From NCBI GenBank assembly GCA_017525915.1, contig JAFXSC010000010.1, positions 61,673-125,672 of the forward strand: a DNA stretch of 64,000 nt. The letters are read 5' to 3'. The notes beneath the pieces were generated by a model. It had not been told where the DNA came from. It saw nothing but the letters and a program-made list of their open reading frames with translations, and did no database searches. This document shows positions 1 to 64,000 of this stretch, piece by piece; position 1 is the first letter of the stretch, and each line of letters starts with the position of its first letter. Both the position numbers and the translations under genes were made by a program. Source of the DNA: Ruminococcus sp. (GTDB lineage: Bacteria; Bacillota; Clostridia; Oscillospirales; Ruminococcaceae).

Positions 1-1
1 T

Positions 2-283
2 ATGTCGTCTGACGATCCTGATGAAGCCTTCATGAATATGTGCTCTGACACAAATATAGAAGCCGATTCAGACACCGCTGAGACCCGGAAGATACTCCTT
101 GAAAAGATAAACGAGCTCGGCGAACCGGATTCAACGATAATCCTCCAGAAGTACTACTACGAACGCTCCTCCGGAGAGATCGCAAAGCTTCTTTCAATGA
201 AGGCTTCTGCGGTCCGCATGAGAGCTTCGAGAGCACTTGAAAAACTAAAAACCACACTGGCTGCTGCCGGTATCACAATGTAA
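2..283 (+). CDS. ECF-type RNA polymerase sigma factor, C-terminal part (5' end outside window)
   Basis: The visible 93 residues hold a sigma-70 region 4 helix-turn-helix: a helix ending in an ILQKYYYERSSGEIAKLL core followed by MKASAVRMRASRALEKL, the usual pattern for recognising the -35 element. Region 2, which binds core polymerase and the -10 element, must lie before base 1, so the ATG at base 2 is probably internal. The stop is 14 nt before the next gene, which starts behind AAAGGAG and encodes a single-pass membrane protein. That pairing is typical of a sigma/anti-sigma operon. The target genes cannot be read from the window; the neighbouring dockerin enzymes are candidates only by proximity. 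Confidence 0.8.
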   Translation: MSSDDPDEAFMNMCSDTNIEADSDTAETRKILLEKINELGEPDSTIILQKYYYERSSGEIAKLLSMKASAVRMRASRALEKLKTTLAAAGITM

Positions 284-297
284 AGGAGCTGCGGAAT

Positions 298-1677
298 ATG
301 AATAAGGAACGTGAGTTTAATATGCTGGAAAATGCTGATGACAAGACCGTAGAGCTTCTTGCCGAGGTTCCGGTGCTTACCAAAGAAGAAAAAGAGAGGA
401 TGTTATCTATGAGTAAGAATAAAGCTGATAGAATGAAAAGAGAGCGCAATATATCCACAAATACCGCTGAGGAGCAGGTGAGCGGCGTTGAACGCTACAA
501 CCGTCCCAAGTGGAAGACCTTCGCTTCAATGGCTGCCTGCGTCGCCCTCGTCGGCGGCATTGCCGGAACGGTATTCGTTATCGGCAAGAGCGGCAGGAAC
601 GATTCCGGTTCGAAGGTCATGGCCCAGGTAACTGATGAAGGTACTTCCGAAGTGACTACCGTTGAGGCTACCACCGCAGAGAAGACTATCTACGGCGGCG
701 CAAATGTTGAGTTTGTACCGGAGGATACCTACCGCACAGCAGAGGAGCTCGAGGCGAACTTCACAGAGGTAGATAAGCTCGGCTGTCCCGGAAGCATCTC
801 CTGTGACACTAACACCGTTCAGTCAGTCCATGATAAGAACGACCAGTATTTCACCTACTACAAGGTAACAGACTCACGCTTCACAAGCGTTGAATCGGTC
901 AAGGAATACTGCCTGAATACCGTAACCGAGGAGCTGTTCAACGAACGCTACATCGGATACATCAAGGCTGACAATACCAACGCTCCGCTGTTCAAGGAAT
1001 TTGACGGTGAGCTCTACACTATGATAGGCGTAAACAACTATGAACGCACCCCCGAAGGAGCTCCGACCGTGTACGATGTCACCGAAAACAGCTTCACGAT
1101 GCAGTACCAGACCGCAGACGTTGACTGGTATAATGTTGTAAAACTCAAGGTCATCAATGAGAACGGCACATGGAAGGTCGCAGAGTATGCGCTTCTGAAC
1201 AGCAGGCAGGATGATTATATCGCATACGCAAAGGGTATCAAGGCTGGTCTCGCAGAGCTCGACAAGCTCGAGTGCTGTGCATTAGATATCGACACGAACA
1301 ACGCAAAGCAGGCTTACGACCTGACTTACTACAAGGTGAATTCCGACACCTATCACTCCACTGCTGATATTATCAGAGTGCTTGAAAACTATACTACCGG
1401 CGATGTATACAATTCCTACTCCAACCTTGTACAGTCCGAGATATCGAGCGGAAATCCCCTGTATACCGATATTGACGGCGAGCTCTACTGCGCGAATCTC
1501 CCTAAGGGCAGAGCATACGACTTCAACGGCGAGGGCGTAGATGTATACACCATCGAGGACAATTCCTTCGTATTCGATGCACCTGTGAATGTTCCCGGCG
1601 GAATAAGCGTTGTTACAGTATTCGTGACACGCGATACTGACGGAAGCTGGAAGGCTGAATCCGTCAAGGGCGTATAA
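298..1677 (+). CDS. Single-pass membrane protein, probable anti-sigma factor with duplicated extracellular domain
   Basis: 459 residues. The first ~75 are charged and probably cytoplasmic; one hydrophobic segment follows (about 78-97, with CVALVGGIAGTVFVIG); the rest is predicted outside. Two related extracellular units of roughly 130-150 residues follow a short Thr/Glu-rich stalk. Each begins with a KLxC motif (KLGCPG, KLECCA), carries a YYKV strand and a DGELY motif, and ends in a GTWK/GSWK strand, so the domain looks duplicated. It lies 14 nt after the sigma gene with RBS AAAGGAG, implying co-transcription. Anti-sigma function is inferred from position and topology; no known anti-sigma signature was recognised, and it could be another signal sensor. 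Confidence 0.6.
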   Translation: MNKEREFNMLENADDKTVELLAEVPVLTKEEKERMLSMSKNKADRMKRERNISTNTAEEQVSGVERYNRPKWKTFASMAACVALVGGIAGTVFVIGKSGRNDSGSKVMAQVTDEGTSEVTTVEATTAEKTIYGGANVEFVPEDTYRTAEELEANFTEVDKLGCPGSISCDTNTVQSVHDKNDQYFTYYKVTDSRFTSVESVKEYCLNTVTEELFNERYIGYIKADNTNAPLFKEFDGELYTMIGVNNYERTPEGAPTVYDVTENSFTMQYQTADVDWYNVVKLKVINENGTWKVAEYALLNSRQDDYIAYAKGIKAGLAELDKLECCALDIDTNNAKQAYDLTYYKVNSDTYHSTADIIRVLENYTTGDVYNSYSNLVQSEISSGNPLYTDIDGELYCANLPKGRAYDFNGEGVDVYTIEDNSFVFDAPVNVPGGISVVTVFVTRDTDGSWKAESVKGV

Positions 1678-1749
1678 GAAAGCATATCCACAATTCAAGC
1701 AGTATAGATAGTCAATGGCACCCATAACGGGTGCCGGTAAGAAAAAAAT

Positions 1750-1785
1750 CACAGGGTCAGATCGACCCTGTGACTTTTTTATTTG
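1750..1785. terminator. Bidirectional rho-independent terminator between convergent genes
   Basis: Perfect 9-bp stem CACAGGGTC / GACCCTGTG around a 5-nt loop, with an A run before it and a T run after it. It serves both the anti-sigma-like gene and the pectate lyase gene that faces it. Confidence 0.85.
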
Positions 1786-1798
1786 TGGAAGCAGCTTA

Positions 1799-4700
1799 TC
1801 AGGCGAGGCTGCTGATAAGTCCGAGCTTGAAGCGCTGTATCTGGAGTGCGTCCTTGTTTGTGATATCGCTGCTGCCGTCGGTATCGGCGTTGGATTCGCC
1901 GGGAGTTGTGAGCTTATACTTGTCGGGGTTGGTGATGCTCTGCATGATGAACACCGCGTCAGCCATATTGACCTGACCGTCGCAGTTGGAATCGCCGGCA
2001 AGCCTTGCGCTCTTTTTGTAGTAAGTCTTATTGCCGCCGAAGGTCAGCTCTATCTCGCCGTCTGCGGTATATCTGAATCCGGCAGTAGGCTCGGATACTC
2101 CGCCGCTTACCGTGACCACGGTGATATCATCGCCGCTGTTTGACCAAGTTGTGCTGTATATGCCTTCATCATTTGAGACGGAAGCAGTGAAGTCATTGTT
2201 CAGAATGATGTACTTGCTCTCGTCATTGTATTCGATAAGAGAACCCGAAGCTGTGAGCTGCTTATAGGGTACCCACTTGCCGATAAATCTCTCGTCAGCA
2301 GTTGCCGGACCGGTAGAGGTGGTAGATGTGCTTGTGGTCGAAGTTGTCGTAGTTGTGGTAGTAGTTGTAGTAGTCGTTGTTGTGGTGGTGACTGTCTCGG
2401 TCACAGCCTGCCAGTACTGACAGCTGCTTCCGGTATTCTCGTACTGCTGGATATTTGCACCGCCGTCCTTCTTGGCAGCCTCTACCTCAACGAGGCATGA
2501 TCTTCCGGAAGCCGTACTGAGAATGCTGTAAGTTCCGTCGATATTCTTCGAGAAGGCGAAGGACTCGCCTGCGTCCGTTTCCGAGAAAGGCGCGATACTG
2601 ATATTTGCGCCGTTATTATTTCCCTCAGCCTTGAGTGCAAAACTCTCGTCCTGCGCTGAGCGTATGAAATAGCGGGGTATGCTCGGGGAAGTGTTGCTGT
2701 CTCTTGTGAGCTTCCACTTCTGGCAGTCGAAGCCGTTGGACTCCCACTGACGGACGTTCGTGCCGTCCTGCATAGAGCCGTTAGCGATGTCCATGACAAG
2801 ACCGGAATTCACGTTCTTGAAGGTATAGATGAAGCTGGTATCCATGAGACAGCCGTTGTCGGCGGAGACAAGGAGCTGCCACTTCTGAGCATCGTCGCCG
2901 TCCCTGAGCTTGTTCTGGGCAACTATGCTGCCGAGTGCTTCGAGAGCGGAAGCGTCCTCGGTGATCTTTGTGAGAATGGTGTATGTGCTGTCCGAATTTG
3001 CAATGAACTTGAACTGCTGGCTTGCACTGCCGCTGTACTTTGTGAGTTTGAGACCTGTTTCGTCAGCGGTGCTTCCGCCGGGGACTTCAAGCACATCTCC
3101 GTCGAGCGCGATATAATAGTAACCGTCGCCGGCACTGAAAAGCTTCCAAACAGGAGGCACAACGCCGTCATCTTCGCCGGATATCTGAACGATAAAAGGG
3201 TCAGCGCCGGTGCCCATTCCGAGCCCCGCATAATTGCCGTTTTTGGCATTCTGGAGAATGAACGTCGAGCCCTCCTTGAAGGTCGCAGCCTTCGGCGCCA
3301 TAGGGCCGGTGGGGAGCTCGGTATAGCCTGCGCTCGGAACGCCTGCCGTACCAAGTCTTGTGTAGGCTATCTTGTCCGGGCTCGTCTGGCAGCCGGAATA
3401 GCTGCTGCAATAAGCCTTTGCGCTGTCGGCTGAGATAGCCTTGTAGGTGTAGTTGGTATTCGGTCTCCAGTAGCAGGGCTGAGATGTTGCAGGATTGCTC
3501 TGTGTACCCTGTCCCTGAACTGTTCTCTGGCAGTTCGAGAATTTGGAGCCTGTCTCGGCATAAGCTCCTGCGAAGGTAATGGAGTTCCAGTCGCAGATGA
3601 CGTTTCCGCCGTTTTCGTAAACGCAGTTCTCGGCGAAGATATCGCATCCGCTGTGGACTGTGTAAGCCATATTGAACTTGTTGACGTAGTTGTTGAGCGA
3701 GTGGAAATATCCCCAGCGCATAAGTCCGGGACCTCTTGTGTTGGTGTCGTTGAACCTGTTGGAGATGAGGGACATACGCGGGAAATTGTCGTAGGTGTTC
3801 TTAATCTCGGCAGTATCGTCGGGATAGCCGAGGATAAGGCCGTACTTGTGACCGCCGAACGAGCAGTCGGAGACTGTGCAGTAGTCGGCGTCGTAGCAGC
3901 AGGCGAAGAATTTGTCCTCGTCCACCTGCTGTGTCTGGGGAGCATAGCCGTAGTTGTTGTGACCGGTGAAGGTAACGTGGTCTACCCAGAGGTTCTCTCC
4001 GGCGCTGAAATAGCATACGATAGAATCATTGTGGTTGGACTCTGCGTCGTGCTGCATATCGAAGTTCTTGATGATGATGTTGTTGCTCGTGGTGGAATGG
4101 CGCTTTGTGCAGAACTGCACGTTGAAGAGGGTATGTGCGCCGTAGCTTCCCACGATGGTCTTGCTGCCCTGAATGTATATCCTTCCGGCAGTACACATAT
4201 AGCGTGTCTTGTTGAAGTTGAGGTCGGTAACGCTGATGTTCTTTGTTACGAGGATAGTGTAGGGATTGGAGGATTCGCAGTAATTTTTCAGCTCATCGAA
4301 GGTCGAAGCCTCGACTACCTCGCCGAAAAGTCCGCCGATATCGCCAGCCTTGACCGTTGCACCTGCCGAGACCGGATCGTCGTCGAAGCAATAGCCTGCG
4401 AAGCCCTGCAAGCCGTCAGCGTTGAGCAGCCAGAGCTGACTGTCAGCGCCGGTATAGCTTTCGAGCGTCATACCGGAAGTGCCCTGGGTGAGGGCGAGGG
4501 AGGTATCGGAATAGTTGACGATCTTGTAGTAAAGGTCGTTTCCGAGGTGATCCTGAGATACCGGCACGATGTACCAGTGCTGGGACTTGGCGGATTCGCT
4601 GCCGTAGATAACGACTTCCGCGCCTGCGGTCACGCTGTAACCGAGAGGGGTGAGAAGTCTGCCCGACTGGGCGTTGATGAATTTGAAGAAGGTGCCGTTG

Positions 4701-4975
4701 GAGTCCTTTCCAACTCTGTCGATGCGCCAGGATGGAGAGAGGTCGCCGCCGAGCGCCTTCATCGTGAGGGGGGAGGTATCGTCTGTTCCCGTTTCAGTCA
4801 GCACCTTTGAATTGTCCTTGCTTGCAAGGTTGTAGAGGGGAACGGGGTAGTCAGCCGATACGGCGTTTGCGGTGAGCAGCGGTCTGAAGGCGGCTCCGTA
4901 GAGGGGGAGGAGCAGTGCCGCGACCATTGCCAGCGCCAGAACGAATGCCTGACGCATTTTTGAGGTCTTGCCCAT
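1799..4975 (-). CDS. Secreted dockerin-bearing pectate lyase (PL1) with ricin-type CBM modules
   Basis: 1058-residue extracellular enzyme expected to cleave polygalacturonate by beta-elimination. In order: signal peptide (about 1-41, ending near ANAVSA); a ricin/CBM13-like module (~50-190); a PL1 beta-helix (~215-540) with the WVDHVTFTGH core; two or three further ricin-like repeats (~560-850, QxW-type QKWKL and QYWQA motifs); a Thr linker (~860-890); a ~95-residue beta-rich module starting FIGKWVPYK, lipocalin-like by eye; and a dockerin (~993-1058) with two calcium-loop repeats, GDSNCDGQVNMADAVFIMQ and ADTDGSSDITNKDAL. RBS AAGGAG and a consensus promoter precede the ATG. It is the largest gene here and probably docks to a cohesin scaffold encoded elsewhere. 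Confidence 0.9.
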   Translation of the reverse strand: MGKTSKMRQAFVLALAMVAALLLPLYGAAFRPLLTANAVSADYPVPLYNLASKDNSKVLTETGTDDTSPLTMKALGGDLSPSWRIDRVGKDSNGTFFKFINAQSGRLLTPLGYSVTAGAEVVIYGSESAKSQHWYIVPVSQDHLGNDLYYKIVNYSDTSLALTQGTSGMTLESYTGADSQLWLLNADGLQGFAGYCFDDDPVSAGATVKAGDIGGLFGEVVEASTFDELKNYCESSNPYTILVTKNISVTDLNFNKTRYMCTAGRIYIQGSKTIVGSYGAHTLFNVQFCTKRHSTTSNNIIIKNFDMQHDAESNHNDSIVCYFSAGENLWVDHVTFTGHNNYGYAPQTQQVDEDKFFACCYDADYCTVSDCSFGGHKYGLILGYPDDTAEIKNTYDNFPRMSLISNRFNDTNTRGPGLMRWGYFHSLNNYVNKFNMAYTVHSGCDIFAENCVYENGGNVICDWNSITFAGAYAETGSKFSNCQRTVQGQGTQSNPATSQPCYWRPNTNYTYKAISADSAKAYCSSYSGCQTSPDKIAYTRLGTAGVPSAGYTELPTGPMAPKAATFKEGSTFILQNAKNGNYAGLGMGTGADPFIVQISGEDDGVVPPVWKLFSAGDGYYYIALDGDVLEVPGGSTADETGLKLTKYSGSASQQFKFIANSDSTYTILTKITEDASALEALGSIVAQNKLRDGDDAQKWQLLVSADNGCLMDTSFIYTFKNVNSGLVMDIANGSMQDGTNVRQWESNGFDCQKWKLTRDSNTSPSIPRYFIRSAQDESFALKAEGNNNGANISIAPFSETDAGESFAFSKNIDGTYSILSTASGRSCLVEVEAAKKDGGANIQQYENTGSSCQYWQAVTETVTTTTTTTTTTTTTTTTSTTSTSTTSTGPATADERFIGKWVPYKQLTASGSLIEYNDESKYIILNNDFTASVSNDEGIYSTTWSNSGDDITVVTVSGGVSEPTAGFRYTADGEIELTFGGNKTYYKKSARLAGDSNCDGQVNMADAVFIMQSITNPDKYKLTTPGESNADTDGSSDITNKDALQIQRFKLGLISSLA

Positions 4976-5011
4976 TTTTTATCAACTCCTTGTTAATATT
5001 AATGTGAACAT

Positions 5012-5040
5012 ATTATATCATACATGCCGGAGAATGTCAA
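5012..5040 (-). promoter_or_regulatory. Sigma-A promoter of the pectate lyase gene
   Basis: On the minus strand TTGACA (5035-5040) and TATAAT (5012-5017) are separated by 17 nt, 37 nt before the start codon: a perfect consensus promoter. Confidence 0.85.
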
Positions 5041-5059
5041 TCGGCAGCGAGCAGTGCTC

Positions 5060-5290
5060 AGGGCTTGATACAGGGGGGATAATATCCGTCCCTGCTATAC
5101 TAAAAACAGTCCACCGGACTGTTTTTAGATCCACCCCTTGCGGAGCGCCTTTGGAGAGTTTCGCCGCCTTAAAAGCTGAAAGCGGCGACCAGAGGCTCAG
5201 CCTCTGGACTCCGGCAAGGGAGGACCTCCCTTGCGCCCCTTTCCACGGGCAGCTCTATACAAATACGAAAGTCTGCTTTCGCTCACAGAA
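5060..5290. repeat. Highly structured intergenic element with four consecutive hairpins
   Basis: The gap between the pectate lyase promoter and the proS promoter holds four near-perfect inverted repeats: 5100-5128 (13-bp stem, AAAAACAGTCC arm), 5161-5188 (TCGCCGC arm), 5189-5207 (CCAGAGGC arm) and 5214-5234 (GCAAGGGAGG arm), then a small GAAAG/CTTTC hairpin near 5268-5281. No convincing protein is encoded. A shortened relative of its right end recurs at 36740-36776, which suggests a dispersed intergenic repeat. Its function (mobile repeat, RNA or terminator cluster) is unknown. Confidence 0.6.
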
Positions 5291-5326
5291 GTAAATGCTG
5301 TTGCCGTAACTATTCACTTATCGGGA

Positions 5327-5355
5327 TTGACATTATCCGGAATTGATGATATAAT
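5327..5355 (+). promoter_or_regulatory. Sigma-A promoter of proS
   Basis: TTGACA (5327-5332), 17-nt spacer, TATAAT (5350-5355) with TGA just before the -10; the start codon is 41 nt downstream. Confidence 0.85.
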
Positions 5356-5395
5356 GTATATATCTATGTAATCAACAGAAAAGAGGACTGTTTAT

Positions 5396-6835
5396 ATGGC
5401 AAAAGATAAAAAAATGGTCACTGCGATAACCTCAATGGACGAGGATTTCGCTCAGTGGTATACCGACATATGCAAGAAAGCCGAGCTCGTTGAGTACACA
5501 AGCGTAAAGGGCTGTATGGTCATTCGTCCCTACGGCTACGCTATCTGGGAGAATATCCAGCATATCCTCGACGGTATGTTCAAGGCAACAGGTCACGAAA
5601 ATGTATGTATGCCTATGTTCATTCCGGAGAGCCTTCTCCAGAAGGAAAAAGACCACGTTGAGGGCTTTGCTCCCGAGGTCGCATGGGTAACTCACGGCGG
5701 AAACGAGAAGCTTGAGGACAGACTTTGCGTCCGTCCGACCTCCGAGACATTGTTCTGCGAGCACTATGCAAATATCGTACACTCCTACCGCGACCTTCCC
5801 AAGCTCTATAACCAGTGGGTTAGCGTTGTGCGCTGGGAAAAGACCACCCGTCCCTTCCTCCGTTCAAGAGAGTTCCTCTGGCAGGAGGGTCACACTATCC
5901 ACGCTACCGCTGAGGAGGCTGTTGAGGAGACCGAGCGTATGCTCAACGTTTACGCTGACTTCTGCAAGGACGCGCTCGCTATGCCTGTTGTCAAGGGCAA
6001 GAAGACCGAGAGCGACAAGTTTGCAGGAGCTGTTTCCACCTACGCTATCGAGGCTCTCATGCACGACGGAAAGGCTTTGCAGGCTGGTACTTCCCACTAC
6101 TTCGGCGACGGCTTCGCAAAGGCTTTCGGCATCGAATATACCGACAAGGACAACAAGAGAGTGTTCCCCCACCAGACAAGCTGGGGCGTTACCACACGTC
6201 TCATCGGTGCTGTTATCATGACACACGGCGATAACAACGGACTTGTTCTTCCGCCTGCCGTTGCACCTGTTCAGGTGGTCATCATACCCGTTGCACAGCA
6301 TAAGGAGGGCGTTCTCGACAAGGCAAACGAGCTGAAGGAGCGTCTTGCAAAGTCCGGCCTCCGCGTAAAGCTTGATGACAGCGAGAATTCTCCCGGCTGG
6401 AAGTTCGCAGAGTACGAGATGAAGGGCGTTCCGCTCAGAGTTGAGATAGGTCCGCGCGACATCGAGGAGAACCAGTGCGTCATCGCTTCACGCTGGAACG
6501 GCGAGAAGATCTCCGTATCCCTCGACGAGCTTGAAGCAGCCGTTGAGAAGAAGCTTCAGGAGGCTCATGACGGTATGTACCAGAAGGCTCTCGACAACCA
6601 GATCAAGCGTACATACGCCTGCACTACCATCGACGAGATCAACAAGGCTCTCGAAAACGGCGACGGCTTCATCAAGGCTATGTGGTGCGGCGAGGAAGCC
6701 TGCGAGGACGAGGTAAAGGAAAAGACCGGCGTCGGCTCACGCTGCATACCCTTCGGGCAGGAGCAGCTCAGCGACAAGTGCGTATGCTGCGGCAAGCCTG
6801 CTAAGTGCATGGTATACTGGGGCAAGGCTTATTAA
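5396..6835 (+). CDS. proS: Proline--tRNA ligase, archaeal/eukaryotic-like short class
   Basis: 479 residues, the length of ProS enzymes that lack the bacterial editing insertion. It charges tRNA-Pro with proline in the cytoplasm. Class II motifs are visible: motif 2 around [22 protein letters not shown] and motif 3 near the [13 protein letters not shown] stretch. The C-terminal domain has the Cys-rich zinc site of this class (CGEEACEDE, then [18 protein letters not shown] at the end). The start has AGAGGA about 9 nt upstream and its own consensus promoter. Many Clostridia use this class. No T-box is visible in its short leader, unlike many Firmicute synthetase genes. Confidence 0.95.
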
Positions 6836-6851
6836 TTCATAATGCGTAATT

Positions 6852-6880
6852 AGTGCGGGTGAACGTTGTTCGCCCGCACT
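6852..6880 (+). terminator. Hairpin terminator after proS
   Basis: 13-bp inverted repeat AGTGCGGGTGAAC / GTTCGCCCGCACT with one G-T pair, followed by the modest tract TGTGTTT, 16 nt after the proS stop. Confidence 0.65.
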
Positions 6881-7207
6881 TGTGTTTACGGCAATACTGA
6901 TGAACGGACGGGCACCGTCCGCTGTTGTGGATTTGCACAATAGTGATAGCTTAAATTCCTCAATGTTGAACAAATATGAAGAAAATGTGAATTTTAACGG
7001 AATTGTAACCGTTTTGTAACCAAATTCTGAAGAAAAGAATGTATAATGTTATAGTAACATATTATAGGCGCTCGCTTTTCTTCTGTTACGGGACGATTTT
7101 TCTGTATAGGTCCGTCACTCCTTCCTCGGGATCACGGCACCTGCCCTCTTGGAAAAACTGCTCTGTATCAGCAGAGGGGATATATTACAAATGAAAGATG
7201 TGATAAT
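6881..7207 (+). other. Upstream region of GH9 cellulase A, with possible 13-codon leader
   Basis: About 330 nt without a gene. A TATAAT at 7042-7047 is the best -10 but has no good -35 at 17 nt. A long leader would follow. At 7191-7232 an ATG opens a 13-codon frame (MKDVIICFLTQRR) 10 nt behind GAGGGGA and overlaps the cellulase start, whereas the cellulase ATG at 7208 itself has only a weak AAAG-type site. A leader peptide or translational coupling is possible but speculative. A short degenerate repeat (ACGGACGGGCACCGTCCG-like) lies near 6905-6922. Confidence 0.35.
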
Positions 7208-9415
7208 ATGTTTTTTAACTCAAAGAAGGTAAAATCTGTACTGCTCAGCAGCGTTCTTGCCGTTTCAGCAGTAGCTGCACCTGTCTCTGCAACTGTTGCT
7301 CCCTCTCTTACAGCCGTTGCAGCCGACTCCGACAACTACGCAAGACTCCTCCAGTACTCTCTCTATTTCTATGACGCAAATATGTGCGGTGACATCTCCG
7401 GCTGCGGTCTCTCATGGAGAGGCAACTGCCATACAAGCGATGCTGTACCCGGCGGTTTCCACGATGCCGGCGACCACGCTATGTTCGGTCAGCCTCAGGG
7501 CTACGCTGCATCTACTCTCGGCTGGGCTTACTTTGAGTTCCCTGACGCTTTCGACGAGACAGGTCAGACAGAACACCTCAAGATGATAACCAACCACTTC
7601 TGTGAGTTCTTCCGCAACGCAACAGAGCTCAACGGAAATACCGTTTCAAGAGTCCTCATCGAAAAGGGCGAGGGTAATGTTGACCACGAATACTGGGGAC
7701 CTCCGGAGGCACAGGGCGACAGAGGAAGAATGCTCTGGAGCACCGGCGGAGCTGCCAACGTTACCGCTGAATATGCTGCTGCTCTCGCAGTAAACTATCT
7801 CAACTTCAAGAACCCCGAGGACCTCAAGTACGCTGAGGCACTCTACGACTTCTCAACTAAGGACAGAGGCTTCCATACCGCTTCCGGCGGCGGCGAGACC
7901 TTCTACGATGCTCACTGGACAGGTTCCGACGATGAGATCGCGTGGGCTGCCGGCTGGCTCTACAAGGCAACAGGCAACAGCAAGTACCTCAGTGAGCTCC
8001 AGAATGCTCCTACCGCTTACTCCGCTCACTCATGGGAGAGCGTTCAGCTCGGTGCCCAGATGCTCAAGGGCGAGTTCGCAAACGACTGGAGCGGTCTTGG
8101 CTACATGAGCAAGTTCTCCGGCGACGGCTACTGTATCGCTGAGCCTGAAGCTTGGCAGTGGGGAAGCGCAAGATACAACTGTTCCGCTCAGTTCACGACT
8201 CTTGTTGCTGCTAAGCACAATCATGGCTCTTCTACCTGGGCAAAGGGTCAGATGGACTACATCCTCGGCGCGAAGGGCGTAGGCTCTGCTCCTGCAAGAT
8301 GCTTCGTTGTCGGCTTCGATTCAACTTCTCCTGTAAACGTTCACCACAGAGCAGCTTCCGGCTACAACGGCTATGGCGAAATGGGCGACAGCACTGTTGC
8401 AAAGGCAGGCAGCCCTGTTCTCGTAGGCGCTCTCGCAGGCGGTCCTGCTGATACAAACGGTACTTACAGCGACTCTATCAAGGACTACAAGTGCAACGAG
8501 GTAGCTCTCGACTACAATGCAGGTCTCGTAGGCGCTGCTGCCGGTCTCTACCACTTCTACAAGACAGGCAAGATCGACACACAGATCACCGGCGTTACAA
8601 AGATCTATACCGGTTCATCTAATCCCAATCCCGGTTCTTCAACTTCCACAACTACAACAACTGTTACAACTTCCACAACCTCCTCCAGCAACGGCGGCGG
8701 CACAACATCTACTACAACTCCTCCCTCGGGCGGCGATGTAGTTCTTCTCCCTGCAGACATGGTAAAGGTAGGCACTGAGGAAGGCTCTGACGGCGGTATC
8801 AATAATTTCGTTGAGTTCAAGCCCAACGGCGCTAAGTCCGCTACTCTCTATGTAAAGATCAACTCCAGCGATACAGAGATATCGGGTGAGTTCGGCACAT
8901 GGACAGGCGAGTGGCTCGAGGATAAGTTCGAGGCAGTTAAGGCTGGCTCCGACAAGGTAGCAACTGTTGACTACACTATCCCTTCAAACGTTGGCTCAAC
9001 TGTAAAGGCTATCGTTTGGTGGCCTCACGGTGACGCTGCAACTATCGAGAAGATCGTTCTCCACGGTACTTCCAGCGGCGGTACTACAACCACAACAAAG
9101 ACCACAACAACTACAACAACGACTACGACCACAAGCACAACTACTACAAGCACTACCACAAAGCCCAATCAGGACATCACCGTTTCCCTCTGGGGCGACG
9201 CAAACTGCGACAATCAGGTAAACCTTGCAGACGCAGTATACATCATGCAGGTGATCTCAAATCCTGACAAGTACGGCGAGGGCTCAGTACCTTACGGTAT
9301 CACAGCTCAGGGAAAAGCAAACGCTGACGTTGACAAGAGCAAGGACATCACAAACAAGGATGCACTCTACATCCAGAAGTACAAGCTCAACCTCATTCCC
9401 AGCCTCCCCGTTTAA
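7208..9415 (+). CDS. Secreted GH9 endoglucanase with CBM-like module and dockerin (cellulase A)
   Basis: 735-residue extracellular beta-1,4-glucanase. The signal peptide spans about 1-28 or up to 39. The GH9 (alpha/alpha)6 domain runs from ~41 to 460: DAGD at 86-89 carries the catalytic base, HHRAASG at ~379-385, and NEVALDYNAG with the likely acid E431. A Ser/Thr linker leads to a ~115-residue beta-rich module (about 512-628, VVLLPADMVKVG to EKIVLHG) that resembles a carbohydrate-binding module of no family I can name. A Thr linker and a dockerin follow (GDANCDNQVNLADAVYIMQ, then ADVDKSKDITNKDAL). It shares the catalytic domain type and dockerin type with the gene at 14561 but differs in the middle module. 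Confidence 0.93.
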   Translation: MFFNSKKVKSVLLSSVLAVSAVAAPVSATVAPSLTAVAADSDNYARLLQYSLYFYDANMCGDISGCGLSWRGNCHTSDAVPGGFHDAGDHAMFGQPQGYAASTLGWAYFEFPDAFDETGQTEHLKMITNHFCEFFRNATELNGNTVSRVLIEKGEGNVDHEYWGPPEAQGDRGRMLWSTGGAANVTAEYAAALAVNYLNFKNPEDLKYAEALYDFSTKDRGFHTASGGGETFYDAHWTGSDDEIAWAAGWLYKATGNSKYLSELQNAPTAYSAHSWESVQLGAQMLKGEFANDWSGLGYMSKFSGDGYCIAEPEAWQWGSARYNCSAQFTTLVAAKHNHGSSTWAKGQMDYILGAKGVGSAPARCFVVGFDSTSPVNVHHRAASGYNGYGEMGDSTVAKAGSPVLVGALAGGPADTNGTYSDSIKDYKCNEVALDYNAGLVGAAAGLYHFYKTGKIDTQITGVTKIYTGSSNPNPGSSTSTTTTTVTTSTTSSSNGGGTTSTTTPPSGGDVVLLPADMVKVGTEEGSDGGINNFVEFKPNGAKSATLYVKINSSDTEISGEFGTWTGEWLEDKFEAVKAGSDKVATVDYTIPSNVGSTVKAIVWWPHGDAATIEKIVLHGTSSGGTTTTTKTTTTTTTTTTTSTTTTSTTTKPNQDITVSLWGDANCDNQVNLADAVYIMQVISNPDKYGEGSVPYGITAQGKANADVDKSKDITNKDALYIQKYKLNLIPSLPV

Positions 9416-9425
9416 GCAATAACAC

Positions 9426-9461
9426 AGACAGTCTCCTTCGGGAGACTGTCTTTTTGTTTTT
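9426..9461 (+). terminator. Rho-independent terminator of cellulase A
   Basis: Perfect 11-bp stem AGACAGTCTCC / GGAGACTGTCT with a TTCG loop, followed by TTTTGTTTTT; ten nt after the stop codon. Confidence 0.95.
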
Positions 9462-9505
9462 AGGATGAAAATGGAACGCTGTATCTGAAAAATATGTGAA
9501 AGCCG

Positions 9506-9534
9506 TTGCAATAATGCTCATACTGTGGTATAAT
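9506..9534 (+). promoter_or_regulatory. Sigma-A promoter of the LRR gene pair
   Basis: TTGCAA (9506-9511), 17-nt spacer, TATAAT (9529-9534) extended by TGG; 34 nt before the start codon. Confidence 0.85.
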
Positions 9535-9567
9535 TAGGACAATACTGCATAAAGTGAGGAATTTTCC

Positions 9568-11763
9568 ATGCGAAGATATAAAAATATTACTGCATTCCTG
9601 GCTTCTCTCGTTATCGCATTTTCGGCAGTCTCAGCATACGCACCTGCCGTATCCGCGGACGAGACAACGATCTCCGCTTCTGAAAGCACTGAGGACAGCG
9701 GATTAAAGGTCTCCGGAAGCTTCTCCTACTCGATCACCCACGACAATACCGTTTGTATCGAGGACTGCACCTCGACCGACAAGGATCTCGTCGTACCTGC
9801 CGAGATAGACGGAATTGCCGTTACCGACCTCGGAATGAGAGCGTTCGGAAGCACTCCGGATCAGGTATATGAGACTATAACCCTCCCCGATTCTCTGAGC
9901 TATATCTCGTCCTACAACCCGTTCATCTACTGCCCTTCTCTGAAGGAGATAAAGCTCGGCAGCGGAAACAAGGACTACGTTCTTGCGGACGGAGTGCTCT
10001 TTACGAAGGATATGAAGACGCTGATATGCTATCCGCCGAAAAAGACCGGCGACAGCTATACAGTTCCGGACGGCATTGAGGCTCTTGCAACAGCCGCCAT
10101 ATATTCCACGGAGCTGAGCACGATAAATCTTCCCACATCGCTTAAATCTGTCGATGATTACGCACTCAGCACCAATCACAAGCTCAAAGCTATCGACCTT
10201 AGCCAGACTGCCGTGACCGATATCTCCCTTGCATTCTGTGCTGACAATATCGCGCTCACAGACGTAAAGTTCAATTCCAATACCACGAAGATAGGCATGG
10301 GCGCATTCTGGGGCTGCGAGAAGCTCACCGATATAGAGTTCCCTGCCGGACTTCAGACCATTGAGCAGAACGCTTTCATGGATACCGGCCTCAAAACGGT
10401 GCATATCCCGGCTTCCGTAAATACTATCGGCTACTGTGCATTCGGCTATCGCTCCGGCACTGACGGCAAGGAGTATGCTGATGATGACTTCACGATAATC
10501 GGCACCTATTACTCCGGCGCATACAATTACGCTCACGATTCCGATGCCGAGTACGACTATGCCAACAATTTCGTTTTCATGTCCGAGGATGAGTACGCTT
10601 CTCAGCAGGAGCTTCTCTCTCTCGACAAGGCAACTGAAAACAACTACACCTATGCAAATATTGACGGCGAAGCATATATCGTACAGTGCAATGCCTCGGA
10701 CAGCGACCTGACCGTTCCCGCGGAACTTGGCGGACTTCCGGTAAGAGGAGCTCTCCCGACCGCCTTCACTACCTGCTCGGCTGAAAAGATAACTCTCCCC
10801 GATGGCTTCCGCGAGCTCCGCGAGATGTCGTTCTACAACTGTGTATACCTGAAAGAAGCTGTCCTTCCGCAGAGCCTTGAAAAGATAGGCGAGAACTGCT
10901 TCGACGGCTGCTCAAACCTTGAAACGATCGACTGCGGCGGCGCTTCCGAGATAGGAGCGAAGGCTTTCAACAACTGTGAGGCACTTACCGCGATAACCAT
11001 ATCCGGAAACTGCAAGGAGTTCACCGGAGATACACCTTACGATACCTGTACAGCCCTTGAGGAGATAAACGTAAAGGGCGGCAGCGGCGGCGCTTACAGC
11101 TCGAAGGACGGCGTTCTGTTCGATGTCTCCGGGGACAAGCTCGTGGAGTACCCGATAAGCCGTTCCGGCAGCGTGTACAAGGTGCCGAAGGGTACAAAGG
11201 AGATCAGCGCCTATGCCTTTGCAGGATGCAGCAACCTGGAGGACGTAGTGCTTCCGCATTCGCTCGAAACTGTCGGCGATTACGCCTTCTACGGCTGTTC
11301 CTCGCTGAAAAAGATCCGCGCATACAAGGAGCTTGAAAATATCGGAAAGCAATCCTTCGGCTTTGACATCAACCCCATGTATAATTACAGCGAAGATGTG
11401 GATCAGAGCATACCAGTTGACGGCTTCAAGCTCTACGCTCCGAAGAATTCCAAGGCTTATGACTATGCAAAGGAGAATGATCTCGAAGTCGTTACAGGAA
11501 CGATACGCATAGGCAATAAGAATATCAGCATAGTAATGCTTGCTATTATCGGCGGCGTGATCGCATTAGCCGTTGTATTGCTGATAGTGATGATAATCAG
11601 GAAAAAGCGTTCCGCAGCGGAAACAGTTTCTGCCGCAAAGAAAAAGAAAGGCGGAGACAGCGGCATAAAGAACGCAAAGAAGCCAGAGCCGGACGATAAG
11701 AAGGACACAAAGAAGTCTGATCCGGAGAAAAAGAAGTCCACAGGAAAGGATCAGAAGAAATGA
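9568..11763 (+). CDS. BspA-type leucine-rich-repeat (LRR_5) surface protein, membrane anchored
   Basis: 731 residues: signal peptide (about 1-31, ending in VSADE), then two arrays of LRR_5 repeats with the recurrent pattern I-xx-xAF-xxC-xxL-xxIxLPxxLxxI (~40-330 and ~350-640). A transmembrane helix follows (~650-675, SIVMLAIIGGVIALAVVLL), then a very Lys-rich cytoplasmic tail of ~55 residues. BspA-like repeats generally mediate adhesion or protein binding. RBS GTGAGGA precedes the ATG. The stop overlaps the next start by 4 nt (ATGA), so the two LRR proteins are translationally coupled and probably work together. A C-terminal helix with a cytoplasmic tail differs from the more usual sortase or secretion anchors. 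Confidence 0.85.
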   Translation: MRRYKNITAFLASLVIAFSAVSAYAPAVSADETTISASESTEDSGLKVSGSFSYSITHDNTVCIEDCTSTDKDLVVPAEIDGIAVTDLGMRAFGSTPDQVYETITLPDSLSYISSYNPFIYCPSLKEIKLGSGNKDYVLADGVLFTKDMKTLICYPPKKTGDSYTVPDGIEALATAAIYSTELSTINLPTSLKSVDDYALSTNHKLKAIDLSQTAVTDISLAFCADNIALTDVKFNSNTTKIGMGAFWGCEKLTDIEFPAGLQTIEQNAFMDTGLKTVHIPASVNTIGYCAFGYRSGTDGKEYADDDFTIIGTYYSGAYNYAHDSDAEYDYANNFVFMSEDEYASQQELLSLDKATENNYTYANIDGEAYIVQCNASDSDLTVPAELGGLPVRGALPTAFTTCSAEKITLPDGFRELREMSFYNCVYLKEAVLPQSLEKIGENCFDGCSNLETIDCGGASEIGAKAFNNCEALTAITISGNCKEFTGDTPYDTCTALEEINVKGGSGGAYSSKDGVLFDVSGDKLVEYPISRSGSVYKVPKGTKEISAYAFAGCSNLEDVVLPHSLETVGDYAFYGCSSLKKIRAYKELENIGKQSFGFDINPMYNYSEDVDQSIPVDGFKLYAPKNSKAYDYAKENDLEVVTGTIRIGNKNISIVMLAIIGGVIALAVVLLIVMIIRKKRSAAETVSAAKKKKGGDSGIKNAKKPEPDDKKDTKKSDPEKKKSTGKDQKK

Positions 11764-13367
11764 AGTTAAAAAGAATCCTTGCAATGCTCGGCGCAGCAGC
11801 GATGATGGTCCCGTCGGTCCTGACGTTCCCTGCTTCGGCGGAGGACCTTCAGGGAGCGGACGATATCCTCTCGGACGGTGCGTTCGAGTATGTGAACGTT
11901 GACGGCGGCTATAAGATCACTAAGTGTACAGCGACCATAATCACCGAGATACCGGCTATCAGAAACGGCGTTGCGATAGTTGCCATAGGTGAGAATGCCT
12001 TCGCAGGCTTTACCGGCATAACTGACCTTATTATCCCGGATTCTGTAAAGAGCATCGAGACGAACGCCTTCTACGGCTGCACTTCATCGACCATAAAGCT
12101 TCCGAAGAACCTGAAATACCTCGGCGAAGGTGCATTTTCCGGCTGTTACAACGTAACAGAGCTGAAGATACCGGATACTCTCACGGAGATACCGGAAAGC
12201 GCTTTCCGCCGCTGCGACAGCCTTAAAAAGCTTGAACTCAACAGCACGCTGACCGCTGTCGGCGACTATGCTTTCTACGGCTGCATGAACCTTGAAAGCC
12301 TTGAGCTTCCGCCTACTCTGACAACTATCGGAGATGAGGCTTTCGGAGAGCTCTACTCGCTGAAGGAGATAAAAGCTGACGGAAGCAGCACATTCACTGT
12401 CAATGACGGTATCCTTACCGACAAGGACAAAAAGGAGATATACTGCGCTGTTTCGACTATCGGCGGAGAGCTCCGCATTCCCGACGGCACCGAGGTCATC
12501 AGAGCCGGAGCATTTTCGGCGGCGGCAGGCATAGAGTACCTTTACCTGCCCTCATCTGTTACCGAGATAGGTGACGGCGCATTCAGCGGCATGGTTATCG
12601 GCGAGGCAGGAGGCTTTTCAAAGCTGAAAAGCATCGACTTTTCAAACGGCCTTGTGACTATCGGTGCAAATGCGTTCTCATATAACTGTATAGAGTCACT
12701 CTCGCTTCCGACCACGCTGAAAACTATCGGAGACAGCGCATTCAACGGCAGCTATTCTCTTGAAAAGGTCATAATCCCTGACGGCGTGAAGTCGATAGGC
12801 TCAAGGGCGTTCTTCTACTGTGACAACCTCAAAAAGATAGCAGTCCCCAAGAGCGTGACTGATATCGGAGATTACGCTTTCGGCTACACATGGGAGTACA
12901 ACGGCAACACCACTTCTGATGGTCAGAAACTGCTTGAGGAGACGAAGCTCAGCGGCTTCAAGATGAGCGTACCCTCCGGCTCGGAGGCAAAGAAATACGC
13001 CAAGAGCAACGGAATCTCTTACACCGTCACGGACTTCAACCTGCTGAAATGGGCGTTCATCGTTCTCTGCTTCGCACTTCTTGCGGCAGCGGTTGTGTTC
13101 GGCGTCGTTCTTATGTCGAGAAGCAGAAAGAGTGCTCCGCGCCGCGTCAGAAATGCACAGAAGCGTGAAAAGGCAAAGGCTTTCGAGAATTCCTACAAGA
13201 AGATAATCGACGATGATGAGCCTGAGAACAAGCAGGCACCTTTGAAGAAGACTTCCGGCAACAAGAAAACTTCGGACAATGAGAAGCCGTCAGGCAGCAA
13301 TAAAGCTTCCGGAAGCAGCAAGTCTTCCGGCGGCAAAAAGTCCGCAGGCAACAAGAGCAAAAAGTAA
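11760..13367 (+). CDS. Second BspA-type LRR_5 membrane-anchored surface protein
   Basis: 535 residues with the same plan as its upstream partner: signal peptide (about 1-23), around a dozen LRR_5 repeats (~50-400) with motifs such as AFYGCTS and GAFSGCYN, a transmembrane helix (~424-445, WAFIVLCFALLAAAVVFGVVL) and a ~90-residue cytoplasmic tail rich in Lys, Ser and Gly with SGNKK/SGSNK-like repeats. It overlaps the previous gene by 4 nt. The pair probably arose by duplication and forms a two-gene operon from the promoter at 9506. Partner and ligand cannot be told from the sequence. Confidence 0.85.
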   Translation: MKLKRILAMLGAAAMMVPSVLTFPASAEDLQGADDILSDGAFEYVNVDGGYKITKCTATIITEIPAIRNGVAIVAIGENAFAGFTGITDLIIPDSVKSIETNAFYGCTSSTIKLPKNLKYLGEGAFSGCYNVTELKIPDTLTEIPESAFRRCDSLKKLELNSTLTAVGDYAFYGCMNLESLELPPTLTTIGDEAFGELYSLKEIKADGSSTFTVNDGILTDKDKKEIYCAVSTIGGELRIPDGTEVIRAGAFSAAAGIEYLYLPSSVTEIGDGAFSGMVIGEAGGFSKLKSIDFSNGLVTIGANAFSYNCIESLSLPTTLKTIGDSAFNGSYSLEKVIIPDGVKSIGSRAFFYCDNLKKIAVPKSVTDIGDYAFGYTWEYNGNTTSDGQKLLEETKLSGFKMSVPSGSEAKKYAKSNGISYTVTDFNLLKWAFIVLCFALLAAAVVFGVVLMSRSRKSAPRRVRNAQKREKAKAFENSYKKIIDDDEPENKQAPLKKTSGNKKTSDNEKPSGSNKASGSSKSSGGKKSAGNKSKK

Positions 13368-13372
13368 TACAG

Positions 13373-13401
13373 CAGCCCGGAGCATTGCGGCTTCCGGGCT
13401 G
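13373..13401 (+). terminator. Hairpin after the LRR operon
   Basis: Stem CAGCCCGGA / TTCCGGGCTG around a 10-nt loop, followed by a weak T tract (TGTTTA). It lies immediately before the AEC transporter gene, so readthrough is likely. Confidence 0.5.
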
Positions 13402-13424
13402 TGTTTATGGGATAAGAGGGTAAT

Positions 13425-14372
13425 ATGATAGGGGAGAACCTTGTTTTCAGCCTTAACGCGACAGTTCCGGTATTCGTCATAATGATATTCGGCTGGTTCG
13501 TCAGGCGCGTCGGGCTGCTCGATGAGCATTCCACGGCACAGATTAATAAATTCGTTTTCAGGACACTGCTTCCGGCGCTCCTGTTCATGGATCTGTCAAC
13601 TGCGGACTTCCGCACGGTCTGGGACGGGAAGCTCGTGCTGTTCTGCATGGGAGCGACCGTCCTGAGCGTCAGCATCGCCGTGCTTTTTTCGCTCACCCAC
13701 AAGGACGTGAGCGAGCGCGGTGAGATAATACAGGCGTCCTACCGGAGCAGTGCCGCTGTTCTGGGAATAGCCTTCGTGAACAATATCTACGGCAAATCGA
13801 CCGTTGCAGCGCTTATGATAGTGGGAACCGTTCCGCTTTACAACGTCATTGCGGTGGTAACGCTCTCGCTGACCTCACCGGAGCGCAGCAGAAGCGGCGG
13901 GCTCTGGCGGAGCACTCTGCGCGGCATAGTCACAAATCCCATAATACTGGGAATAATTGCCGGTCTGCTCTGGTCGCTCACCGGTATACACCAGCCCGTG
14001 ATAATGTCAAAATCCATCAGCTACCTCGGGAATATGGCAACTCCGCTCTCGCTCATCGCCCTCGGTGCGTCAGTGCGTTTCAGCGCAGCAAAGGGCAAGG
14101 TCGCACTGACCGCGGCGATAGCCTTCTTAAAGCTGTTATTCTTCTGCGGACTGTTCCTGCCGGCAGCGATAGCTCTTGGCTTCCGTGACGAAAAGCTCAT
14201 ATCCATACTCGTCATGCTCGGAAGCGCCACCACCGGAAGCTGCTTCGTAATGGCAAAGAACCTCGGCCATAAGGGCGATATCACCGCTTTTGCCGTCATG
14301 CTCACTACCCTGTGCAGCGCATTCACCCTCACAATGTGGCTCTTTATCCTCAAAACACTGAGCTATATCTGA
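13425..14372 (+). CDS. AEC (auxin efflux carrier) family transporter
   Basis: 315 residues, about ten hydrophobic segments in two five-helix halves, the usual size and topology of AEC permeases. The N-terminal half has the FVIMIFGWFVRRVG segment and the C-terminal half the GSATTGSCFVMAKNLG stretch, matching the helix-break motifs of this family. Members export or exchange small carboxylates such as malate; the substrate here is unknown. The start has AAGAGGG 7 nt upstream. It sits between the LRR operon and cellulase B, flanked by terminators, and is probably expressed alone or by readthrough. Confidence 0.85.
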   Translation: MIGENLVFSLNATVPVFVIMIFGWFVRRVGLLDEHSTAQINKFVFRTLLPALLFMDLSTADFRTVWDGKLVLFCMGATVLSVSIAVLFSLTHKDVSERGEIIQASYRSSAAVLGIAFVNNIYGKSTVAALMIVGTVPLYNVIAVVTLSLTSPERSRSGGLWRSTLRGIVTNPIILGIIAGLLWSLTGIHQPVIMSKSISYLGNMATPLSLIALGASVRFSAAKGKVALTAAIAFLKLLFFCGLFLPAAIALGFRDEKLISILVMLGSATTGSCFVMAKNLGHKGDITAFAVMLTTLCSAFTLTMWLFILKTLSYI

Positions 14373-14374
14373 CA

Positions 14375-14415
14375 AAAGCCGCAGCCGTAAGTGTTACGCT
14401 TACGGCTGCGGCTTT
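14375..14415 (+). terminator. Rho-independent terminator of the AEC gene
   Basis: 17-bp perfect inverted repeat AAAGCCGCAGCCGTAAG / CTTACGGCTGCGGCTTT starting 3 nt after the stop. Confidence 0.85.
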
Positions 14416-14478
14416 AGTTAATATTACCAAGTACGGGAGAGATTTTTTGCCTTTATCGCTAAAAGCAGTGAACGTTTA

Positions 14479-14507
14479 TTGATTTTTGGCTGTCCGTGTG
14501 CTATAAT
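14479..14507 (+). promoter_or_regulatory. Sigma-A promoter of cellulase B
   Basis: TTGATT (14479-14484), 17-nt spacer, TATAAT (14502-14507) with TGC extension; 54 nt before the chosen ATG. Confidence 0.8.
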
Positions 14508-14560
14508 AGCCTTAATATCCGGAAAGTATGGGCTTTCCGCGTTTTACGGAGGACACAGAC

Positions 14561-16579
14561 ATGAAAGCATTTACGAAAAAACTGGCGGCAGCGGCAGCCT
14601 CCGCTGCAATCGCACTAACATCTCTGCCTTTTGCGGCTGTCACTGCTCCCACTGCAAAGGCGGCAGACCTTGACCTTGACAACTACGCAAGACTTCTGCA
14701 ATACTCCCTTTATTTCTACGATGCGAACTACTGCGGCGAGGGCGCAGGCGAAAAGTCCCATTTCTCATGGCGCGATGACTGCCACAAGAGCGACGTTGTA
14801 CCCTACGGCTTCCACGATGCAGGCGACGCTATCATCTGCGGTCTGACCGAGGGCTTTACCGCTTCAACGCTCGGCTGGATGTACTATGAGTACAAGGAGG
14901 ACTTCGACAAGACCGGAACTACCGCGCACATGAAGGACATCACGGACTGGTTCGCAAAATTCATGAAGGCGAGCACTACCCTTGACGGTTCGGGCAATGT
15001 CACGAATTTCATATACGAGATAGGCGACGACGGCAAGGATCACGGAAAATGGCGTGCGCCTGAGCTTATGGATTCCCGCGGTTCGGACGAGAACTATTCC
15101 ACCACCAACGGCGCGAGTGATGTTGCGGCACAGTACGCGGCTGCACTTGCCCAGAACTACATAAACTTCGGCGACGAGGACGACCTGAAGTACGCGAAGT
15201 CCCTCTACGATTTCGCGGCAAAGAACCGCAGGATGACTACCGAGCAGATGACCTACTCCGACAAGAGCGTCGAGGACGATATCGCGTGGGCGGCAGGCTG
15301 GCTCTATCTCGCAACGAACGAGCCGACCTACCTCGAAGCCAACAGCAAGGACACCAGCGGTACGAACGACTGGGTGAACGATTACTACTACGGCGGCGTA
15401 TGGCTCGGTGCAGCTCTCATAAACGCCGAGATAACCGGTAACTGGGAAGCTCCTGTGAACTATATCAAGAGCGTGACCGATGCAAACCAGAACCAGTTCT
15501 ATATCATGAACAGCTGGGGCAGTGCCCGTCACAATACCCTCATGCAGATGTGCGCTATGGTCGCCACTAAGTACAAGGACAAGTCCGGAGCGGATTTCGG
15601 TGAATGGTGCAAGAAGCAGATGAATATGATACTCGGCGACAACAACGCGAATGTATGTCTTGTTGTCGGATATAACGACGTTTCCGCGACCTCTCCCCAT
15701 CACCGCGCGGCTTCCGGTCTCTATGTCGATGACGGCTGGAATCAGTGGAACAGCTGGGACGGCAACTACGCAAGCGTTCCCACGAGCCATGTCCTCTACG
15801 GCGCTCTCTGCGGCGGTCCTACGGGTCAGGACTTCTCGACCTTCCGCAAGTACGATGCAAAGGACGCTACTTCCAACGAAGTCGCTCTTGACTATCAGGT
15901 GGGACTTGTCGGCGCGGCTGCCGGACTTTACCACGAATTCCAGACCGGAAAGGTCGTTGCCGAGATAGGCGATGAGGTGACTGTTTACGCTGAGGAGAAG
16001 GCTGCTGCGAACGGTCAGCTTCCCGGCACGTCCACCACAACTACTACGACCACGACCAGCACTACTACCACCACAACGACTACGACTACCACCTCCACAA
16101 CAACTACCACTCCCTACGTCCTTATATGCCAGAAGACCGATATAGAGGTCGGCGAGACCGTCAGGGTCAATATCGGCAAATGGGACCGCGAGGTAAGGGC
16201 TTGGAATGCTACTGTCGAGGGCGATGCTGTTGAGATCACCAACTACAATGTCCCGTATTTCGACGTTACAGGCAAAAAGGCAGGCGAGGCGACTGTTAAC
16301 GTGACCTTCATGTTCGGCGGATATAAGACCATTACCTTCACCGTAAAGGATAATTCCTCGCCTTCGCTTCTTGGCGATGCAAACTGCGACGAACAGGTGA
16401 ATATGGCGGACGCAGTATTCATAATGCAGACCATAGGCAATCCGGACAAGTACCAGCTGACCGACAAGGGTGAAAAGAACGCTGACGTTGACGGCAGCGG
16501 CGATATAACCAATATGGACGCCCTGATGATACAGAAGCTCAAGCTCGGAATAATCACGAAATTCCCGGCAGAAAGCTGA
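14561..16579 (+). CDS. Secreted GH9 endoglucanase with Ig-like module and dockerin (cellulase B)
   Basis: 672 residues from the ATG at 14561, chosen over an in-frame ATG at 14528 because GGAGGA lies 7 nt upstream and the protein then begins with a clean signal peptide (MKAFTKKLAAAAASAAIALT..., cleaved near AKA). GH9 domain ~36-480: DAGD at 86-89, HHRAASG, and NEVALDYQVG with the likely acid E440. A Thr linker leads to a ~80-residue BIG2/Ig-like module (~526-605, with GKKAGEATVNVTF), then a dockerin (GDANCDEQVNMADAVFIMQ; ADVDGSGDITNMDAL). It acts on cellulose or related beta-glucans outside the cell. The dockerin closely resembles the two others in the window, so all three probably bind the same cohesin class. 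Confidence 0.93.
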   Translation: MKAFTKKLAAAAASAAIALTSLPFAAVTAPTAKAADLDLDNYARLLQYSLYFYDANYCGEGAGEKSHFSWRDDCHKSDVVPYGFHDAGDAIICGLTEGFTASTLGWMYYEYKEDFDKTGTTAHMKDITDWFAKFMKASTTLDGSGNVTNFIYEIGDDGKDHGKWRAPELMDSRGSDENYSTTNGASDVAAQYAAALAQNYINFGDEDDLKYAKSLYDFAAKNRRMTTEQMTYSDKSVEDDIAWAAGWLYLATNEPTYLEANSKDTSGTNDWVNDYYYGGVWLGAALINAEITGNWEAPVNYIKSVTDANQNQFYIMNSWGSARHNTLMQMCAMVATKYKDKSGADFGEWCKKQMNMILGDNNANVCLVVGYNDVSATSPHHRAASGLYVDDGWNQWNSWDGNYASVPTSHVLYGALCGGPTGQDFSTFRKYDAKDATSNEVALDYQVGLVGAAAGLYHEFQTGKVVAEIGDEVTVYAEEKAAANGQLPGTSTTTTTTTTSTTTTTTTTTTTSTTTTTPYVLICQKTDIEVGETVRVNIGKWDREVRAWNATVEGDAVEITNYNVPYFDVTGKKAGEATVNVTFMFGGYKTITFTVKDNSSPSLLGDANCDEQVNMADAVFIMQTIGNPDKYQLTDKGEKNADVDGSGDITNMDALMIQKLKLGIITKFPAES

Positions 16580-16591
16580 ATAAAGATGAAA

Positions 16592-16627
16592 AAGCAGCCA
16601 TATGTGTGAATGCACATATGGCTGTTT
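16592..16627. terminator. Bidirectional terminator between cellulase B and the phage-like cluster
   Basis: 15-bp stem AAGCAGCCATATGTG / CACATATGGCTGTTT with one G-T pair and a 6-nt loop; flanked by A-rich sequence on one side and TTTCGTT on the other, and placed between convergent genes. Confidence 0.8.
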
Positions 16628-16629
16628 CG

Positions 16630-17571
16630 TTATGCGTTTGCAATTTCACGCGGAAATTTGTCGCTGTATATGCCGACCTCTGTGATGATGCCGCTGCTGC
16701 TGCCGGTAATAGTCACGGAAGCGATACGTTCAGCGTTCACGCCGGAGAAGGTAACGGTATCGGAAATGTCCTCGCCGTTGTAGCCGCTGTATGTGCAGAA
16801 GCGCTGCTTCCAGCCCCTTGTGCAGTATTTGTCGCGGAAGACAAGAGCGTCCTGCGGAGAGTAGAGGAATTGCCTGTCAAGCTCGAAGAACTGGTGACGG
16901 ACGATCTTCTGTGCGGTAACATCGCTGTCTGTCAGTTCAAATGTCCCGAAATCTCCGTTGATATCAGACATATGGAAATTGCTGACGAGACGCTTGCCGC
17001 TGATGCGCGACCCTGTCGAAAGCAGGTCGGCGCCGGTATAGACAAAAGCAGACGGCTGGCTCACAGGCGTTATCCTTACGCAGTTCGTGCCGCGGATATA
17101 GGGGTAAGTTCCATTGAGCTTGTAGGAGAGGTTGACAACTCCGTCCCACATGGTTGAATGGTTCTTGACGTAGATATAGTTGCTCGCGTCGGAATTGTCC
17201 TCGTGTGTCACATATGGAAGTACATAGTAGCTGTCCATGAGTGCGTTGAACGAGATGCTGAGCTTTAATCCCGGCTCTATCTGGTTCTGGCAGAGCAGGG
17301 AGGAAAAGCCTCTTGATGCGAACGAGGTCACGGTGATACCGCCCGAGGTCTCCGCACCGATGCTGTCAATGAGCCCGTGGTGGACGAGTATCCCCTCAAC
17401 ATAGAGCAATATCTCGGCAGCGGAGGAGTAGAGTGTCTCGTTTGTCACAGCCCTTGCATTCAGCGAGGTATAAGGGGTGTATGCGTCCTTGCGGAAGCTG
17501 AACGACAGCAGTGCGGTCTCTGTGAACTCCGTACCGTCGGAGTTCCTTATTTTCAGGTATGTGTCAGACAT
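16630..17571 (-). CDS. Phage tail hub-like protein (gpD/XkdQ-type), last gene of phage-like cluster
   Basis: 313 residues from the ATG at 17571, which has GGAGGAGTGAGGCA directly before it; a longer frame upstream lacks an RBS. The N-terminal half (FSFRKDAYTPYTSLNA, LYVEGILVHHGLIDSIG, then SFASRGFSSLLCQNQIEPG) follows the pattern of baseplate/tail hub proteins that carry the tail spike, and a later all-beta part follows. The match is by eye and moderate. It is the final gene of a nine-gene run whose other members package DNA and build heads. No tape-measure or sheath gene lies next to it, which is unusual for a hub. Confidence 0.5.
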   Translation of the reverse strand: MSDTYLKIRNSDGTEFTETALLSFSFRKDAYTPYTSLNARAVTNETLYSSAAEILLYVEGILVHHGLIDSIGAETSGGITVTSFASRGFSSLLCQNQIEPGLKLSISFNALMDSYYVLPYVTHEDNSDASNYIYVKNHSTMWDGVVNLSYKLNGTYPYIRGTNCVRITPVSQPSAFVYTGADLLSTGSRISGKRLVSNFHMSDINGDFGTFELTDSDVTAQKIVRHQFFELDRQFLYSPQDALVFRDKYCTRGWKQRFCTYSGYNGEDISDTVTFSGVNAERIASVTITGSSSGIITEVGIYSDKFPREIANA

Positions 17572-17575
17572 TGCC

Positions 17576-17965
17576 TCACTCCTCCGGAATATATATATTG
17601 TCTGAGGAGAGCGTGAGCGAAAGGTCAAGGAAGCTCTTTCCGGTATCGGCAGCCTTGTACGAGAGTATGCGGCAGTTCCCGAAATACAGCCCTCTGTACT
17701 CAACAGTGAGGACCGATGCCGAGCGCAGCATATCATTGAGCATGAGCACGTTCATGAGCGGCTCTTCCTCGTTGAACACCCTGCCTGTGAGGGTGAGCTT
17801 TGCTCTGCGCGGAAAGGTATTGGTTAGTGCCGCATCTCCGTCAACGGTAGACTTTTCGGCGACCGTCCGTTCAGCCTCAGCCGTGAAGCTCTCGCAGTAC
17901 AGCAGCATATCTCCTATGTACACCGGTACTGCCTTGCGCTGTTCAAGAAATGTGGACGTACTCAT
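17576..17965 (-). CDS. Phage-like structural protein, possibly tail tube or completion factor
   Basis: 129 residues, beta-rich by composition, with AKLTLTGRVFNEEEPLMNVLMLNDML and a C-terminal LDLSLTLSSDNIYIPEE. It overlaps the upstream gene by 4 nt (ATGA) and leaves 4 nt to the hub-like gene, so translation is coupled on both sides. I do not recognise the family; position between connector-like genes and the hub suggests a tail tube or baseplate role. Confidence 0.45.
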   Translation of the reverse strand: MSTSTFLEQRKAVPVYIGDMLLYCESFTAEAERTVAEKSTVDGDAALTNTFPRRAKLTLTGRVFNEEEPLMNVLMLNDMLRSASVLTVEYRGLYFGNCRILSYKAADTGKSFLDLSLTLSSDNIYIPEE

Positions 17966-18372
17966 TCCGTGCTCCTTTCGATGCGCGTGATGCCGCCGGA
18001 CGAGAGCAGAGCGGTCAGCACGAGCCTGTTGATATTGGAATCGTACTTCACGCTGAGCTTTTTCAGCGAGCAGTCAAGTCCGGAGAGCTCTCCGACCGCA
18101 ACAGCGGTCTTTGTGCTGTAATAGTCGAACAGCCTGCTCATGGGAAACTCCGGGGGAGCTGTGACCTTCACGCTTATATCCGCCCTGAACGGGATGTACA
18201 CGACATAGGGCGAATAGACCGGCGCAGTGCTCTCGAAAGCCTCAACACCGACTATCGTGTAAATGCCTTTGCCCTTCTTCTCGACGCTCTCCGCGTCAAA
18301 TGCGCTGTAAACCGGGTCTGAGCCGTAAGTCCTCAGCTCGCGCACGACCCTTTCGATGATGCTGTTCAGCAT
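17962..18372 (-). CDS. Phage-like protein of unknown function, possible tail terminator
   Basis: 136 residues, overlapping its neighbours by 7 nt upstream and 4 nt downstream. It starts with an amphipathic helix (MLNSIIERVVRELRTYG) followed by several strands, which is the common shape of head-completion or tail-terminator proteins. The family is not recognised; the function is inferred from gene order only. Confidence 0.4.
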   Translation of the reverse strand: MLNSIIERVVRELRTYGSDPVYSAFDAESVEKKGKGIYTIVGVEAFESTAPVYSPYVVYIPFRADISVKVTAPPEFPMSRLFDYYSTKTAVAVGELSGLDCSLKKLSVKYDSNINRLVLTALLSSGGITRIERSTE

Positions 18373-18734
18373 ATTTCATCCTCCTCTCCGGAAAAACCGG
18401 CAAATACGAATGTCTGCGGCTTGATAAGGTCGGAGCAGAGCTGAGTGTACTCCCTCAGCAGCTCAGCCGCCTGACCGACCGGTGAGCCTTCGCCGGCGGC
18501 AAGCATCTTGCCCGCATATGTAGCCTTGGTCCTGTCGCGCGAAGCCTTCATGCGGCAGAAGCGGTAGTTTGCTATCGCCGCCGCAAGGAAATCAAGGCGG
18601 ATATCTGACGTATCAGCGTCCGGAAGGAGCATACGCTCGGTCTCCCTGACCGCAAGGCTGACGAAAGGCGCGTATTCCTCGGCTTCCTCGCCGGAAAACA
18701 GCTCGAACAGTGATTTTACTGACTCTATGTTCAT
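18366..18734 (-). CDS. Phage-like head-tail connector-type protein
   Basis: 122 residues, mostly helical, Glu-rich at the N-terminus (ELFSGEEAEEYAPFVSLAVRETERML) with a central AAAIANYRFCRMKA helix. Size, helical content and place directly after the protease match adaptor proteins that sit on the portal ring. It starts 10 nt after the protease gene behind TGAGGTAG. Recognition is moderate. Confidence 0.5.
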   Translation of the reverse strand: MNIESVKSLFELFSGEEAEEYAPFVSLAVRETERMLLPDADTSDIRLDFLAAAIANYRFCRMKASRDRTKATYAGKMLAAGEGSPVGQAAELLREYTQLCSDLIKPQTFVFAGFSGEEDEIC

Positions 18735-18744
18735 TTATGCTACC

Positions 18745-19578
18745 TCATTTCATGGAAAATCCGGAGTTGTCCTCAGTGTTTCCGGTGCTCTCTGCAAGCT
18801 CAGGCTTAATGCCGCCCTTGACGCGGCGGTTTTCGAGTGACTTTTTCAGCGCGATGAGCTGCTTCGTATCCATGCCGCGGCAGGTCACACCGACCGCCTT
18901 TGCCGCATCTGTTCCGGCAACGAAATAAGCGAGCCTGCGTATATCGCGGCGGAGCTCGTCATCAGCGGCACTTATATCCTCAGTCACCGGCACAGTCACC
19001 GTGCCGCTCTCGGAAAAGCGCTTTGTAACGCCTGCACCGACCTGTGCCGGAACTGCCACGAAGCTCCACTCATAGGCATCAGTGATGCCGCTGAGCACGG
19101 TATGGCAGAGCTTTCCACCGTAGAGCCTGCCCCTGATATGCTCGCAGCCGCCGGAGGACTTGTCGCAGCCGCATACCGAGCACACTCTCTGTGAAGCACT
19201 GCATGATATGCTGACCTCCTTCTTGATTCCGCCGTCTATCTCGGCAATGAGGTCGCGGTTGTCGCCGGTACGCACCATATAAGCCTCCGCCTTCAGGTAT
19301 CTGTAAGGCTTGCCGTACTTTGTCTTGCGGGAGCCGTCCTCAATGACAGCGGTGTCGAAGATACGCGCGTTCTGGTTGGAAGTGGTGGGGTCATGGTCGA
19401 ATATGCCGGTCTTTCCGATGAAAAGCTCCCGGAGCTCGTCAAGCGCTTCGTCGGAGAAACGCTCGCAGTCGCGGTCTATCTCGTTGTCGCAGAGAATCAC
19501 GGAAAAGACGTATACCTCCTCCTCTGTGAGCGGACGGCGCGTGAAGCGGTTTATCCTGTCGAGTATTTCCTTATCCAT
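18745..19578 (-). CDS. Phage prohead protease with Cys-rich insert
   Basis: 277 residues. The N-terminal two thirds follow the pattern of prohead maturation proteases found in clostridial prophages: VYVFSVILCDNEIDRDCERF, FDHDP (likely catalytic His), KKEVSISCS (likely catalytic Ser), and TDAYEWSFVAVPAQ. A small metal-binding cluster (CSVCGCDKSSGGCEH) is inserted after the Ser motif. The C-terminal ~70 residues are helical and could act as a scaffold. RBS AAAGGAGG. In most HK97-type phages the protease precedes the capsid gene; here it follows it. Confidence 0.8.
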   Translation of the reverse strand: MDKEILDRINRFTRRPLTEEEVYVFSVILCDNEIDRDCERFSDEALDELRELFIGKTGIFDHDPTTSNQNARIFDTAVIEDGSRKTKYGKPYRYLKAEAYMVRTGDNRDLIAEIDGGIKKEVSISCSASQRVCSVCGCDKSSGGCEHIRGRLYGGKLCHTVLSGITDAYEWSFVAVPAQVGAGVTKRFSESGTVTVPVTEDISAADDELRRDIRRLAYFVAGTDAAKAVGVTCRGMDTKQLIALKKSLENRRVKGGIKPELAESTGNTEDNSGFSMK

Positions 19579-19599
19579 AGTTCCTCCTTTCGGTAAGGG

Positions 19600-19627
19600 C
19601 GGGCTGCCCTCCGGAGAGAGCAGCCCG
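19600..19627 (-). terminator. Attenuator-like hairpin between capsid and protease genes
   Basis: CGGGCTGC / GCAGCCCG stem with a 12-nt loop in the 69-nt gap after the capsid gene. With no strong T tract, it probably lowers rather than stops expression of downstream genes, as is common after capsid genes. Confidence 0.45.
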
Positions 19628-19647
19628 GCAGTTGCTTTGCCGATGTA

Positions 19648-20682
19648 TTATTCCTGACCCTGTTCAGCGTTATCGCCGCCGTTGTTATCATCACCGCCGT
19701 TATCGTCATTTCCGCCGGCAGACTTGATAGTGAGCACCTTTACGGCATCGGGAGTGATCTTCTTGAAGCCGCAGGTGATGGATACCGTGATCTGGTCGAG
19801 CTGACGGTCGATGAGCTTGTCTGTCTCCATAACGAGGTCGGTGCTTGTGATGAATTCGAGCGCGAAGCTGCGGTCGATACCGATGATCTTTGTGTCACTT
19901 GCAGAAGCGCACTTGATGAGCTCTGCGCCAAGGGGAAGAACGATCCTGCCGTTCTGAACGGAATTGCACTCCTTGACCTCCTTCATAGCCGCGATGAGAG
20001 CAGCGTTGTCGGGAGAAGCGATGACCGTTGTCATGTCGAAGTCGGTGAAGCAGCCGTAGAGGTTTGCAAGGTCGGAGTAAGCGAGAGTTGTCTCCTCAGT
20101 TTCAGTACCCTGTGCATCTGCCGCGAGAACTGTGACAGCCTGATTTACAACGTTTGCGGCAAGTCTTACGCCGATGCTTCTGAGCATCACGCCGAAGACG
20201 TCAAGTCTCTGGTGGCGTACAGCCTCGTAGGAAGCACTGATAAGTCTGCCGTACTTTGCAAGGGTCACAGCAGTTTCGCTCTCTGTGACAGTAGCCTCAG
20301 GGAGGAGCGCAGCCTGTGCGGTAGTCTCGTATTCGTCCGTATCATCGAGCTCGCAGCCGAGATACTGACCGGAACTGCAAACGGTCTTTACCGCGCAGAT
20401 AGTACCGAGGATAGTCTCGTTGAAGCCCTTTCTGATCGAGCGGGTCACGAATTCGGGGAAGAGCACAGCGCTCTCCGTAGTTGAGAAGAATTTCTCTACG
20501 CAGTCGCAGTCGGAACCGTTAATGCGGATATTGAAGCGCTTGAGCTGTCTCTCGAAGGCGTCGAGATTTTCGAGAGGAGTGCCGGAGTAAGCGGCAGAGG
20601 GGTCAAGCTCCTCGAGAGCAGCGGTGAAAGACTTACCGCTGAGATTATAGAGTCCCTTTTCAAGTCTGATATCGTTATACAT
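19648..20682 (-). CDS. Phage major capsid protein-like
   Basis: 344 residues. The middle (ETAVTLAKYGRLISASYEAVRHQRLDVFGVMLRSIG) and the later TDFDMTTVIASPDNAALIAAMKEVK read like the HK97-fold capsid proteins of clostridial prophages: a central helix followed by a ligand- or antigen-like peptide-binding region. The last ~25 residues are a Gly/Asp/Asn-rich low-complexity tail (GGNDDNGGDDNNGG). RBS CAGGAGG is 7 nt before the ATG, and only 2 nt separate it from the portal gene. The frame is long and undamaged. Confidence 0.75.
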   Translation of the reverse strand: MYNDIRLEKGLYNLSGKSFTAALEELDPSAAYSGTPLENLDAFERQLKRFNIRINGSDCDCVEKFFSTTESAVLFPEFVTRSIRKGFNETILGTICAVKTVCSSGQYLGCELDDTDEYETTAQAALLPEATVTESETAVTLAKYGRLISASYEAVRHQRLDVFGVMLRSIGVRLAANVVNQAVTVLAADAQGTETEETTLAYSDLANLYGCFTDFDMTTVIASPDNAALIAAMKEVKECNSVQNGRIVLPLGAELIKCASASDTKIIGIDRSFALEFITSTDLVMETDKLIDRQLDQITVSITCGFKKITPDAVKVLTIKSAGGNDDNGGDDNNGGDNAEQGQE

Positions 20683-20684
20683 AT

Positions 20685-21839
20685 TTATACCTCCTGAGTA
20701 TTTTTATCCTGCGCGTCAAGGCGCATTTCTATTTCTCTTGCCTGAGCGTTCTTCAATCTCGCATCGGCAAGAGCCGTTTCGTCCTGAAGATTGATATTGT
20801 CCCATTCTATGCGGCATACGGCTTCCGAGCCGACCGATGCGAGATAGGCATCGGCTACGCTGCATATCACGGGGGTAAGGAGCCGTCTGTAATACTCCAG
20901 CTCAGAGGTGAGTATATCAGCCTGCTGAGAGGACATACGCTCGGTACTGCTCCAGTTCAGCCCGAGAAGGAACGGCGGAATCGAGAGCTTTGCGATGAGC
21001 TGCTCGAGTATCTGCCTTACCGGGATATTCGTGTCAAAAAGCTGATTGTCTGCGCCGATGACCTTGATATCAACATCACCGACTGCCACGAAGTCCTTGA
21101 CCTCGCCGCATCTTGCCGAACTCATGCCGTCAGCCCACTCGCGTGCTATCTGCTGGGCGCGTTCACGGGAATAGACTATATCGTCCGAACCGCTCTGCGG
21201 CTTGTAGGTCACGGCATAGCGGACGTTTCCGGCACGGTCATAGTTCTGACCTATGCACTCGTATATCCTGAGAAGAATGCTGCTGAGTGCCGGAAGACCT
21301 CGCAGGAGCGACTTCCCTCCGATGAGCGAGGCGTAGAGGATATTCTCCGGGTGGAGTACCGTCTTTGCTGTGCCGTTGGCAGAGCGGACGGTATAGGTCC
21401 TCGTGAAGGGCTCACTGCCCGGACTTATCTTTACAGCGGACACATCTCCGAGCCAGAGCCCGGCGATGCGCTCATTTGCGCTGTCCTTGACTATCTCTCC
21501 GACTGCGCTGCCGTAGGTCAGTATGCTGTCGAGAAAATTGTCTGCAAAGAAGCCGACCGACTGACCGTTGAGCCCGACAGGCACGTTTTCGAGAAAGCGG
21601 TCGAGCTCCGGCTGGATGTCTTCGTCCGAACATACAACGCGGAATCCGCCCGTAAGGCGTATTATCTTCATGATAGCCGCGTCAATGACCGGAACGGCAT
21701 ATCTCAGCCTGTCGTACAGCTCCTTTTCGAGCGGTACTATCACCGGAGGCAGAACTGTTCCCTGAGTGCCGTATCTTGGCGCGGAGATGAGCTCCGGCTT
21801 TGCGGCTCCGGGTACGTTTTTTCGTTTGAAAAGCTTCAT
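20685..21839 (-). CDS. Phage portal protein
   Basis: 384 residues with the layout of HK97-type portals: an N-terminal PVIDAAIMKIIRLTGGFRVV helix and strand, the crown/stem region with HPENILYASLIGGKSLLRGLPALS, and a long C-terminal helix (QQADILTSELEYYRRLLTPVI). The portal forms the ring through which the terminase drives DNA into the head. RBS AAAGGAGG lies 5 nt before the ATG. Gene order terminase-portal-capsid is standard. Confidence 0.85.
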   Translation of the reverse strand: MKLFKRKNVPGAAKPELISAPRYGTQGTVLPPVIVPLEKELYDRLRYAVPVIDAAIMKIIRLTGGFRVVCSDEDIQPELDRFLENVPVGLNGQSVGFFADNFLDSILTYGSAVGEIVKDSANERIAGLWLGDVSAVKISPGSEPFTRTYTVRSANGTAKTVLHPENILYASLIGGKSLLRGLPALSSILLRIYECIGQNYDRAGNVRYAVTYKPQSGSDDIVYSRERAQQIAREWADGMSSARCGEVKDFVAVGDVDIKVIGADNQLFDTNIPVRQILEQLIAKLSIPPFLLGLNWSSTERMSSQQADILTSELEYYRRLLTPVICSVADAYLASVGSEAVCRIEWDNINLQDETALADARLKNAQAREIEMRLDAQDKNTQEV

Positions 21840-21875
21840 TTTTCCTCCTTTCGTATGAAGAACGGCGGTACCTTC

Positions 21876-23123
21876 TTATCTTCCTACTGACAGGGCGACG
21901 AGCTGGTCACCGCCCTGCGAATTCACCATATCCGTCACGAAATAGCGCATATCGTCCATAGCGTGATCGTTCTCCTTGATCGGTGCATCGCTGCCGGAGC
22001 GTTCGTTCCAGCAATAGAGCTGGAACTCCCTTATGATATCCCGGCAGCTTTCGTGGAAACGCAGTCTTCCGCTGCGAAGTGCGCTGCTCACGAGACGTAT
22101 ACCCGTCACGACATCGTTGTCTGCCTTTACGACTCTGAATTTCCCGTGTCTGCGGATACACTCGATGAAGCTCGCCGCGGAGGGATCGACTATCACCTTC
22201 GATATCTTCCGTCCGCCTGCAAGCTCCTCCAGAGCCGCATAGTGCTCCTCGTCGGTCCGCTGTACTCCCTCGCGTTTTGAGGAATAGTAGTATTCCTTCA
22301 GGCGATGCCAGACGCCGCTGTGAAGTCCCCAGAGACCGAATGATGAGGGATTGACCGTGCCGTAGTCGCATGATATGACGTATTGCTCGCAGCTTACCTC
22401 GCCGCTGAAAACGTGCTTTTCCATACTGAACATAGGATAGACCGCGCCGTGTGAGGCAGTCCACTTGCCAAGCACGAACCTTTCGTAGAATGTGCCGGAA
22501 TAGAGCCTTTTGTAGCGGCTTTTCAGCGATTCCGTGAGAGAGGGGTTATCGTCCATGGTGAAGTGTAGGCAGAGGGCGTGTTTATCCTCCGGCTTTCTGA
22601 TCCATTCGGTATAGAACCAGTGCGCCGGAGTATCGGGATTGCAGTTGAACCAGAGCTTCGAGCCGCTGACCGAGCATCTTGCGATAGCCTGTTCCACGAA
22701 GGAGCGCGGCATAAGTGCGACCTCGTCGAAGAATACGCCCGAGAGCGTCATGCCCTGTATCAGAGCCGCCGAGCCTTCGTCCTTGCCGCCGAAGATGTAG
22801 AAGCGGTTGGTCCTGCCGAGCATGGTGACGTCGATATAGTTCGCGCTGACCTTCTCGATGCAGGTGAAACCGTAGTCCCGGAGTATCGGGAGAAGCGGAG
22901 TTACGACGTTTCTGCGGAGCGAGGTTATCGTCTTGCCGCAGAGGGCGAATGAGCTGTCTCTGAAACTGCCGCACGCCCAGAGCATGAAGCCGACCGACAT
23001 CGCAAGAGTTTTGCCGCTCCTGACCGCCCCGTCGCAGATTATCGCGTCCATACCGCGGTATTCCGGCATTGTCCACCATTTAACGGCAAGCCTTTGTTTC
23101 GGGGAGAGCTTATCTATCCTCAG
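21876..23123 (-). CDS. Phage terminase large subunit (PBSX-type TerL), probable CTG start
   Basis: 415 residues if started at the CTG at 23123, which lies 9 nt after GAGGAGG and gives an N-terminus (xRIDKLSPKQRLAVKWW) aligned with PBSX-type terminases; the ATG at 23210 would add 29 unlikely residues inside the small-subunit gene. The ATPase is intact: Walker A GAVRSGKT (~32-39) and Walker B VFFDE (~130-134). Nuclease acidic residues are present: CDYGT D253, VDPSA D313 and MDDMRYF D390. It packages DNA into procapsids with the small subunit. It overlaps the small-subunit gene by 14 nt. Intact catalytic residues argue against long-term decay. Confidence 0.9.
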   Translation of the reverse strand: MRIDKLSPKQRLAVKWWTMPEYRGMDAIICDGAVRSGKTLAMSVGFMLWACGSFRDSSFALCGKTITSLRRNVVTPLLPILRDYGFTCIEKVSANYIDVTMLGRTNRFYIFGGKDEGSAALIQGMTLSGVFFDEVALMPRSFVEQAIARCSVSGSKLWFNCNPDTPAHWFYTEWIRKPEDKHALCLHFTMDDNPSLTESLKSRYKRLYSGTFYERFVLGKWTASHGAVYPMFSMEKHVFSGEVSCEQYVISCDYGTVNPSSFGLWGLHSGVWHRLKEYYYSSKREGVQRTDEEHYAALEELAGGRKISKVIVDPSAASFIECIRRHGKFRVVKADNDVVTGIRLVSSALRSGRLRFHESCRDIIREFQLYCWNERSGSDAPIKENDHAMDDMRYFVTDMVNSQGGDQLVALSVGR

Positions 23124-23601
23124 TGTAATCAGCCTCCTCTGCGGTATCGGTGAGAGCGCTGATAAGACCGGCAGCCCTGTCGCGGTCGGAGAACGTATTC
23201 TCCAGCTCAAACAGCTTTTCGAGGGCTTTCAGCCTGTCGAACAGCTTGACCTCAACGCCGCCTCCCTTTACCCTTTTGATCTCGGAGACATTGAACAGGT
23301 CGAGTCCGGCAATGACCTCCGGCGGCGGGAGCTCGTCCGAGAATGCAAGGACAGCAGCGTCCCGGCAGTTCCCGAAGGCGAGCCTTTTCAGTCCCGCGAT
23401 AACTCCGCTCCCGTCCGAGAGCAGTTCTCTCAGCTCTGCGATCTTTTTCCGGCAGCCCGGCGACCTCAGACAGCTCAGTCCGTCCCTGAGAGCGGTATCT
23501 GCGGGGAAACCGGCTTTCGCGGCAGCCTCCTCAACGCTTCCGAGCAGGGCATAGCAGCAGCAGAAATCGTCCCTGAGCTGCTTTTTATCTTTTTCCTGAA
23601 T
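23110..23601 (-). CDS. Phage terminase small subunit-like protein, probable ATT start
   Basis: About 163 residues. The C-terminal part (DLFNVSEIKRVKGGGVEVKLFDRLKALEKLFELE) is the hallmark of Terminase_2-type small subunits, which bind the packaging site. The frame has no Met after an upstream ATG at 23739, and that ATG lies in AT-rich, non-coding-looking sequence without an RBS. A strong AAAGGAGG sits 8 nt before an in-frame ATT at 23601, giving IQEKDKKQLRDDF; CTT at 23604 is the alternative. It is the first gene of the nine-gene minus-strand cluster. Confidence 0.75.
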   Translation of the reverse strand: MQEKDKKQLRDDFCCCYALLGSVEEAAAKAGFPADTALRDGLSCLRSPGCRKKIAELRELLSDGSGVIAGLKRLAFGNCRDAAVLAFSDELPPPEVIAGLDLFNVSEIKRVKGGGVEVKLFDRLKALEKLFELENTFSDRDRAAGLISALTDTAEEADYTEDR

Positions 23602-23812
23602 AAGAAAGACCTCCTTTCGTCCCGAACGGTACCGCCGTTCACTAAGGGGCAAAAAAGAGGCGTTTTTCAATGCAAAACCGTTGAATATTGAAAAAATTTT
23701 TTTAGCTGCGTTAACGATGCCTGCATCGTGCCACTGCAATTATGCTCTATTCATTAATATCTCATGTTCCGATATGACAAAAATATAATTGCAAATTTGT
23801 TGCAAATGTCAC

Positions 23813-23841
23813 TGTTTTTATGCTTGTTAATATGGTATAAT
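23813..23841 (+). promoter_or_regulatory. Extended -10 promoter of the flavodiiron gene
   Basis: TGG-TATAAT with the -10 hexamer at 23836-23841; the -35 position (TGTTTT at 17 nt) is poor. The start codon is 57 nt downstream. Confidence 0.6.
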
Positions 23842-23897
23842 CAATTGTAACAGAATAAACCCTGTTGATATGCAAATAATGAAAAGAGGTAACCGCT

Positions 23898-25058
23898 ATG
23901 ATAAAGCTTACAGACGACATCTTCTACATTGGTGTGAACGACCGCCAACTCGACCTTTTCGAGGGACAGTACGACGTTCCCAACGGAATGGCTTACAATT
24001 CCTACATCATAAATGACGATAAGACTGCCATATTCGATACTGTTGACAAAAACTTCACCGATGAATGGCTCGCCAATATCACTGAGGTCCTTGGCGGCCG
24101 CACTCCGGATTACCTTATCGTTCAGCATATGGAGCCCGACCATTCCGCAAATATCGCCGCGTTTGCCGCGAAGTACCCAAATACCGTCATTGTAGGCAAC
24201 TCCAAGACCTTCGCCATGATGAAGGCTTTCTATCCGGAGCTTGCGCTCGAAGGCAGAACGCTTGAGGTCAAGGACGGCGACACTCTTTCCCTCGGCAGCC
24301 ATGAGCTGAAATTCATCTTCGCTCCCATGGTGCACTGGCCGGAGGTAATGTTCACCTACGACAGCAGGGACAAGGTGCTTTTCTCCGCCGACGCCTTCGG
24401 AAAATTCGGCGCTCTTGACGCTGATGAGGACTGGGCTTGCGAGGCAAGGCGCTATTACTTCGGCATTGTCGGGAAGTACGGCGCTCAGGTGCAGGGTGTA
24501 CTGAAAAAGGCTGCCGCTCTTGACATACAGATGATATGCCCTCTCCACGGACCTGTTCTCAGCGAGAACCTCGGATACTACCTTGATCTTTACAATACAT
24601 GGTCGTCCTACGGCGTTGAGTCCGAGGGTGTGTTCATAGCCTACACTTCCGTATATGGAAACACGAAGAAGGCTGCCGAGCTTCTGAAGGACAAGCTTCT
24701 CGAGAAGGGCTGCCCGAGAGTTGCCATTGCCGACCTCGCCCGTGAGGATATGGCTGAGTCGGTCGAGGACGCATTCCGCCACGGCAAGCTCGTACTTGCT
24801 ACGACCACCTACAATGCGGATATCTTCCCGTTCATGAAGCACTTCATACTTGACCTCACCGAGAGAAATTTCCAGAACCGCACCGTCGGCATCATCGAGA
24901 ACGGAAGCTGGGCGCCTACCGCCGCAAAGATCATAAAGGGAATGTTCGAGAAGTCGAAGGACCTCACATTCACCGATACGACCGTATCAATAAAGTCCGC
25001 CGTCAAGCCCGAGAATATCGCACAGATAGAAGCTCTTGCCGACGAACTCATGAAGTAA
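23898..25058 (+). CDS. fprA: Flavodiiron protein (A-type flavoprotein, O2/NO reductase)
   Basis: 386 residues: an N-terminal metallo-beta-lactamase-like domain with a diiron site (HMEPDH at 77-82, further ligands in MVHWPEV, DAFGKFG and CPLHGPVL) and a C-terminal flavodoxin domain (~250-386, starting FIAYTSVYGNTKKAAELL) that binds FMN. These enzymes reduce oxygen to water, or nitric oxide to N2O, in the cytoplasm of anaerobes, taking electrons from rubredoxin or another donor. RBS AAAAGAGG. It is followed within 30 nt by an FTR-like protein and a thioredoxin, so the three probably form one oxidative-stress operon. Confidence 0.93.
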   Translation: MIKLTDDIFYIGVNDRQLDLFEGQYDVPNGMAYNSYIINDDKTAIFDTVDKNFTDEWLANITEVLGGRTPDYLIVQHMEPDHSANIAAFAAKYPNTVIVGNSKTFAMMKAFYPELALEGRTLEVKDGDTLSLGSHELKFIFAPMVHWPEVMFTYDSRDKVLFSADAFGKFGALDADEDWACEARRYYFGIVGKYGAQVQGVLKKAAALDIQMICPLHGPVLSENLGYYLDLYNTWSSYGVESEGVFIAYTSVYGNTKKAAELLKDKLLEKGCPRVAIADLAREDMAESVEDAFRHGKLVLATTTYNADIFPFMKHFILDLTERNFQNRTVGIIENGSWAPTAAKIIKGMFEKSKDLTFTDTTVSIKSAVKPENIAQIEALADELMK

Positions 25059-25088
25059 GGGAGCAGTGCTCCCGGAAAGGAGCTGCAT

Positions 25089-25292
25089 ATGAAAGTCACA
25101 CTCAATCCCGACAAGGAAGTCGTTGACAGAATAAAGGAAGGGCTCAAGCTCAAGGACGGCTACTGTCCGTGCAGGCTTGCGAAAACTCCCGAGAATAAAT
25201 GTATGTGCAAAGAGTTCCGCGACCAGATCGCCGATCCGGATTTCGAGGGCTTCTGCCACTGTATGCTTTACTACAAATCCAAGGAGGACTGA
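25089..25292 (+). CDS. Ferredoxin-thioredoxin reductase catalytic-subunit-like protein
   Basis: 67 residues with three C-x-C pairs: CPC at 26-28, CMC at 38-40 and CHC at 56-58. This is the signature of the FTR catalytic chain, in which four Cys hold a [4Fe-4S] cluster and two form the redox disulfide, although the spacings (9 and 15) differ from plant-type FTR (16 and 8). It lies immediately before a thioredoxin gene with a 2-nt gap, so the thioredoxin is the likely partner. RBS AAAGGAG. No FTR variable subunit is present. It may pass ferredoxin electrons to thioredoxin. Confidence 0.8.
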   Translation: MKVTLNPDKEVVDRIKEGLKLKDGYCPCRLAKTPENKCMCKEFRDQIADPDFEGFCHCMLYYKSKED

Positions 25293-25294
25293 AC

Positions 25295-25612
25295 ATGAGC
25301 GAAGTAGTTATAACCAAGGAAAATTTTGACGAGGAAGTACGCAATTACAGGGGACTTCCGATACTGCTCGACTTCTGGGCTGGCTGGTGCGGACCGTGTA
25401 TGATGCTCGGACCGGTAGTTGCTGAGATAGCCGAGGATTTTGCCGGAAAGGTCAAGGTCGGCAAGGTCAATGTTGATGAGCAGCCGGAGCTTGCCGCTGC
25501 ATTCAGAGTTGAAAGCATACCGCTGCTGGTCGTTGTAAAGGACGGCGCTATCGTGAAGCAGGCTGTCGGCTACCGCTCGAAGGACGCTGTTATCGAACTT
25601 CTCGGGCTCTGA
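25295..25612 (+). CDS. trxA: Thioredoxin
   Basis: 105 residues from the ATG at 25295, chosen because AAGGAGG lies just before it; a longer frame would run back through the FTR-like gene. The active site WCGPC lies near residue 31, the cis-Pro motif SIPLLVV near 72, and the usual KVNVDEQPELA strand-helix between. It is a cytoplasmic disulfide reductase. The tight arrangement after an FTR-like protein suggests reduction by ferredoxin rather than only by NADPH-thioredoxin reductase. Confidence 0.93.
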   Translation: MSEVVITKENFDEEVRNYRGLPILLDFWAGWCGPCMMLGPVVAEIAEDFAGKVKVGKVNVDEQPELAAAFRVESIPLLVVVKDGAIVKQAVGYRSKDAVIELLGL

Positions 25613-25673
25613 GCGATACCGCAAAAAATAAGCCCCTGCGGCAGCAGGGACATCAGTTCATTGAAAAACAGAA

Positions 25674-25710
25674 CGGGAACAGCTTTTCACAGCTGTTCCC
25701 GATTTTTTTA
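25674..25710. terminator. Bidirectional terminator between trx and the MATE gene
   Basis: Stem CGGGAACAGCT / AGCTGTTCCCG with a 6-nt loop, then TTTTTTT on the plus strand; an AAAAAC run on the other side serves the minus-strand gene. It overlaps the MATE stop codon. Confidence 0.9.
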
Positions 25711-27045
25711 TACCTTGTTTTTATTCCGGATGTAATGAGCGTATGCCGCAAAGCACATGATTATCTGCAATACCGTCGAGCACGGAGTTGCAAGACCTAT
25801 CCTGAAAAGCGAACCGCCGCCGAAGTGCTGCATGATGAACGCAACGGGTATCCTCACGAGGAATGCACCGGCGATGCCCTGTATCATAACGAATTTTGTC
25901 TTTTCGATGCCGTTGTAGAAGCCTATAAAGCAGAACAGGAAGCAGGTGAACAGGCAGTCGATCGCGTAGGCCTTGAGGTAGTCCCATGCAGCGGCGACCG
26001 TAACGGGATTGCTTGAGAAAATGCCTGCGAGCAGGTCCCCTCGGAAAAACGCCGTAAAGAACATTAAAACGCCGAAAACAAGCGATACAGCGATGCCGCT
26101 TTTAAGCGCCCTGATCGCGCGGTCGGTATGTCCCGCACCGTAGTTCTGAGCAACGAACGCAGCCATTGACTGCATGAATGCCGCAGGGACAAGCATGATG
26201 AAGGCGCAGACCTTGTTGGCAACGCCCACTCCTGCCGAAGCGGTAACGCCTATCTGGTTGACGATGGCAAGTATCACAAGGAAGGAGATGCCTACAAGGA
26301 AATCCTGCAATGCGATCGGCATACCTATGCGGATGATGTTCCTGGAGCAGGACTTTTTCGGCTTCAGATCGGACCTGTGCAGCTTAAAGGGCAGCTTTGT
26401 CTTCCTTATGATAAAGAACGAAATGATGACGCTGACAAGCTGGGCAAGTACGGTCGCGAGAGCCGCACCTGCGGCACCGAAGCCGAGGACTGCCACGAAA
26501 AAGAAGTCGCCTGCGATATTTAACACACAGGCAATGCCGACAGCGACCAGCGGAGTTTTTGAGTCCCCGAGCCCGCGGAAGATGCTTCCCAGCAGATTGT
26601 AAGCCGTGATTATGAGGAATCCGCCGCCGCATATCCGGATATAGCTTTTTGTGAGACCGAAGGCTTCATCGGGAGCCTGCATGAGCTTTGCAAGTCCTCC
26701 TGCGCCTGCGACGCTTATAAGAGTGAATGCTGCACCGGTCACGGCAAAGATAACAAGACCTGTTCCTATGACCCGGGCAGCATCGTCAGGACGTCTCTGT
26801 CCTATCTTCTGCCCAACGGCAACTGTTATGCCCATTGAAAAGCTGACTATGAGATTGGTGAGCGTCTGGAGTATCTGAGAACCTGTCGAAACAGCGGAAA
26901 CATCGGCATCTGTGCCGAACTGTCCCACGACAAGCAGGTCAACTGCACCGTACATAGCCTGAAGGAACATTGCCATGAGCACAGGCAGCATGAATTTCAG
27001 GAGCTTCGGCAGTATAGCGCCTTCAGTGAAGCTGTTGTTTACCAT
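25708..27045 (-). CDS. MATE family multidrug/cation antiporter
   Basis: 445 residues, twelve hydrophobic segments in two homologous halves, the standard MATE size. The N-terminus (EGAILPKLLKFMLPVLMAMFLQAMYGAVDLLVVGQFG) and the GMPIALQDFLVGISF stretch at the start of the second half are typical of the DinF/NorM-like branch. It would export drugs, metabolites or flavin-like cations using a Na+ or H+ gradient. The true substrate is unknown. It is followed by the aro gene only 62 nt upstream on the same strand and may be read through from there. Confidence 0.88.
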   Translation of the reverse strand: MVNNSFTEGAILPKLLKFMLPVLMAMFLQAMYGAVDLLVVGQFGTDADVSAVSTGSQILQTLTNLIVSFSMGITVAVGQKIGQRRPDDAARVIGTGLVIFAVTGAAFTLISVAGAGGLAKLMQAPDEAFGLTKSYIRICGGGFLIITAYNLLGSIFRGLGDSKTPLVAVGIACVLNIAGDFFFVAVLGFGAAGAALATVLAQLVSVIISFFIIRKTKLPFKLHRSDLKPKKSCSRNIIRIGMPIALQDFLVGISFLVILAIVNQIGVTASAGVGVANKVCAFIMLVPAAFMQSMAAFVAQNYGAGHTDRAIRALKSGIAVSLVFGVLMFFTAFFRGDLLAGIFSSNPVTVAAAWDYLKAYAIDCLFTCFLFCFIGFYNGIEKTKFVMIQGIAGAFLVRIPVAFIMQHFGGGSLFRIGLATPCSTVLQIIMCFAAYAHYIRNKNKV

Positions 27046-27107
27046 TTGTATCCTTCTGCCCTCCGAACCGTAATACGAGTATCAGACATACGGAGAAACC
27101 GCCGGTA

Positions 27108-28136
27108 TCAGGCTCTGTCAGCGATATCGAGAATGAGCCTTTCGGTCTTTTCCCAGCCGATGCAGGGATCGGTGATGGATTTTCCGTAGATATGCTCGTC
27201 GATTTTCTGTGCGCCGTCCTCTATATAGCTTTCTATCATGAAGCCCTTGACGAGTTTTCTGATATCGTCATTGTACTTGCGGCTGCTGAGGACTTCCTTT
27301 ACGATACGCGGCTGCTCGAAGGGCTTTTTGCCGGAGTTGCAGTGGTTGGTATCAATAATAGCGGCAGGGTTGGAGAAGCCCTTTGCCTGATAGAGCTCAT
27401 TGAGGAGCTGGAGTGTTTCGTAGTGGTAATTCGGCATACTCTGGCTGTGGTGATTCTCGTAGCCTCTGAGTATTGCGTGAGCGAGCTCGTTGCCGGTGGT
27501 GGAGACTTCCCAGCCGCGGTAGAGGAAGGTGTGTCCGGACTGTGCGGCTTCAATGGAATTCATGAGCACTGCAAGGCTTCCGCTGACGGGATTTTTCATG
27601 CCGACGGGAACTTTGAGACCGCTTGCGGTAAGTCTGTGCTGCTGGTTTTCGACCGAACGGGCACCCACCGCTACATAGCCGAGGAGGTCGTTGAGGTAGC
27701 GGTGATTTTCGGGATAGAGCATCTCATCGGCACAGGTGAAGCCGGTCTCGCGGATAGCACGGAGGTGCATCTTTCTTATGGCAACGATGCCCTTGTACAT
27801 ATCGGGCTCCTTGTTCGGGTCGGGCTGGTGGAGCATACCCTTGTAGCCCTTGCCGGTGGTACGCGGCTTGTTGGTGTATATTCTCGGAACTATGAGTACC
27901 TTTTCGCTGACCTTTTCCTGAACGTCTCTGAGGCGGCAGATATAGTCGATAACGCTGTCCTCGTTGTCGGCGGAGCAGGGGCCGATGATGAGCAGTATCC
28001 TGTCATCAGCACCTCTGATGACGTCTGCTATCATTTTGTTCCTTTCGGCGATAGTTTCCTGAATCTCGACCGATACCGGGTACTGCTCCTTGACCTCTGC
28101 CGGTATGGGGAGCTTGCATTTGAAGTTCATGTTCAT
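27108..28136 (-). CDS. aroF: 3-deoxy-7-phosphoheptulonate synthase (DAHP synthase, class I)
   Basis: 342 residues, the size of the AroF/G/H family. It condenses phosphoenolpyruvate and erythrose 4-phosphate in the first step of aromatic amino-acid synthesis. Signature stretches are LLIIGPCSADN, VPRIYTNKPRTTGKGYKG, the GARSVENQQHR region, KNPVSGS and IDTNHCNSGKK (metal and substrate ligands). RBS AAAGGAAG; an in-frame Met two codons later is an alternative start. The symbol reflects the family; feedback specificity (Phe, Tyr or Trp) cannot be read. No T-box or trp leader is apparent upstream. Confidence 0.93.
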   Translation of the reverse strand: MNMNFKCKLPIPAEVKEQYPVSVEIQETIAERNKMIADVIRGADDRILLIIGPCSADNEDSVIDYICRLRDVQEKVSEKVLIVPRIYTNKPRTTGKGYKGMLHQPDPNKEPDMYKGIVAIRKMHLRAIRETGFTCADEMLYPENHRYLNDLLGYVAVGARSVENQQHRLTASGLKVPVGMKNPVSGSLAVLMNSIEAAQSGHTFLYRGWEVSTTGNELAHAILRGYENHHSQSMPNYHYETLQLLNELYQAKGFSNPAAIIDTNHCNSGKKPFEQPRIVKEVLSSRKYNDDIRKLVKGFMIESYIEDGAQKIDEHIYGKSITDPCIGWEKTERLILDIADRA

Positions 28137-28201
28137 ATTCTATCTTCCTTTCGTGGGTAAGTCCGGGCGTGGATAACGGTGTTTGTCAGTACCATACAGC
28201 C

Positions 28202-28675
28202 CTATTTATGGTACTTTCCTCCGCTGTTTATCTGGAATGCGCGGTATATCTGTTCGAGCAGCATAACTCTCGCGAGCTGGTGGGGGAAGGTCATTTTCGA
28301 CATGGAGAGCCTTAGCTGTCCCATTGCCTTTATCTCCGGGTCAAGCCCGAAAGAGCTTCCGATAACGAAGCTGACTGTACTGCTGCCGGATACTCCGGCT
28401 GAGGCTATTGCCTCCGCAAGTTCGGTACTGCTGAGCTGTTTGCCCTCAATGCACATAGGCACTATCATGCCCGCGGCGAATCGCTTTATCTGCTCGCCTT
28501 CCTTTTTGAGCGCAGCGGCGATCTCCTTGTCGGAGGGGGAATCGCTGAGACGGCATTCGTCCAGCTCATGCAGCTCGAAGGTACAGTACCTTCCGAGACG
28601 TTTTATGTATTCCGCGCAGGCGCTCCGGAGGTAGTCCTCCTTCAGCTTTCCGATAACGATAAGCTTGATGTTCAT
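28202..28675 (-). CDS. rlmH: 23S rRNA (pseudouridine1915-N3)-methyltransferase
   Basis: 157 residues, the full length of RlmH, a SPOUT-class enzyme that methylates pseudouridine 1915 of 23S rRNA using SAM. Conserved parts: N-terminal IKLIVIGKLKEDYL, the SAM-binding knot FVIGSSFGLDPEIK, and the C-terminal LLEQIYRAFQINSGGKYHK. It ends in a TAG stop, so UAG is read as stop in this genome. The start overlaps the stop of the upstream walJ-like gene by one base (TGATG), a pairing also seen in other Firmicutes. Confidence 0.95.
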   Translation of the reverse strand: MNIKLIVIGKLKEDYLRSACAEYIKRLGRYCTFELHELDECRLSDSPSDKEIAAALKKEGEQIKRFAAGMIVPMCIEGKQLSSTELAEAIASAGVSGSSTVSFVIGSSFGLDPEIKAMGQLRLSMSKMTFPHQLARVMLLEQIYRAFQINSGGKYHK

Positions 28676-29460
28676 CAGAAGATAACAGCCCCTCCCTGAG
28701 TTTCAACAGGCGCAACGCCCATGAGGTAGTCCTTTCCGCGGACAAGCCCGGAAAGTCCGTTTTCAACGGTCCTGTCGGCAATATCCGGACGGTTGTTGTC
28801 CTGGCTGAGATGTCCGAGAAGAATATGCGTAGTACCGCGTCTGATGAGGCTCCTTGCCTGTTCCGCACAGCTGTCGTTGGAGAGATGGCCCACATCGGAG
28901 AGGATCCTCTCCTTGAGGTAAAGCGGATAATTGCCCGTTCGCAGCATATTCTCGTCATAGTTCGCTTCGAGAAGGACGAGCCGGCAGCCTTCAAGTGCCC
29001 TGTCCACCTCCGGAGTGATATGTCCGAGGTCGGTGCAGACGGCGCAGTATTTGTTGTCGGCAGTGTGTATCCTGTAACCGCAGCTCTGAATGGCGTCATG
29101 CGGCGTATTGAAGCACTCTATCTCCATTCCGGCACAGTTTATTGTGATGCCGTTCATGTCAATTACCGGTGAAGCCGGCGATATTTTTCCGGTATCGCAG
29201 AGCTTCTGGAGAGTGCGCTTCTGCCCGTAGACCGGAAGTCCTGTCAGTTTTGTCAGCATAGCAAGACCGGCAACGTGGTCGGAGTGCTCATGGGTAATGA
29301 ACACAGCCTTTACGGCAGAGAGCGGCAGGGAATTGCGTTCAAGGGCTTCGCAGAGCCTTTTGCAGCTTATACCGCAGTCTATGAGTATACCGCCCTTTTC
29401 TGTGCCGATGAATTCGGAATTGCCCTTGCTGGAGCTGAAAAGCGGATATAGTCTTGCCAT
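28675..29460 (-). CDS. WalJ/YycJ-like metallo-beta-lactamase-fold hydrolase
   Basis: 261 residues. Metal-binding motif THEHSDH near 56-62, a further His in FNTPHDA, Asp in CAVCTDLGH, and a late HILLGHLSQDNN. The N-terminus PLFSSSKGNSEFIG is characteristic of the YycJ/WalJ branch, proposed to be a nuclease linked to cell-wall control or DNA repair. It is coupled by a 1-nt overlap to rlmH, as in the walR-walJ-rlmH neighbourhood of other Firmicutes, though the wal two-component genes are absent here. Confidence 0.88.
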   Translation of the reverse strand: MARLYPLFSSSKGNSEFIGTEKGGILIDCGISCKRLCEALERNSLPLSAVKAVFITHEHSDHVAGLAMLTKLTGLPVYGQKRTLQKLCDTGKISPASPVIDMNGITINCAGMEIECFNTPHDAIQSCGYRIHTADNKYCAVCTDLGHITPEVDRALEGCRLVLLEANYDENMLRTGNYPLYLKERILSDVGHLSNDSCAEQARSLIRRGTTHILLGHLSQDNNRPDIADRTVENGLSGLVRGKDYLMGVAPVETQGGAVIF

Positions 29461-29778
29461 ATTACCCCTCCGTTACCGTGATACTGTGCTGACACAGCAT
29501 TAACATTATACTATTATAGGAGCGGTTTGTCAAGCTTTTCCGCCCGACCGGTACTACCAATCTTCCGGCGCAGTCTGGATTATTATAAGGACGGTTTATG
29601 CGCGATACTCCTGTTAAGAGCATCACACATAAGCCGTCCTTGGCGGTTGTTAAAAAACTGTTTCGGGACGCCGAGGGCGGCGTCACCTACAAGAGAAAAC
29701 GTAAAATAGCTGAATGTAGGGACGCACATTGCACGTCCGCTCGTTAATACGAATACATACAGGCTGTTTCGACAAACT
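29461..29778. other. Intergenic region with degenerate inverted repeats
   Basis: About 320 nt without a credible gene. It has an imperfect repeat built on AAGGACGG...CCGTCCTT (29590-29643) that resembles the terminator at 29779, and a GGGACGCACATTGCACGTCC unit near 29719-29738 typical of decayed intergenic repeats. No clear promoter was found besides a TATTATA-like -10 near 29512 facing the walJ-like gene. Confidence 0.4.
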
Positions 29779-29802
29779 AAAGGACGGCATAAGCCGTCCT
29801 TT
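29779..29802. terminator. Terminator of the cytoplasmic LRR gene
   Basis: Perfect 10-bp stem AAAGGACGGC / GCCGTCCTTT with an ATAA loop, seven nt after the minus-strand stop codon; the stem's own A/T ends supply the U tract. Confidence 0.7.
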
Positions 29803-29808
29803 AAAAAA

Positions 29809-30954
29809 TCAATAGTCCTTATGGGCTTTGCAGACGGTACAGACCTTATCGAAGATGCCTCTGAATTCGCCGCCGCAGTATCTGCATCTGCCTTTTTCCA
29901 TATATACCGGTGCCTGAGCTTTTGTATAAGCGGGGAATGCCCAGAAATACTTCTGGATATCGTTGAAAATAACGGTAAGGAGCTTCGGACAGTTGAAGAA
30001 CGCTGCCGGGTTCTCCAGATTATACGGATTGCTTCCTCTGTAAAGCTCCGTATCGCCTGCGATAGTTACCTGTTCGAGGGAAGTACAGTCTGCAAACGCA
30101 AGCGGATAAATAGCCTTCACGCTCTTGGGAATGAGTATCCTTTTGAGCTTGGAGCATCCTCTGAAAGCCTGATTTCCGATATATCTCACCGTTTCGGGAA
30201 TGGTTATACTGTTCAGGCTCGTGCAGTTTCTGAAGGCGTTCATGCCTATCCTGATAATGCCTGCCGAAGGGTCGCCGTTCGGGCGCATACACTCAAATCT
30301 GATATCCTGAAGGGAAGTGCACTCCGAAAAAGCAGAGTCCTCGATAGTCTTGACCTTTGCCGGAACGACAATGTATTTCAGACTTGTGCAGCCTTCAAAT
30401 ATCCTCCAGGGGAGAAGCTCGACGGAAGGCGGCAGATTTATGGATTCGAGGGCGGTGCAGCCTGCAAAGGCACCGGCTTCGATGTTCTTTATGGTGTCCG
30501 GGAGCTTTATTGCTTTAAGGCTGATACAGCCGCTGAAGCAATCCCTGTCGATAGTCTCAACGCCCTCGGAGATGTGGACGGTCTGGAGGTTCTTGCAGCC
30601 GGAAAAAGCACCTTCGCTTATCAGCTCGACGCCTTCCGGGATATACACGGATTCGATATTATTCATTCCCTGGAAAGCAGTCTCACCGATGACTGAAATG
30701 CCGTCGGGGATCTTTATTTCCTTTTTGGTATAGCCGTTATACCTTATGAGAACGCTTCGCTCAACGACGTAATCGCTGTCGCAGACGGGAGAAACAGCCT
30801 TCGCGCCGGATTCCTGAGGGGCGTTTCCGTTGAAGCTGCTTATAGCCATTGATATTACGAACGGTTCATTGCAGAATGGGCATACCGAGGCGTCGAGCGT
30901 ATCGTCCACCGCAAGATAGCCTCCGCACTTATAGCATCTTCCCTGTACAAACAT
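29809..30954 (-). CDS. LRR_5 protein flanked by zinc ribbons, probably cytoplasmic
   Basis: 381 residues from the ATG at 30954; the longer frame is rejected because the promoter at 31006-31034 lies inside it. The N-terminus is a zinc ribbon (CYKCGG, CPFC), the centre (~75-340) holds about ten BspA-type LRR_5 repeats (GAFSGCKNLQTVHI, CFSGCISLKAI and similar), and the C-terminus is another zinc ribbon (CRYCGG, CTVCKAH). There is no signal peptide or membrane segment. The protein family is known from surface proteins, so an intracellular version with zinc ribbons is unusual and its role is unknown. Confidence 0.8.
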   Translation of the reverse strand: MFVQGRCYKCGGYLAVDDTLDASVCPFCNEPFVISMAISSFNGNAPQESGAKAVSPVCDSDYVVERSVLIRYNGYTKKEIKIPDGISVIGETAFQGMNNIESVYIPEGVELISEGAFSGCKNLQTVHISEGVETIDRDCFSGCISLKAIKLPDTIKNIEAGAFAGCTALESINLPPSVELLPWRIFEGCTSLKYIVVPAKVKTIEDSAFSECTSLQDIRFECMRPNGDPSAGIIRIGMNAFRNCTSLNSITIPETVRYIGNQAFRGCSKLKRILIPKSVKAIYPLAFADCTSLEQVTIAGDTELYRGSNPYNLENPAAFFNCPKLLTVIFNDIQKYFWAFPAYTKAQAPVYMEKGRCRYCGGEFRGIFDKVCTVCKAHKDY

Positions 30955-31005
30955 TATGACCCGCCTTCTTTCCGTATAGATTTCAGAACATACCCAGTTT
31001 ATATT

Positions 31006-31034
31006 ATTATATCGCATTTTTATTTACAAGTCAA
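31006..31034 (-). promoter_or_regulatory. Sigma-A promoter of the zinc-ribbon LRR gene
   Basis: Minus strand TTGACT (31029-31034), 17-nt spacer, TATAAT (31006-31011), 52 nt before the start codon. Confidence 0.8.
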
Positions 31035-31145
31035 CCGATTTTTTGTTGATAACGGCAAATTTGTAAAATAATACCGGCAGTCAGCGCTCCTGAGGTTCAA
31101 TTTGTAAATTTTTCCTGCACGCAGCTAAAAATCATCGGCAGGGTA

Positions 31146-31174
31146 TTGTAAATTGATGAAAGCTGTGCTATAAT
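31146..31174 (+). promoter_or_regulatory. Sigma-A promoter of asp23-fakA
   Basis: TTGTAA (31146-31151), 17-nt spacer, TATAAT (31169-31174) with TGC extension; 55 nt before the start codon. Divergent from the LRR promoter. Confidence 0.8.
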
Positions 31175-31228
31175 AATATAGTACGCGCACGTTGTGCCGC
31201 ATAACTTAATAATAAGGAGTGTGCTGTT

Positions 31229-31588
31229 ATGGTCACTGTTGAAAATCATATTGGTAAGATATCCGTCTCAGAAGGCTACCTCATCCAGCTTGTAAGGCAT
31301 ACCGTCACCGGCTGCTTCGGCGTTGCCGATGTATGCAGCGTCAATACCTTTCAGTCCACAATTTCAGCCCTGACCTTCGGCAAAGCCTTCCGCCAGCGGA
31401 GAGGTGTTGCTATCCGCGCCGACAAGGAGGGCGGACTTATAATCGACCTGCATATCAAGGTATCCTACGGCACCAACATCACTGCCGCTGTGAACAGTAT
31501 CGTCCACAAGGTGAGCTTTACCGTTGAGGAGGCTTCGGGTATCGAGGTACACAAGGTCAATGTATTCATTGATGACATGAACACATGA
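31229..31588 (+). CDS. Asp23/Gls24 family protein (YloU-like)
   Basis: 119 residues. GKISVSEGYLIQLVRHTVTGCFGV, then IDLHIKVSYGTNITAAVNSIVHKVSFTVEEASGIEVHKVNVFIDD, is the standard Asp23 fold. In Bacillus the homologue YloU is always next to YloV, exactly as here. The role is linked to envelope stress and lipid metabolism but not settled. RBS AAGGAG. It is followed 62 nt later by the fakA-like gene in the same orientation. Confidence 0.9.
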   Translation: MVTVENHIGKISVSEGYLIQLVRHTVTGCFGVADVCSVNTFQSTISALTFGKAFRQRRGVAIRADKEGGLIIDLHIKVSYGTNITAAVNSIVHKVSFTVEEASGIEVHKVNVFIDDMNT

Positions 31589-31650
31589 TGTGCTCTGCCG
31601 GTCATTCCGGCGTTTGCTGATTTTCATATTTTAATACTGGAGGACTTGCT

Positions 31651-33303
31651 GTGATAAACGGTTCTATGCTCAGAGACGGTATTATTTCCGCCGCTGTCAC
31701 AATCAATAACAGAAAGCGCGAGGTTGACGAGCTGAACGTATACCCTGTACCGGACGGCGATACAGGTACGAATATGTCTATGACCATCGGCAATTCTATC
31801 GCCGAGCTGAAAAGACTTCCTGACACATCTTCTGTCTCTGAGGTCTCCGCGAAGGCTGCATCCGCCTTCCTCAGAGGTGCAAGAGGCAATTAGGGCGTTA
31901 TACTCTCCCTCATATTCAGAGGCATCTCAAAGGGACTGAAGGACTGCACCGAGGCTTCTCCCGAAAACTTCGCCGAGGCGCTTTCGCTCGGAGTTGACGC
32001 CGCTTACAAGGCAGTAATGAAGCCTGTCGAGGGTACGATACTCACTGTTATAAAGGCTGCTGCCGCAAAGGCAAAGGAGATATCCGCCGAGACCAGCGAC
32101 GATGTCGTGTTCTGGGAGGAGGTCTGCAATGAGTCTGAGAATGTTCTCGCACAGACCACTGAAATGCTTCCGCAGCTCAAAAAGGCAGGCGTTGTTGACG
32201 CCGGCGGCAAGGGACTTGCCATCATCTTCCGCGCAATGCTCGATGTATTCAGGGGCGGCGCTGTTGCAGAACCGGAAAATCCTCAGGTGCAGGATACCTC
32301 TCTCGAATCCTTCCGCAATGCCGTAAGCGAATACGACGACGAGATAAACTATACATACTGCACTGAATTCATGGTCGAGAAGAAGGAGAAGTGTCCCGAT
32401 GTATTCATGCTCAGGGCATTCCTTGAGACTATCGGCGACTGCGTTGTTGTTGTAGATGACGAGCAGATAATAAAGGTACACGTTCATACCGACGATCCCG
32501 GAAAGGCTATCCAGAAGGCACTTGAATTCGGCCACTTCATAAACGATCCGCGTCCGAAGATCGAGAATATGCGTATCCAGCACGAAAACAAGATCAAGGA
32601 GGCAAAGGCTGCCGAGGAGGGCTATTCACCTGCTGCTCCCGAGAAGGAATTCGGCTTCGTTGCCGTTGCAGCCGGTCACGGTCTTGAAGCAATGTTCACC
32701 GACCTCGGAGTTGATGTCGTTGTCAAGGGCGGTCAGACCATGAATCCTTCCACGGATGATATCCTCCGAGCGATACTCAGAACGCCTGCAAGCACGGTAT
32801 TCGTTCTCCCGAACAACAAGAACATCATCATGGCTGCCGAGCAGGCTGTCAAGCTCACCGACCGCAAGGTCTGCGTTCTCCAGACAAGAACGATACCGCA
32901 GGGCATAGCCGCAATGCTTGCCTTTGACGAATCGCTCAGCCTCTCCGACAACCGCCTGAATATGACAAAGGCTCTCGAAAAGGTATCGACCGGACTTGTA
33001 ACTTTTGCCGCCCGCGATTCCGAATTCGAGGGACACCAGATAAAGGAAGGCGAGATACTCGCTCTCGATAACGGCAAGCTCTCATTTACCGAGCGCGATA
33101 TCAACAAGGCTGCATATAAGCTCACGAAGAAGCTCGCAAAGGGCGAGGCAAGCTACGTTACGCTGATACACGGCGCGGACGTGACCTCCGAAAACGCCGA
33201 GGAGCTCCAGAAGTTCATGCAGTCAAAGTTCGGCGACAGACTTGAAGTAATGCTCGTGAACGGCGGTCAGCCAGTTTACTATTACATAATATCAGTTGAA
33301 TAA
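31651..33303 (+). pseudogene. fakA: FakA/YloV-like fatty-acid kinase gene interrupted by one in-frame TAG
   Basis: One continuous frame of 551 codons is broken only by TAG at 31891-31893. Before it come 80 residues with the DhaL signature (INNRKREVDELNVYPVPDGDTGTNM); after it the frame resumes with GVILSLIFRGISKG and runs through the DegV-like C-terminal half to VYYYIISVE. In homologues the motif reads RGARGNSGVILSQIFRG, so the TAG sits on the conserved Ser, one C-to-A change from TCG. FakA phosphorylates fatty acids held by FakB. No other damage is visible. The options are a recent nonsense mutation, a sequence error, or suppression; a restart at 32017 would lose the nucleotide site. Confidence 0.85.
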
Positions 33304-33307
33304 GATA

Positions 33308-33338
33308 AAAAGGAACGGCTAATGCCGTTCCTTTTTTT
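33308..33338 (+). terminator. Terminator after the fakA-like gene
   Basis: AAAGGAACGGC / GCCGTTCCTTT with a TAAT loop, extended by A and T runs, directly after the stop codon. Confidence 0.9.
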
Positions 33339-33361
33339 GCAGCAGTTCTACGGAGCGTGGA

Positions 33362-33390
33362 TTGACGCGGGAATACACATCGGTTATAAT
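33362..33390 (+). promoter_or_regulatory. Sigma-A promoter of the XRE/desulfoferrodoxin-like gene
   Basis: TTGACG (33362-33367), 17-nt spacer, TATAAT (33385-33390), 18 nt before the chosen start; it rules out the longer upstream frame. Confidence 0.85.
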
Positions 33391-33408
33391 AGGTTCAGAG
33401 GTGATAAT

Positions 33409-34002
33409 ATGGATCAGGTAAGAACAGGCGGACTTATAAGGCGGTTCCGGACGGAAATGGGCCTCACGCAGAAGGAGCTTGCGGAACGTATAAATGTCAG
33501 CGGCAAGGCTGTGTCGAAGTGGGAGACCGGCAGCGGATGTCCTGATATATCGCTGCTCTCAGCACTGGCAGAGGTGTTCGGTACGGATATAAATGTCCTG
33601 CTTACGGGCGAGATAAGCAGGAACGAAAGCGAGGTGGGAAATATGAAAAAAATGAAGTTCTATGTATGCAGAAAGTGCGGCAACATCATCACGGCATCGT
33701 CCGATGCGGCAGTGACCTGCTGCGGAAACAGGCTCAGTGCGCTTGAACCGGTAAAGGCAGAGGAGAGCGAGCAGCTTAAAGTTGAGGATATCGGCGGAGA
33801 GATGTTTGTGTCTTCCGACCACTGCATGACGAAGGAGCATTATATCTCGTTTGTGGCATATCAGAGCGACAGCTGTTTTATGATGTACAGGCAGTATCCG
33901 GAATGGAACGTACAGTTCACGATGCCGCTTTTCCGCACAGGCAGGCTTGTCTGGTACTGTACGGAGTGCGGCCTGAGGTATCAGGAACTCCGCCGGAAGT
34001 AA
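33409..34002 (+). CDS. XRE-family regulator fused to a desulfoferrodoxin-like metal module
   Basis: 197 residues. An HTH_3 domain (~5-62, LTQKELAERINVSGKAVSKWETG) is followed by FYVCRKCGNIITAS and VTCCGNRLSAL, matching the CxxCGN...CCG rubredoxin-like iron site of desulforedoxin. A segment SSDHCMTKEHYISFVAYQ resembles the superoxide reductase HxMTKEHYI motif, and the end carries another CTECG pair. The protein may be a transcriptional regulator that senses metal or redox state through this centre. The start is fixed by AGAGG and the promoter 18 nt upstream. This domain pairing occurs in some Clostridia; targets are unknown. Confidence 0.75.
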   Translation: MDQVRTGGLIRRFRTEMGLTQKELAERINVSGKAVSKWETGSGCPDISLLSALAEVFGTDINVLLTGEISRNESEVGNMKKMKFYVCRKCGNIITASSDAAVTCCGNRLSALEPVKAEESEQLKVEDIGGEMFVSSDHCMTKEHYISFVAYQSDSCFMMYRQYPEWNVQFTMPLFRTGRLVWYCTECGLRYQELRRK

Positions 34003-34043
34003 TCTGGAAGCAATATGCGTGGGAAAATTTTTTCAAAAAGGTC

Positions 34044-34072
34044 TTGACAAATCCGTTTCCGTGTGATATAAT
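34044..34072 (+). promoter_or_regulatory. Consensus sigma-A promoter of the T-box/acyl-CoA synthetase gene
   Basis: TTGACA (34044-34049), 17-nt spacer, TATAAT (34067-34072), TGA extension: a perfect strong promoter, as expected for a gene controlled by premature termination. Confidence 0.92.
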
Positions 34073-34078
34073 CCAAAC

Positions 34079-34348
34079 ATAAGCTATGAGGAAGACAAGC
34101 AGAGTGTTGCCTATGACTTCAGAGAGCCGGCGGTCGGTGTGAGCCGGTGTTATGCAGTGCGATGTATCCCTTCTGAGCCGGAGTGCTGAAAGTTCCAGTA
34201 AGCGTTCCCGTGATTCTGCGTTAATGAATAGGGCTTGATGGAGCCTGAAGCGGTGTACGCAATAGCGGCACAATTTGAGTGGTACCGCGGGTATTGGTTT
34301 ATAATGCTCGTCTCAAAGTTTTTCTTTGAGGCGAGCTTTTTATTTTTT
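34079..34348 (+). promoter_or_regulatory. T-box riboswitch leader
   Basis: The ~270-nt leader has all landmarks of a T-box: the AGACAAGCAG segment (34093-34102), CAGAGAGC (34120-34127), the apical GGTCGGTGTGA loop, the T-box sequence TGAGTGGTACCGCGG (34276-34290) that pairs with the tRNA acceptor end, and a terminator (GCTCGTCTCAAAG / CTTTGAGGCGAGC, 34306-34336, then T-rich). Uncharged tRNA binding would favour the antiterminator and turn on the downstream gene. The specifier is not certain: by distance to the GAGC motif it is ATC (34166-34168, Ile); by the preference for a following purine it would be TGT (34163-34165, Cys). Confidence 0.93.
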
Positions 34349-34365
34349 GAAAAAGGAGAGATATT

Positions 34366-36714
34366 ATGAGCAGCATGACCAGTTCACAGAATGCAGAAGT
34401 CAAGATCAGAGAGGTCGCTGAGCGAATCGTCCGCCTGCGTGAAGACCTCGGCATCCCGGCAGAGGAAATGGCTGCAATTACCGGCTATCCCGTTGAAGAA
34501 TACAGGAAATTCGAGTCCGGCGAACGCGATTTCAGCTTCACTTTCATTTATAAATGTGCAAATACCTTCCACGTTGAGATAACTGACCTCATGGAGGGAA
34601 GCAGTCCGGAGCTCAGCGGATATACCGTAACCAGAAAGGGCGAGGGCGTACCGATCGTCCGCAGAAAGGGCTTCACCTACAACCGCCTTGCCTCCAAGTT
34701 CAAGAACAAGGCTGTTGAGCCGTTCCATGTCGTTATCCCATATTCGGAGGAGGCGCTTTCCGAGCCCCTGCACATGGCAAGCCACGCAGGTCAGGAAATG
34801 GACATCGTCCTCAAAGGCACACTGCGTATGACAGTCGGCTCGCATACCGAGATACTCCACGAGGGCGACTGCATCTACTACGACAGCTCCATGCCCCATG
34901 ACGAGGTCGCTCTCGGCGGCGAGGACTGCGAGATATACGCCTTCGTTATGCCTCCTAAGGGCACTGTCGGTATGTCCGAATACCACGAGCACGTTGCTGA
35001 GCATCATCTTACAAATGTCGACAAGGCAGGTCTGCTTCACCCTGTTGCTGAGAAATTCGTCAAGTGTGAGACCAACGACGAGGGCGTTCTCAGCGGAGTT
35101 CACTTTGAGAATCAGGACAAGTTCAATTTTGCATATGATATCGTTGACGCAATGGCTGAGAAATGTCCCGACAAGACCGCAATGATCTACGTTGACGTCA
35201 ACAAGAACGAGCGCGTGTTCACCTTCAAGGATATCAAAAAGTATTCCTGCCAGACCGCGAACTACTTCAAGTCCCTTGGAATCAAGAAGGGTGACCGCGT
35301 AATGCTCATCCTCAAGCGTCACTACCAGTTCTGGTTCTCGATAATCGCACTTCACCGCATCGGAGCGCTCGTAATCCCTGCATCGAATATGCTCAAGGAG
35401 CACGATCTTGAGTACCGCTTCAATTCTGCCGAGGTATCCGCTATCGTCTGCACTGCTGACGGCGAGGTCGCTGACGAGGTAGACAAGGCTTGCGCTGTTT
35501 CGCCTTCACTCCGCACAAAGGTGCTCGTAAACGGTCAGCGCGAGGGCTGGCACGATTTCAATGAGGAGCTTCCGGCTTACAGCACCCATTTCGAGCGTAC
35601 AGCCGATACTCCCTGCGGTACCGACCCCATGCTCATCTTCTTCAGCTCGGGTACTTCCGGCAACCCCAAGCTCGTCCTCCACAGCTATCAGTACCCTCTC
35701 GGTCACTATGTGACTGCACGTTACTGGCAGAATGCCGACCCGAACGGTCTGCACTTCACTATCTCGGACACCGGCTGGGGCAAGGCTCTCTGGGGCAAAC
35801 TCTACGGCCAGTGGATGTGCGAGGCTGCCGTATTTGTGTATGACTTTGACCGCTTCCACGCAGATGACATCCTCCCGATGTTCAAAAAGTACAACGTAAC
35901 ATCATTCTGCGCTCCTCCGACCATGTACCGTTTCTTCATCAAGGAGGACCTGTCGAAGTACGACCTCTCATCGCTGAAATATGCCTGCATCGCCGGTGAA
36001 GCACTCAATCCGGAAGTCTTCCACCAGTTCTACAAAGCTACCGGCATCAAGCTCATGGAAGGCTTCGGTCAGACCGAGACTACTCTTTCTATCGCAAACG
36101 TTGTGGGCATGGAGCCGAAGCCCGGCAGTATGGGCAAGCCCAATCCGCAGTACGACGTTCAGGTGCTTCTCCCGGACGGCAAGCCTGCCGGTGTCGGTGA
36201 GACAGGCGAGATCTGCATAAAGCTGAAGGACAGCCGCGATGTCGGTTACGGCGTTCCCGGACTTGCTCTCTGCTACTACGGCGACGATGAGAATACCGCC
36301 GAGACATGGCGCGAGGGCTACTACCACACCGGCGATACCGCGTGGGTGGACGAGGACGGCTACTTCTGGTATGTCGGCAGAGTGGACGATGTTATCAAGT
36401 CCTCCGGCTACCGCATCGGACCGTTCGAGATCGAGAGTGTTCTCATGGAACTGCCCTATGTGCTTGAATGTGCAGTAACAGGCGTTCCGGACGAGGTGCG
36501 CGGACAGGTCGTAAAGGCAACTATCGTGCTGACCAAGGGTACGACCGGTTCCGAGGAGCTTGTAAAGGAGATAAAGGAGTACGTCAAGACCCGTACCGCA
36601 CCCTATAAGTATCCCCGTGTCGTCGAGTTCGTGGAGGAACTTCCCAAGACCGTCGGAAGCGGAAAGATCCGCCGCGCAGCTATCCGCGAAATGGACAAGG
36701 CTAAATACCAGTAA
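34366..36714 (+). CDS. HTH-cupin-acyl-CoA synthetase fusion protein under T-box control
   Basis: 782 residues in three parts: an XRE-type helix-turn-helix (~10-65, LREDLGIPAEEMAAITGYPVEEY), a cupin (~105-205, GQEMDIVLKGTLRM, HEGDCIYYDSSMPHDE), and a full adenylate-forming enzyme (~250-780). The enzyme has the P-loop FFSSGTSGNPK (~424-434), EGFGQTETT, YHTGDTAWVDEDGYFWYVGRVDD and the catalytic Lys in VGSGKIRR near 766. It should activate a carboxylic acid to an acyl-CoA through an acyl-AMP. The HTH-cupin half is a typical stand-alone regulator, so enzyme and regulator are one chain. RBS AAAGGAG. The T-box links expression to an amino acid; the substrate (branched-chain, aryl or other acid) is inferred, not shown. 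Confidence 0.85.
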   Translation: MSSMTSSQNAEVKIREVAERIVRLREDLGIPAEEMAAITGYPVEEYRKFESGERDFSFTFIYKCANTFHVEITDLMEGSSPELSGYTVTRKGEGVPIVRRKGFTYNRLASKFKNKAVEPFHVVIPYSEEALSEPLHMASHAGQEMDIVLKGTLRMTVGSHTEILHEGDCIYYDSSMPHDEVALGGEDCEIYAFVMPPKGTVGMSEYHEHVAEHHLTNVDKAGLLHPVAEKFVKCETNDEGVLSGVHFENQDKFNFAYDIVDAMAEKCPDKTAMIYVDVNKNERVFTFKDIKKYSCQTANYFKSLGIKKGDRVMLILKRHYQFWFSIIALHRIGALVIPASNMLKEHDLEYRFNSAEVSAIVCTADGEVADEVDKACAVSPSLRTKVLVNGQREGWHDFNEELPAYSTHFERTADTPCGTDPMLIFFSSGTSGNPKLVLHSYQYPLGHYVTARYWQNADPNGLHFTISDTGWGKALWGKLYGQWMCEAAVFVYDFDRFHADDILPMFKKYNVTSFCAPPTMYRFFIKEDLSKYDLSSLKYACIAGEALNPEVFHQFYKATGIKLMEGFGQTETTLSIANVVGMEPKPGSMGKPNPQYDVQVLLPDGKPAGVGETGEICIKLKDSRDVGYGVPGLALCYYGDDENTAETWREGYYHTGDTAWVDEDGYFWYVGRVDDVIKSSGYRIGPFEIESVLMELPYVLECAVTGVPDEVRGQVVKATIVLTKGTTGSEELVKEIKEYVKTRTAPYKYPRVVEFVEELPKTVGSGKIRRAAIREMDKAKYQ

Positions 36715-36739
36715 GCTATTTACGGCTGCTGATAATTAC

Positions 36740-36776
36740 GGTCAGCGAAAGCAGACTATCGTTTTTGTACAAGTAT
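36740..36776 (-). repeat. Remnant of the structured repeat seen near 5.2 kb
   Basis: On the minus strand TTGTACAAAAACGATAGTCTGCTTTCGCTGA closely follows the right end of the 5060-5290 element (CTATACAAATACGAAAGTCTGCTTTCGCTCA, split here only by substitutions). Only the end of the element is present. Confidence 0.5.
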
Positions 36777-36790
36777 CTCCGCACGGAAAA

Positions 36791-36816
36791 GCCCTCACAG
36801 CCGCAGCTGTGAGGGC
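36791..36816. terminator. Terminator between convergent genes, related to the CCTCACAG hairpin family
   Basis: Stem GCCCTCACAGC / GCTGTGAGGGC with loop CGCA, then TTATTTATT. The CCTCACAGCCG...CTGTGAGG core resembles the five repeats between 41.3 and 53.8 kb. Confidence 0.85.
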
Positions 36817-36820
36817 TTAT

Positions 36821-37435
36821 TTATTCTGATTTGCTTATGACTTTGGACTGCCAGGATTTTCTGCCGCATTCCGGGCATTTCATATAGCGTTTTCTGCCGA
36901 AGTGCATGGCTTTGTTGACGCTGAGATAGGTCGGGATGTACTTATGGCCGCATTTTGCACATTTATAGTAGCCGGCGACCTGTTCTATCCTGAGAGCGAG
37001 AAGCATTGCCGGGACGAACTGGACGAAGCCTGTGCCTATCAGTACAAATCTGAGCCAGTCCGGAATATTGATGTAAACTGCGAGCAGCAGCATTGCCAGA
37101 AGGAAAACAGAGGATATGATGCAGATGAACACCTCTATCTGAAGCAGCCGCTTGTCTGCGAGCTCCTTCTGCCTTGCCATTTCAATTAAATTTTTTTCCG
37201 TTTTCTCGTTGTAGTTCTCCATAGATACTGCCTCCCCGCTTAAAAGATCGTTGACTGTGATTCTGAGAAGTCCGCACAGTTCAAGCATGATCGAAGCATC
37301 GGGCAAGGATTTACCCGTTTCCCATTTTGACACCGCACGGTCTGTTATGCCGAGCTTTTCAGCAAGCTGTAACTGTGTGAGCTTCTGCTCTTTTCTTCTG
37401 GCAGCAATGAATCTGCCGATCTTGATCTGATCCAT
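36821..37435 (-). CDS. XRE-family regulator with membrane anchor and zinc ribbon
   Basis: 204 residues from the ATG at 37435 (RBS AAAGGAGG). HTH_3 domain at ~5-62 (LTQLQLAEKLGITDRAVSKWETGKSLPD), a linker, two hydrophobic segments (~105-127, IEVFICIISSVFLLAMLLLAV; ~133-153), then a zinc ribbon (CAKCGHKYIP ... CPECGRKSW). Such membrane-tethered XRE proteins are common in Clostridia, often in defence or stress contexts. Neither targets nor signal are visible. It converges on the acyl-CoA synthetase gene. Confidence 0.8.
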   Translation of the reverse strand: MDQIKIGRFIAARRKEQKLTQLQLAEKLGITDRAVSKWETGKSLPDASIMLELCGLLRITVNDLLSGEAVSMENYNEKTEKNLIEMARQKELADKRLLQIEVFICIISSVFLLAMLLLAVYINIPDWLRFVLIGTGFVQFVPAMLLALRIEQVAGYYKCAKCGHKYIPTYLSVNKAMHFGRKRYMKCPECGRKSWQSKVISKSE

Positions 37436-37601
37436 GACCTTGCCTCCTTTCGATCTTATTGTAGCATGAAAACTTCCGGAAATCCACGAACCGGCGGTTG
37501 AATGGGGAGGGCTCAACCAGCGGTGGAGTCCGGAAAACGGCGATATTCCGGGATATCGTTTCGGGGGCAGCAGCCGCCTGACGGCGGCCGCTGAGGGAAC
37601 A

Positions 37602-39023
37602 TTATTCCTTGACTTTTCCCTCTTTTAGTCTTGACAGGTAATCCTTTGTTTCCGAGGCAACCACGCCCGAGAGAAGAATAATAGCTATCACATTAGGTAT
37701 AGCCATGAGACCGTTGAAAATATCGGCCATGTTCCACACAGCTTCCACCGCGAGATAGGGGCCTATGAATACTGCGGCGATGTATATCCACCTGTACACG
37801 GCGGTAAGTCTTTTGTCCGAGCCTGCGAGGTAGGAGAGGCAGCGCTCGGAATAGTAATTCCAGCCGAGGATAGTAGTGAACGCGAACACTGCAAGGCACG
37901 ACATCAGTATGAACGAGGACACCTTTTCGCTGAACGGCAGTCCGTAGTCAAAGGCATCCATAGTTATCATAACGCCTTTCAGCTCAGCGGTATTGTGACT
38001 GCCCGACATGATTATGGCAAGGCCTGTCATGGTGCAGACTATGATAGTGTCGATGAATGTACCGGTCATGGTGACAAGTCCCTGACGGACGGGCTCTTTT
38101 GTCTTTGCAGCCGCTGCCGCGATAGGTGCAGAACCGAGACCGGCTTCGTTTGAGAAGATACCTCGTGCAACGCCGCTCTTCATAGCGGACATCATCACAG
38201 TGCCTGCCGCACCGCCCGCTGCCGCTTTAAGGCTGAACGCACCCTTGATAATGGAAGAGAGAGCGGAGGGGATTTCCGTAATATGGCAGATAATAATGGT
38301 AAGGCAGCAGCCTGCATACGCTACTATCATAATAGGCACGACAACTTCGGAAACTGTTGCGATGCGCTTGATTCCGCCGATAACGATGAGCGCGGTAAGC
38401 AGGGTTATTACAGCACCGGCAATGATAGTTACCCATGTGTATTCCATGCCGAATACAGTTGCCGTATGTTTCTTTCCGGGGTCGAAGAAATTATTGGCCG
38501 CTGAGGTTATGCCGTTTATCTGGGTGATAGTACCTATTCCCATGAGACCTGCAAGAAGTCCGAACACCGCGAACATCTTGGCGAGCCATTTCCACTTCTT
38601 TCCCAGTCCGTTTTCAATATAATAGAAAGGGCCGCCGAGGATATTGCCGTTTTCGTCCTTTACGCGGTACTTTACGGCAAGAAGTCCCTCAGCGTATTTT
38701 GTAGCCATACCGAGAAAAGCAGCAAGCTCCATCCAGAAAAGAGCGCCTGCACCTCCGGCAGCGATAGCGGTAGCAACTCCGACAATGTTTCCGGTGCCGA
38801 CTGTCGCGGAAAGAGCGGTACACAAAGCCGCAAAGCTCGAGACCTCGCCGCTTCCGTCCTCCTCGTTCCTGACCATATACTTCAGAGCCTTGCCGAGCCT
38901 GCGGACCTGCAGGAATTTCAGCCGGAATGTGAGCAGGATACCGCACGCCATTATGAGGATGATCAGCGGCAGATCCCACACATAGCCGTCGATCCTGCTG
39001 ATGATATCGTTGATCTTATCCAT
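37602..39023 (-). CDS. Alanine/glycine:cation symporter (AGCS family)
   Basis: 473 residues from the ATG at 39023, preceded by AGGAG; the longer frame adds 25 unlikely residues. About eleven hydrophobic segments; the family signature GTGNIVGVATAIAAGGAGALFWM near 72-94 and the SNEAGLGSAPIAAAAAKTKEPVRQG stretch near 265-290 are clear. It imports alanine or glycine with sodium. Single gene, 188 nt downstream of the diguanylate cyclase gene with a hairpin between. Confidence 0.93.
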   Translation of the reverse strand: MDKINDIISRIDGYVWDLPLIILIMACGILLTFRLKFLQVRRLGKALKYMVRNEEDGSGEVSSFAALCTALSATVGTGNIVGVATAIAAGGAGALFWMELAAFLGMATKYAEGLLAVKYRVKDENGNILGGPFYYIENGLGKKWKWLAKMFAVFGLLAGLMGIGTITQINGITSAANNFFDPGKKHTATVFGMEYTWVTIIAGAVITLLTALIVIGGIKRIATVSEVVVPIMIVAYAGCCLTIIICHITEIPSALSSIIKGAFSLKAAAGGAAGTVMMSAMKSGVARGIFSNEAGLGSAPIAAAAAKTKEPVRQGLVTMTGTFIDTIIVCTMTGLAIIMSGSHNTAELKGVMITMDAFDYGLPFSEKVSSFILMSCLAVFAFTTILGWNYYSERCLSYLAGSDKRLTAVYRWIYIAAVFIGPYLAVEAVWNMADIFNGLMAIPNVIAIILLSGVVASETKDYLSRLKEGKVKE

Positions 39024-39148
39024 TAACGCATCTCCTGTCGTGATCTTCGTTAAAATTATATCATACTTTTCCCGAAAAGTCAACGGTATATTCAGCATGA
39101 ATTCAAGATATGGTGTTATTTCAGAGGCAATAGCTGTTCTGACAAGTT

Positions 39149-39173
39149 CAGCCCTTCTGTGAAAGAAGGGCTG
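39149..39173 (-). terminator. Hairpin after the diguanylate cyclase gene
   Basis: Perfect 10-bp stem CAGCCCTTCT / AGAAGGGCTG with a 5-nt loop, 39 nt downstream of the minus-strand stop; weak U tract. Confidence 0.5.
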
Positions 39174-39211
39174 GATATCTGTTATGTGTTATTTTCCGTG
39201 CGGGAACGCTG

Positions 39212-40837
39212 TCAGTCTTTCCGGAGCATTTTTCTGTCACGCTTGTTATCATACATGAGACGGTCCGCACGCCGTATCACGTCGATGATCGTATTGTCGT
39301 CCGACGGATCGAAAGCGGCAAATCCCTTTGATATCTGCACCTGTTCCCAGGGCTCACCGGCGGCAGCGTTTATCTCGCAGACGGTCTTGTCGAATCGCTC
39401 AAGGAGTGCTGTCATTTCGCCGCATTGTTCATTTTTCATTATCACAGCGAACTCGTCTCCGCCTATCCTGAATACGGGACTGTGCTTGAACACCTCGCAT
39501 ATCGTGCACGAGGCTTTTTTCAGATAGATATCGCCCTTGTCGTGTCCGTGACGGTCGTTTACGACTTTGAGGTTATCGCAGTCGAACACGCCTATCGCAA
39601 ATTCAAGGCCTTCAGTTCCGTTAGCAATCTGTTCCTGCAATTCATCGGTAGCCTTTGAAAATGCGCCCTTGTTTTTGACATGGGTAAGCGAATCGATGAA
39701 GACCTGTCCGTTAAGGTCATTGATATGAGTCTTGACGTTATCCGAAAGGTGTTTGAATGACCGCGTGAGCCTTCCGAGTTCATCGTCCTTGTCGTAGGAT
39801 AGGGGGGAGTCGTAATTGCCCTTATCCACCTGCTCGGCTGCCTCGGTCAGCTGCTCGAGCGGTCTGGTTATCTTTCTTGTGTAGTACATCAGGAAAAGGC
39901 TTGTTACCGCAAGAACTACGACTGCACCCATTGCGATATTCAGCACGAGCCCCTGCCAGTCGCCTTTGGTCTCGGAAACAGGAACGGTCACGTTAAGGCG
40001 CATACCGTTGCTCAGTTCGCGCCAGACCGCTACTTTTTTCTTGCCGTCGTATGTATACTCCACAATACTGCCGTCATCGTTCCCGTCATAGGGTAATTCA
40101 GATACCATGTCCGACGAAGGGTCGGTCACATCTATACGCGGATGATAGAACAGCATACCGTCGGCATCGCTCAGGAAAGCGTAGCCGTTGTCGTAGAGAC
40201 GTATGCCGTTGACCTCCTCTGCCATGGTCGAATAGTCAACTTCGATGCCGATAACGCCGATGAATTCTCCGTTCCGGTAAATGGGCGCATCGTAGGATAT
40301 TACGCGGACATCGAGATTATCCGTGATATAGGGGGGAAGCCATATCGGTTTACCCTCATGCTTCGGAACGGTGAACCATACCAGCTTTGAGGTGTCCTCG
40401 ACATCGTATTGAGTGATATCGGTCACTTCGTGCTCCTCAAAGCCCTCTCCGTTAAGGTCGATGTACCAGAATCCCTTGACTTCGGACGAAACGGAAGGGT
40501 CGATACGGTAATAATATGTAAGGACGCCCTTTGTCTTTGAAGCCATCAGGCAAAAATACTCGCGAACCTTTTCAACGTGCTGTTCAAGCTGTGAATCGTC
40601 CCTGCTGTTCAGGTCATCTTCCGCGTAGGCAGTTACTTTTGATACTGAATTCTGAACGCTGTCGAAGTAATAATCGAGGCTGCGCTCTCCCGATTCGCAC
40701 AGATTTCTGAGCAGCTGGTCGGTTTTGTGGCTTTCGGTCCTGCGTATGAATATCGCACTCAATAATGTAACTATCATAAGTGCAGCAAGCATTACACATA
40801 GCATTGTAACTGTTATTCTTGTTCGTAATGAATGCAT
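39212..40837 (-). CDS. Membrane diguanylate cyclase: Cache sensor, HAMP, GGDEF
   Basis: 541 residues. Transmembrane helix ~9-31, extracellular double-Cache sensor (~40-275, with YDAPIYRNGEFIGVIGIEVDYSTM), second helix ~283-305, HAMP (RKITRPLEQLTEAAEQVDKG), then a GGDEF domain with an intact RIGGDEF catalytic loop. It would make cyclic-di-GMP from two GTP in response to a small extracellular ligand. The product-inhibition RxxD site five residues before GGDEF is not present (the sequence there is FKHSPVF). The ATG at 40837 lies 10 nt after GGAGG; a GTG two codons earlier (40843) is only 4 nt away. Confidence 0.92.
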   Translation of the reverse strand: MHSLRTRITVTMLCVMLAALMIVTLLSAIFIRRTESHKTDQLLRNLCESGERSLDYYFDSVQNSVSKVTAYAEDDLNSRDDSQLEQHVEKVREYFCLMASKTKGVLTYYYRIDPSVSSEVKGFWYIDLNGEGFEEHEVTDITQYDVEDTSKLVWFTVPKHEGKPIWLPPYITDNLDVRVISYDAPIYRNGEFIGVIGIEVDYSTMAEEVNGIRLYDNGYAFLSDADGMLFYHPRIDVTDPSSDMVSELPYDGNDDGSIVEYTYDGKKKVAVWRELSNGMRLNVTVPVSETKGDWQGLVLNIAMGAVVVLAVTSLFLMYYTRKITRPLEQLTEAAEQVDKGNYDSPLSYDKDDELGRLTRSFKHLSDNVKTHINDLNGQVFIDSLTHVKNKGAFSKATDELQEQIANGTEGLEFAIGVFDCDNLKVVNDRHGHDKGDIYLKKASCTICEVFKHSPVFRIGGDEFAVIMKNEQCGEMTALLERFDKTVCEINAAAGEPWEQVQISKGFAAFDPSDDNTIIDVIRRADRLMYDNKRDRKMLRKD

Positions 40838-41008
40838 TGTCACATCGCCTCCGATATTCAGTTCGTTTTTATCGGGTGATAACTATTCCGGCGGCTATCT
40901 GACGCCGGATCTGTTATATATCTATTATATCTCTTACATTCTGCAAATCAGTTCTACTTATATCATACCATATCTGACCGCTTCGGTCAATAGAATAACG
41001 TCAAAAAA

Positions 41009-41040
41009 AGTTCCCGCAAAAGGAATGCGGGAACTTTTTG
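41009..41040. terminator. Bidirectional terminator
   Basis: Perfect 10-bp stem AGTTCCCGCA / TGCGGGAACT with a 7-nt loop, flanked by AAAAAA on one side and TTTTTG on the other. Confidence 0.85.
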
Positions 41041-41057
41041 TCAGATACCTGTCGGTT

Positions 41058-41267
41058 TCAGAGATCGTCTGCATCAGGAAGAGATACGCAGAATAGATTC
41101 CTGTGCGGAAGGGTGTCAAGCATATTTCGGTAACGTCTTACATCTTCACATGAAATATTATCAAGAATAACAACGAAATCAATATCACTGCTCTCTGTTG
41201 CTTCTCCGCGTGCATAGCTGCCCTGTAAGCAAACGAAACATATCCTGTCGGGAAATGTATTTTGCAA
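41058..41267 (-). pseudogene. Nucleotidyltransferase remnant (MNT/Pol-beta fold)
   Basis: The frame encodes the fold's GSYARGEATESSDIDFVVI motif with the metal-binding Asp pair, then breaks off after about 40 residues at LPHRNLFCVSLPDADDL. Homologues are around 200 residues or more. There is no ATG: the frame continues upstream past TTG (41267) through VQEKIIDTVSFIDKLISAL, where ATA stands where ATG would be expected. Both ends therefore look lost, and this is gene debris next to a hairpin repeat. Confidence 0.6.
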
Positions 41268-41347
41268 AGCTGAGATTAATTTATCTATAAAAGAAACTGT
41301 ATCTATAATTTTCTCCTGAACTATTTTTTGTTATTAATGATTGGATA

Positions 41348-41382
41348 AAAAGTCCTCACAGCTGAAGCTATGAGGACTTTTG
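41348..41382 (+). repeat. CCTCACAG palindromic hairpin, copy A
   Basis: AAAAAGTCCTCACAGC, loop TGAA, GCTATGAGGACTTTT: one stem mismatch. Flanking A and T runs make it a bidirectional terminator. Same orientation as copies B to E. Confidence 0.8.
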
Positions 41383-41451
41383 TTATCACTTGCCAGAACT
41401 ATATTCAGCGAGCGCAAATTCTCTATCATACTGGAATTTGCACAGCATCAA

Positions 41452-41943
41452 TCAATCATCATTTTTCTTTCTGAAAACGAGAACGATCACAAAGGCAATA
41501 GCTCCTGCAGTTACCGGCAATGCTGCTCCGGCATCTCCTGTTTTAGGGGCTCCCTCAGCAGTTTCATCATGAGTGTTTGTACTCTGCGGAGCTTTTGATA
41601 TTCTATGTTCTTCATATCCGGCATTATAGGACTTTGCAGCCTTCGCATATGCGAGATATACCTCATTGAAATGCGAAATACCCACGCTGCTGATATTTCC
41701 AATGATCGTTGAGACATTATCAATACTCTCACCCGTGTCAAATTTATCGCCTGTATAGTCGGAAATGCTTTTAACTGATATAGGACTACCAACAGAGCCT
41801 GAAAGAAACTTTGCTATATTCTTCAGCAATGCCAAATCAGTTATCTTTCGCTTGTTAGCACAGTCGAAAAATAAAGTCAATATCTGCTGTCTATCTATAA
41901 AAAAGTCCTCACAGCCGAAACTGTGAGGACTCATTTTTTTCAT
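41452..41943 (-). pseudogene. Chimeric remnant: AAA/DUF4143-type piece joined to a surface-anchor tail
   Basis: 163 codons with two unrelated parts. Residues ~36-75 (LALLKNIAKFLSGSVGSPISVKSISDYTG) match the winged-helix region near the C-terminus of DUF4143-type ATPases. The end (APKTGDAGAALPVTAGAIAFVIVLVFRKKNDD) is a Gram-positive wall-anchor-like tail: PKTGD, hydrophobic helix, basic end. The first ~15 residues come from translating hairpin copy B. It is probably debris from two genes fused by deletion, although an expressed small protein cannot be excluded. Confidence 0.5.
41899..41940 (+). repeat. CCTCACAG palindromic hairpin, copy B
   Basis: A run, AGTCCTCACAG, loop CCGAAA, CTGTGAGGACT, then CATTTTTTT. 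Perfect 11-bp stem. It separates the debris region from the MarR module. Confidence 0.85.
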
Positions 41944-42046
41944 ACAGGGGTTTTATACTTGACCAGAGTTTTCCTGCAATCTCTCAAGAAAACAACAGTC
42001 ACACAGCTCTCCGTTTTGAAAAATTACTGAAAAACCAAAATAGTTC

Positions 42047-42082
42047 TTGACAAATCCAAATATATGTAGTATACTGCATATA
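42047..42082 (+). promoter_or_regulatory. Promoter and palindromic operator of the MarR operon
   Basis: TTGACA (42047-42052), 17-nt spacer, TATACT (42070-42075). The -10 lies within the near-perfect palindrome TATATGTAGTATACTGCATATA (written here in two halves: TATATGTAGTA at 42061-42071 and TACTGCATATA at 42072-42082), a size and shape suited to a MarR dimer, so autoregulation is likely. A related half-site, ATGCTACATATAT, lies just downstream. Confidence 0.75.
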
Positions 42083-42119
42083 TAGGTAATATGCTACATA
42101 TATTTGAAAGAGGTTGCTT

Positions 42120-42578
42120 ATGTACGATTTTGAAAACATGGATCCAAGGATCATTGCGTTTGTGAACATCTTTATCTGCTCCAACAGACTTCAGGCTATA
42201 ATGGATAACGGACTTGTTGATATTACCGCAAAACAATGGCTTGCGATTGCTATGATCGAGGCGTTTCCAGAACCGCCGACATTAAAACAGATGTCTGAGC
42301 TTTCCGGAGTTACCCATCAGAGTATGAGGCAGATAGTTGACCGCTTAGTAGATAAGGGATTTTTGAAAGTCGTTCCTGACAAAAAAGACAAGCGTGCAAT
42401 AAGACTTGTCAAGACTGAGGCGGCTAATCATATCAGAACAAAAAAAGATGATCAGAATATAAAGTTCGTGTATAAACTTTTTGATTGCCTAACAGAAGAG
42501 GAGCAGCGAGTTTACTGCACGGCACTTGAAAAACTCTGCAACAGGCTGAATGAGCTGAAAGAGGAAAATGATGCGTAA
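42120..42578 (+). CDS. MarR-family transcriptional regulator
   Basis: 152 residues from the ATG at 42120 (RBS AAAGAGG; a TTG two codons earlier is possible). A winged helix spans ~45-110 (PTLKQMSELSGVTHQSMRQIVDRLVDKGFLKVVPDKKDKRAIRL) with dimerising helices on both sides. It is the first gene of a three-gene operon and sits next to a palindrome overlapping its own promoter. MarR proteins often respond to phenolics, oxidants or drugs. The gene reads as less GC-rich than the core genes of the window. Confidence 0.9.
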   Translation: MYDFENMDPRIIAFVNIFICSNRLQAIMDNGLVDITAKQWLAIAMIEAFPEPPTLKQMSELSGVTHQSMRQIVDRLVDKGFLKVVPDKKDKRAIRLVKTEAANHIRTKKDDQNIKFVYKLFDCLTEEEQRVYCTALEKLCNRLNELKEENDA

Positions 42579-43443
42579 ATTCCAAATGATGCACATTTTG
42601 TCCACTTCCGCTATTGTGCTCCTTATCATGATAACTCTGTGCGGTATGCTTTCTTGGGATACTTCCAAAACGTATGAAACAGTGAATCAGTACGGCGAAA
42701 CTATAAAGATGTGGGGCAGCGGTATATATGCACGTGACAGCTATCTTAAAGCGACGATTTTTATCGGAAGCGATATGTGTATGCTTTTTGTTGGTATTCC
42801 ACTGACTGCAATATTAGTGATATATGATGTGAAGAAGAAGGATAAACTCAGCTTTCTGCTGCTTGTCTCGGTACTTGCGTGGCTGTTGTATTATGCAGCG
42901 AGCCTGTGCTTCGGAGTAACATACAATATGTTATTTCTGGCGTATACCGCTCTTTTTGTATGCACTTTTTTTGCCTTCATCACCGGCATATACAGAATAT
43001 CAGATGAACACTTTGATGTACCCGATATACTTTCAGGAAAACCATATACAGTCTTTCTGGTGCTTTCGGGAATATCAACTTTTATTGCCTGGCTTCCGGA
43101 TATCGTTTCTTCGTTCGGAAGCGGAAGGCTGCAGCTCATAGAGGTCTATACAACAGAGATCACATATATCCTCGATATGGGGATAATAAGTCCCACAGCT
43201 TTCATATGCCTTTATCTGCTGAAGAAAAGGAACTCATTCGGTGTGGTGCTGCTTTCCGTTCTTCTGATTGGAATAATTGTAGTAGGGATATTGGTGATTT
43301 TTCAGACAGCCGTACAACTCGTTTCGGGAGTTGATCTTCCGATACCGGCTATCATTACAAAATCTGCAATATTCACCCTGCTGGGGATATACGCGGCAAT
43401 ACTCGCCAGAAAGCTTTATAAAACAATCAAAGAAGGAGAATAA
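42568..43443 (+). CDS. Multi-pass membrane protein of unknown function
   Basis: 291 residues with about eight hydrophobic segments and few conserved polar motifs. It overlaps the marR stop by 11 nt (RBS AAAGAGG inside marR) and ends 1 nt before the flavodoxin start. I do not recognise the family. The layout MarR-membrane protein-flavodoxin suggests a membrane component whose expression is released by the MarR ligand, perhaps a sensor or transport partner for the flavodoxin, but this is inference. Confidence 0.6.
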   Translation: MMRKFQMMHILSTSAIVLLIMITLCGMLSWDTSKTYETVNQYGETIKMWGSGIYARDSYLKATIFIGSDMCMLFVGIPLTAILVIYDVKKKDKLSFLLLVSVLAWLLYYAASLCFGVTYNMLFLAYTALFVCTFFAFITGIYRISDEHFDVPDILSGKPYTVFLVLSGISTFIAWLPDIVSSFGSGRLQLIEVYTTEITYILDMGIISPTAFICLYLLKKRNSFGVVLLSVLLIGIIVVGILVIFQTAVQLVSGVDLPIPAIITKSAIFTLLGIYAAILARKLYKTIKEGE

Positions 43444-43444
43444 C

Positions 43445-43960
43445 ATGAAAACGATAGTTGCTTATAAGTCTAAATCAGGTTACACTAAAACATACGCTGA
43501 GTGGATCGCACAGGAACTTGATTGCGACATCAAAGAAAATGCTGAGCTTTCCGATATTATCGGTTATGACACGATAATTTACGGAGGCGGAATGTATGCC
43601 GGAGGTTTCAACGGTATTAAGCTCATCACCAAAAATCTTGACAAGCTGTCCGGGAAGAAAATCGCTTTGTTTGCCGTAGGATCAAATCCCGGCAGAGAAC
43701 ATGAGATGCAGCCGTTCTGGGATAAAGTGCTGACTGCGAAGCAGCAGAAAAATATCGGACATTTCTATTTAAGGGGCGGATTTGATTTCAGTAAGTTGAC
43801 TTCCGGGGATAAGATCCTTATGAAAATGCTCAAAATGCGTTTGCAGAAACTTAAAGAACGCACCGAAGATGAACAAGGAATGCTCGATGCATACGTTACG
43901 CCTGTTGATTTCAGGAACAAGGAAAATATCAGACCTTTGTTAGACTATGTTTTGAAGTGA
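43445..43960 (+). CDS. Flavodoxin-domain protein
   Basis: 171 residues from the ATG at 43445 (RBS GAAGGAG). The FMN phosphate loop KSKSGYTKTYAEWIA lies at the N-terminus (~8-22), followed by the DTIIYGGGMYAGGFNG strand-loop and KKIALFAVGSNPG. The type resembles menaquinone-dependent protoporphyrinogen oxidase/HemG-like flavodoxins of Clostridia. Last gene of the MarR operon, ended by hairpin copy C. Confidence 0.85.
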   Translation: MKTIVAYKSKSGYTKTYAEWIAQELDCDIKENAELSDIIGYDTIIYGGGMYAGGFNGIKLITKNLDKLSGKKIALFAVGSNPGREHEMQPFWDKVLTAKQQKNIGHFYLRGGFDFSKLTSGDKILMKMLKMRLQKLKERTEDEQGMLDAYVTPVDFRNKENIRPLLDYVLK

Positions 43961-43978
43961 CATGATCGATGAAATAAC

Positions 43979-44020
43979 AAAAAAGTCCTCACAGCCGAAA
44001 CTGTGAGGACTCATTGTTTT
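43979..44020 (+). repeat. CCTCACAG palindromic hairpin, copy C
   Basis: A run, AGTCCTCACAG, loop CCGAAA, CTGTGAGGACT, CATTGTTTTTATTCAGATA. The TTATTCAGATA end is shared with copies D and E, so homology goes beyond the stem. Confidence 0.85.
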
Positions 44021-44054
44021 TATTCAGATAGGAATTTTATCTTTCTTCATACAT

Positions 44055-44909
44055 TCATTTTTCGACTATGCTGTCTAGCACTTCCCGAATATCCCCATTG
44101 ATACAGATGCTTTGCTCCTCTATCTCATCGGGAACATACGCTTCCCCGAAATTCAGGCAGGCATAGACCGCCTTCGGGTTTGCATAGGTCATCTTCCAGA
44201 ACGGATACTTTATGATGACAGGCGTGTTCATGCCCACACCCAATTCAAGGAACAGGATATGCAGTCCATCATGGCGGCGCAGGAATTCATCATAGCGCTC
44301 CGCTGCTCTGTGCCAGCCCTCGTCCTCGACAAAGGTGTCATCTGCTCGGAGGTTCATGCTCATAGGCTTTCCGCAGACAGGACATTGCGGAACAAGCTCT
44401 GACGGAACACACATATCCTTCTGAGCTTCAAACATCGCCCTGACGGTCTCCTCGTTGTCATAGGTCTTTTGGTGGCAAGGTTCACTGCACTGCCAAAGTC
44501 CATAATCGCCCTGCGTGTAGAACAGGCGGTGCTTGTCAAATCCTGCCTTTTGGAACTGGTGATCGACATTGGTGGTGATGACAAAATAGTCCTTGTCCTT
44601 CACAAGCTCGAACAGGCGCTTGTATGTACCGTTGTCTACGTCCATGTAGCGGTTGATGTAAATATAGCGTGACCAGTACGCCCACTGTTCTTCCGGTGTC
44701 GGGAACGGATAAAAACCGCCGGAATACATATCCCGAAAGCCGTATTTCTCCACGAAATCGGCAAAATACTTCTGCAAACGCTCTCCCGAATAGGTAAAGC
44801 CAGCGGCGGTGGAAAGACCTGCCCCTGCACCGATGACGATCGCATCAGCGGTCTGTATTTCTTTTTTCAGATGGTCAATTTCCGCCGAGTAATCTCTTGT
44901 AAATTTCAT
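44055..44909 (-). CDS. Class M sirtuin (SirTM), protein ADP-ribosyltransferase type
   Basis: 284 residues. NAD-binding GAGAGLSTAAGFTYSG (~27-42), TTNVDHQFQKAG (~113-124), and TQGDY where ordinary sirtuins have a catalytic His: the Gln replacement defines SirTM. The zinc site is CSEPC plus CPVCG. In S. aureus and S. pyogenes such enzymes ADP-ribosylate a lipoylated GcvH-like carrier and are encoded with a macrodomain that removes the mark. Here the macrodomain overlaps by 35 nt, but no GcvH-L or lipoate ligase is nearby, so the target differs or is encoded elsewhere. RBS AAGGAGG. Confidence 0.9.
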   Translation of the reverse strand: MKFTRDYSAEIDHLKKEIQTADAIVIGAGAGLSTAAGFTYSGERLQKYFADFVEKYGFRDMYSGGFYPFPTPEEQWAYWSRYIYINRYMDVDNGTYKRLFELVKDKDYFVITTNVDHQFQKAGFDKHRLFYTQGDYGLWQCSEPCHQKTYDNEETVRAMFEAQKDMCVPSELVPQCPVCGKPMSMNLRADDTFVEDEGWHRAAERYDEFLRRHDGLHILFLELGVGMNTPVIIKYPFWKMTYANPKAVYACLNFGEAYVPDEIEEQSICINGDIREVLDSIVEK

Positions 44910-45642
44910 GATCGTCCTCCTTGAAAACGTTGAATATCACCTGTATATCGTGTGTTTTGCGGAACTCCCTGACAGTACGGACAGCAATTTCTGCCGCCTT
45001 TTCCTGCGGAAATCCGAACACACCCGTTGAAATACAGCAAAACGCTATCGACTTCACATTGTTTTGCACAGCAATTTCAAGGCAGCTTTTGTAGGAACTT
45101 TCCAGCAGTCTGCAATGCTCGTCCGTGAGCTGCCCTTGAACGATCGGTCCGACCGTATGTATCACATAGTTGCAGGGCAGGTTGTAGGCAGGCGTGATCT
45201 TCGCCTTGCCTGTGGGTTCTTCATGCCCTTGTGTCTGCATGATCTGACCGCACTTGTAACGAAGCCGTACCCCTGCAAAGGTGTGGATACAGTTGTCGAT
45301 ACAAGAGTGACACGGCTGCCAGCACCCGGTCATTCCCGAATTGGCGGCGTTGACGATTGCTCCGCATTTCAGCGTAGTAATATCGCCCTGCCAGAGGTAA
45401 ATGCCGTCCTCTATGGGAGTTAAGTCCGCAATATCGGTGATACCCTTGTTATCGGTCAGCTCACGCAGATATTCGTCCTCCGCTTGCAGAAAGCTGTCAT
45501 CGGCTTTCACCGCAGGACGGATGTTCACAAGGCTTCTGTAAAGTCGGAACTTGTCGGCTTTATCGTCGGGAATATGGATATTGCTCATATCTTTTCTTTC
45601 GGAAAGAAGATAGTTTATCAGAAAATCGAGATTGTTTTTCAT
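44875..45642 (-). CDS. Zinc-containing macrodomain ADP-ribosyl hydrolase
   Basis: 255 residues: a helical N-terminal part (~1-75), then a macrodomain with GDITTLKCGAIVNAANSGMTG and the zinc motif CHSCIDNCIHTFAG, matching the SauMacro/SpyMacro type that reverses SirTM modification. Other parts: HTVGPIVQGQ, and the distal ribose loop CCISTGVFGFP. RBS AAAGAGG. It overlaps the SirTM start by 35 nt and begins 4 nt after the upstream FMN/ferredoxin gene, so all three are co-translated. Confidence 0.92.
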   Translation of the reverse strand: MKNNLDFLINYLLSERKDMSNIHIPDDKADKFRLYRSLVNIRPAVKADDSFLQAEDEYLRELTDNKGITDIADLTPIEDGIYLWQGDITTLKCGAIVNAANSGMTGCWQPCHSCIDNCIHTFAGVRLRYKCGQIMQTQGHEEPTGKAKITPAYNLPCNYVIHTVGPIVQGQLTDEHCRLLESSYKSCLEIAVQNNVKSIAFCCISTGVFGFPQEKAAEIAVRTVREFRKTHDIQVIFNVFKEDDHEIYKRLLGGN

Positions 45643-45646
45643 ACGA

Positions 45647-46264
45647 TCACCTCTTTACAACAGCACCTACGGGACATATCGTCGCACAGTTTCCGCAATG
45701 CAGACAGTTTTTCTGCCTGATAACAGCCTTGTCAGTCAGGTCGATACAGCTTTGCGGACAATCCGTCAGACATGAACTGCAGGCGATACAGCTATCGGTC
45801 ACGAAATATCCGCTTTCCTTGTTTTCAGCACCACCGAATGTGAAACTGTCACGCTCTATGGGTTTCTTGGAAAGGTCGAACCACTCTCCGCTGCCTTCAT
45901 ATATCTGAAAGACAGTCAGAGCCTTCCGGCTTTCATCGGTCGGATATATCTCAAGCATATACGGATTCTTTTCAAACAGCAAAGCGAGCATATCCTGTCT
46001 AATTTCTCTGACTTTTCCACGAACAGAAACGGCGGTACAGCTCATTGTATCCTCGCCCTTTTTGCCTGATAATGCAAGATAGCCTTTATCCTTCAACCGC
46101 TGATAGAAGTTCTTTCCCTTTGCAGTGAGGAAGTACAGACCATTATCATCGGCGTACATCATATCTATCACACAGGTCACTGGCAAGCCGTCACTGTCAA
46201 CGGTCGCAACTACTGTGGAATGTATCTGCTCCACGATGAATGCGAGATAATCTTTCGATGTCAT
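45647..46264 (-). CDS. FMN-binding split-barrel (PNPOx-like) protein with C-terminal 2[4Fe-4S] ferredoxin
   Basis: 205 residues from the ATG at 46264 (RBS GAGGGTGAT). Residues ~1-135 form a pyridoxamine-phosphate-oxidase-like barrel (VATVDSDGLPVTCVIDMMYADDNGLYFLTAKGKNFY). Residues ~152-205 hold two clusters, CIACSSCLTDCPQSC and CLHCGNCATICPVG. It probably moves electrons between ferredoxin-type partners and a flavin substrate. It is 4 nt before the macrodomain gene, which makes it part of the SirTM unit. Confidence 0.88.
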   Translation of the reverse strand: MTSKDYLAFIVEQIHSTVVATVDSDGLPVTCVIDMMYADDNGLYFLTAKGKNFYQRLKDKGYLALSGKKGEDTMSCTAVSVRGKVREIRQDMLALLFEKNPYMLEIYPTDESRKALTVFQIYEGSGEWFDLSKKPIERDSFTFGGAENKESGYFVTDSCIACSSCLTDCPQSCIDLTDKAVIRQKNCLHCGNCATICPVGAVVKR

Positions 46265-46282
46265 AATATCACCCTCTATGGA

Positions 46283-46312
46283 AAGAGTGTGCCGATTTTT
46301 CAGCACACTCTT
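46283..46312 (-). terminator. Hairpin between the Rrf2 and PNPOx-ferredoxin genes
   Basis: 10-bp stem AAGAGTGTGC / GCACACTCTT, weak U tract on the minus strand. It may attenuate transcription into the SirTM unit. Confidence 0.5.
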
Positions 46313-46316
46313 ATGT

Positions 46317-46754
46317 TTATTCTTCTTCAATGATCTTCTTGGTATCAGCAACAACCTCTGCAAGCGTAGTCAATTTCAGCTCATTTTCAAGAGCTGCCTG
46401 AGCCGCTTCAAGTCTGCCGTCCATGACCTTATGGATATTCCGTCCCACAGGGCATTTCGAATTGGGGTTCTCGTGAAAGCGGAACAACCCTGTGTCGTCT
46501 GTGCATTCGACAGCTCTGTAAACATCATACAGCGTGATCTCGCTTGTGGGCTTGGCAAGGTGTGCACCGCCGCTGCCCTGACGAGTTTCTACGATTCCTG
46601 CCTCACGGAGCTGTCCGAGGACATTGCGGACAATAACCGCATTCACGCCCGTACTGCCGGAAAGGAAGTCGCTTGTCACTCTCATCTCACCGCCGAAAAC
46701 TTCGATACAGGTGAGGATATGAACTGCTGCTGTAAATTTACTTGTTATCTGCAC
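46317..46754 (-). CDS. Rrf2-family transcriptional regulator
   Basis: 145 residues from a GTG at 46754. Winged helix ~10-75 (LSGSTGVNAVIVRNVLGQLREAGIVETRQGSGGAHLAKP), then a dimer helix. Cys at about 16, 83 and 100; it lacks the three-Cys loop of IscR, and the HENPNSKCPVGRNI motif is that of YwnA/CymR-like members, so a thiol rather than a cluster switch is more likely. It lies 17 nt after the NAD(P)-binding gene and before the SirTM unit, and is the probable regulator of both. Confidence 0.9.
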   Translation of the reverse strand: MQITSKFTAAVHILTCIEVFGGEMRVTSDFLSGSTGVNAVIVRNVLGQLREAGIVETRQGSGGAHLAKPTSEITLYDVYRAVECTDDTGLFRFHENPNSKCPVGRNIHKVMDGRLEAAQAALENELKLTTLAEVVADTKKIIEEE

Positions 46755-46771
46755 GAATGATCATCTCTTTC

Positions 46772-47401
46772 TTATTCTCTAACCACGCTGATACGCTGAC
46801 CGATGTGACCGCCTTTTTCAATCTCGTCAACCATAGCCACTGCGTAATCTGCATAGCTGATAATGCTCTCTCCCTTGCTGTTAAGGGTAAGCTCCTCGCC
46901 TGCAAGGATATACTTGCCTGTGCGTTCGCCGTCAGCCTGAAAATCTCCTGCGGGGCTGATGTATGTCCACTTAACATCATTACGCTCACGAAGCTCTCTC
47001 AGAGCCTTAGCCATAGCATTTGCAAGGGGCTTGAAGATCTCAGGGAAATCAGCACCGTCCGAAACACAGGCGGTATGCTCGGCATTCACATAAAGGCTTC
47101 CTGCACCGCCGACAACGAGCAGTCTTGTATCCGTTCTCGAAAGAACATCACAGATGTGCTTCAGAGAAGTGGAGTGCTGATTAAGTGTTTCAGGAGTCCA
47201 TGCACCGAATGCGTCAACAACTACGTCGAAGCCTGCGAGGTCAGCCGCTGTCAGATTGAACAAGTCTTTTACGATAGCATTCTGCGCTGCGGACTTGTTC
47301 TCGCCCTTGACAACTGCGGTAACGTCGAAACCTCTGTTTACAGCCTCTTTCACGATGAGCTGTCCTGCCTTGCCGTTTGCACAAATAACTGCGATTTTCA
47401 T
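46772..47401 (-). CDS. NAD(P)-binding Rossmann protein (NmrA/flavin reductase-like)
   Basis: 209 residues. The N-terminal KIAVICANGKAGQLIVKEAVNRGFDVTAVVK is a short-type dinucleotide-binding loop (GxxGxxG variant with GKAGQLI). Further parts are FDVVVDAFGAW and LLVVGGAGSLY, with the late WTYISPAG seen in this subfamily of atypical short-chain dehydrogenases. It probably reduces a quinone, flavin or senses NADPH. First gene of the Rrf2 operon, preceded by AGGAGG and by a consensus promoter. Confidence 0.88.
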   Translation of the reverse strand: MKIAVICANGKAGQLIVKEAVNRGFDVTAVVKGENKSAAQNAIVKDLFNLTAADLAGFDVVVDAFGAWTPETLNQHSTSLKHICDVLSRTDTRLLVVGGAGSLYVNAEHTACVSDGADFPEIFKPLANAMAKALRELRERNDVKWTYISPAGDFQADGERTGKYILAGEELTLNSKGESIISYADYAVAMVDEIEKGGHIGQRISVVRE

Positions 47402-47480
47402 AGTGAATACCTCCTAAAGTATAACATAAATGTGGGTTTCTGTAAAGTTGTAACATTGTTTGTTTCAACTTTCTGACATT

Positions 47481-47511
47481 AGTATATCACAAGAACTGCA
47501 AGTTGTCAACT
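47481..47511 (-). promoter_or_regulatory. Promoter and operator of the Rrf2 operon
   Basis: Minus strand TTGACA (47504-47509), 17-nt spacer, TATACT (47481-47486). The perfect palindrome AGTTGTCAACT (47501-47511) overlaps the -35 element, and a TTGTAAC/GTTACAA-type repeat lies in the leader, both plausible operators for Rrf2. Confidence 0.75.
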
Positions 47512-47571
47512 ATATTATTACAACTTTAGCGAAGTGCATATAATTTCATGAGATTTATGCGCTTATTAAAC

Positions 47572-47771
47572 AAAAAAGTCCTCACAGCCAAAACTGTGAG
47601 GACTCTGTTGTTTTATTCAGATAAACACATTAACGTGAATATCATGCCAATTGAGTATTCTGCGCTTAGTGGACTTCGCGTAAAGGTATTCTTTAGCATC
47701 GTCCAGATTCAGCGTAAAATAGCCAATCTGAGTATATTTTGGAATTACTTTCCTTCGTTGATTGCAGCCTG
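47572..47771 (+). repeat. 200-bp direct repeat, copy D (includes hairpin and a ppdK 3'-end fragment)
   Basis: Starts with the CCTCACAG hairpin (loop CCAAAA) and continues in strong similarity with 53713-53913 to its end: shared blocks include TTTTATTCAGATAAACACATT, GGTATTCTTTAGCATCGTCC and TAAAATAGCCAATCTGAG. On the minus strand the far end reads QAAINEGK-stop, a degenerate copy of the ppdK C-terminus QAAISEKK-stop. The remaining stretch to the next gene (47772-47910) shows nothing recognisable. Confidence 0.85.
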
Positions 47772-47910
47772 TACTGTGGATAGTGTGGCAATCAAACTTC
47801 AATTCATTAAAAGCTATATTTCGCTGAAAATTTGATAGAGCAAATACTCTCCATTGTCAGCAGTTATAATCGTATGGTACAAAAACAGGATTTGATATGG
47901 AACTCCATTG

Positions 47911-48669
47911 TCATTTTTTTAGATTCAAGTATTCCGCATCAGAAACAGTCTCGCACCATTCAGTGCTAACGTCCTCGCCCTCAATCTCGATAGCAAGATG
48001 AGAGAACCACGAATCGGGGGCTGCACCGTGCCAGTGCTTGGCATTCGCTGGGATATTCACAATATCGCCTAGGTGAAGTTCTCTTGCTTCCTTACCCCAT
48101 TCCTGATAATACCCGCGACCGCCGACACATATCAGCATCTGACCGCCGCCGCTTTTTGCGTGATGGATATGCCAGTTATTTCGACAGGCAGGTTCAAATG
48201 TCACATTGTATATCGCAAGCTGTTCGGTGGAAACAGGTGTAAGATAGCTCTGTCCGACAAAGAAATCACCGTAGGGGTTCGGTTCACCGATCTGGAAGAA
48301 TATCTCGTTCTGATACCTGTCTTTGTCTGTCAGTTCGGGAGCTTTTTCGTTCCATACTTCTTTTGCAAGACCAAACACCGCCCAAGCGTGTGGCCAGCCT
48401 GCGTAGAAAGCCGTATGTGTGATGACCGCCGCAATCTCCTTCTGCGTAACGCCGTGATGTTTCGCATTCATCAGGTGGAATTTCAGCGCGTCGCTTGTCA
48501 CGCCCTGCGACATCAGAGCGACCACCGTGATGATGCTCCGAGTTTTCAGGTCAATGTCGGTGTTGTTCCAGTTTTTCCCAAACAAAATATCATCGTTGTA
48601 ATGGGCGAATTCGGGAGCAAACTCACCGAGGGCATCTCTACCCGCGGTCTGTACAATCTTTTCTTCCAT
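47911..48669 (-). CDS. Carboxymuconolactone decarboxylase-like domain fused to a cupin
   Basis: 252 residues. Residues ~15-110 are a CMD/AhpD-type helical domain (LKTRSIITVVALMSQGVTSDALKFHLMNAKHHGVTQKEI), without the CxxC pair of true AhpD. Residues ~140-240 form a cupin with HIHHAKSGGGQMLICVGGRGYYQEWG and a metal-binding HWHG late in the barrel. It is the last gene of the seven-gene operon. A role in quinone or electrophile detoxification is plausible from neighbours; the reaction is unknown. Confidence 0.85.
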   Translation of the reverse strand: MEEKIVQTAGRDALGEFAPEFAHYNDDILFGKNWNNTDIDLKTRSIITVVALMSQGVTSDALKFHLMNAKHHGVTQKEIAAVITHTAFYAGWPHAWAVFGLAKEVWNEKAPELTDKDRYQNEIFFQIGEPNPYGDFFVGQSYLTPVSTEQLAIYNVTFEPACRNNWHIHHAKSGGGQMLICVGGRGYYQEWGKEARELHLGDIVNIPANAKHWHGAAPDSWFSHLAIEIEGEDVSTEWCETVSDAEYLNLKK

Positions 48670-48681
48670 AGTGCAATCTCC

Positions 48682-49167
48682 TCACAGCCATTCGGCTACT
48701 GTATTCTTTGAAGCCTTAGCTTTTGAACCAACAATAGCAAGCCCCTTGCTGTCAACATTTGCACCCTTGCACATCTTCTTCACATCAGACACCATACTTC
48801 CAAGCCCAGAGCCTTCATGCGTGCTGATAACTCTGACGGTCTTTCCGCTGAAATCAAGCCCTGTCAGTGCCGTTTCAACTTCGGGAGCATACGTTCCCCA
48901 ATATATCGGACTCATAATGAATATCGTGTCATAAGCGGATATATCCGTCAGCTTCTCCTTGATTGGCGCATTCCCGATACGCTGTTTTGCTTCTTCGATG
49001 CAGGTCTTGTAGTCTGCCGCATACGGAACAGCAGGCTCGACCTTGAACATATCCGCGCCTGTCAGCTCCTGCACAAACTCTGCCACGATCTCGGTGTTGC
49101 CTTTGTCGATGTATCCGACTGCGTAGTTTTCATCAGCTCTGCTGAAATAGATGATCAATGATTTCAT
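48682..49167 (-). CDS. Flavodoxin
   Basis: 161 residues. N-terminal LIIYFSRADENYAVGYIDKGNTEIVAEFV is an FMN-loop variant with an insertion, then the characteristic SPIYWGTYAPEVETAL and a conserved STHEGSGLGSM segment. It belongs to the class of longer flavodoxins found with oxidoreductases in Clostridia. It sits 12 nt both from the ABM gene and the CMD-cupin gene. It probably serves as electron carrier or quinone reductase. Confidence 0.88.
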   Translation of the reverse strand: MKSLIIYFSRADENYAVGYIDKGNTEIVAEFVQELTGADMFKVEPAVPYAADYKTCIEEAKQRIGNAPIKEKLTDISAYDTIFIMSPIYWGTYAPEVETALTGLDFSGKTVRVISTHEGSGLGSMVSDVKKMCKGANVDSKGLAIVGSKAKASKNTVAEWL

Positions 49168-49179
49168 ACGAACGCCTCC

Positions 49180-49512
49180 TTATTTCACGATGAATTTGTT
49201 ATCTTTCTCCGGTATACCGTCCTCATCGGAGATATACCTCTCAACTCTCATTTTCAGCCCGTACTTCTCCCGAAGCTCTGCTATCGTATGCATCATAGGA
49301 GAAGCATGATGTACATCAATTGCGTCCTGACTTGTCCACTGGTCAATCAGCAGTACCGTTTCGGCATCGTCAAACGGCTGAAAATAGGCATAGCGGAGAT
49401 TGCCTTCCTCGTTTCTGATTTTGTCCACTGTACCGCTTTGTATCATTTCTTCTGCGAACTTGCGGGCATTCCCGTTCTCGCCGGTGTAGTAGATGTTGAC
49501 TGTGATACTCAT
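49180..49512 (-). CDS. Antibiotic-biosynthesis-monooxygenase-fold (YgiN-like) protein
   Basis: 110 residues with the ABM ferredoxin-like fold: VNIYYTGENGNARKFAEEMIQSGTVDKIRNEEGNLRYAYFQP (broken here by the usual strand-helix pattern), VLLIDQWTSQDAIDVHHASPMM. YgiN-type members oxidise quinols without cofactor. Its place between an alcohol dehydrogenase and flavodoxins fits handling of quinones or aldehydes. Confidence 0.85.
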   Translation of the reverse strand: MSITVNIYYTGENGNARKFAEEMIQSGTVDKIRNEEGNLRYAYFQPFDDAETVLLIDQWTSQDAIDVHHASPMMHTIAELREKYGLKMRVERYISDEDGIPEKDNKFIVK

Positions 49513-49522
49513 TTTATAGACC

Positions 49523-50689
49523 TCACATACTTGCTTTCAGGATCTGCACGACCTCATCGTGGTCAAGAACTTTGTACCCGCCGTTAAGGATAAATGTTGC
49601 ATCGGCAATGCCCTCGATCATATCCTCAGTTGCACCAAGCTCGGAGATCTTCATCACAAGTCCGATCTCCTTCATCCAGCTTTCCATAGCGGAAAGACCT
49701 TCACTTGCAAGCTGTTCGTCGCTCTTGCCCTCTGCGGATATACCCCAAACTCCCGTAGCAAATCTTGAAAACTTTTTCAAGCCGTAGGGCATGATATAGC
49801 GGTAATACGGTAGGGAAACAGCAGCAAGTGTCATTCCGTGAGTAGCGTCCGTGTATGCCCCAACTGCCTGACCAAGCATATGAACCATCCAGTCCTCAGA
49901 CTTTCCTCTGGAAACAAGGGTATTCAGCGCCCATGTCGCAGTCCACATGATGTTTGAACGAGCTTCATAGTCCTGCGGGTTCTTGACAGCGATACGGCTT
50001 GCGTGGATAAGGCTTTTCATAAGTCCCTCGCTGATGTAGTCGGAGGTATTGTCGTCCTCGCCGGAGAAATATTGCTCGCAGATGTGGTTGAAAATATCGT
50101 AGATGCCTGCGCACATCTGATATTTCGGCAGAGTCATAGTGTATCTCGGATTGAGGATAGAGAACTTCGGCATAACATCATCACCGAACACATGACCGAT
50201 TTTCAGCTTGGCTTCATGGTTCGTGATGACAGAGCCGCCGTTCATTTCAGAGCCTGTGCCTGCCATAGTCAGCACACAGCCAACAGGCACGATTTCACAA
50301 ATCGGTTCTTCAAATCGGATAAAGTATTTCTCCCACGGATCATCGTCACAATGAATAGACACAGAAACCGCCTTGGAGTAATCGCAGACAGAACCGCCGC
50401 CCACTGCAAGGATAAAATCGGTCTTATGCTCACGGGCGATATTGATACCCTCATACAGCTTTTCTGTTGTCGGGTTCGGCATAACGCCCGATACCTCAGC
50501 AACGTTCTTGCCGCAGTCGTTCAGGATAGCGATGATCTCGTCGTACAGACCGCTTTTCTTTATCGAACCGCCGCCGTACACAAACAGAATGTTATTGCCG
50601 TAGTTTGAAAGCTCTGTTTTTAGATTGCCGAGGGAATCCTCACCGAAATAGAGCTTGGTCGGGTTGTGATAGCTGAAATTTCCTAACAT
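49523..50689 (-). CDS. Iron-containing alcohol dehydrogenase (YqhD/butanol dehydrogenase type)
   Basis: 388 residues, the usual length. NAD(P) loop FVYGGGSIKKSGLYDEI (~34-50), second nucleotide segment AVGGGSVCDYSKA (~94-106), and metal ligands in GIYDIFNHICEQY and GQAVGAYTDATHGMTLA. It reduces aldehydes to alcohols with NAD(P)H, for detoxification or redox balance. Third-position neighbours are the FMN reductase and ABM genes with gaps of 10-17 nt. Confidence 0.92.
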   Translation of the reverse strand: MLGNFSYHNPTKLYFGEDSLGNLKTELSNYGNNILFVYGGGSIKKSGLYDEIIAILNDCGKNVAEVSGVMPNPTTEKLYEGINIAREHKTDFILAVGGGSVCDYSKAVSVSIHCDDDPWEKYFIRFEEPICEIVPVGCVLTMAGTGSEMNGGSVITNHEAKLKIGHVFGDDVMPKFSILNPRYTMTLPKYQMCAGIYDIFNHICEQYFSGEDDNTSDYISEGLMKSLIHASRIAVKNPQDYEARSNIMWTATWALNTLVSRGKSEDWMVHMLGQAVGAYTDATHGMTLAAVSLPYYRYIMPYGLKKFSRFATGVWGISAEGKSDEQLASEGLSAMESWMKEIGLVMKISELGATEDMIEGIADATFILNGGYKVLDHDEVVQILKASM

Positions 50690-50706
50690 GATACATACCT
50701 CCGTTT

Positions 50707-51243
50707 TCAGATATTTCTGCCCATTTCATAGGCTTCTTTCAGTTTTACATTGTCATTTATTTCTCCCGGTGCGGTAACGCCTCCGCAGAACAGTGTACCG
50801 ACCAACTTCGCCTTTTCAAAGCAGTCTACCCAGCCTTCAATGCCGGAGAAAGTCTTTTCGGGAACGTGAGACTCGTCTTCGGCTGCTGTAGCAAGTGCAT
50901 AAATCTCATGGAACTGATAGTCCGATGAATACAGCGGATTTGCTCTGTCGAGCATAGTTTTCAGGATACCGCTAATTTCGTAGTAGTAGATCGGCGTTGC
51001 AAACACAAGCACATCGGCGTGGAGCATTTTCTCTCTTATCACATCAGCATCATCATGCATGAAGCAACGCTGCGTTTTCTGACAGGCAAGACAACCGATA
51101 CAGAATTTGATCTCCTTGTCTCGCAGAGAAATGATCTCAACTTCATTTCCCGCCGATTTTGCACCCTCTGCAAAAGAAACAGCAAGCCATTCAGAGTTGG
51201 AGTTCTTACGCAGACTTGATGATATAACGAGTACCTTCTTCAT
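50707..51243 (-). CDS. NADPH-dependent FMN reductase-type flavoprotein
   Basis: 178 residues. N-terminal VLVISSSLRKNSNSEWLAVSFAEGA is the FMN-binding start of this family; CIGCLACQKTQRCFMHDD is the Cys segment of iron-sulfur flavoprotein relatives; FATPIYYYEISGILKTMLDRANPL is the standard central region. It likely reduces flavins, quinones or other electrophiles. Gap of 12 nt to the lipoprotein gene upstream. Confidence 0.9.
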   Translation of the reverse strand: MKKVLVISSSLRKNSNSEWLAVSFAEGAKSAGNEVEIISLRDKEIKFCIGCLACQKTQRCFMHDDADVIREKMLHADVLVFATPIYYYEISGILKTMLDRANPLYSSDYQFHEIYALATAAEDESHVPEKTFSGIEGWVDCFEKAKLVGTLFCGGVTAPGEINDNVKLKEAYEMGRNI

Positions 51244-51255
51244 AGTGTTCCTCCT

Positions 51256-52428
51256 TTATTTCAGGGAGAGCGTGACAGTAATATCGCCCTCACCGAATAA
51301 TGCCTTTAATTCTTCCTGTGTCGTATTCTCGATATGTCCGAGCTTTGTGTAGCTCCACGAATTGGAGTTATAGAATATCGTCATCTGATTTCCCTGATAG
51401 AGCATGATGTCACACGGCTCTGTTTCGGTGCTTGCGTCTGTTCTGGTAAGCGACCACGGCAACTTACCAACTTTCTCAAATCCGCCATATTCATTCAGCG
51501 TAACGGTGACAGGCTCTGCTTTCAGCTTTTCCGCAAGTTCAGCAGCAGCGGTGCTGTCAGCAAAAGAAGCAGTAAGCCCCTGACCGTTCACGGAGATCAG
51601 AAGTTTCGTTTCGACTTTTTCATTGTTCAGCGGAAGCATATCTACCCACTCCTTAACATCGTCCTTTGTCGCACTTGCAGGGAAACGCTTGCCTTCGAGC
51701 TGATTGCCGATCGGCACAAGGTCTGCGATATTCTTCTCACTTGTGGCGATACCGCTGCTGCCGGACGTGCAGAACGGAATGACCGTCTTTTCCGAGAAGT
51801 CATAGCTTTCAAGGAACGTGTCGATGATACGGGGTTCTTGTCCCCACCAAATCGGATAGCCGAGGAATATCGTATCATAGCTGTCAATAGATTCTATTGG
51901 GTTAGCTATCTCAGGTCTGACAGTCTTATCATTCTGCTCCTTGTTGGCACGACAGTTATCGTCCTGATAGTGTATATCATCATCAGTATACGGCGCTGCT
52001 GCTTCGATCACATAGCTGTCGGCATCAATCAGTTCTATCAGATACTCTGCGATTTTCTCAGTATTTCTAGTACGGGAGAAGTATATAACCAGCGTGTCGC
52101 TTTGAGCGTTCATCTGATCGACTATCTCACGTCTCATTAGGCACAGATCAAACACGTCCCAGCGATCATCACCGGTCAGATCATATGGCTTTCCGGTCAG
52201 GTCTTCCTCAGTCGGCCTTGAAAGCAGAAAGTCCTGCAAGTTGATAACATCCTGTATCGTGTATTTATAATCTGAAGCTACAGACGCTTTTACATCAGCA
52301 GACAGATTTGTTAAAGTAGGGGCAGGGCTTTCGGCCTGTGTATTGTTAGAATCATTGTAACTTCCACAGCCTATTGCAGTAAGCATAACTGTTACAGCAG
52401 TTATAATCGAGATTATCAGTCTTTTCAT
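51256..52428 (-). CDS. Lipoprotein combining a dockerin-like motif, a flavodoxin and a cyclophilin-like domain
   Basis: 390 residues. A lipobox signal peptide ends in LTAIGC (Cys near 21). Residues ~55-105 hold a dockerin-like pair of loops (YTIQDVINLQDFLLSRP; DLTGDDRWDVFDLCLMRREI), the second with a good calcium-loop spacing. Residues ~112-270 form a flavodoxin (VIYFSRTRNTEKIAEYL, LGYPIWWGQEPRIIDTFL, FCTSGSSGI). Residues ~275-390 are a cyclophilin-like barrel (ISVNGQGLTASFADSTAAAELAEKL, DIMLYQGNQMTIFY). A flavodoxin anchored outside the membrane is uncommon; it may take electrons from quinones or an extracellular donor. Overlaps the 70-residue gene upstream by 4 nt. Confidence 0.85.
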   Translation of the reverse strand: MKRLIISIITAVTVMLTAIGCGSYNDSNNTQAESPAPTLTNLSADVKASVASDYKYTIQDVINLQDFLLSRPTEEDLTGKPYDLTGDDRWDVFDLCLMRREIVDQMNAQSDTLVIYFSRTRNTEKIAEYLIELIDADSYVIEAAAPYTDDDIHYQDDNCRANKEQNDKTVRPEIANPIESIDSYDTIFLGYPIWWGQEPRIIDTFLESYDFSEKTVIPFCTSGSSGIATSEKNIADLVPIGNQLEGKRFPASATKDDVKEWVDMLPLNNEKVETKLLISVNGQGLTASFADSTAAAELAEKLKAEPVTVTLNEYGGFEKVGKLPWSLTRTDASTETEPCDIMLYQGNQMTIFYNSNSWSYTKLGHIENTTQEELKALFGEGDITVTLSLK

Positions 52429-52637
52429 TTCAAGCCCTCCTTCTTCATCATAAATACAAGGTAGTCAAGACAACTTATGCATCGTTCCTTCGCATGGACT
52501 TCATCGAGGAGTTCACGCCGATGAGCAGCAAGCATTTTTTCGCATTGTTTTTCGTCGCATATGCAGGAGGCAAATTCTTCAATGAACTTATCATCACAGC
52601 CTGCGTCGATAAGGTTTTGCCTGATATTTTCGTTCAT
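52425..52637 (-). CDS. Small Cys-containing protein, first gene of flavodoxin operon
   Basis: 70 residues from the ATG at 52637 (GGAGG 7 nt upstream). Helical, with Cys at four or more positions (DAGCDDKF, ASCICDEKQC, ERCISCLDYLVF), and the stretch HRRELLDEVHAKERCISCLDYL. Similar small proteins accompany flavodoxin or oxidoreductase operons in Clostridia, but no function is known to me. It overlaps the lipoprotein gene by 4 nt (ATGA). Confidence 0.7.
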   Translation of the reverse strand: MNENIRQNLIDAGCDDKFIEEFASCICDEKQCEKMLAAHRRELLDEVHAKERCISCLDYLVFMMKKEGLK

Positions 52638-52667
52638 ATAGACACCTCCATATCTCTTGTTGTTTTC

Positions 52668-52696
52668 ATTATAACACGGCTCTCTCAAAATAGCAA
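52668..52696 (-). promoter_or_regulatory. Promoter of the seven-gene flavodoxin/oxidoreductase operon
   Basis: Minus strand TTGCTA (52691-52696), 17-nt spacer, TATAAT (52668-52673) with TGT extension, 30 nt before the first start codon. AT-rich dyads between it and the divergent LysR promoter (52697-52723) are candidate LysR-binding sites. Confidence 0.78.
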
Positions 52697-52723
52697 ATAC
52701 CTATATCGAATATACAGCTATGC

Positions 52724-52752
52724 TTGACAGTTATAGACAGATGTGCTATGAT
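52724..52752 (+). promoter_or_regulatory. Promoter of the LysR gene
   Basis: TTGACA (52724-52729), 17-nt spacer, TATGAT (52747-52752) with TGC extension, 22 nt before the ATG; divergent from the operon promoter. Confidence 0.8.
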
Positions 52753-52774
52753 ATTGAAAAAGGAGGCTGAATGT

Positions 52775-53677
52775 ATGGATATTCGTGTACTGAGATATTT
52801 CCTCGCAGTTGCGAGAGAACAGAGCTTTTCCACGGCAGCAGAAAGACTGTTTCTGTCACAGCCGACACTCTCTCGCCAATTAAAGGAGCTTGAAGATGAG
52901 CTTGGAAAGACTCTGCTTGTCCGCTCAAACAAAGGTGTTACGCTGACCGAGGAGGGAATGTTACTCCGCAAACGTGCTGAGGAGATCGTTGACCTTATGG
53001 ACAAGACGGAGCAGGAAGTCAGACAGAATAATGACAGCGTTTCTGGAACTGTGTATATTGGTGCAGGTGAGACTTATGCTATCAAGCTTATTGCCGATAC
53101 CGCACATCATTTGAAAACTGATTATCCTGATATTCACTACAGCTTTTTCAGCGGAAACGGCACCGATGTAATGGAGAAGCTCGAGCGAGGACTTATGGAC
53201 TTCGGACTGATATTCGGGAATATCGACAGAACCAAGTACGAAGCTATTGAGATACCGCTGCATGACACATGGGGCATACTAATGCGGCGTGATGAACCAC
53301 TTGCTCAGAAATCTTCTGTAACGATAGCTGATGTATCAGGCCTTGACCTTATAATCCCGCGGCAGCCTAATCACAGCACTATGCTGTCAGAAATGATTGC
53401 GGAGCAGGCTCCTGATGCTAATATAGTAGCAGAGTACAATCTTATCTACAACGCATCTGTCATGGTTAATGAAGGTATAGGCAGTGCAATTACTCTCGAC
53501 AGGCTTATCAACGTCAGCGGCGACAGCAAGCTCTGCTTCCGACCTTTTGAACCACCAATGGAAGCAATATGCTATTTTATATGGAAAAGGTATCCGGTTT
53601 TCACAAAGGCTGCAAGTATTTTTTTAGAGCAGTTCAAAAAGGATATCTCAAACATAAAAATGAACAGTCAGAATTAA
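52775..53677 (+). CDS. LysR-family transcriptional regulator
   Basis: 300 residues from the ATG at 52775 (AGGAGG 8 nt upstream). Winged HTH at ~1-60 (LRYFLAVAREQSFSTAAERLFLSQPTLSRQLKELEDELGKTLLVRS in the classic LysR pattern), then the periplasmic-binding-like effector domain (~90-290). It is transcribed divergently from the flavodoxin/oxidoreductase operon with an 85-nt shared promoter region, the standard arrangement for a LysR activator of its neighbour. Inducer unknown; quinones, aldehydes or oxidants are likely from the operon content. Confidence 0.92.
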   Translation: MDIRVLRYFLAVAREQSFSTAAERLFLSQPTLSRQLKELEDELGKTLLVRSNKGVTLTEEGMLLRKRAEEIVDLMDKTEQEVRQNNDSVSGTVYIGAGETYAIKLIADTAHHLKTDYPDIHYSFFSGNGTDVMEKLERGLMDFGLIFGNIDRTKYEAIEIPLHDTWGILMRRDEPLAQKSSVTIADVSGLDLIIPRQPNHSTMLSEMIAEQAPDANIVAEYNLIYNASVMVNEGIGSAITLDRLINVSGDSKLCFRPFEPPMEAICYFIWKRYPVFTKAASIFLEQFKKDISNIKMNSQN

Positions 53678-53712
53678 TATCTCAGCATTCTGAAATGATT
53701 GCTTACATCGAT

Positions 53713-53913
53713 AAAAAAAGTCCTCACAGCCGAAGCTATGAGGACTCTGTTGTTTTATTCAGATAAACACATTAACGTGAATATCACGCCAGCTTAGTAA
53801 CCTACGCTTAGTAGACTTCGCATAAAGGTATTCTTTAGCATCGTCCAGATTCAGCGTAAAATAGCCAATCTGAGTATATTTCCGAATTACTTCTTTTCGC
53901 TTATTGCAGCCTG
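53713..53913 (+). repeat. 201-bp direct repeat, copy E (hairpin plus ppdK 3' end)
   Basis: Starts with the CCTCACAG hairpin (loop CCGAAG, one stem mismatch) and runs into the last 27 nt of the intact ppdK gene. Copy D (47572-47771) is nearly the same length and in the same orientation. The hairpin also serves as terminator for lysR and ppdK. Confidence 0.88.
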
Positions 53914-56514
53914 AGCAGCAGCGAGACGAGCGATCGGAACGCGGAAAGGTGAGCAAGATACATAGTCAAGACCGATCTTGTGGCAGAACTCAACAGAAGT
54001 CGGGTCACCGCCGTGCTCGCCGCAGATACCGCAGTGGAGCTTGCCGTTAACAGGCTTACCGAGCTCGATTGCCATCTTCATGAGCTTGCCTACGCCAGTC
54101 TGATCGAGCTTAGCGAAAGGATCGTTCTCGAAGATCTTCTTGTCGTAGTAAGCGCCGAGGAACTTGCCGGCATCGTCACGGGAGAAGCCGTAAGTCATCT
54201 GAGTAAGGTCATTTGTACCGAAGCAGAAGAAGTCAGCGTTAGCAGCGATCTCATCAGCTGTAAGAGCAGCTCTCGGAATCTCGATCATTGTACCAACTTC
54301 GTACTCAAGGTTAGCACCGGCAGCAGCGATAGCAGCGTCAGCAGTCTCAACGACAACCTTCTTAACGAACTTGAACTCCTTAACGTCACCAACGAGCGGA
54401 ACCATGATCTCGGGCTTTACATTCCAGGTGGGGTGGTTCTTCTTAACGTTGATAGCAGCCTTGATAACAGCGTTTGTCTGCATCTTGGCGATCTCAGGAT
54501 AAGTTACAGCAAGACGGCATCCTCTGTGACCCATCATCGGGTTGAACTCGTGGAGAGAAGCGATGATGTTCTTGATAGTCTCAACGGACTTGCCCTGTGC
54601 CTTAGCGAGAGCCTCGATATCAGCCTCTTCAGTGGGAACGAATTCGTGGAGCGGAGGATCGAGGAAACGAATAGTAACCGGGTTACCCTCGAGAGCCTCA
54701 TAGAGAGCCTCGAAGTCAGCCTGCTGCATGGGTTCGATCTTAGCGAGAGCAGCCTCTCTCTCCTCAACAGTGTCGGAGCAGATCATCTCACGGAAAGCAG
54801 CGATTCTCTCGGGATCGAAGAACATGTGCTCTGTACGGCAGAGGCCGATACCCTCAGCGCCGAGCTCACGAGCCTTCTTAGCGTCAGCAGGTGTATCAGC
54901 GTTTGTACGAACCTTGAGAGTTCTGTACTTGTCAGCCCAAGCCATGATCCTGCCGAATTCGCCTGCGATCTGAGCGTCAACGGTAGGAATGATACCGTCG
55001 TAGATGTTACCTGTTGTACCGTCGATAGAGATGAAGTCGCCTTCCTTGAAGGTCTTGCCAGCGAGCTCGAACTTCTTGTTAGCTTCGTCCATCTTGATGT
55101 CGCCGCATCCGGAAACGCAGCACTCACCCATACCACGGGCAACAACAGCAGCGTGAGAAGTCATACCGCCGCGGACAGTCAGGATACCCTGAGCAGCCTT
55201 CATACCTGTGATATCCTCAGGAGAAGTCTCGAGACGAACGAGAACTACCTTCTCGCCCTTGCCAGCCCACTCAACAGCGTCGTCAGCTGTGAATACGATC
55301 TTACCGCAGGCAGCTCCGGGTGAAGCACCGAGGCCCTTGCCGATAGGAGTAGCAGCCTTGAGAGCCTTTGTATCGAACTGGGGGTGGAGAAGTGTATCGA
55401 GGTTTCTGGGGTCGATCATTGCAACAGCTTCCTGCTCTGTCTTCATGCCCTCGTCAACGAGGTCGCAAGCGATCTTGAGAGCAGCCTGTGCAGTTCTCTT
55501 ACCGTTTCTTGTCTGGAGCATATAGAGCTTCTTGTTCTCAACAGTGAACTCCATATCCTGCATATCGTGATAGTGATTTTCGAGAGTCTTGCAAACTTCC
55601 TGGAACTGAGCGAAAGCCTCAGGGAAGGTCTCAGCCATCTGCTGGATAGGCATAGGAGTACGAACGCCTGCAACAACGTCCTCACCCTGTGCGTTTGTAA
55701 GGAACTCGCCCATGAGCTTCTTCTCACCGGTTGCAGGGTCACGGGTAAATGCAACACCTGTACCGCAGTCGTCGCCCATGTTACCGAATGCCATTGACTG
55801 TACGTTTACGGCAGTACCCCAGGAGAACGGGATATCGTTGTCACGTCTGTAAACGTTAGCTCTGGGGTTGTCCCATGAACGGAATACAGCCTTGATAGCG
55901 CCGATGAGCTGCTCCTTAGGATCGTCCGGGAAATCTGTACCGATCTTGGACTTGTACTCTGCCTTGAACTGAGAAGCGAGCTCCTTGAGGTCGTCAGCAT
56001 TGAGCTCAACGTCCTGAGTAACGCCCTTCTTAGCCTTCATCTCATCGATGAGTTCCTCGAAGTACTTCTTGCCGACTTCCATAACAACGTCGGAGTACAT
56101 CTGGATGAATCTTCTGTAACAGTCCCAAGCCCATCTGGGGTTGTTGGACTTTTCAGCTATTGTATTAACAACAGTCTCGTTGAGACCGAGGTTAAGGATA
56201 GTATCCATCATACCGGGCATTGAAGCACGGGCACCGGAACGAACAGAAACGAGGAGCGGATTTTCCTTATCGCCGAACTTCTTGCCGGTGATGCCTTCCA
56301 TCTTTACGATGTACTCGTTGATCTCAGCCATGATCTCGTCTGAGATGCCGCCGTCCTCATAATACTGAGTACAAGCCTCTGTTGTGATAGTGAAGCCCTG
56401 CGGAACAGGAAGACCGATGTTGGTCATCTCAGCAAGGTTAGCGCCCTTACCGCCGAGGAGTTCTCTCATGTTAGCATTACCTTCAGAGAAAAGGTAACAA
56501 TATTTGTTTGCCAT
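53887..56514 (-). CDS. ppdK: Pyruvate, phosphate dikinase
   Basis: 875 residues, full length. It interconverts pyruvate + ATP + Pi and phosphoenolpyruvate + AMP + PPi, the PPi-linked glycolytic route of many Clostridia. N-terminal ATP-grasp (KYCYLFSEGNANMRELLGGKGANLAEM start; GVRTPMPI and MQTRNGKRTAQAA later), the phosphohistidine domain with GGMTSHAAVVARGMG near 450, and a C-terminal PEP/pyruvate barrel (GHRGCRLAVTYPEI, CGICGEHGGDP, SCSPFRVPIARLAAAQAA). RBS GGAGG 8 nt upstream. Its codon use resembles highly expressed genes. The last 27 nt lie within the direct repeat copy E. Confidence 0.97.
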   Translation of the reverse strand: MANKYCYLFSEGNANMRELLGGKGANLAEMTNIGLPVPQGFTITTEACTQYYEDGGISDEIMAEINEYIVKMEGITGKKFGDKENPLLVSVRSGARASMPGMMDTILNLGLNETVVNTIAEKSNNPRWAWDCYRRFIQMYSDVVMEVGKKYFEELIDEMKAKKGVTQDVELNADDLKELASQFKAEYKSKIGTDFPDDPKEQLIGAIKAVFRSWDNPRANVYRRDNDIPFSWGTAVNVQSMAFGNMGDDCGTGVAFTRDPATGEKKLMGEFLTNAQGEDVVAGVRTPMPIQQMAETFPEAFAQFQEVCKTLENHYHDMQDMEFTVENKKLYMLQTRNGKRTAQAALKIACDLVDEGMKTEQEAVAMIDPRNLDTLLHPQFDTKALKAATPIGKGLGASPGAACGKIVFTADDAVEWAGKGEKVVLVRLETSPEDITGMKAAQGILTVRGGMTSHAAVVARGMGECCVSGCGDIKMDEANKKFELAGKTFKEGDFISIDGTTGNIYDGIIPTVDAQIAGEFGRIMAWADKYRTLKVRTNADTPADAKKARELGAEGIGLCRTEHMFFDPERIAAFREMICSDTVEEREAALAKIEPMQQADFEALYEALEGNPVTIRFLDPPLHEFVPTEEADIEALAKAQGKSVETIKNIIASLHEFNPMMGHRGCRLAVTYPEIAKMQTNAVIKAAINVKKNHPTWNVKPEIMVPLVGDVKEFKFVKKVVVETADAAIAAAGANLEYEVGTMIEIPRAALTADEIAANADFFCFGTNDLTQMTYGFSRDDAGKFLGAYYDKKIFENDPFAKLDQTGVGKLMKMAIELGKPVNGKLHCGICGEHGGDPTSVEFCHKIGLDYVSCSPFRVPIARLAAAQAAISEKK

Positions 56515-56580
56515 TGGTGTTTACCTCCAGTTTTAAACATTACCGGGCGGAACGCAGAGCGCACCGCTCGACTTATAATT

Positions 56581-56609
56581 ATTATAACACATTCCGGAAG
56601 AAATTACCA
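56581..56609 (-). promoter_or_regulatory. Extended -10 promoter of ppdK
   Basis: Minus strand TGTTATAAT (hexamer 56581-56586); the -35 position is poor (TGGTAA). The leader is ~60 nt. The remaining AT-rich stretch up to the lipoprotein gene (56610-56760) holds no other clear signal. Confidence 0.5.
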
Positions 56610-56772
56610 GTCTTAGAATGTAAAATTTAGCCGTTAGTTTTGTAGCATTTTATACAAAATTATTAGAACAAATATAAAATTGGAAAAAAAGACTTGCTTT
56701 TTTTGTTAAAGTATGTGAAAATAGTTGATAGATGCGGCGGAACGCATCAGTTCTGCACAGGAGGCACAATTG

Positions 56773-57426
56773 ATGAGAAAACATATAGCGCTGCTCTCAG
56801 CGCTTCTGATAACGCTCGGAGCTTCAGCTTCGTGCGGCAGCGGGAGTTCCGGCTCGGAGAGCACGGCAGCTTCCGGAAAAACGGACATAGAGATACCCTC
56901 TTCCGCGATGGATGACGCGAGCCGTGCGCTTGACGAGGCAGCCGGAAAGGGCGCAGGCGATGACAGCGGGAATGCTGAGTGCGACGATGAAGCTGTGACC
57001 GTCCTGAAGGACTACGTCGGCAGTATGTTCTCGGGGGATACCCTCAAAGCGCTGAAATATATGTATCCGCAGAAGATCTACGATTTCCTTGCTGAAAACG
57101 GCGGAGAAAACGCTTTCGGCAGCGGCGTGAGCGGATTTGAGCTCGATGAGATGCGTATAGGCGAGTGCAGCCGTCTTGCACCGGACACAGGCTATAAAAC
57201 GGTTGAGGACTTCTTCAATCTGTCCGCAAGCAACAACGGCATCGACGGCGTTTCCGTGACCGTCAGCGACGGCTACTGTGCCGAGGTCTGGTTCCGGATA
57301 ACTGACGGGACCAATACCGACGAGGATACGGAGAATGTCGTTCTGGCTTACATCGACGGCGAGGGCTGGAAGGTCATCCCCCTCGGCATAGAAGAGCTTA
57401 CGGATCAGGTCTCGAAAGCTAAGTGA
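56773..57426 (+). CDS. Lipoprotein of unknown function
   Basis: 217 residues from the ATG at 56773 (AGGAGG 8 nt upstream). Signal peptide with lipobox LGASASC (Cys near 21), a Ser/Gly/Ala-rich stalk (~22-70) and a globular part (~75-217) with LKDYVGSMFSGDTLKALKYMYP and a final VVLAYIDGEGWKVIPL, resembling DUF4878/NTF2-like lipoproteins. It is 26 nt before glmU and probably co-transcribed with it. Confidence 0.7.
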   Translation: MRKHIALLSALLITLGASASCGSGSSGSESTAASGKTDIEIPSSAMDDASRALDEAAGKGAGDDSGNAECDDEAVTVLKDYVGSMFSGDTLKALKYMYPQKIYDFLAENGGENAFGSGVSGFELDEMRIGECSRLAPDTGYKTVEDFFNLSASNNGIDGVSVTVSDGYCAEVWFRITDGTNTDEDTENVVLAYIDGEGWKVIPLGIEELTDQVSKAK

Positions 57427-57452
57427 CAGCTGTATAACAAGGAGGAACGATC

Positions 57453-58832
57453 ATGAACAAAGCGATAATTTTAGCCGGCGGACAGGGCAAGCGAATGAAG
57501 GCTGATATGCCCAAGCCGCTGTTCAGGGTACTCGGCGAGCCCATGCTCGAATGGGTGATATCCGCCTGCGAGAGCGCCGGAGTTTCGGATATATGCGTGA
57601 TAAAGGGTTTCAAGGGCGAAATGATTGACGAGTACCTCAACGGAAGATACACTACCGCATTGCAGGCTGAACGTCTCGGAACGGGTCACGCCGTGATGCA
57701 GGCAATACCCTTCCTTGAAGGCGATACTTCGGGAAATACTCTTGTTCTCTGCGGCGATGCTCCGTTCATAGACAAGGCTACTATCGAGGGTTCGCTTGCC
57801 TTCCACGAGGAGCAGGGGAATGCCGTTACGGTCATAACCTCAGAACTTGACGAGCCTTTCGGTTACGGAAGGATAATCCGCAGCGCTGACGGTTCGGTGA
57901 GCGGCATTGTCGAGCAGAAGGACGCGACCGACGAGCAGAAGGCTGTGAAGGAGGTCAATTCCGGTACATACTGGTTCAGGACCGCCGACCTTATCGGACT
58001 TCTCGGCAAGCTCACAAACAATAACGCCCAGGGCGAGTATTACCTTACCGATACCATTGCGATCGCCATAGCTGAGGGCGGCAGGGCCGGTGCTTACAAG
58101 TCGGACAATCCGGACATTATCAAGGGTGCGAACGACCGCCGCGAGCTGCTTGAATTCAACAACTATGCGCGTATGAAGGTTTTCGAGAAGCACATGGACA
58201 ACGGCGTAGGCTTCACCTGCCTTGACGGTGTCATCATCGAGAGAAGCGTGGAGATAGGACAGGGCACGGAGATACTTCCCGGCACTATCCTGCGCGGAAA
58301 TACTAAGATAGGAAGCGGCTGCTGCATAGGTCCGAACGTTGTTATCGAGAACAGCATCATCGGTGACAGGACCGTTGTGAATACCGCACAGATATACGAT
58401 TCCGAGGTCGAGCCTGACGTCAATATCGGACCGTTCGTCCATATCCGTCCGGACTGCCATATCGGAAAAGAGTCGAAGATAGGCGATTTCGTGGAGGTCA
58501 AGAATTCGTCGATAGGCGAAAAGACCGCTATCGCACATCTTGCGTACATCGGCGACAGCGACGTCGGACGCAAGGTCAACATCGGCTGCGGCACGGTCAC
58601 AGTAAATTACGACGGCATAACCAAGAACCGCTGTGTTATCGGCGATAACAGCTTCATCGGCTGCAATACCAACCTCATCGCTCCGGTCAAGCTCGGAAAG
58701 GCGGTCTATACCGCTGCCGGAACGACCGTAACGCGCGATATCCCGGACTATGCGCTTGCTATCGAGCGCGGCGTCATGAAGATAAACGAGGGGTACACTA
58801 TCCGCAAGCTCAAGACAAAGCAGGGCAAATAA
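57453..58832 (+). CDS. glmU: Bifunctional GlcNAc-1-P uridylyltransferase / GlcN-1-P acetyltransferase
   Basis: 459 residues, full length. N-terminal pyrophosphorylase domain (~1-225; ILAGGQGKRMKADMPKPL, CGDAPFI, NSGTYWF) and C-terminal left-handed beta-helix (~250-455; hexapeptide repeats such as IGQGTEILPGTIL, the HLAYIGDSDVGRKVNIGCGTVTVNYDG acetyltransferase site). It makes UDP-GlcNAc for peptidoglycan. RBS AAGGAGG. Confidence 0.97.
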   Translation: MNKAIILAGGQGKRMKADMPKPLFRVLGEPMLEWVISACESAGVSDICVIKGFKGEMIDEYLNGRYTTALQAERLGTGHAVMQAIPFLEGDTSGNTLVLCGDAPFIDKATIEGSLAFHEEQGNAVTVITSELDEPFGYGRIIRSADGSVSGIVEQKDATDEQKAVKEVNSGTYWFRTADLIGLLGKLTNNNAQGEYYLTDTIAIAIAEGGRAGAYKSDNPDIIKGANDRRELLEFNNYARMKVFEKHMDNGVGFTCLDGVIIERSVEIGQGTEILPGTILRGNTKIGSGCCIGPNVVIENSIIGDRTVVNTAQIYDSEVEPDVNIGPFVHIRPDCHIGKESKIGDFVEVKNSSIGEKTAIAHLAYIGDSDVGRKVNIGCGTVTVNYDGITKNRCVIGDNSFIGCNTNLIAPVKLGKAVYTAAGTTVTRDIPDYALAIERGVMKINEGYTIRKLKTKQGK

Positions 58833-58836
58833 ACTC

Positions 58837-58865
58837 ACGGGGCTGATGCAGTGCGTCAGCCCTGT
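58837..58865 (+). terminator. Terminator of glmU
   Basis: 13-bp stem ACGGGGCTGATGC / GCGTCAGCCCTGT with two G-T pairs, 3-nt loop, then ATTATTT. Confidence 0.75.
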
Positions 58866-58922
58866 ATTATTTAATCCCGCATTAAGCATTACGCAGTTCT
58901 GAAAAAAATTCCGAAAAGGGTA

Positions 58923-58951
58923 TTGACAAAGCGGAAGTTATGTGGTACAAT
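58923..58951 (+). promoter_or_regulatory. Promoter of the ylxM-ffh-rpsP operon
   Basis: TTGACA (58923-58928), 17-nt spacer, TACAAT (58946-58951) with TGG extension; 41 nt before ylxM. Confidence 0.85.
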
Positions 58952-58992
58952 GTGTAAAGTGATTTTGTATTACACCTGTGAGGTCGCGTGAT

Positions 58993-59328
58993 ATGGCTAA
59001 AGAACTGAAATATGTCATGCTCCTTGACTGCTACGGCGTCCTGCTCACCGAGCACCAGCGCAGCATCATGGAGATGTATTACTGCGAGGATCTTTCCCTC
59101 GCGGAGATAAGCGGACCTCTCGGCATCACAAGACAGGCTGTCATGAGCATGATAAAGCGCACCGAGGCTATCCTGAACGATTACGAGGAAAAGCTCGGAT
59201 TTGCACGGAGGCTTCGCGCGATGCTCATGTGCATAGATAAAATTGAAACTGCCTCCGCAGACATCGGCGATGAGAGGCTGAAAAATATAATTTCCGGCGA
59301 AACAGCAGCGATAAGAGAACTGCTGTGA
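58993..59328 (+). CDS. ylxM: YlxM-like DNA-binding protein
   Basis: 111 residues from the ATG at 58993 (TGAGG upstream; a GTG five codons earlier is possible). Sigma-70 region-4-like HTH: YGVLLTEHQRSIMEMYYCEDLSLAEISGPLGITRQAVMSMIKR. YlxM precedes ffh in most Firmicutes and is thought to modulate the signal recognition particle. Gap to ffh is 31 nt. Confidence 0.9.
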   Translation: MAKELKYVMLLDCYGVLLTEHQRSIMEMYYCEDLSLAEISGPLGITRQAVMSMIKRTEAILNDYEEKLGFARRLRAMLMCIDKIETASADIGDERLKNIISGETAAIRELL

Positions 59329-59359
59329 TTTGCGTCCAACGACAAAGGGAGGCTTGTTT

Positions 59360-60742
59360 ATGGCATTTGAAGGACTTTCTGAAAAGCTGAATAACGTGTT
59401 CAGAAAGCTGAAATCAAGAGGAAAGCTCACAGAGAGCGACGTCAAGGACGCTATGCGTGAGGTGCGTCTCGCACTGCTTGAGGCTGACGTAAGCTACAAG
59501 GTCGTCAAGGACTTCGTAAAGAGCGTTACTGAGCGTGCGGTCGGCGAGGAAGTACTCGCAAGCCTTACTCCTGCACAGCAGGTAATAAAGATAGTAAACG
59601 AGGAGCTCTGCTCCCTCATGGGCAACAGCAACGCCCGCATAAATTTCGCATCAAAGCCGCCTACGGTAATAATGATGTGCGGACTTCAGGGTTCCGGTAA
59701 GACCACCCATTCCGCAAAGCTCGCAAAGCTGCTCAAAAAGGAAGGACACCGTCCGCTCCTCGCAGCCTGCGATATCTACCGTCCTGCCGCTATCAACCAG
59801 CTGCAGGTGGTCGGTCATAAGGCGGACGTAAAGGTGTTCGAGATGGGTCAGGAAAATCCTGTTACTATCGCAAAGAACGCTCTTGCCTACGCTAAGGATT
59901 ACGGTCACGATATACTTATTATAGATACAGCCGGACGTCTCCACATCGACGAGGCTCTCATGCAGGAGCTTGTCGATATCAAGGAGGTCACTCAGCCTAA
60001 CGAGATCATGCTCGTTGTTGATGCTATGACCGGTCAGGACGCTGTAAACGTTGCAAAGGCATTCGATGATGCTATCGGCATCACGAGCGTGCTCATGTCC
60101 AAGCTCGATTCCGATACCAGAGGCGGTGCGGCACTGTCCGTACTCGCAGTTACCGGTAAGCCTATAAAGTTCGTCGGTATGGGCGAAAAGCTCGACGATT
60201 TCGAGCAGTTCCACCCCGAGAGAATGGCTTCGAGAATACTCGGCATGGGCGACGTACTCACCCTCATCGAGAAGGCTGAGAGCGTTATGTCCCAGAAGGA
60301 AGCCGAAAAGCTCACCAAAAAATTCAAGGAGAACAAGTTCGATATGGACGACCTCCTTGACCAGATGAAGCAGATAAGAAAGCTCGGCTCGATGAAGAAT
60401 ATCCTCTCGATGCTTCCCGGAGTAGGCGAGAAGATCAAGGAAGCCGATATAGATGAGAGTCAGCTCACGCGAGTTGAGGCTATGATAACCTCAATGACCA
60501 AGGCTGAACGCGCAAAGCCCTCTATCATCAACCCCTCGCGCAAAAAGCGTATCGCAAAGGGCTCGGGAACCAGAGTCGAGGACGTGAACCGTCTGCTCAA
60601 GCAGTTCGACGAGATGCAGTCCATGATGAAGCAGTTCACCGGCAAGAACGGCAAGATGTCGCTCAGAAAAGCCCGTAAGAACCTCGCCGGAATGAACTTC
60701 GACAAGATGTCGGGCAAGGGCGGCGGAAATCTCCCGATATGA
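59360..60742 (+). CDS. ffh: Signal recognition particle protein Ffh
   Basis: 460 residues from the ATG at 59360 (GGGAGG upstream). N domain, then the GTPase G domain (GLQGSGKTTHSAKLAKLL near 107-124, DTAGRLHIDEALM, SKLDSDTRGGAALSV) and the Met-rich M domain (~300-460, DDLLDQMKQIRKLGSMKNILSMLPG) that binds signal sequences and SRP RNA. It targets membrane and secreted proteins to the translocon. The stop overlaps the next gene by 4 nt. Confidence 0.97.
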   Translation: MAFEGLSEKLNNVFRKLKSRGKLTESDVKDAMREVRLALLEADVSYKVVKDFVKSVTERAVGEEVLASLTPAQQVIKIVNEELCSLMGNSNARINFASKPPTVIMMCGLQGSGKTTHSAKLAKLLKKEGHRPLLAACDIYRPAAINQLQVVGHKADVKVFEMGQENPVTIAKNALAYAKDYGHDILIIDTAGRLHIDEALMQELVDIKEVTQPNEIMLVVDAMTGQDAVNVAKAFDDAIGITSVLMSKLDSDTRGGAALSVLAVTGKPIKFVGMGEKLDDFEQFHPERMASRILGMGDVLTLIEKAESVMSQKEAEKLTKKFKENKFDMDDLLDQMKQIRKLGSMKNILSMLPGVGEKIKEADIDESQLTRVEAMITSMTKAERAKPSIINPSRKKRIAKGSGTRVEDVNRLLKQFDEMQSMMKQFTGKNGKMSLRKARKNLAGMNFDKMSGKGGGNLPI

Positions 60743-60984
60743 CGGGCACAGATGAACTCTGTACAGCTCTGCTGAGGCGCCACAGGACCTACCGATTCAG
60801 GACGTCTGCCGGAAGGGCATTGTTCATAGCGGTCATCGCGATAGCGCTTATAGTTGTCGCGGTCACGAACATACAGCGTTCCCGCGGAAAAAAGATAAGC
60901 AGAAGGACCGGGATAATAATCCTCGCTGTATTTATTATCATGAACGTGGGCGTCGTCATTATAGACGGTGCTCTCGCAGAATAG
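60739..60984 (+). CDS. Small membrane protein of unknown function
   Basis: 81 residues, starting with ATGA overlap on ffh. A basic N-terminus (LLRRHRTYRFRTSAGR) and two hydrophobic helices (~30-48, FIAVIAIALIVVAVT; ~58-76, GIIILAVFIIMNVGVVII). It ends in TAG, one of only two clear TAG stops in the window. No family recognised; the coupling to ffh suggests a real gene in the SRP/ribosome operon. Confidence 0.6.
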   Translation: MTGTDELCTALLRRHRTYRFRTSAGRALFIAVIAIALIVVAVTNIQRSRGKKISRRTGIIILAVFIIMNVGVVIIDGALAE

Positions 60985-61041
60985 CTTTCAATGCGGTCTC
61001 CCGCCGCTTGAATATATATCTTTTTATGGAGGTGAATACAA

Positions 61042-61284
61042 ATGGCAGTAAAGATCAGACTCAGAAGAATGGGCGCAAAGAAGGCTCCCTTCTATCGTGT
61101 AGTTGTTGCTGATTCCAGATACCCCAGAGACGGAAGATTCGTTGAGGAGATCGGCTTCTACGATCCCACAAAGGAACCCTCTGTTATCAAGATCGATGCT
61201 GATAAGGCTAAGGACTGGATCGCAAAGGGCGCTCAGCCTACTGATACTGTTAAGGAGCTCCTCAAGAAGGAAGGAGTTCTCTGA
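61042..61284 (+). CDS. rpsP: 30S ribosomal protein S16
   Basis: 80 residues, full length: [24 protein letters not shown] then [16 protein letters not shown] are diagnostic. RBS GGAGGTG. Standard place after ffh. Confidence 0.98.
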
Positions 61285-61355
61285 GAACGGCTTGTACGGA
61301 GGAGGAGGGACGCAAGGTCTCTGCCTCTGCTCCGGAGAGCTTATGGAGGTAAACT

Positions 61356-61592
61356 ATGAAGGATCTGCTTTATGCAATCGCAGCAGGACTTGTTGAAGAC
61401 AAGAATGCTATTAAGATAACCGAGGACGCTCCCGACGAGGAGGGCGTTGTTGTATTTCATCTTACCGTAGCCCCCGACGATATGGGCAGAGTTATCGGTA
61501 AGCAGGGCAGGATCGCAAAGGCGCTCAGAACTATCATGCGTGCCGGCGCTGCCAAGAAGGACCTCAAGGTATCTGTTACTATCGAGGAATGA
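61356..61592 (+). CDS. khpA: KH-domain RNA-binding protein KhpA
   Basis: 78 residues with the KH core GRVIGKQGRIAKALRTIMRAGA (GxxG loop IGKQGR). It pairs with KhpB (Jag) in Gram-positive bacteria to control cell division and envelope mRNAs. RBS GGAGG. The usual following genes rimM and trmD are absent; a terminator and recG come next. Confidence 0.95.
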   Translation: MKDLLYAIAAGLVEDKNAIKITEDAPDEEGVVVFHLTVAPDDMGRVIGKQGRIAKALRTIMRAGAAKKDLKVSVTIEE

Positions 61593-61598
61593 AAACCG

Positions 61599-61628
61599 CT
61601 CCCATTGCTTTCAATGGGAGATTTTTTC
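61599..61628 (+). terminator. Terminator of the ffh-rpsP-khpA operon
   Basis: Perfect 9-bp stem CTCCCATTG / CAATGGGAG with loop CTTT, then ATTTTTTCT. Confidence 0.93.
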
Positions 61629-61682
61629 TAATTAGGAATTCGGAAATCTGAATTATGGATTAAAAAGAGGTGGCGTGCGGCT

Positions 61683-63716
61683 GTGGCTGATCTTTTCACT
61701 GATATCGAATACCTTAAAGGCGTCGGAAAGGCGCGGGGCGAGAAGTACCGCAAGCTAGGCATAACCACGCCCTATGAACTGATATACCACATACCGAGGA
61801 GCTACCTCGATTTCCGCGTTCACGTTCCGGTGTGTCAGGCAAAGCTCGGCGAGTACAACGTCCTGAAACTTACGATATTCCGCAAAATGCCGCCCCAGCG
61901 GATACGCGGCGGCATGGTTATATGCAAGGCTGCCGCTACCGACGGCACGGACGATATCCTCATCGTAATATATAATAATGTTTACGGCTTCAACGCGCTG
62001 AAGGAGAACGAGACCTATTATATGTACGGCAAGGTCAGCGGAAATTTCCTCCGGAAGGAGATAAGCGCTCCGGTTTTCATCAGCGCGAACGAAAAAGTCC
62101 TCATCCAGCCGGTCTATCCGCTCACGCAGGGACTTTCCGTGAACATGGTGCGTACCAATATGAGGCAGGCTCTTTCTATCATGAAGGAGAAGCCCTTTGA
62201 GACGCTCCAGCCCGGGATCATGCAGAAATACGGACTTTGTCCGCTCGACTGGGCGCTTGAGAACATACACTTTCCCGAGAGCGACGCCGCGTCTGAAAGG
62301 GCGAGGGAAAGACTTGCCTTTGACGAACTGCTGAAATTGCAGATAGGTATGGCTCTGATGAAGACCCGGACGCGCAGGGAGACTGCCTGCCGCATGGACA
62401 GCAGTGTCGATTACGGAAAATTCACCGGTACTCTGCCCTTTGAGATGACTGACGACCAGAAGAAAGCCGTCCGCGAGATAGCCGCCGACCTCTGCCGCGA
62501 TGTCCCCATGAACCGTCTTTTGCAGGGCGATGTCGGCAGCGGAAAGACTGCTGTTGCCGCCGCAGCCTGCTATATTGCGGCAAAGAGCGGATTTCAGTCC
62601 GCGCTCATGGCACCGACGGAGATACTTGCCTCCCAGCACTTCCGCACGCTTTCAGAATTCCTCGAACCTTCCGGTGTGAGGGTGTGCCTGCTTACCGGCT
62701 CGCTCACCGCTAAGAAAAAGGCGGAGATACGCGGAAAAATAGCCGCAGGCGAGATAGATGTGGTGGTCGGCACTCACGCGATAATCCAGAAGGACGTGGA
62801 GTACCGTTCGCTCGGCTTGGTCATCACGGACGAGCAGCACCGCTTCGGCGTGGCTCAGAGGGCGGCGCTTGCCGAGAAAGGAAGCTCGCCGCACAAGCTC
62901 GTAATGTCCGCGACCCCGATACCGCGCACGCTTGCGCTTATGATATACGGAGACCTCGATATATCGGCGATAACTCAGCTTCCGAAGGGCAGACAGCCGG
63001 TAAAGACCTACGCTGTGACCGGAAAGCTCCGCAGCAGGGCGTTCGGATTTGTGCGGAAGGCTCTCGACGAGGGCCGGCAGGCGTATGTGGTCTGCCCGAT
63101 GATAGAGGAGAGCGAGAGTGAGCTCTTTGCGGTCAAGACCTATGCCGAAAATGCCGCGAAGGGCGACCTGAAAGGCTATACTTCGGCACTCCTGCACGGT
63201 AAGATGAGCGCTGCCGAAAAGGACAGGACGATGAAGAGATTCCGTGAGGGCGAGATACAGGTGCTCATCTGCACGACAGTTGTCGAGGTCGGCGTGGACG
63301 TTCCGAATGCGGCGGTAATGGTCATCGAAAACGCCGAAAGATTCGGACTTTCGCAGCTTCATCAGCTCCGCGGAAGAGTCGGGCGCGGTCAGTACGAGAG
63401 CTCGTGCATACTCATCACCGACAACACATCGGACGAGTGCGTGAAGCGCATGAAGATAATGTCCTCGACCACGGACGGCTTTAAAATATCGGAGGAGGAC
63501 CTTAAAATGCGCGGCCCGGGAGACTTTTTCGGAAACGCCCAGCACGGACTTCCGCCGCTGAAAATTGCTGATATAGCGTGCAATATGGAACTCATGGCGA
63601 AGGCTCAGACCTGTGCGCGTGAGATGCTCGAAGCCGACCCGGAGCTGACAAGTCCCGGGAACAGTGCGCTCAAAATGGACGTTCTGCGCTTTTTTGACAA
63701 GGACATCGTCGGCTGA
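61683..63716 (+). CDS. recG: ATP-dependent DNA helicase RecG
   Basis: 677 residues from a GTG at 61683 (AGAGGTGG upstream). N-terminal wedge domain (OB fold, ~1-200), then helicase motifs: I LLQGDVGSGKTAVA, Ia MAPTEILASQHF, DEQH box VITDEQHRFGV, III SATPIPRTLAL, V VVEVGVDVPNA, VI HQLRGRVGRG. It regresses stalled replication forks and branch-migrates Holliday junctions. In Bacillus it follows yloV; here the yloV-like gene is 28 kb away. Confidence 0.97.
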   Translation: MADLFTDIEYLKGVGKARGEKYRKLGITTPYELIYHIPRSYLDFRVHVPVCQAKLGEYNVLKLTIFRKMPPQRIRGGMVICKAAATDGTDDILIVIYNNVYGFNALKENETYYMYGKVSGNFLRKEISAPVFISANEKVLIQPVYPLTQGLSVNMVRTNMRQALSIMKEKPFETLQPGIMQKYGLCPLDWALENIHFPESDAASERARERLAFDELLKLQIGMALMKTRTRRETACRMDSSVDYGKFTGTLPFEMTDDQKKAVREIAADLCRDVPMNRLLQGDVGSGKTAVAAAACYIAAKSGFQSALMAPTEILASQHFRTLSEFLEPSGVRVCLLTGSLTAKKKAEIRGKIAAGEIDVVVGTHAIIQKDVEYRSLGLVITDEQHRFGVAQRAALAEKGSSPHKLVMSATPIPRTLALMIYGDLDISAITQLPKGRQPVKTYAVTGKLRSRAFGFVRKALDEGRQAYVVCPMIEESESELFAVKTYAENAAKGDLKGYTSALLHGKMSAAEKDRTMKRFREGEIQVLICTTVVEVGVDVPNAAVMVIENAERFGLSQLHQLRGRVGRGQYESSCILITDNTSDECVKRMKIMSSTTDGFKISEEDLKMRGPGDFFGNAQHGLPPLKIADIACNMELMAKAQTCAREMLEADPELTSPGNSALKMDVLRFFDKDIVG

Positions 63717-63795
63717 TTATTTTTAGCTGCAAGCCGCGTATCACAGCCTTTTTCGGGGAGCATGCAAAAAAATCTGAATTTTTTTCAAAAAATGC

Positions 63796-63824
63796 TTGAC
63801 AAACCGGAAAAGCTGTGATATAAT
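63796..63824 (+). promoter_or_regulatory. Promoter of the tRNA cluster
   Basis: TTGACA (63796-63801), 17-nt spacer, TATAAT (63819-63824) with TGA extension; 38 nt before tRNA-Val. Confidence 0.9.
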
Positions 63825-63861
63825 TAATATCGTCGTCAGGGCAAACCTGATGAAAAGAGGT

Positions 63862-63937
63862 GGGGGTTTAGCTCAGCTGGGAGAGCATCTGCCTTACAAG
63901 CAGAGGGTCATAGGTTCGAGCCCTATAGTCCCCACCA
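63862..63937 (+). tRNA. tRNA-Val (anticodon TAC)
   Basis: 76 nt including an encoded CCA. Acceptor GGGGGTT pairs with AGTCCCC (one G-U, one U-G), discriminator A, D-loop AGCTCAGCTGGGAGAGC, anticodon loop CTTACAA, T-loop GGTTCGAGCC. Confidence 0.97.
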
Positions 63938-63944
63938 ATTCTTT

Positions 63945-64000
63945 GGCCTCGTAGTTCAGTTGGTTAGAACGCCTGCCTGTCACGCAGGAGGTCGACAGTT
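63945..64000 (+). tRNA. tRNA-Asp (anticodon GTC), cut by window end
   Basis: Acceptor start GGCCTCG, D-arm AGTTCAGTTGGTTAGAACG, anticodon loop CTGTCAC, then the variable region; the T-arm and 3' end lie beyond base 64000. Seven nt after tRNA-Val, so one transcript. Confidence 0.95.

Follow-up and report, generated by a model that had tools for sequence, protein, structure and literature searches.

T-box riboswitches turn genes on when an amino acid is scarce, and ruminococci that degrade cellulose depend on branched volatile fatty acids. As surveyed in the main text of Wels et al. 2008 (PMC2494555), T-box leaders control genes for aminoacyl-tRNA synthetases, biosynthesis and transporters, and the specifier agreed with what the controlled gene does in every case where its function had been established; none of the terms acyl-CoA, CoA ligase, AMP-binding or cupin occurs in that main text. 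On the metabolic side, the rumen route in which isovalerate, 2-methylbutyrate and isobutyrate are carboxylated to give leucine, isoleucine and valine goes back to Allison and others (through PMC7356843). 2-Methylbutyrate is described as an isoleucine precursor in rumen fermentation (PMC7356843) and as the start of a probable isoleucine route in a rumen methanogen (PMC2812497), while PMC7382037, in the parts that bear on the subject, concerns catabolism. In the literature searched, no paper names the genes that bring branched acids into ruminococcal amino acids, or their control.

Two acyl-CoA synthetases are the closest described enzymes. MacsMa of Methanosarcina acetivorans (structure 3etc) has 2-methylbutyrate as its preferred acyl substrate and also forms propionyl-adenylate (PMC10455477), and MbcS of Staphylococcus aureus activates 2-methylbutyrate and isobutyrate (PMC10026030). 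Here, we describe a T-box ahead of a synthetase gene in a 64,000-nucleotide stretch of Ruminococcus sp. DNA (the window). Sequence comparisons make it highly probable that uncharged tRNA-Ile induces a 2-methylbutyryl-CoA synthetase, whose product would enter reductive carboxylation to isoleucine, and that Val-reading copies in relatives would likewise lead from isobutyrate to valine.

Results

A T-box leader precedes a fused HTH-cupin-acyl-CoA synthetase gene

The features of the locus are the following.

34044..34072, + strand: sigma-70-type promoter, TTGACA-N17-TATAAT (direct sequence reading)
34077..34318, + strand: T-box leader RNA (Rfam RF00230, 110.5 bits, E 1.5e-23)
34166..34168, + strand: specifier codon AUC (Ile) (cmscan alignment and same place in relatives)
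34276..34290, + strand: T-box motif TGAGTGGTACCGCGG, with UGGU (sequence reading, cmscan alignment)
34306..34336, + strand: intrinsic terminator hairpin, then U run (fold z -4.47)
34366..36714, + strand: fused HTH-cupin-acyl-CoA synthetase, 782 aa, proposed 2-methylbutyryl-CoA synthetase (Pfam; nearest solved structure 3etc)
34432..34590, + strand: HTH_3 (residues 23-75), acidic, probably not DNA-binding (Pfam, charge, recognition segment)
34762..34941, + strand: Cupin_2 (residues 133-192) (Pfam)
35152..36222, + strand: AMP-binding N-domain (residues 263-619) (Pfam)
35779..35781, + strand: Gly472 codon, adjoining Lys473 and four before Trp476 (alignments)
36427..36651, + strand: AMP-binding_C (residues 688-762) (Pfam)

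The promoter has its -35 box TTGACA at 34044-34049 and its -10 box TATAAT at 34067-34072, separated by a 17-nt spacer. The leader belongs to the T-box class, since it matches RF00230 over the whole model length, above the gathering score of 93, and carries a specifier codon whose position in Stem I is fixed as well as a T-box motif with a competing terminator. The UGGU of such a motif pairs with A73 of the tRNA. The two arms of the terminator stem (34306-34318 and 34324-34336) are directly followed by U's; the 89-nt fold reached -29 kcal/mol (z -4.47), none of 200 shuffles was as good, and homologous leaders show like hairpins. Promoter, leader, terminator and the 782-residue gene were found exactly where the original prediction had placed them. 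Stem I, specifier, T-box motif and terminator are common to this leader and to the T-boxes of PMC2494555, but its controlled gene, an acyl-CoA synthetase, sets it apart from those that the survey's main text treats.

The source genome holds nine T-box matches at E <= 0.001, this leader included, four of which score over the cut-off. The base 3' of the specifier is a C in the window leader; a purine is usual at that place in T-boxes. No tRNA-Ile(GAU) was seen among the examined part of the 63 tRNA matches of the source genome, where its gene may sit in an unassembled rRNA operon. Another T-box of this genome, with a loop read as GUA (Val), lies at L001:1501-1727 (G000:C22) upstream of a 275-residue, membrane-like ORF without Pfam match. 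In the window itself, two more HTH_3 proteins flank the locus on either side (33322-34002 and 36821-37516), and a FakA-like gene is present at 32017-33303.

The specifier is isoleucine in most relatives and valine in some

The family search covered 197 genomes, of which 172 gave a match, often confined to the synthetase part; the best 80 of 593 loci were sampled on named genome contigs. The 115 copies with a gene start, counted after removal of exact duplicates, form a sample centred on the window's own protein, in which three loci are from Lachnospiraceae (L055, L057, L058). Within this sample, T-box plus fused gene is the rule. A T-box motif lies upstream of 92 of the 115 copies, a recurrence that shows the pairing of leader and gene not to be due to chance. 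Copies were counted as T-box-less on a pattern search of about 520 nt rather than on Rfam, and 4 of the 23 copies without a T-box have less than 350 nt of upstream sequence.

Among the 92 T-box copies, the specifier is AUC (Ile) in 84, GUN (Val) in five and unreadable in three (L041, L046, L092); codons that the pattern misread or missed in four rows (L107, L038, both L124 copies) were read by eye from the letters. AUC stands at a constant distance from the basal helix, the codon being followed by one base, four pyrimidine-rich bases and NGAGC, and the bases 5' of it vary, so that the neighbouring frames are unconserved. The specifier-loop readings GUA, UAU and UGU are ruled out by this constant spacing and the variable preceding bases. 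Together with the cmscan alignment, the fixed place across relatives supports the original suggestion of an Ile specifier ATC at 34166-34168. The evidence here is the unselected 92-copy tally, because the column count drew only on rows already reading ATC.

Two leaders deserve separate mention. The one at L091:5500-6001 is an AUC T-box that resembles those of R. flavefaciens and stands in a mostly T-box-less Ruminococcus clade, which suggests leader exchange. The one at L046:3582-4002 is devoid of the specifier side of Stem I, through either an assembly fault or a true deletion.

The synthetase part resembles enzymes of branched short-chain acids

All four Pfam domains of the protein score over their cut-offs (28.8 bits against 23 for HTH_3; 42.5 bits for Cupin_2). 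The nearest solved structure, both by sequence and by fold, is 3etc, the VIA-align and Foldseek rows spanning residues from about 211 on, i.e. without the HTH-cupin part. MacsMa and the synthetase part of the window protein share AMP-binding and C-terminal domains and the same fold (674.4 bits), but MacsMa is archaeal and its match is confined to window residues 206-779, so that it has no HTH-cupin part. Residues K473, W476 and C515, invariant across 55 rows, correspond to Lys256, Trp259 and Cys298 of MacsMa as counted in the phmmer alignment. Just before K473, Gly472 is a glycine in MacsMa as well, and this position aligns with the Val after GW in the acetyl-CoA synthetase 9g79, which we take to line the acetate pocket. 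Judging from its neighbours and from Val310 of acetyl-CoA synthetase, residue 472 is predicted to line the acyl pocket.

The best NCBIfam match is MbcS (NF047394), whose profile covers window residues 257-781 only and whose score of 453.8 bits lies far below the curated cut-off of 850, so that the protein falls outside this equivalog. On these comparisons, the enzyme is most likely a short branched-chain acyl-CoA synthetase, a 2-methylbutyrate-CoA ligase. With MbcS as the nearest curated family, and one that supplies branched fatty-acid synthesis (PMC10026030), the synthetase might instead prime branched membrane fatty acids, the T-box reporting amino-acid shortage as a proxy. We regard such a role as quite improbable, given the distance from the family cut-off and three features that point to amino acids: the control by Ile/Val codons, the linkage to VorBAC in relatives and the lack of ilvC and ilvD in the source genome.

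Codon and residue 472 vary together

In the first alignment, position 472 was the only listed one at which the Val-read copies were uniform (Ala in 5/5), all 101 others having Gly; the second copy of L126 (T-box-less, Val clade, Ala) was counted with neither group. In an enlarged set, Gly was found in 87/87 Ile-read and Ala in 8/8 Val-read copies, the rows without T-box having 24 Gly, 10 Ala and one Met. A prediction was then recorded before 40 new regions were considered. These gave 46 rows (7 Val, 18 Ile and 21 without readable T-box), from which two Ile rows were dropped as duplicates (L325 = L117, L329 = L113) and in which one leader (L330) was read by eye. All seven Val-read copies had Ala and all 16 Ile-read copies had Gly. 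The 21 rows without readable T-box, outside the prediction test, had 8 Gly and 13 Ala; in such copies the residue can be either one. Overall, the association holds in 103/103 Ile-read (Gly) and 15/15 Val-read (Ala) copies, a count in which kinship is ignored and most Val copies belong to one clade.

Val-read copies occupy at least four positions in the tree, and G336 holds a Val copy and an Ile copy that are mutual nearest relatives (SH-aLRT 100). Codon and residue thus changed jointly more than once, barring gene conversion in G336. Most Val copies of the later set share 66-89% identity with the G105 protein of the main Val clade, and they are thus new data that are not fully independent.

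Ile/Val pairs adjoin VorBAC in several relatives

Tandem copies, one with AUC and the other with GUC or GUA, are present in five genomes (G168, G186, G105, G037, G154). G336, from another family, provides a sixth Ile/Val pair, and six further pairs occur in the later set. The genes VorB, VorA and VorC of a 2-ketoisovalerate:ferredoxin oxidoreductase (VorBAC) adjoin such a pair in L123, L124 and L125 and are convergent to one in L216; in L128 their neighbour is a lone Ile copy. The VorB and VorA of L121 and L122 reach the end of the stretch. The same Vor-adjoining layout was seen in G079 (L126), where no T-box motif was found. The VorB of L122 (536.8 bits) exceeds the NCBIfam cut-off of 399 for 3-methyl-2-oxobutanoate dehydrogenase subunit VorB. 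At the genome level, VorB over cut-off is found in 37 of the 38 genomes with the protein versus 68 of 159 others (Fisher 5e-11; kinship ignored), where the 38 are defined by a match spanning HTH-cupin and synthetase with at least 52% identity, whether in one chain or in two neighbouring genes (the G077 case is truncated at a contig end). The only one of the 38 lacking VorB, G161, has a copy (L127) without T-box motif. No neighbour family recurs widely at the locus, the commonest besides the gene itself being a cluster partly of antisense ORFs in 9 loci, and the linkage evidence thus comes only from some relatives.

Aromatic acids (phenylacetate, indoleacetate) were rejected as main substrate: the specifier is Ile or Val, and the linked oxidoreductase is VorB and not of the indolepyruvate type (IOR_alpha scoring 71.7 against 650.9). 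As to the direction of flux, VOR is reversible and could oxidise branched keto acids, with the synthetase recycling the acids in branched amino-acid catabolism. This is barely credible, because a T-box that induces under amino-acid scarcity would work in the wrong sense and AMP-forming synthetases proceed in the acyl-CoA direction.

A leucine counterpart may also exist. In L078 (1390-5621), and also in L085 and L087, a T-box motif with a loop read as CUC (Leu) lies before a LeuA-like gene plus a protein of about 820 residues that joins a TIM barrel (AP_endonuc_2) to an AMP-binding ligase, and a LeuA-like gene follows VorBAC in L123 and L126. Leu-codon T-box, LeuA-like gene and ligase form a possible isovalerate/leucine arm.

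The classical Ile/Val route is broken in the source genome

In the source genome (completeness 99.9%), the gene stands alone at the window locus; VorB, VorA, VorC and a P-loop protein follow each other on a different contig, without T-box. There is one class IV aminotransferase, presumably of the branched-chain type, and a T-box with a loop read as CUC ahead of a gene that we take to be leuA. Searches for ilvC and for ilvD gave no match in this genome, each being positive in 14/14 control genomes, and the classical Ile/Val route is therefore broken here. More broadly, ilvC is missing in 22/38 genomes with the protein versus 57/159 others (p 0.016, one uncorrected test), and its retention in the other 16 implies that the proposed route often supplements rather than replaces the ilv pathway. 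The activation of branched acids for amino-acid synthesis, as originally predicted, thus gains support from the VorBAC linkage in relatives, the lack of ilvC and ilvD and the 2-methylbutyrate-preferring 3etc.

Could the Ile-read enzyme work on propionate, so that propionyl-CoA yields 2-oxobutyrate and then isoleucine through the ilv pathway? The formation of propionyl-adenylate by MacsMa (PMC10455477) and the 16/38 genomes that keep ilvC would allow it, but ilvC and ilvD, both required after 2-oxobutyrate, are missing in the source genome. Moreover, the bulkier residue 472 of Val-read copies fits an Ile-read acid larger than isobutyrate, and propionate is smaller. Propionate is consequently a very improbable substrate, and 2-methylbutyrate is retained.

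The source genome has two further relatives of the gene, neither with a T-box. A second fused HTH-cupin-synthetase with Gly at 472 (L120:5855-8185, G000:C34) groups in a clade of Ruminococcus paralogues, most of them without T-box. The other (L214:3907-6215, G000:C42) is an unfused HTH-cupin and synthetase pair with Ala at the 472 position, and its synthetase is a candidate isobutyrate enzyme by the codon-residue rule.

The HTH domain is acidic

The protein has the HTH_3 and Cupin_2 domains of an XRE/cupin regulator, but neither the usual recognition segment nor a non-acidic HTH. Over 107 aligned rows, the HTH net charge averages -4.9 (range -10 to -1; -5 in the window protein), and stand-alone homologues have an acidic HTH too; six distant HTH-cupin homologues range from -2 to +7. 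The recognition segment of the fused HTH is PVEEYRKFESGE, unlike the S-rich segments ending in ER of these six homologues. Inspection by eye of 14 aligned upstream regions that lack a T-box revealed no operator-like repeat; promoters resembling TTGACA/TATAAT and a ribosome site were all that they showed.

A two-gene form, HTH-cupin and then synthetase behind one T-box motif, is found in G029, G140, G169, G114, G163 and G129. These forms and the unfused pair of the source genome suggest that the fusion arose after the operon. The two-gene form in relatives, the HTH_3 match above its cut-off and the conservation of the HTH region (commonest-residue share of 66% on average in the 107 rows) would suit a working DNA-binding autoregulator inside the enzyme, an option compatible with the proposed enzyme function. 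The acidic charge across the 107 rows, the divergent recognition segment and the upstream regions make this unlikely. The DNA-binding regulator of the original prediction therefore gives way to a sensor or assembly domain, which we infer to be the more likely role.

Discussion

The sequences themselves show the leader with its codon, the protein domains, the association of codon and residue, the Vor linkage in relatives and the absence of ilvC/ilvD matches in the source genome; from these we infer a substrate, a direction of flux and a response to tRNA. Upon isoleucine shortage, tRNA-Ile would become uncharged and pair with AUC and the T-box bulge. Its binding would let the antiterminator form and the gene be transcribed; otherwise, the terminator would form. 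The window synthetase would then convert 2-methylbutyrate, ATP and CoA to 2-methylbutyryl-CoA, from which VorBAC, with reduced ferredoxin and CO2, would make 3-methyl-2-oxopentanoate for an aminotransferase to turn into isoleucine. The duplicated copy of relatives, with its Val specifier and Gly-to-Ala pocket change, would serve the path from isobutyrate to valine.

In a broader perspective, we lean toward a family of matched, tRNA-gated acid-scavenging enzymes in which the codon tells the substrate, AUC with Gly standing for 2-methylbutyrate and GUN with Ala for isobutyrate. The switch between them would have arisen more than once, the Leu-codon arm may be a third version, and the HTH-cupin part would be a former regulator turned sensor or assembly domain.

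T-boxes, acyl-CoA synthetases and reductive carboxylation are each already known, and the last is the pathway proposed for the window gene. What is added to the rumen route is a set of candidate Oscillospiraceae genes and a proposed tRNA-based control. The literature searched, which covers few subscription papers and is thus weak evidence of novelty, contained neither the union of the three elements nor the pairing of Ile and Val versions nor the codon-residue rule; papers that name both a T-box and an acyl-CoA synthetase do so, in the text at hand, in unrelated places.

To conclude, this work offers concrete candidate genes for the entry of branched acids into amino acids, together with a mechanism open to in vitro tests. 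Besides, a rule leading from RNA codon to acid substrate could assign substrates to the generic AMP-binding enzymes that rumen and gut genomes encode.
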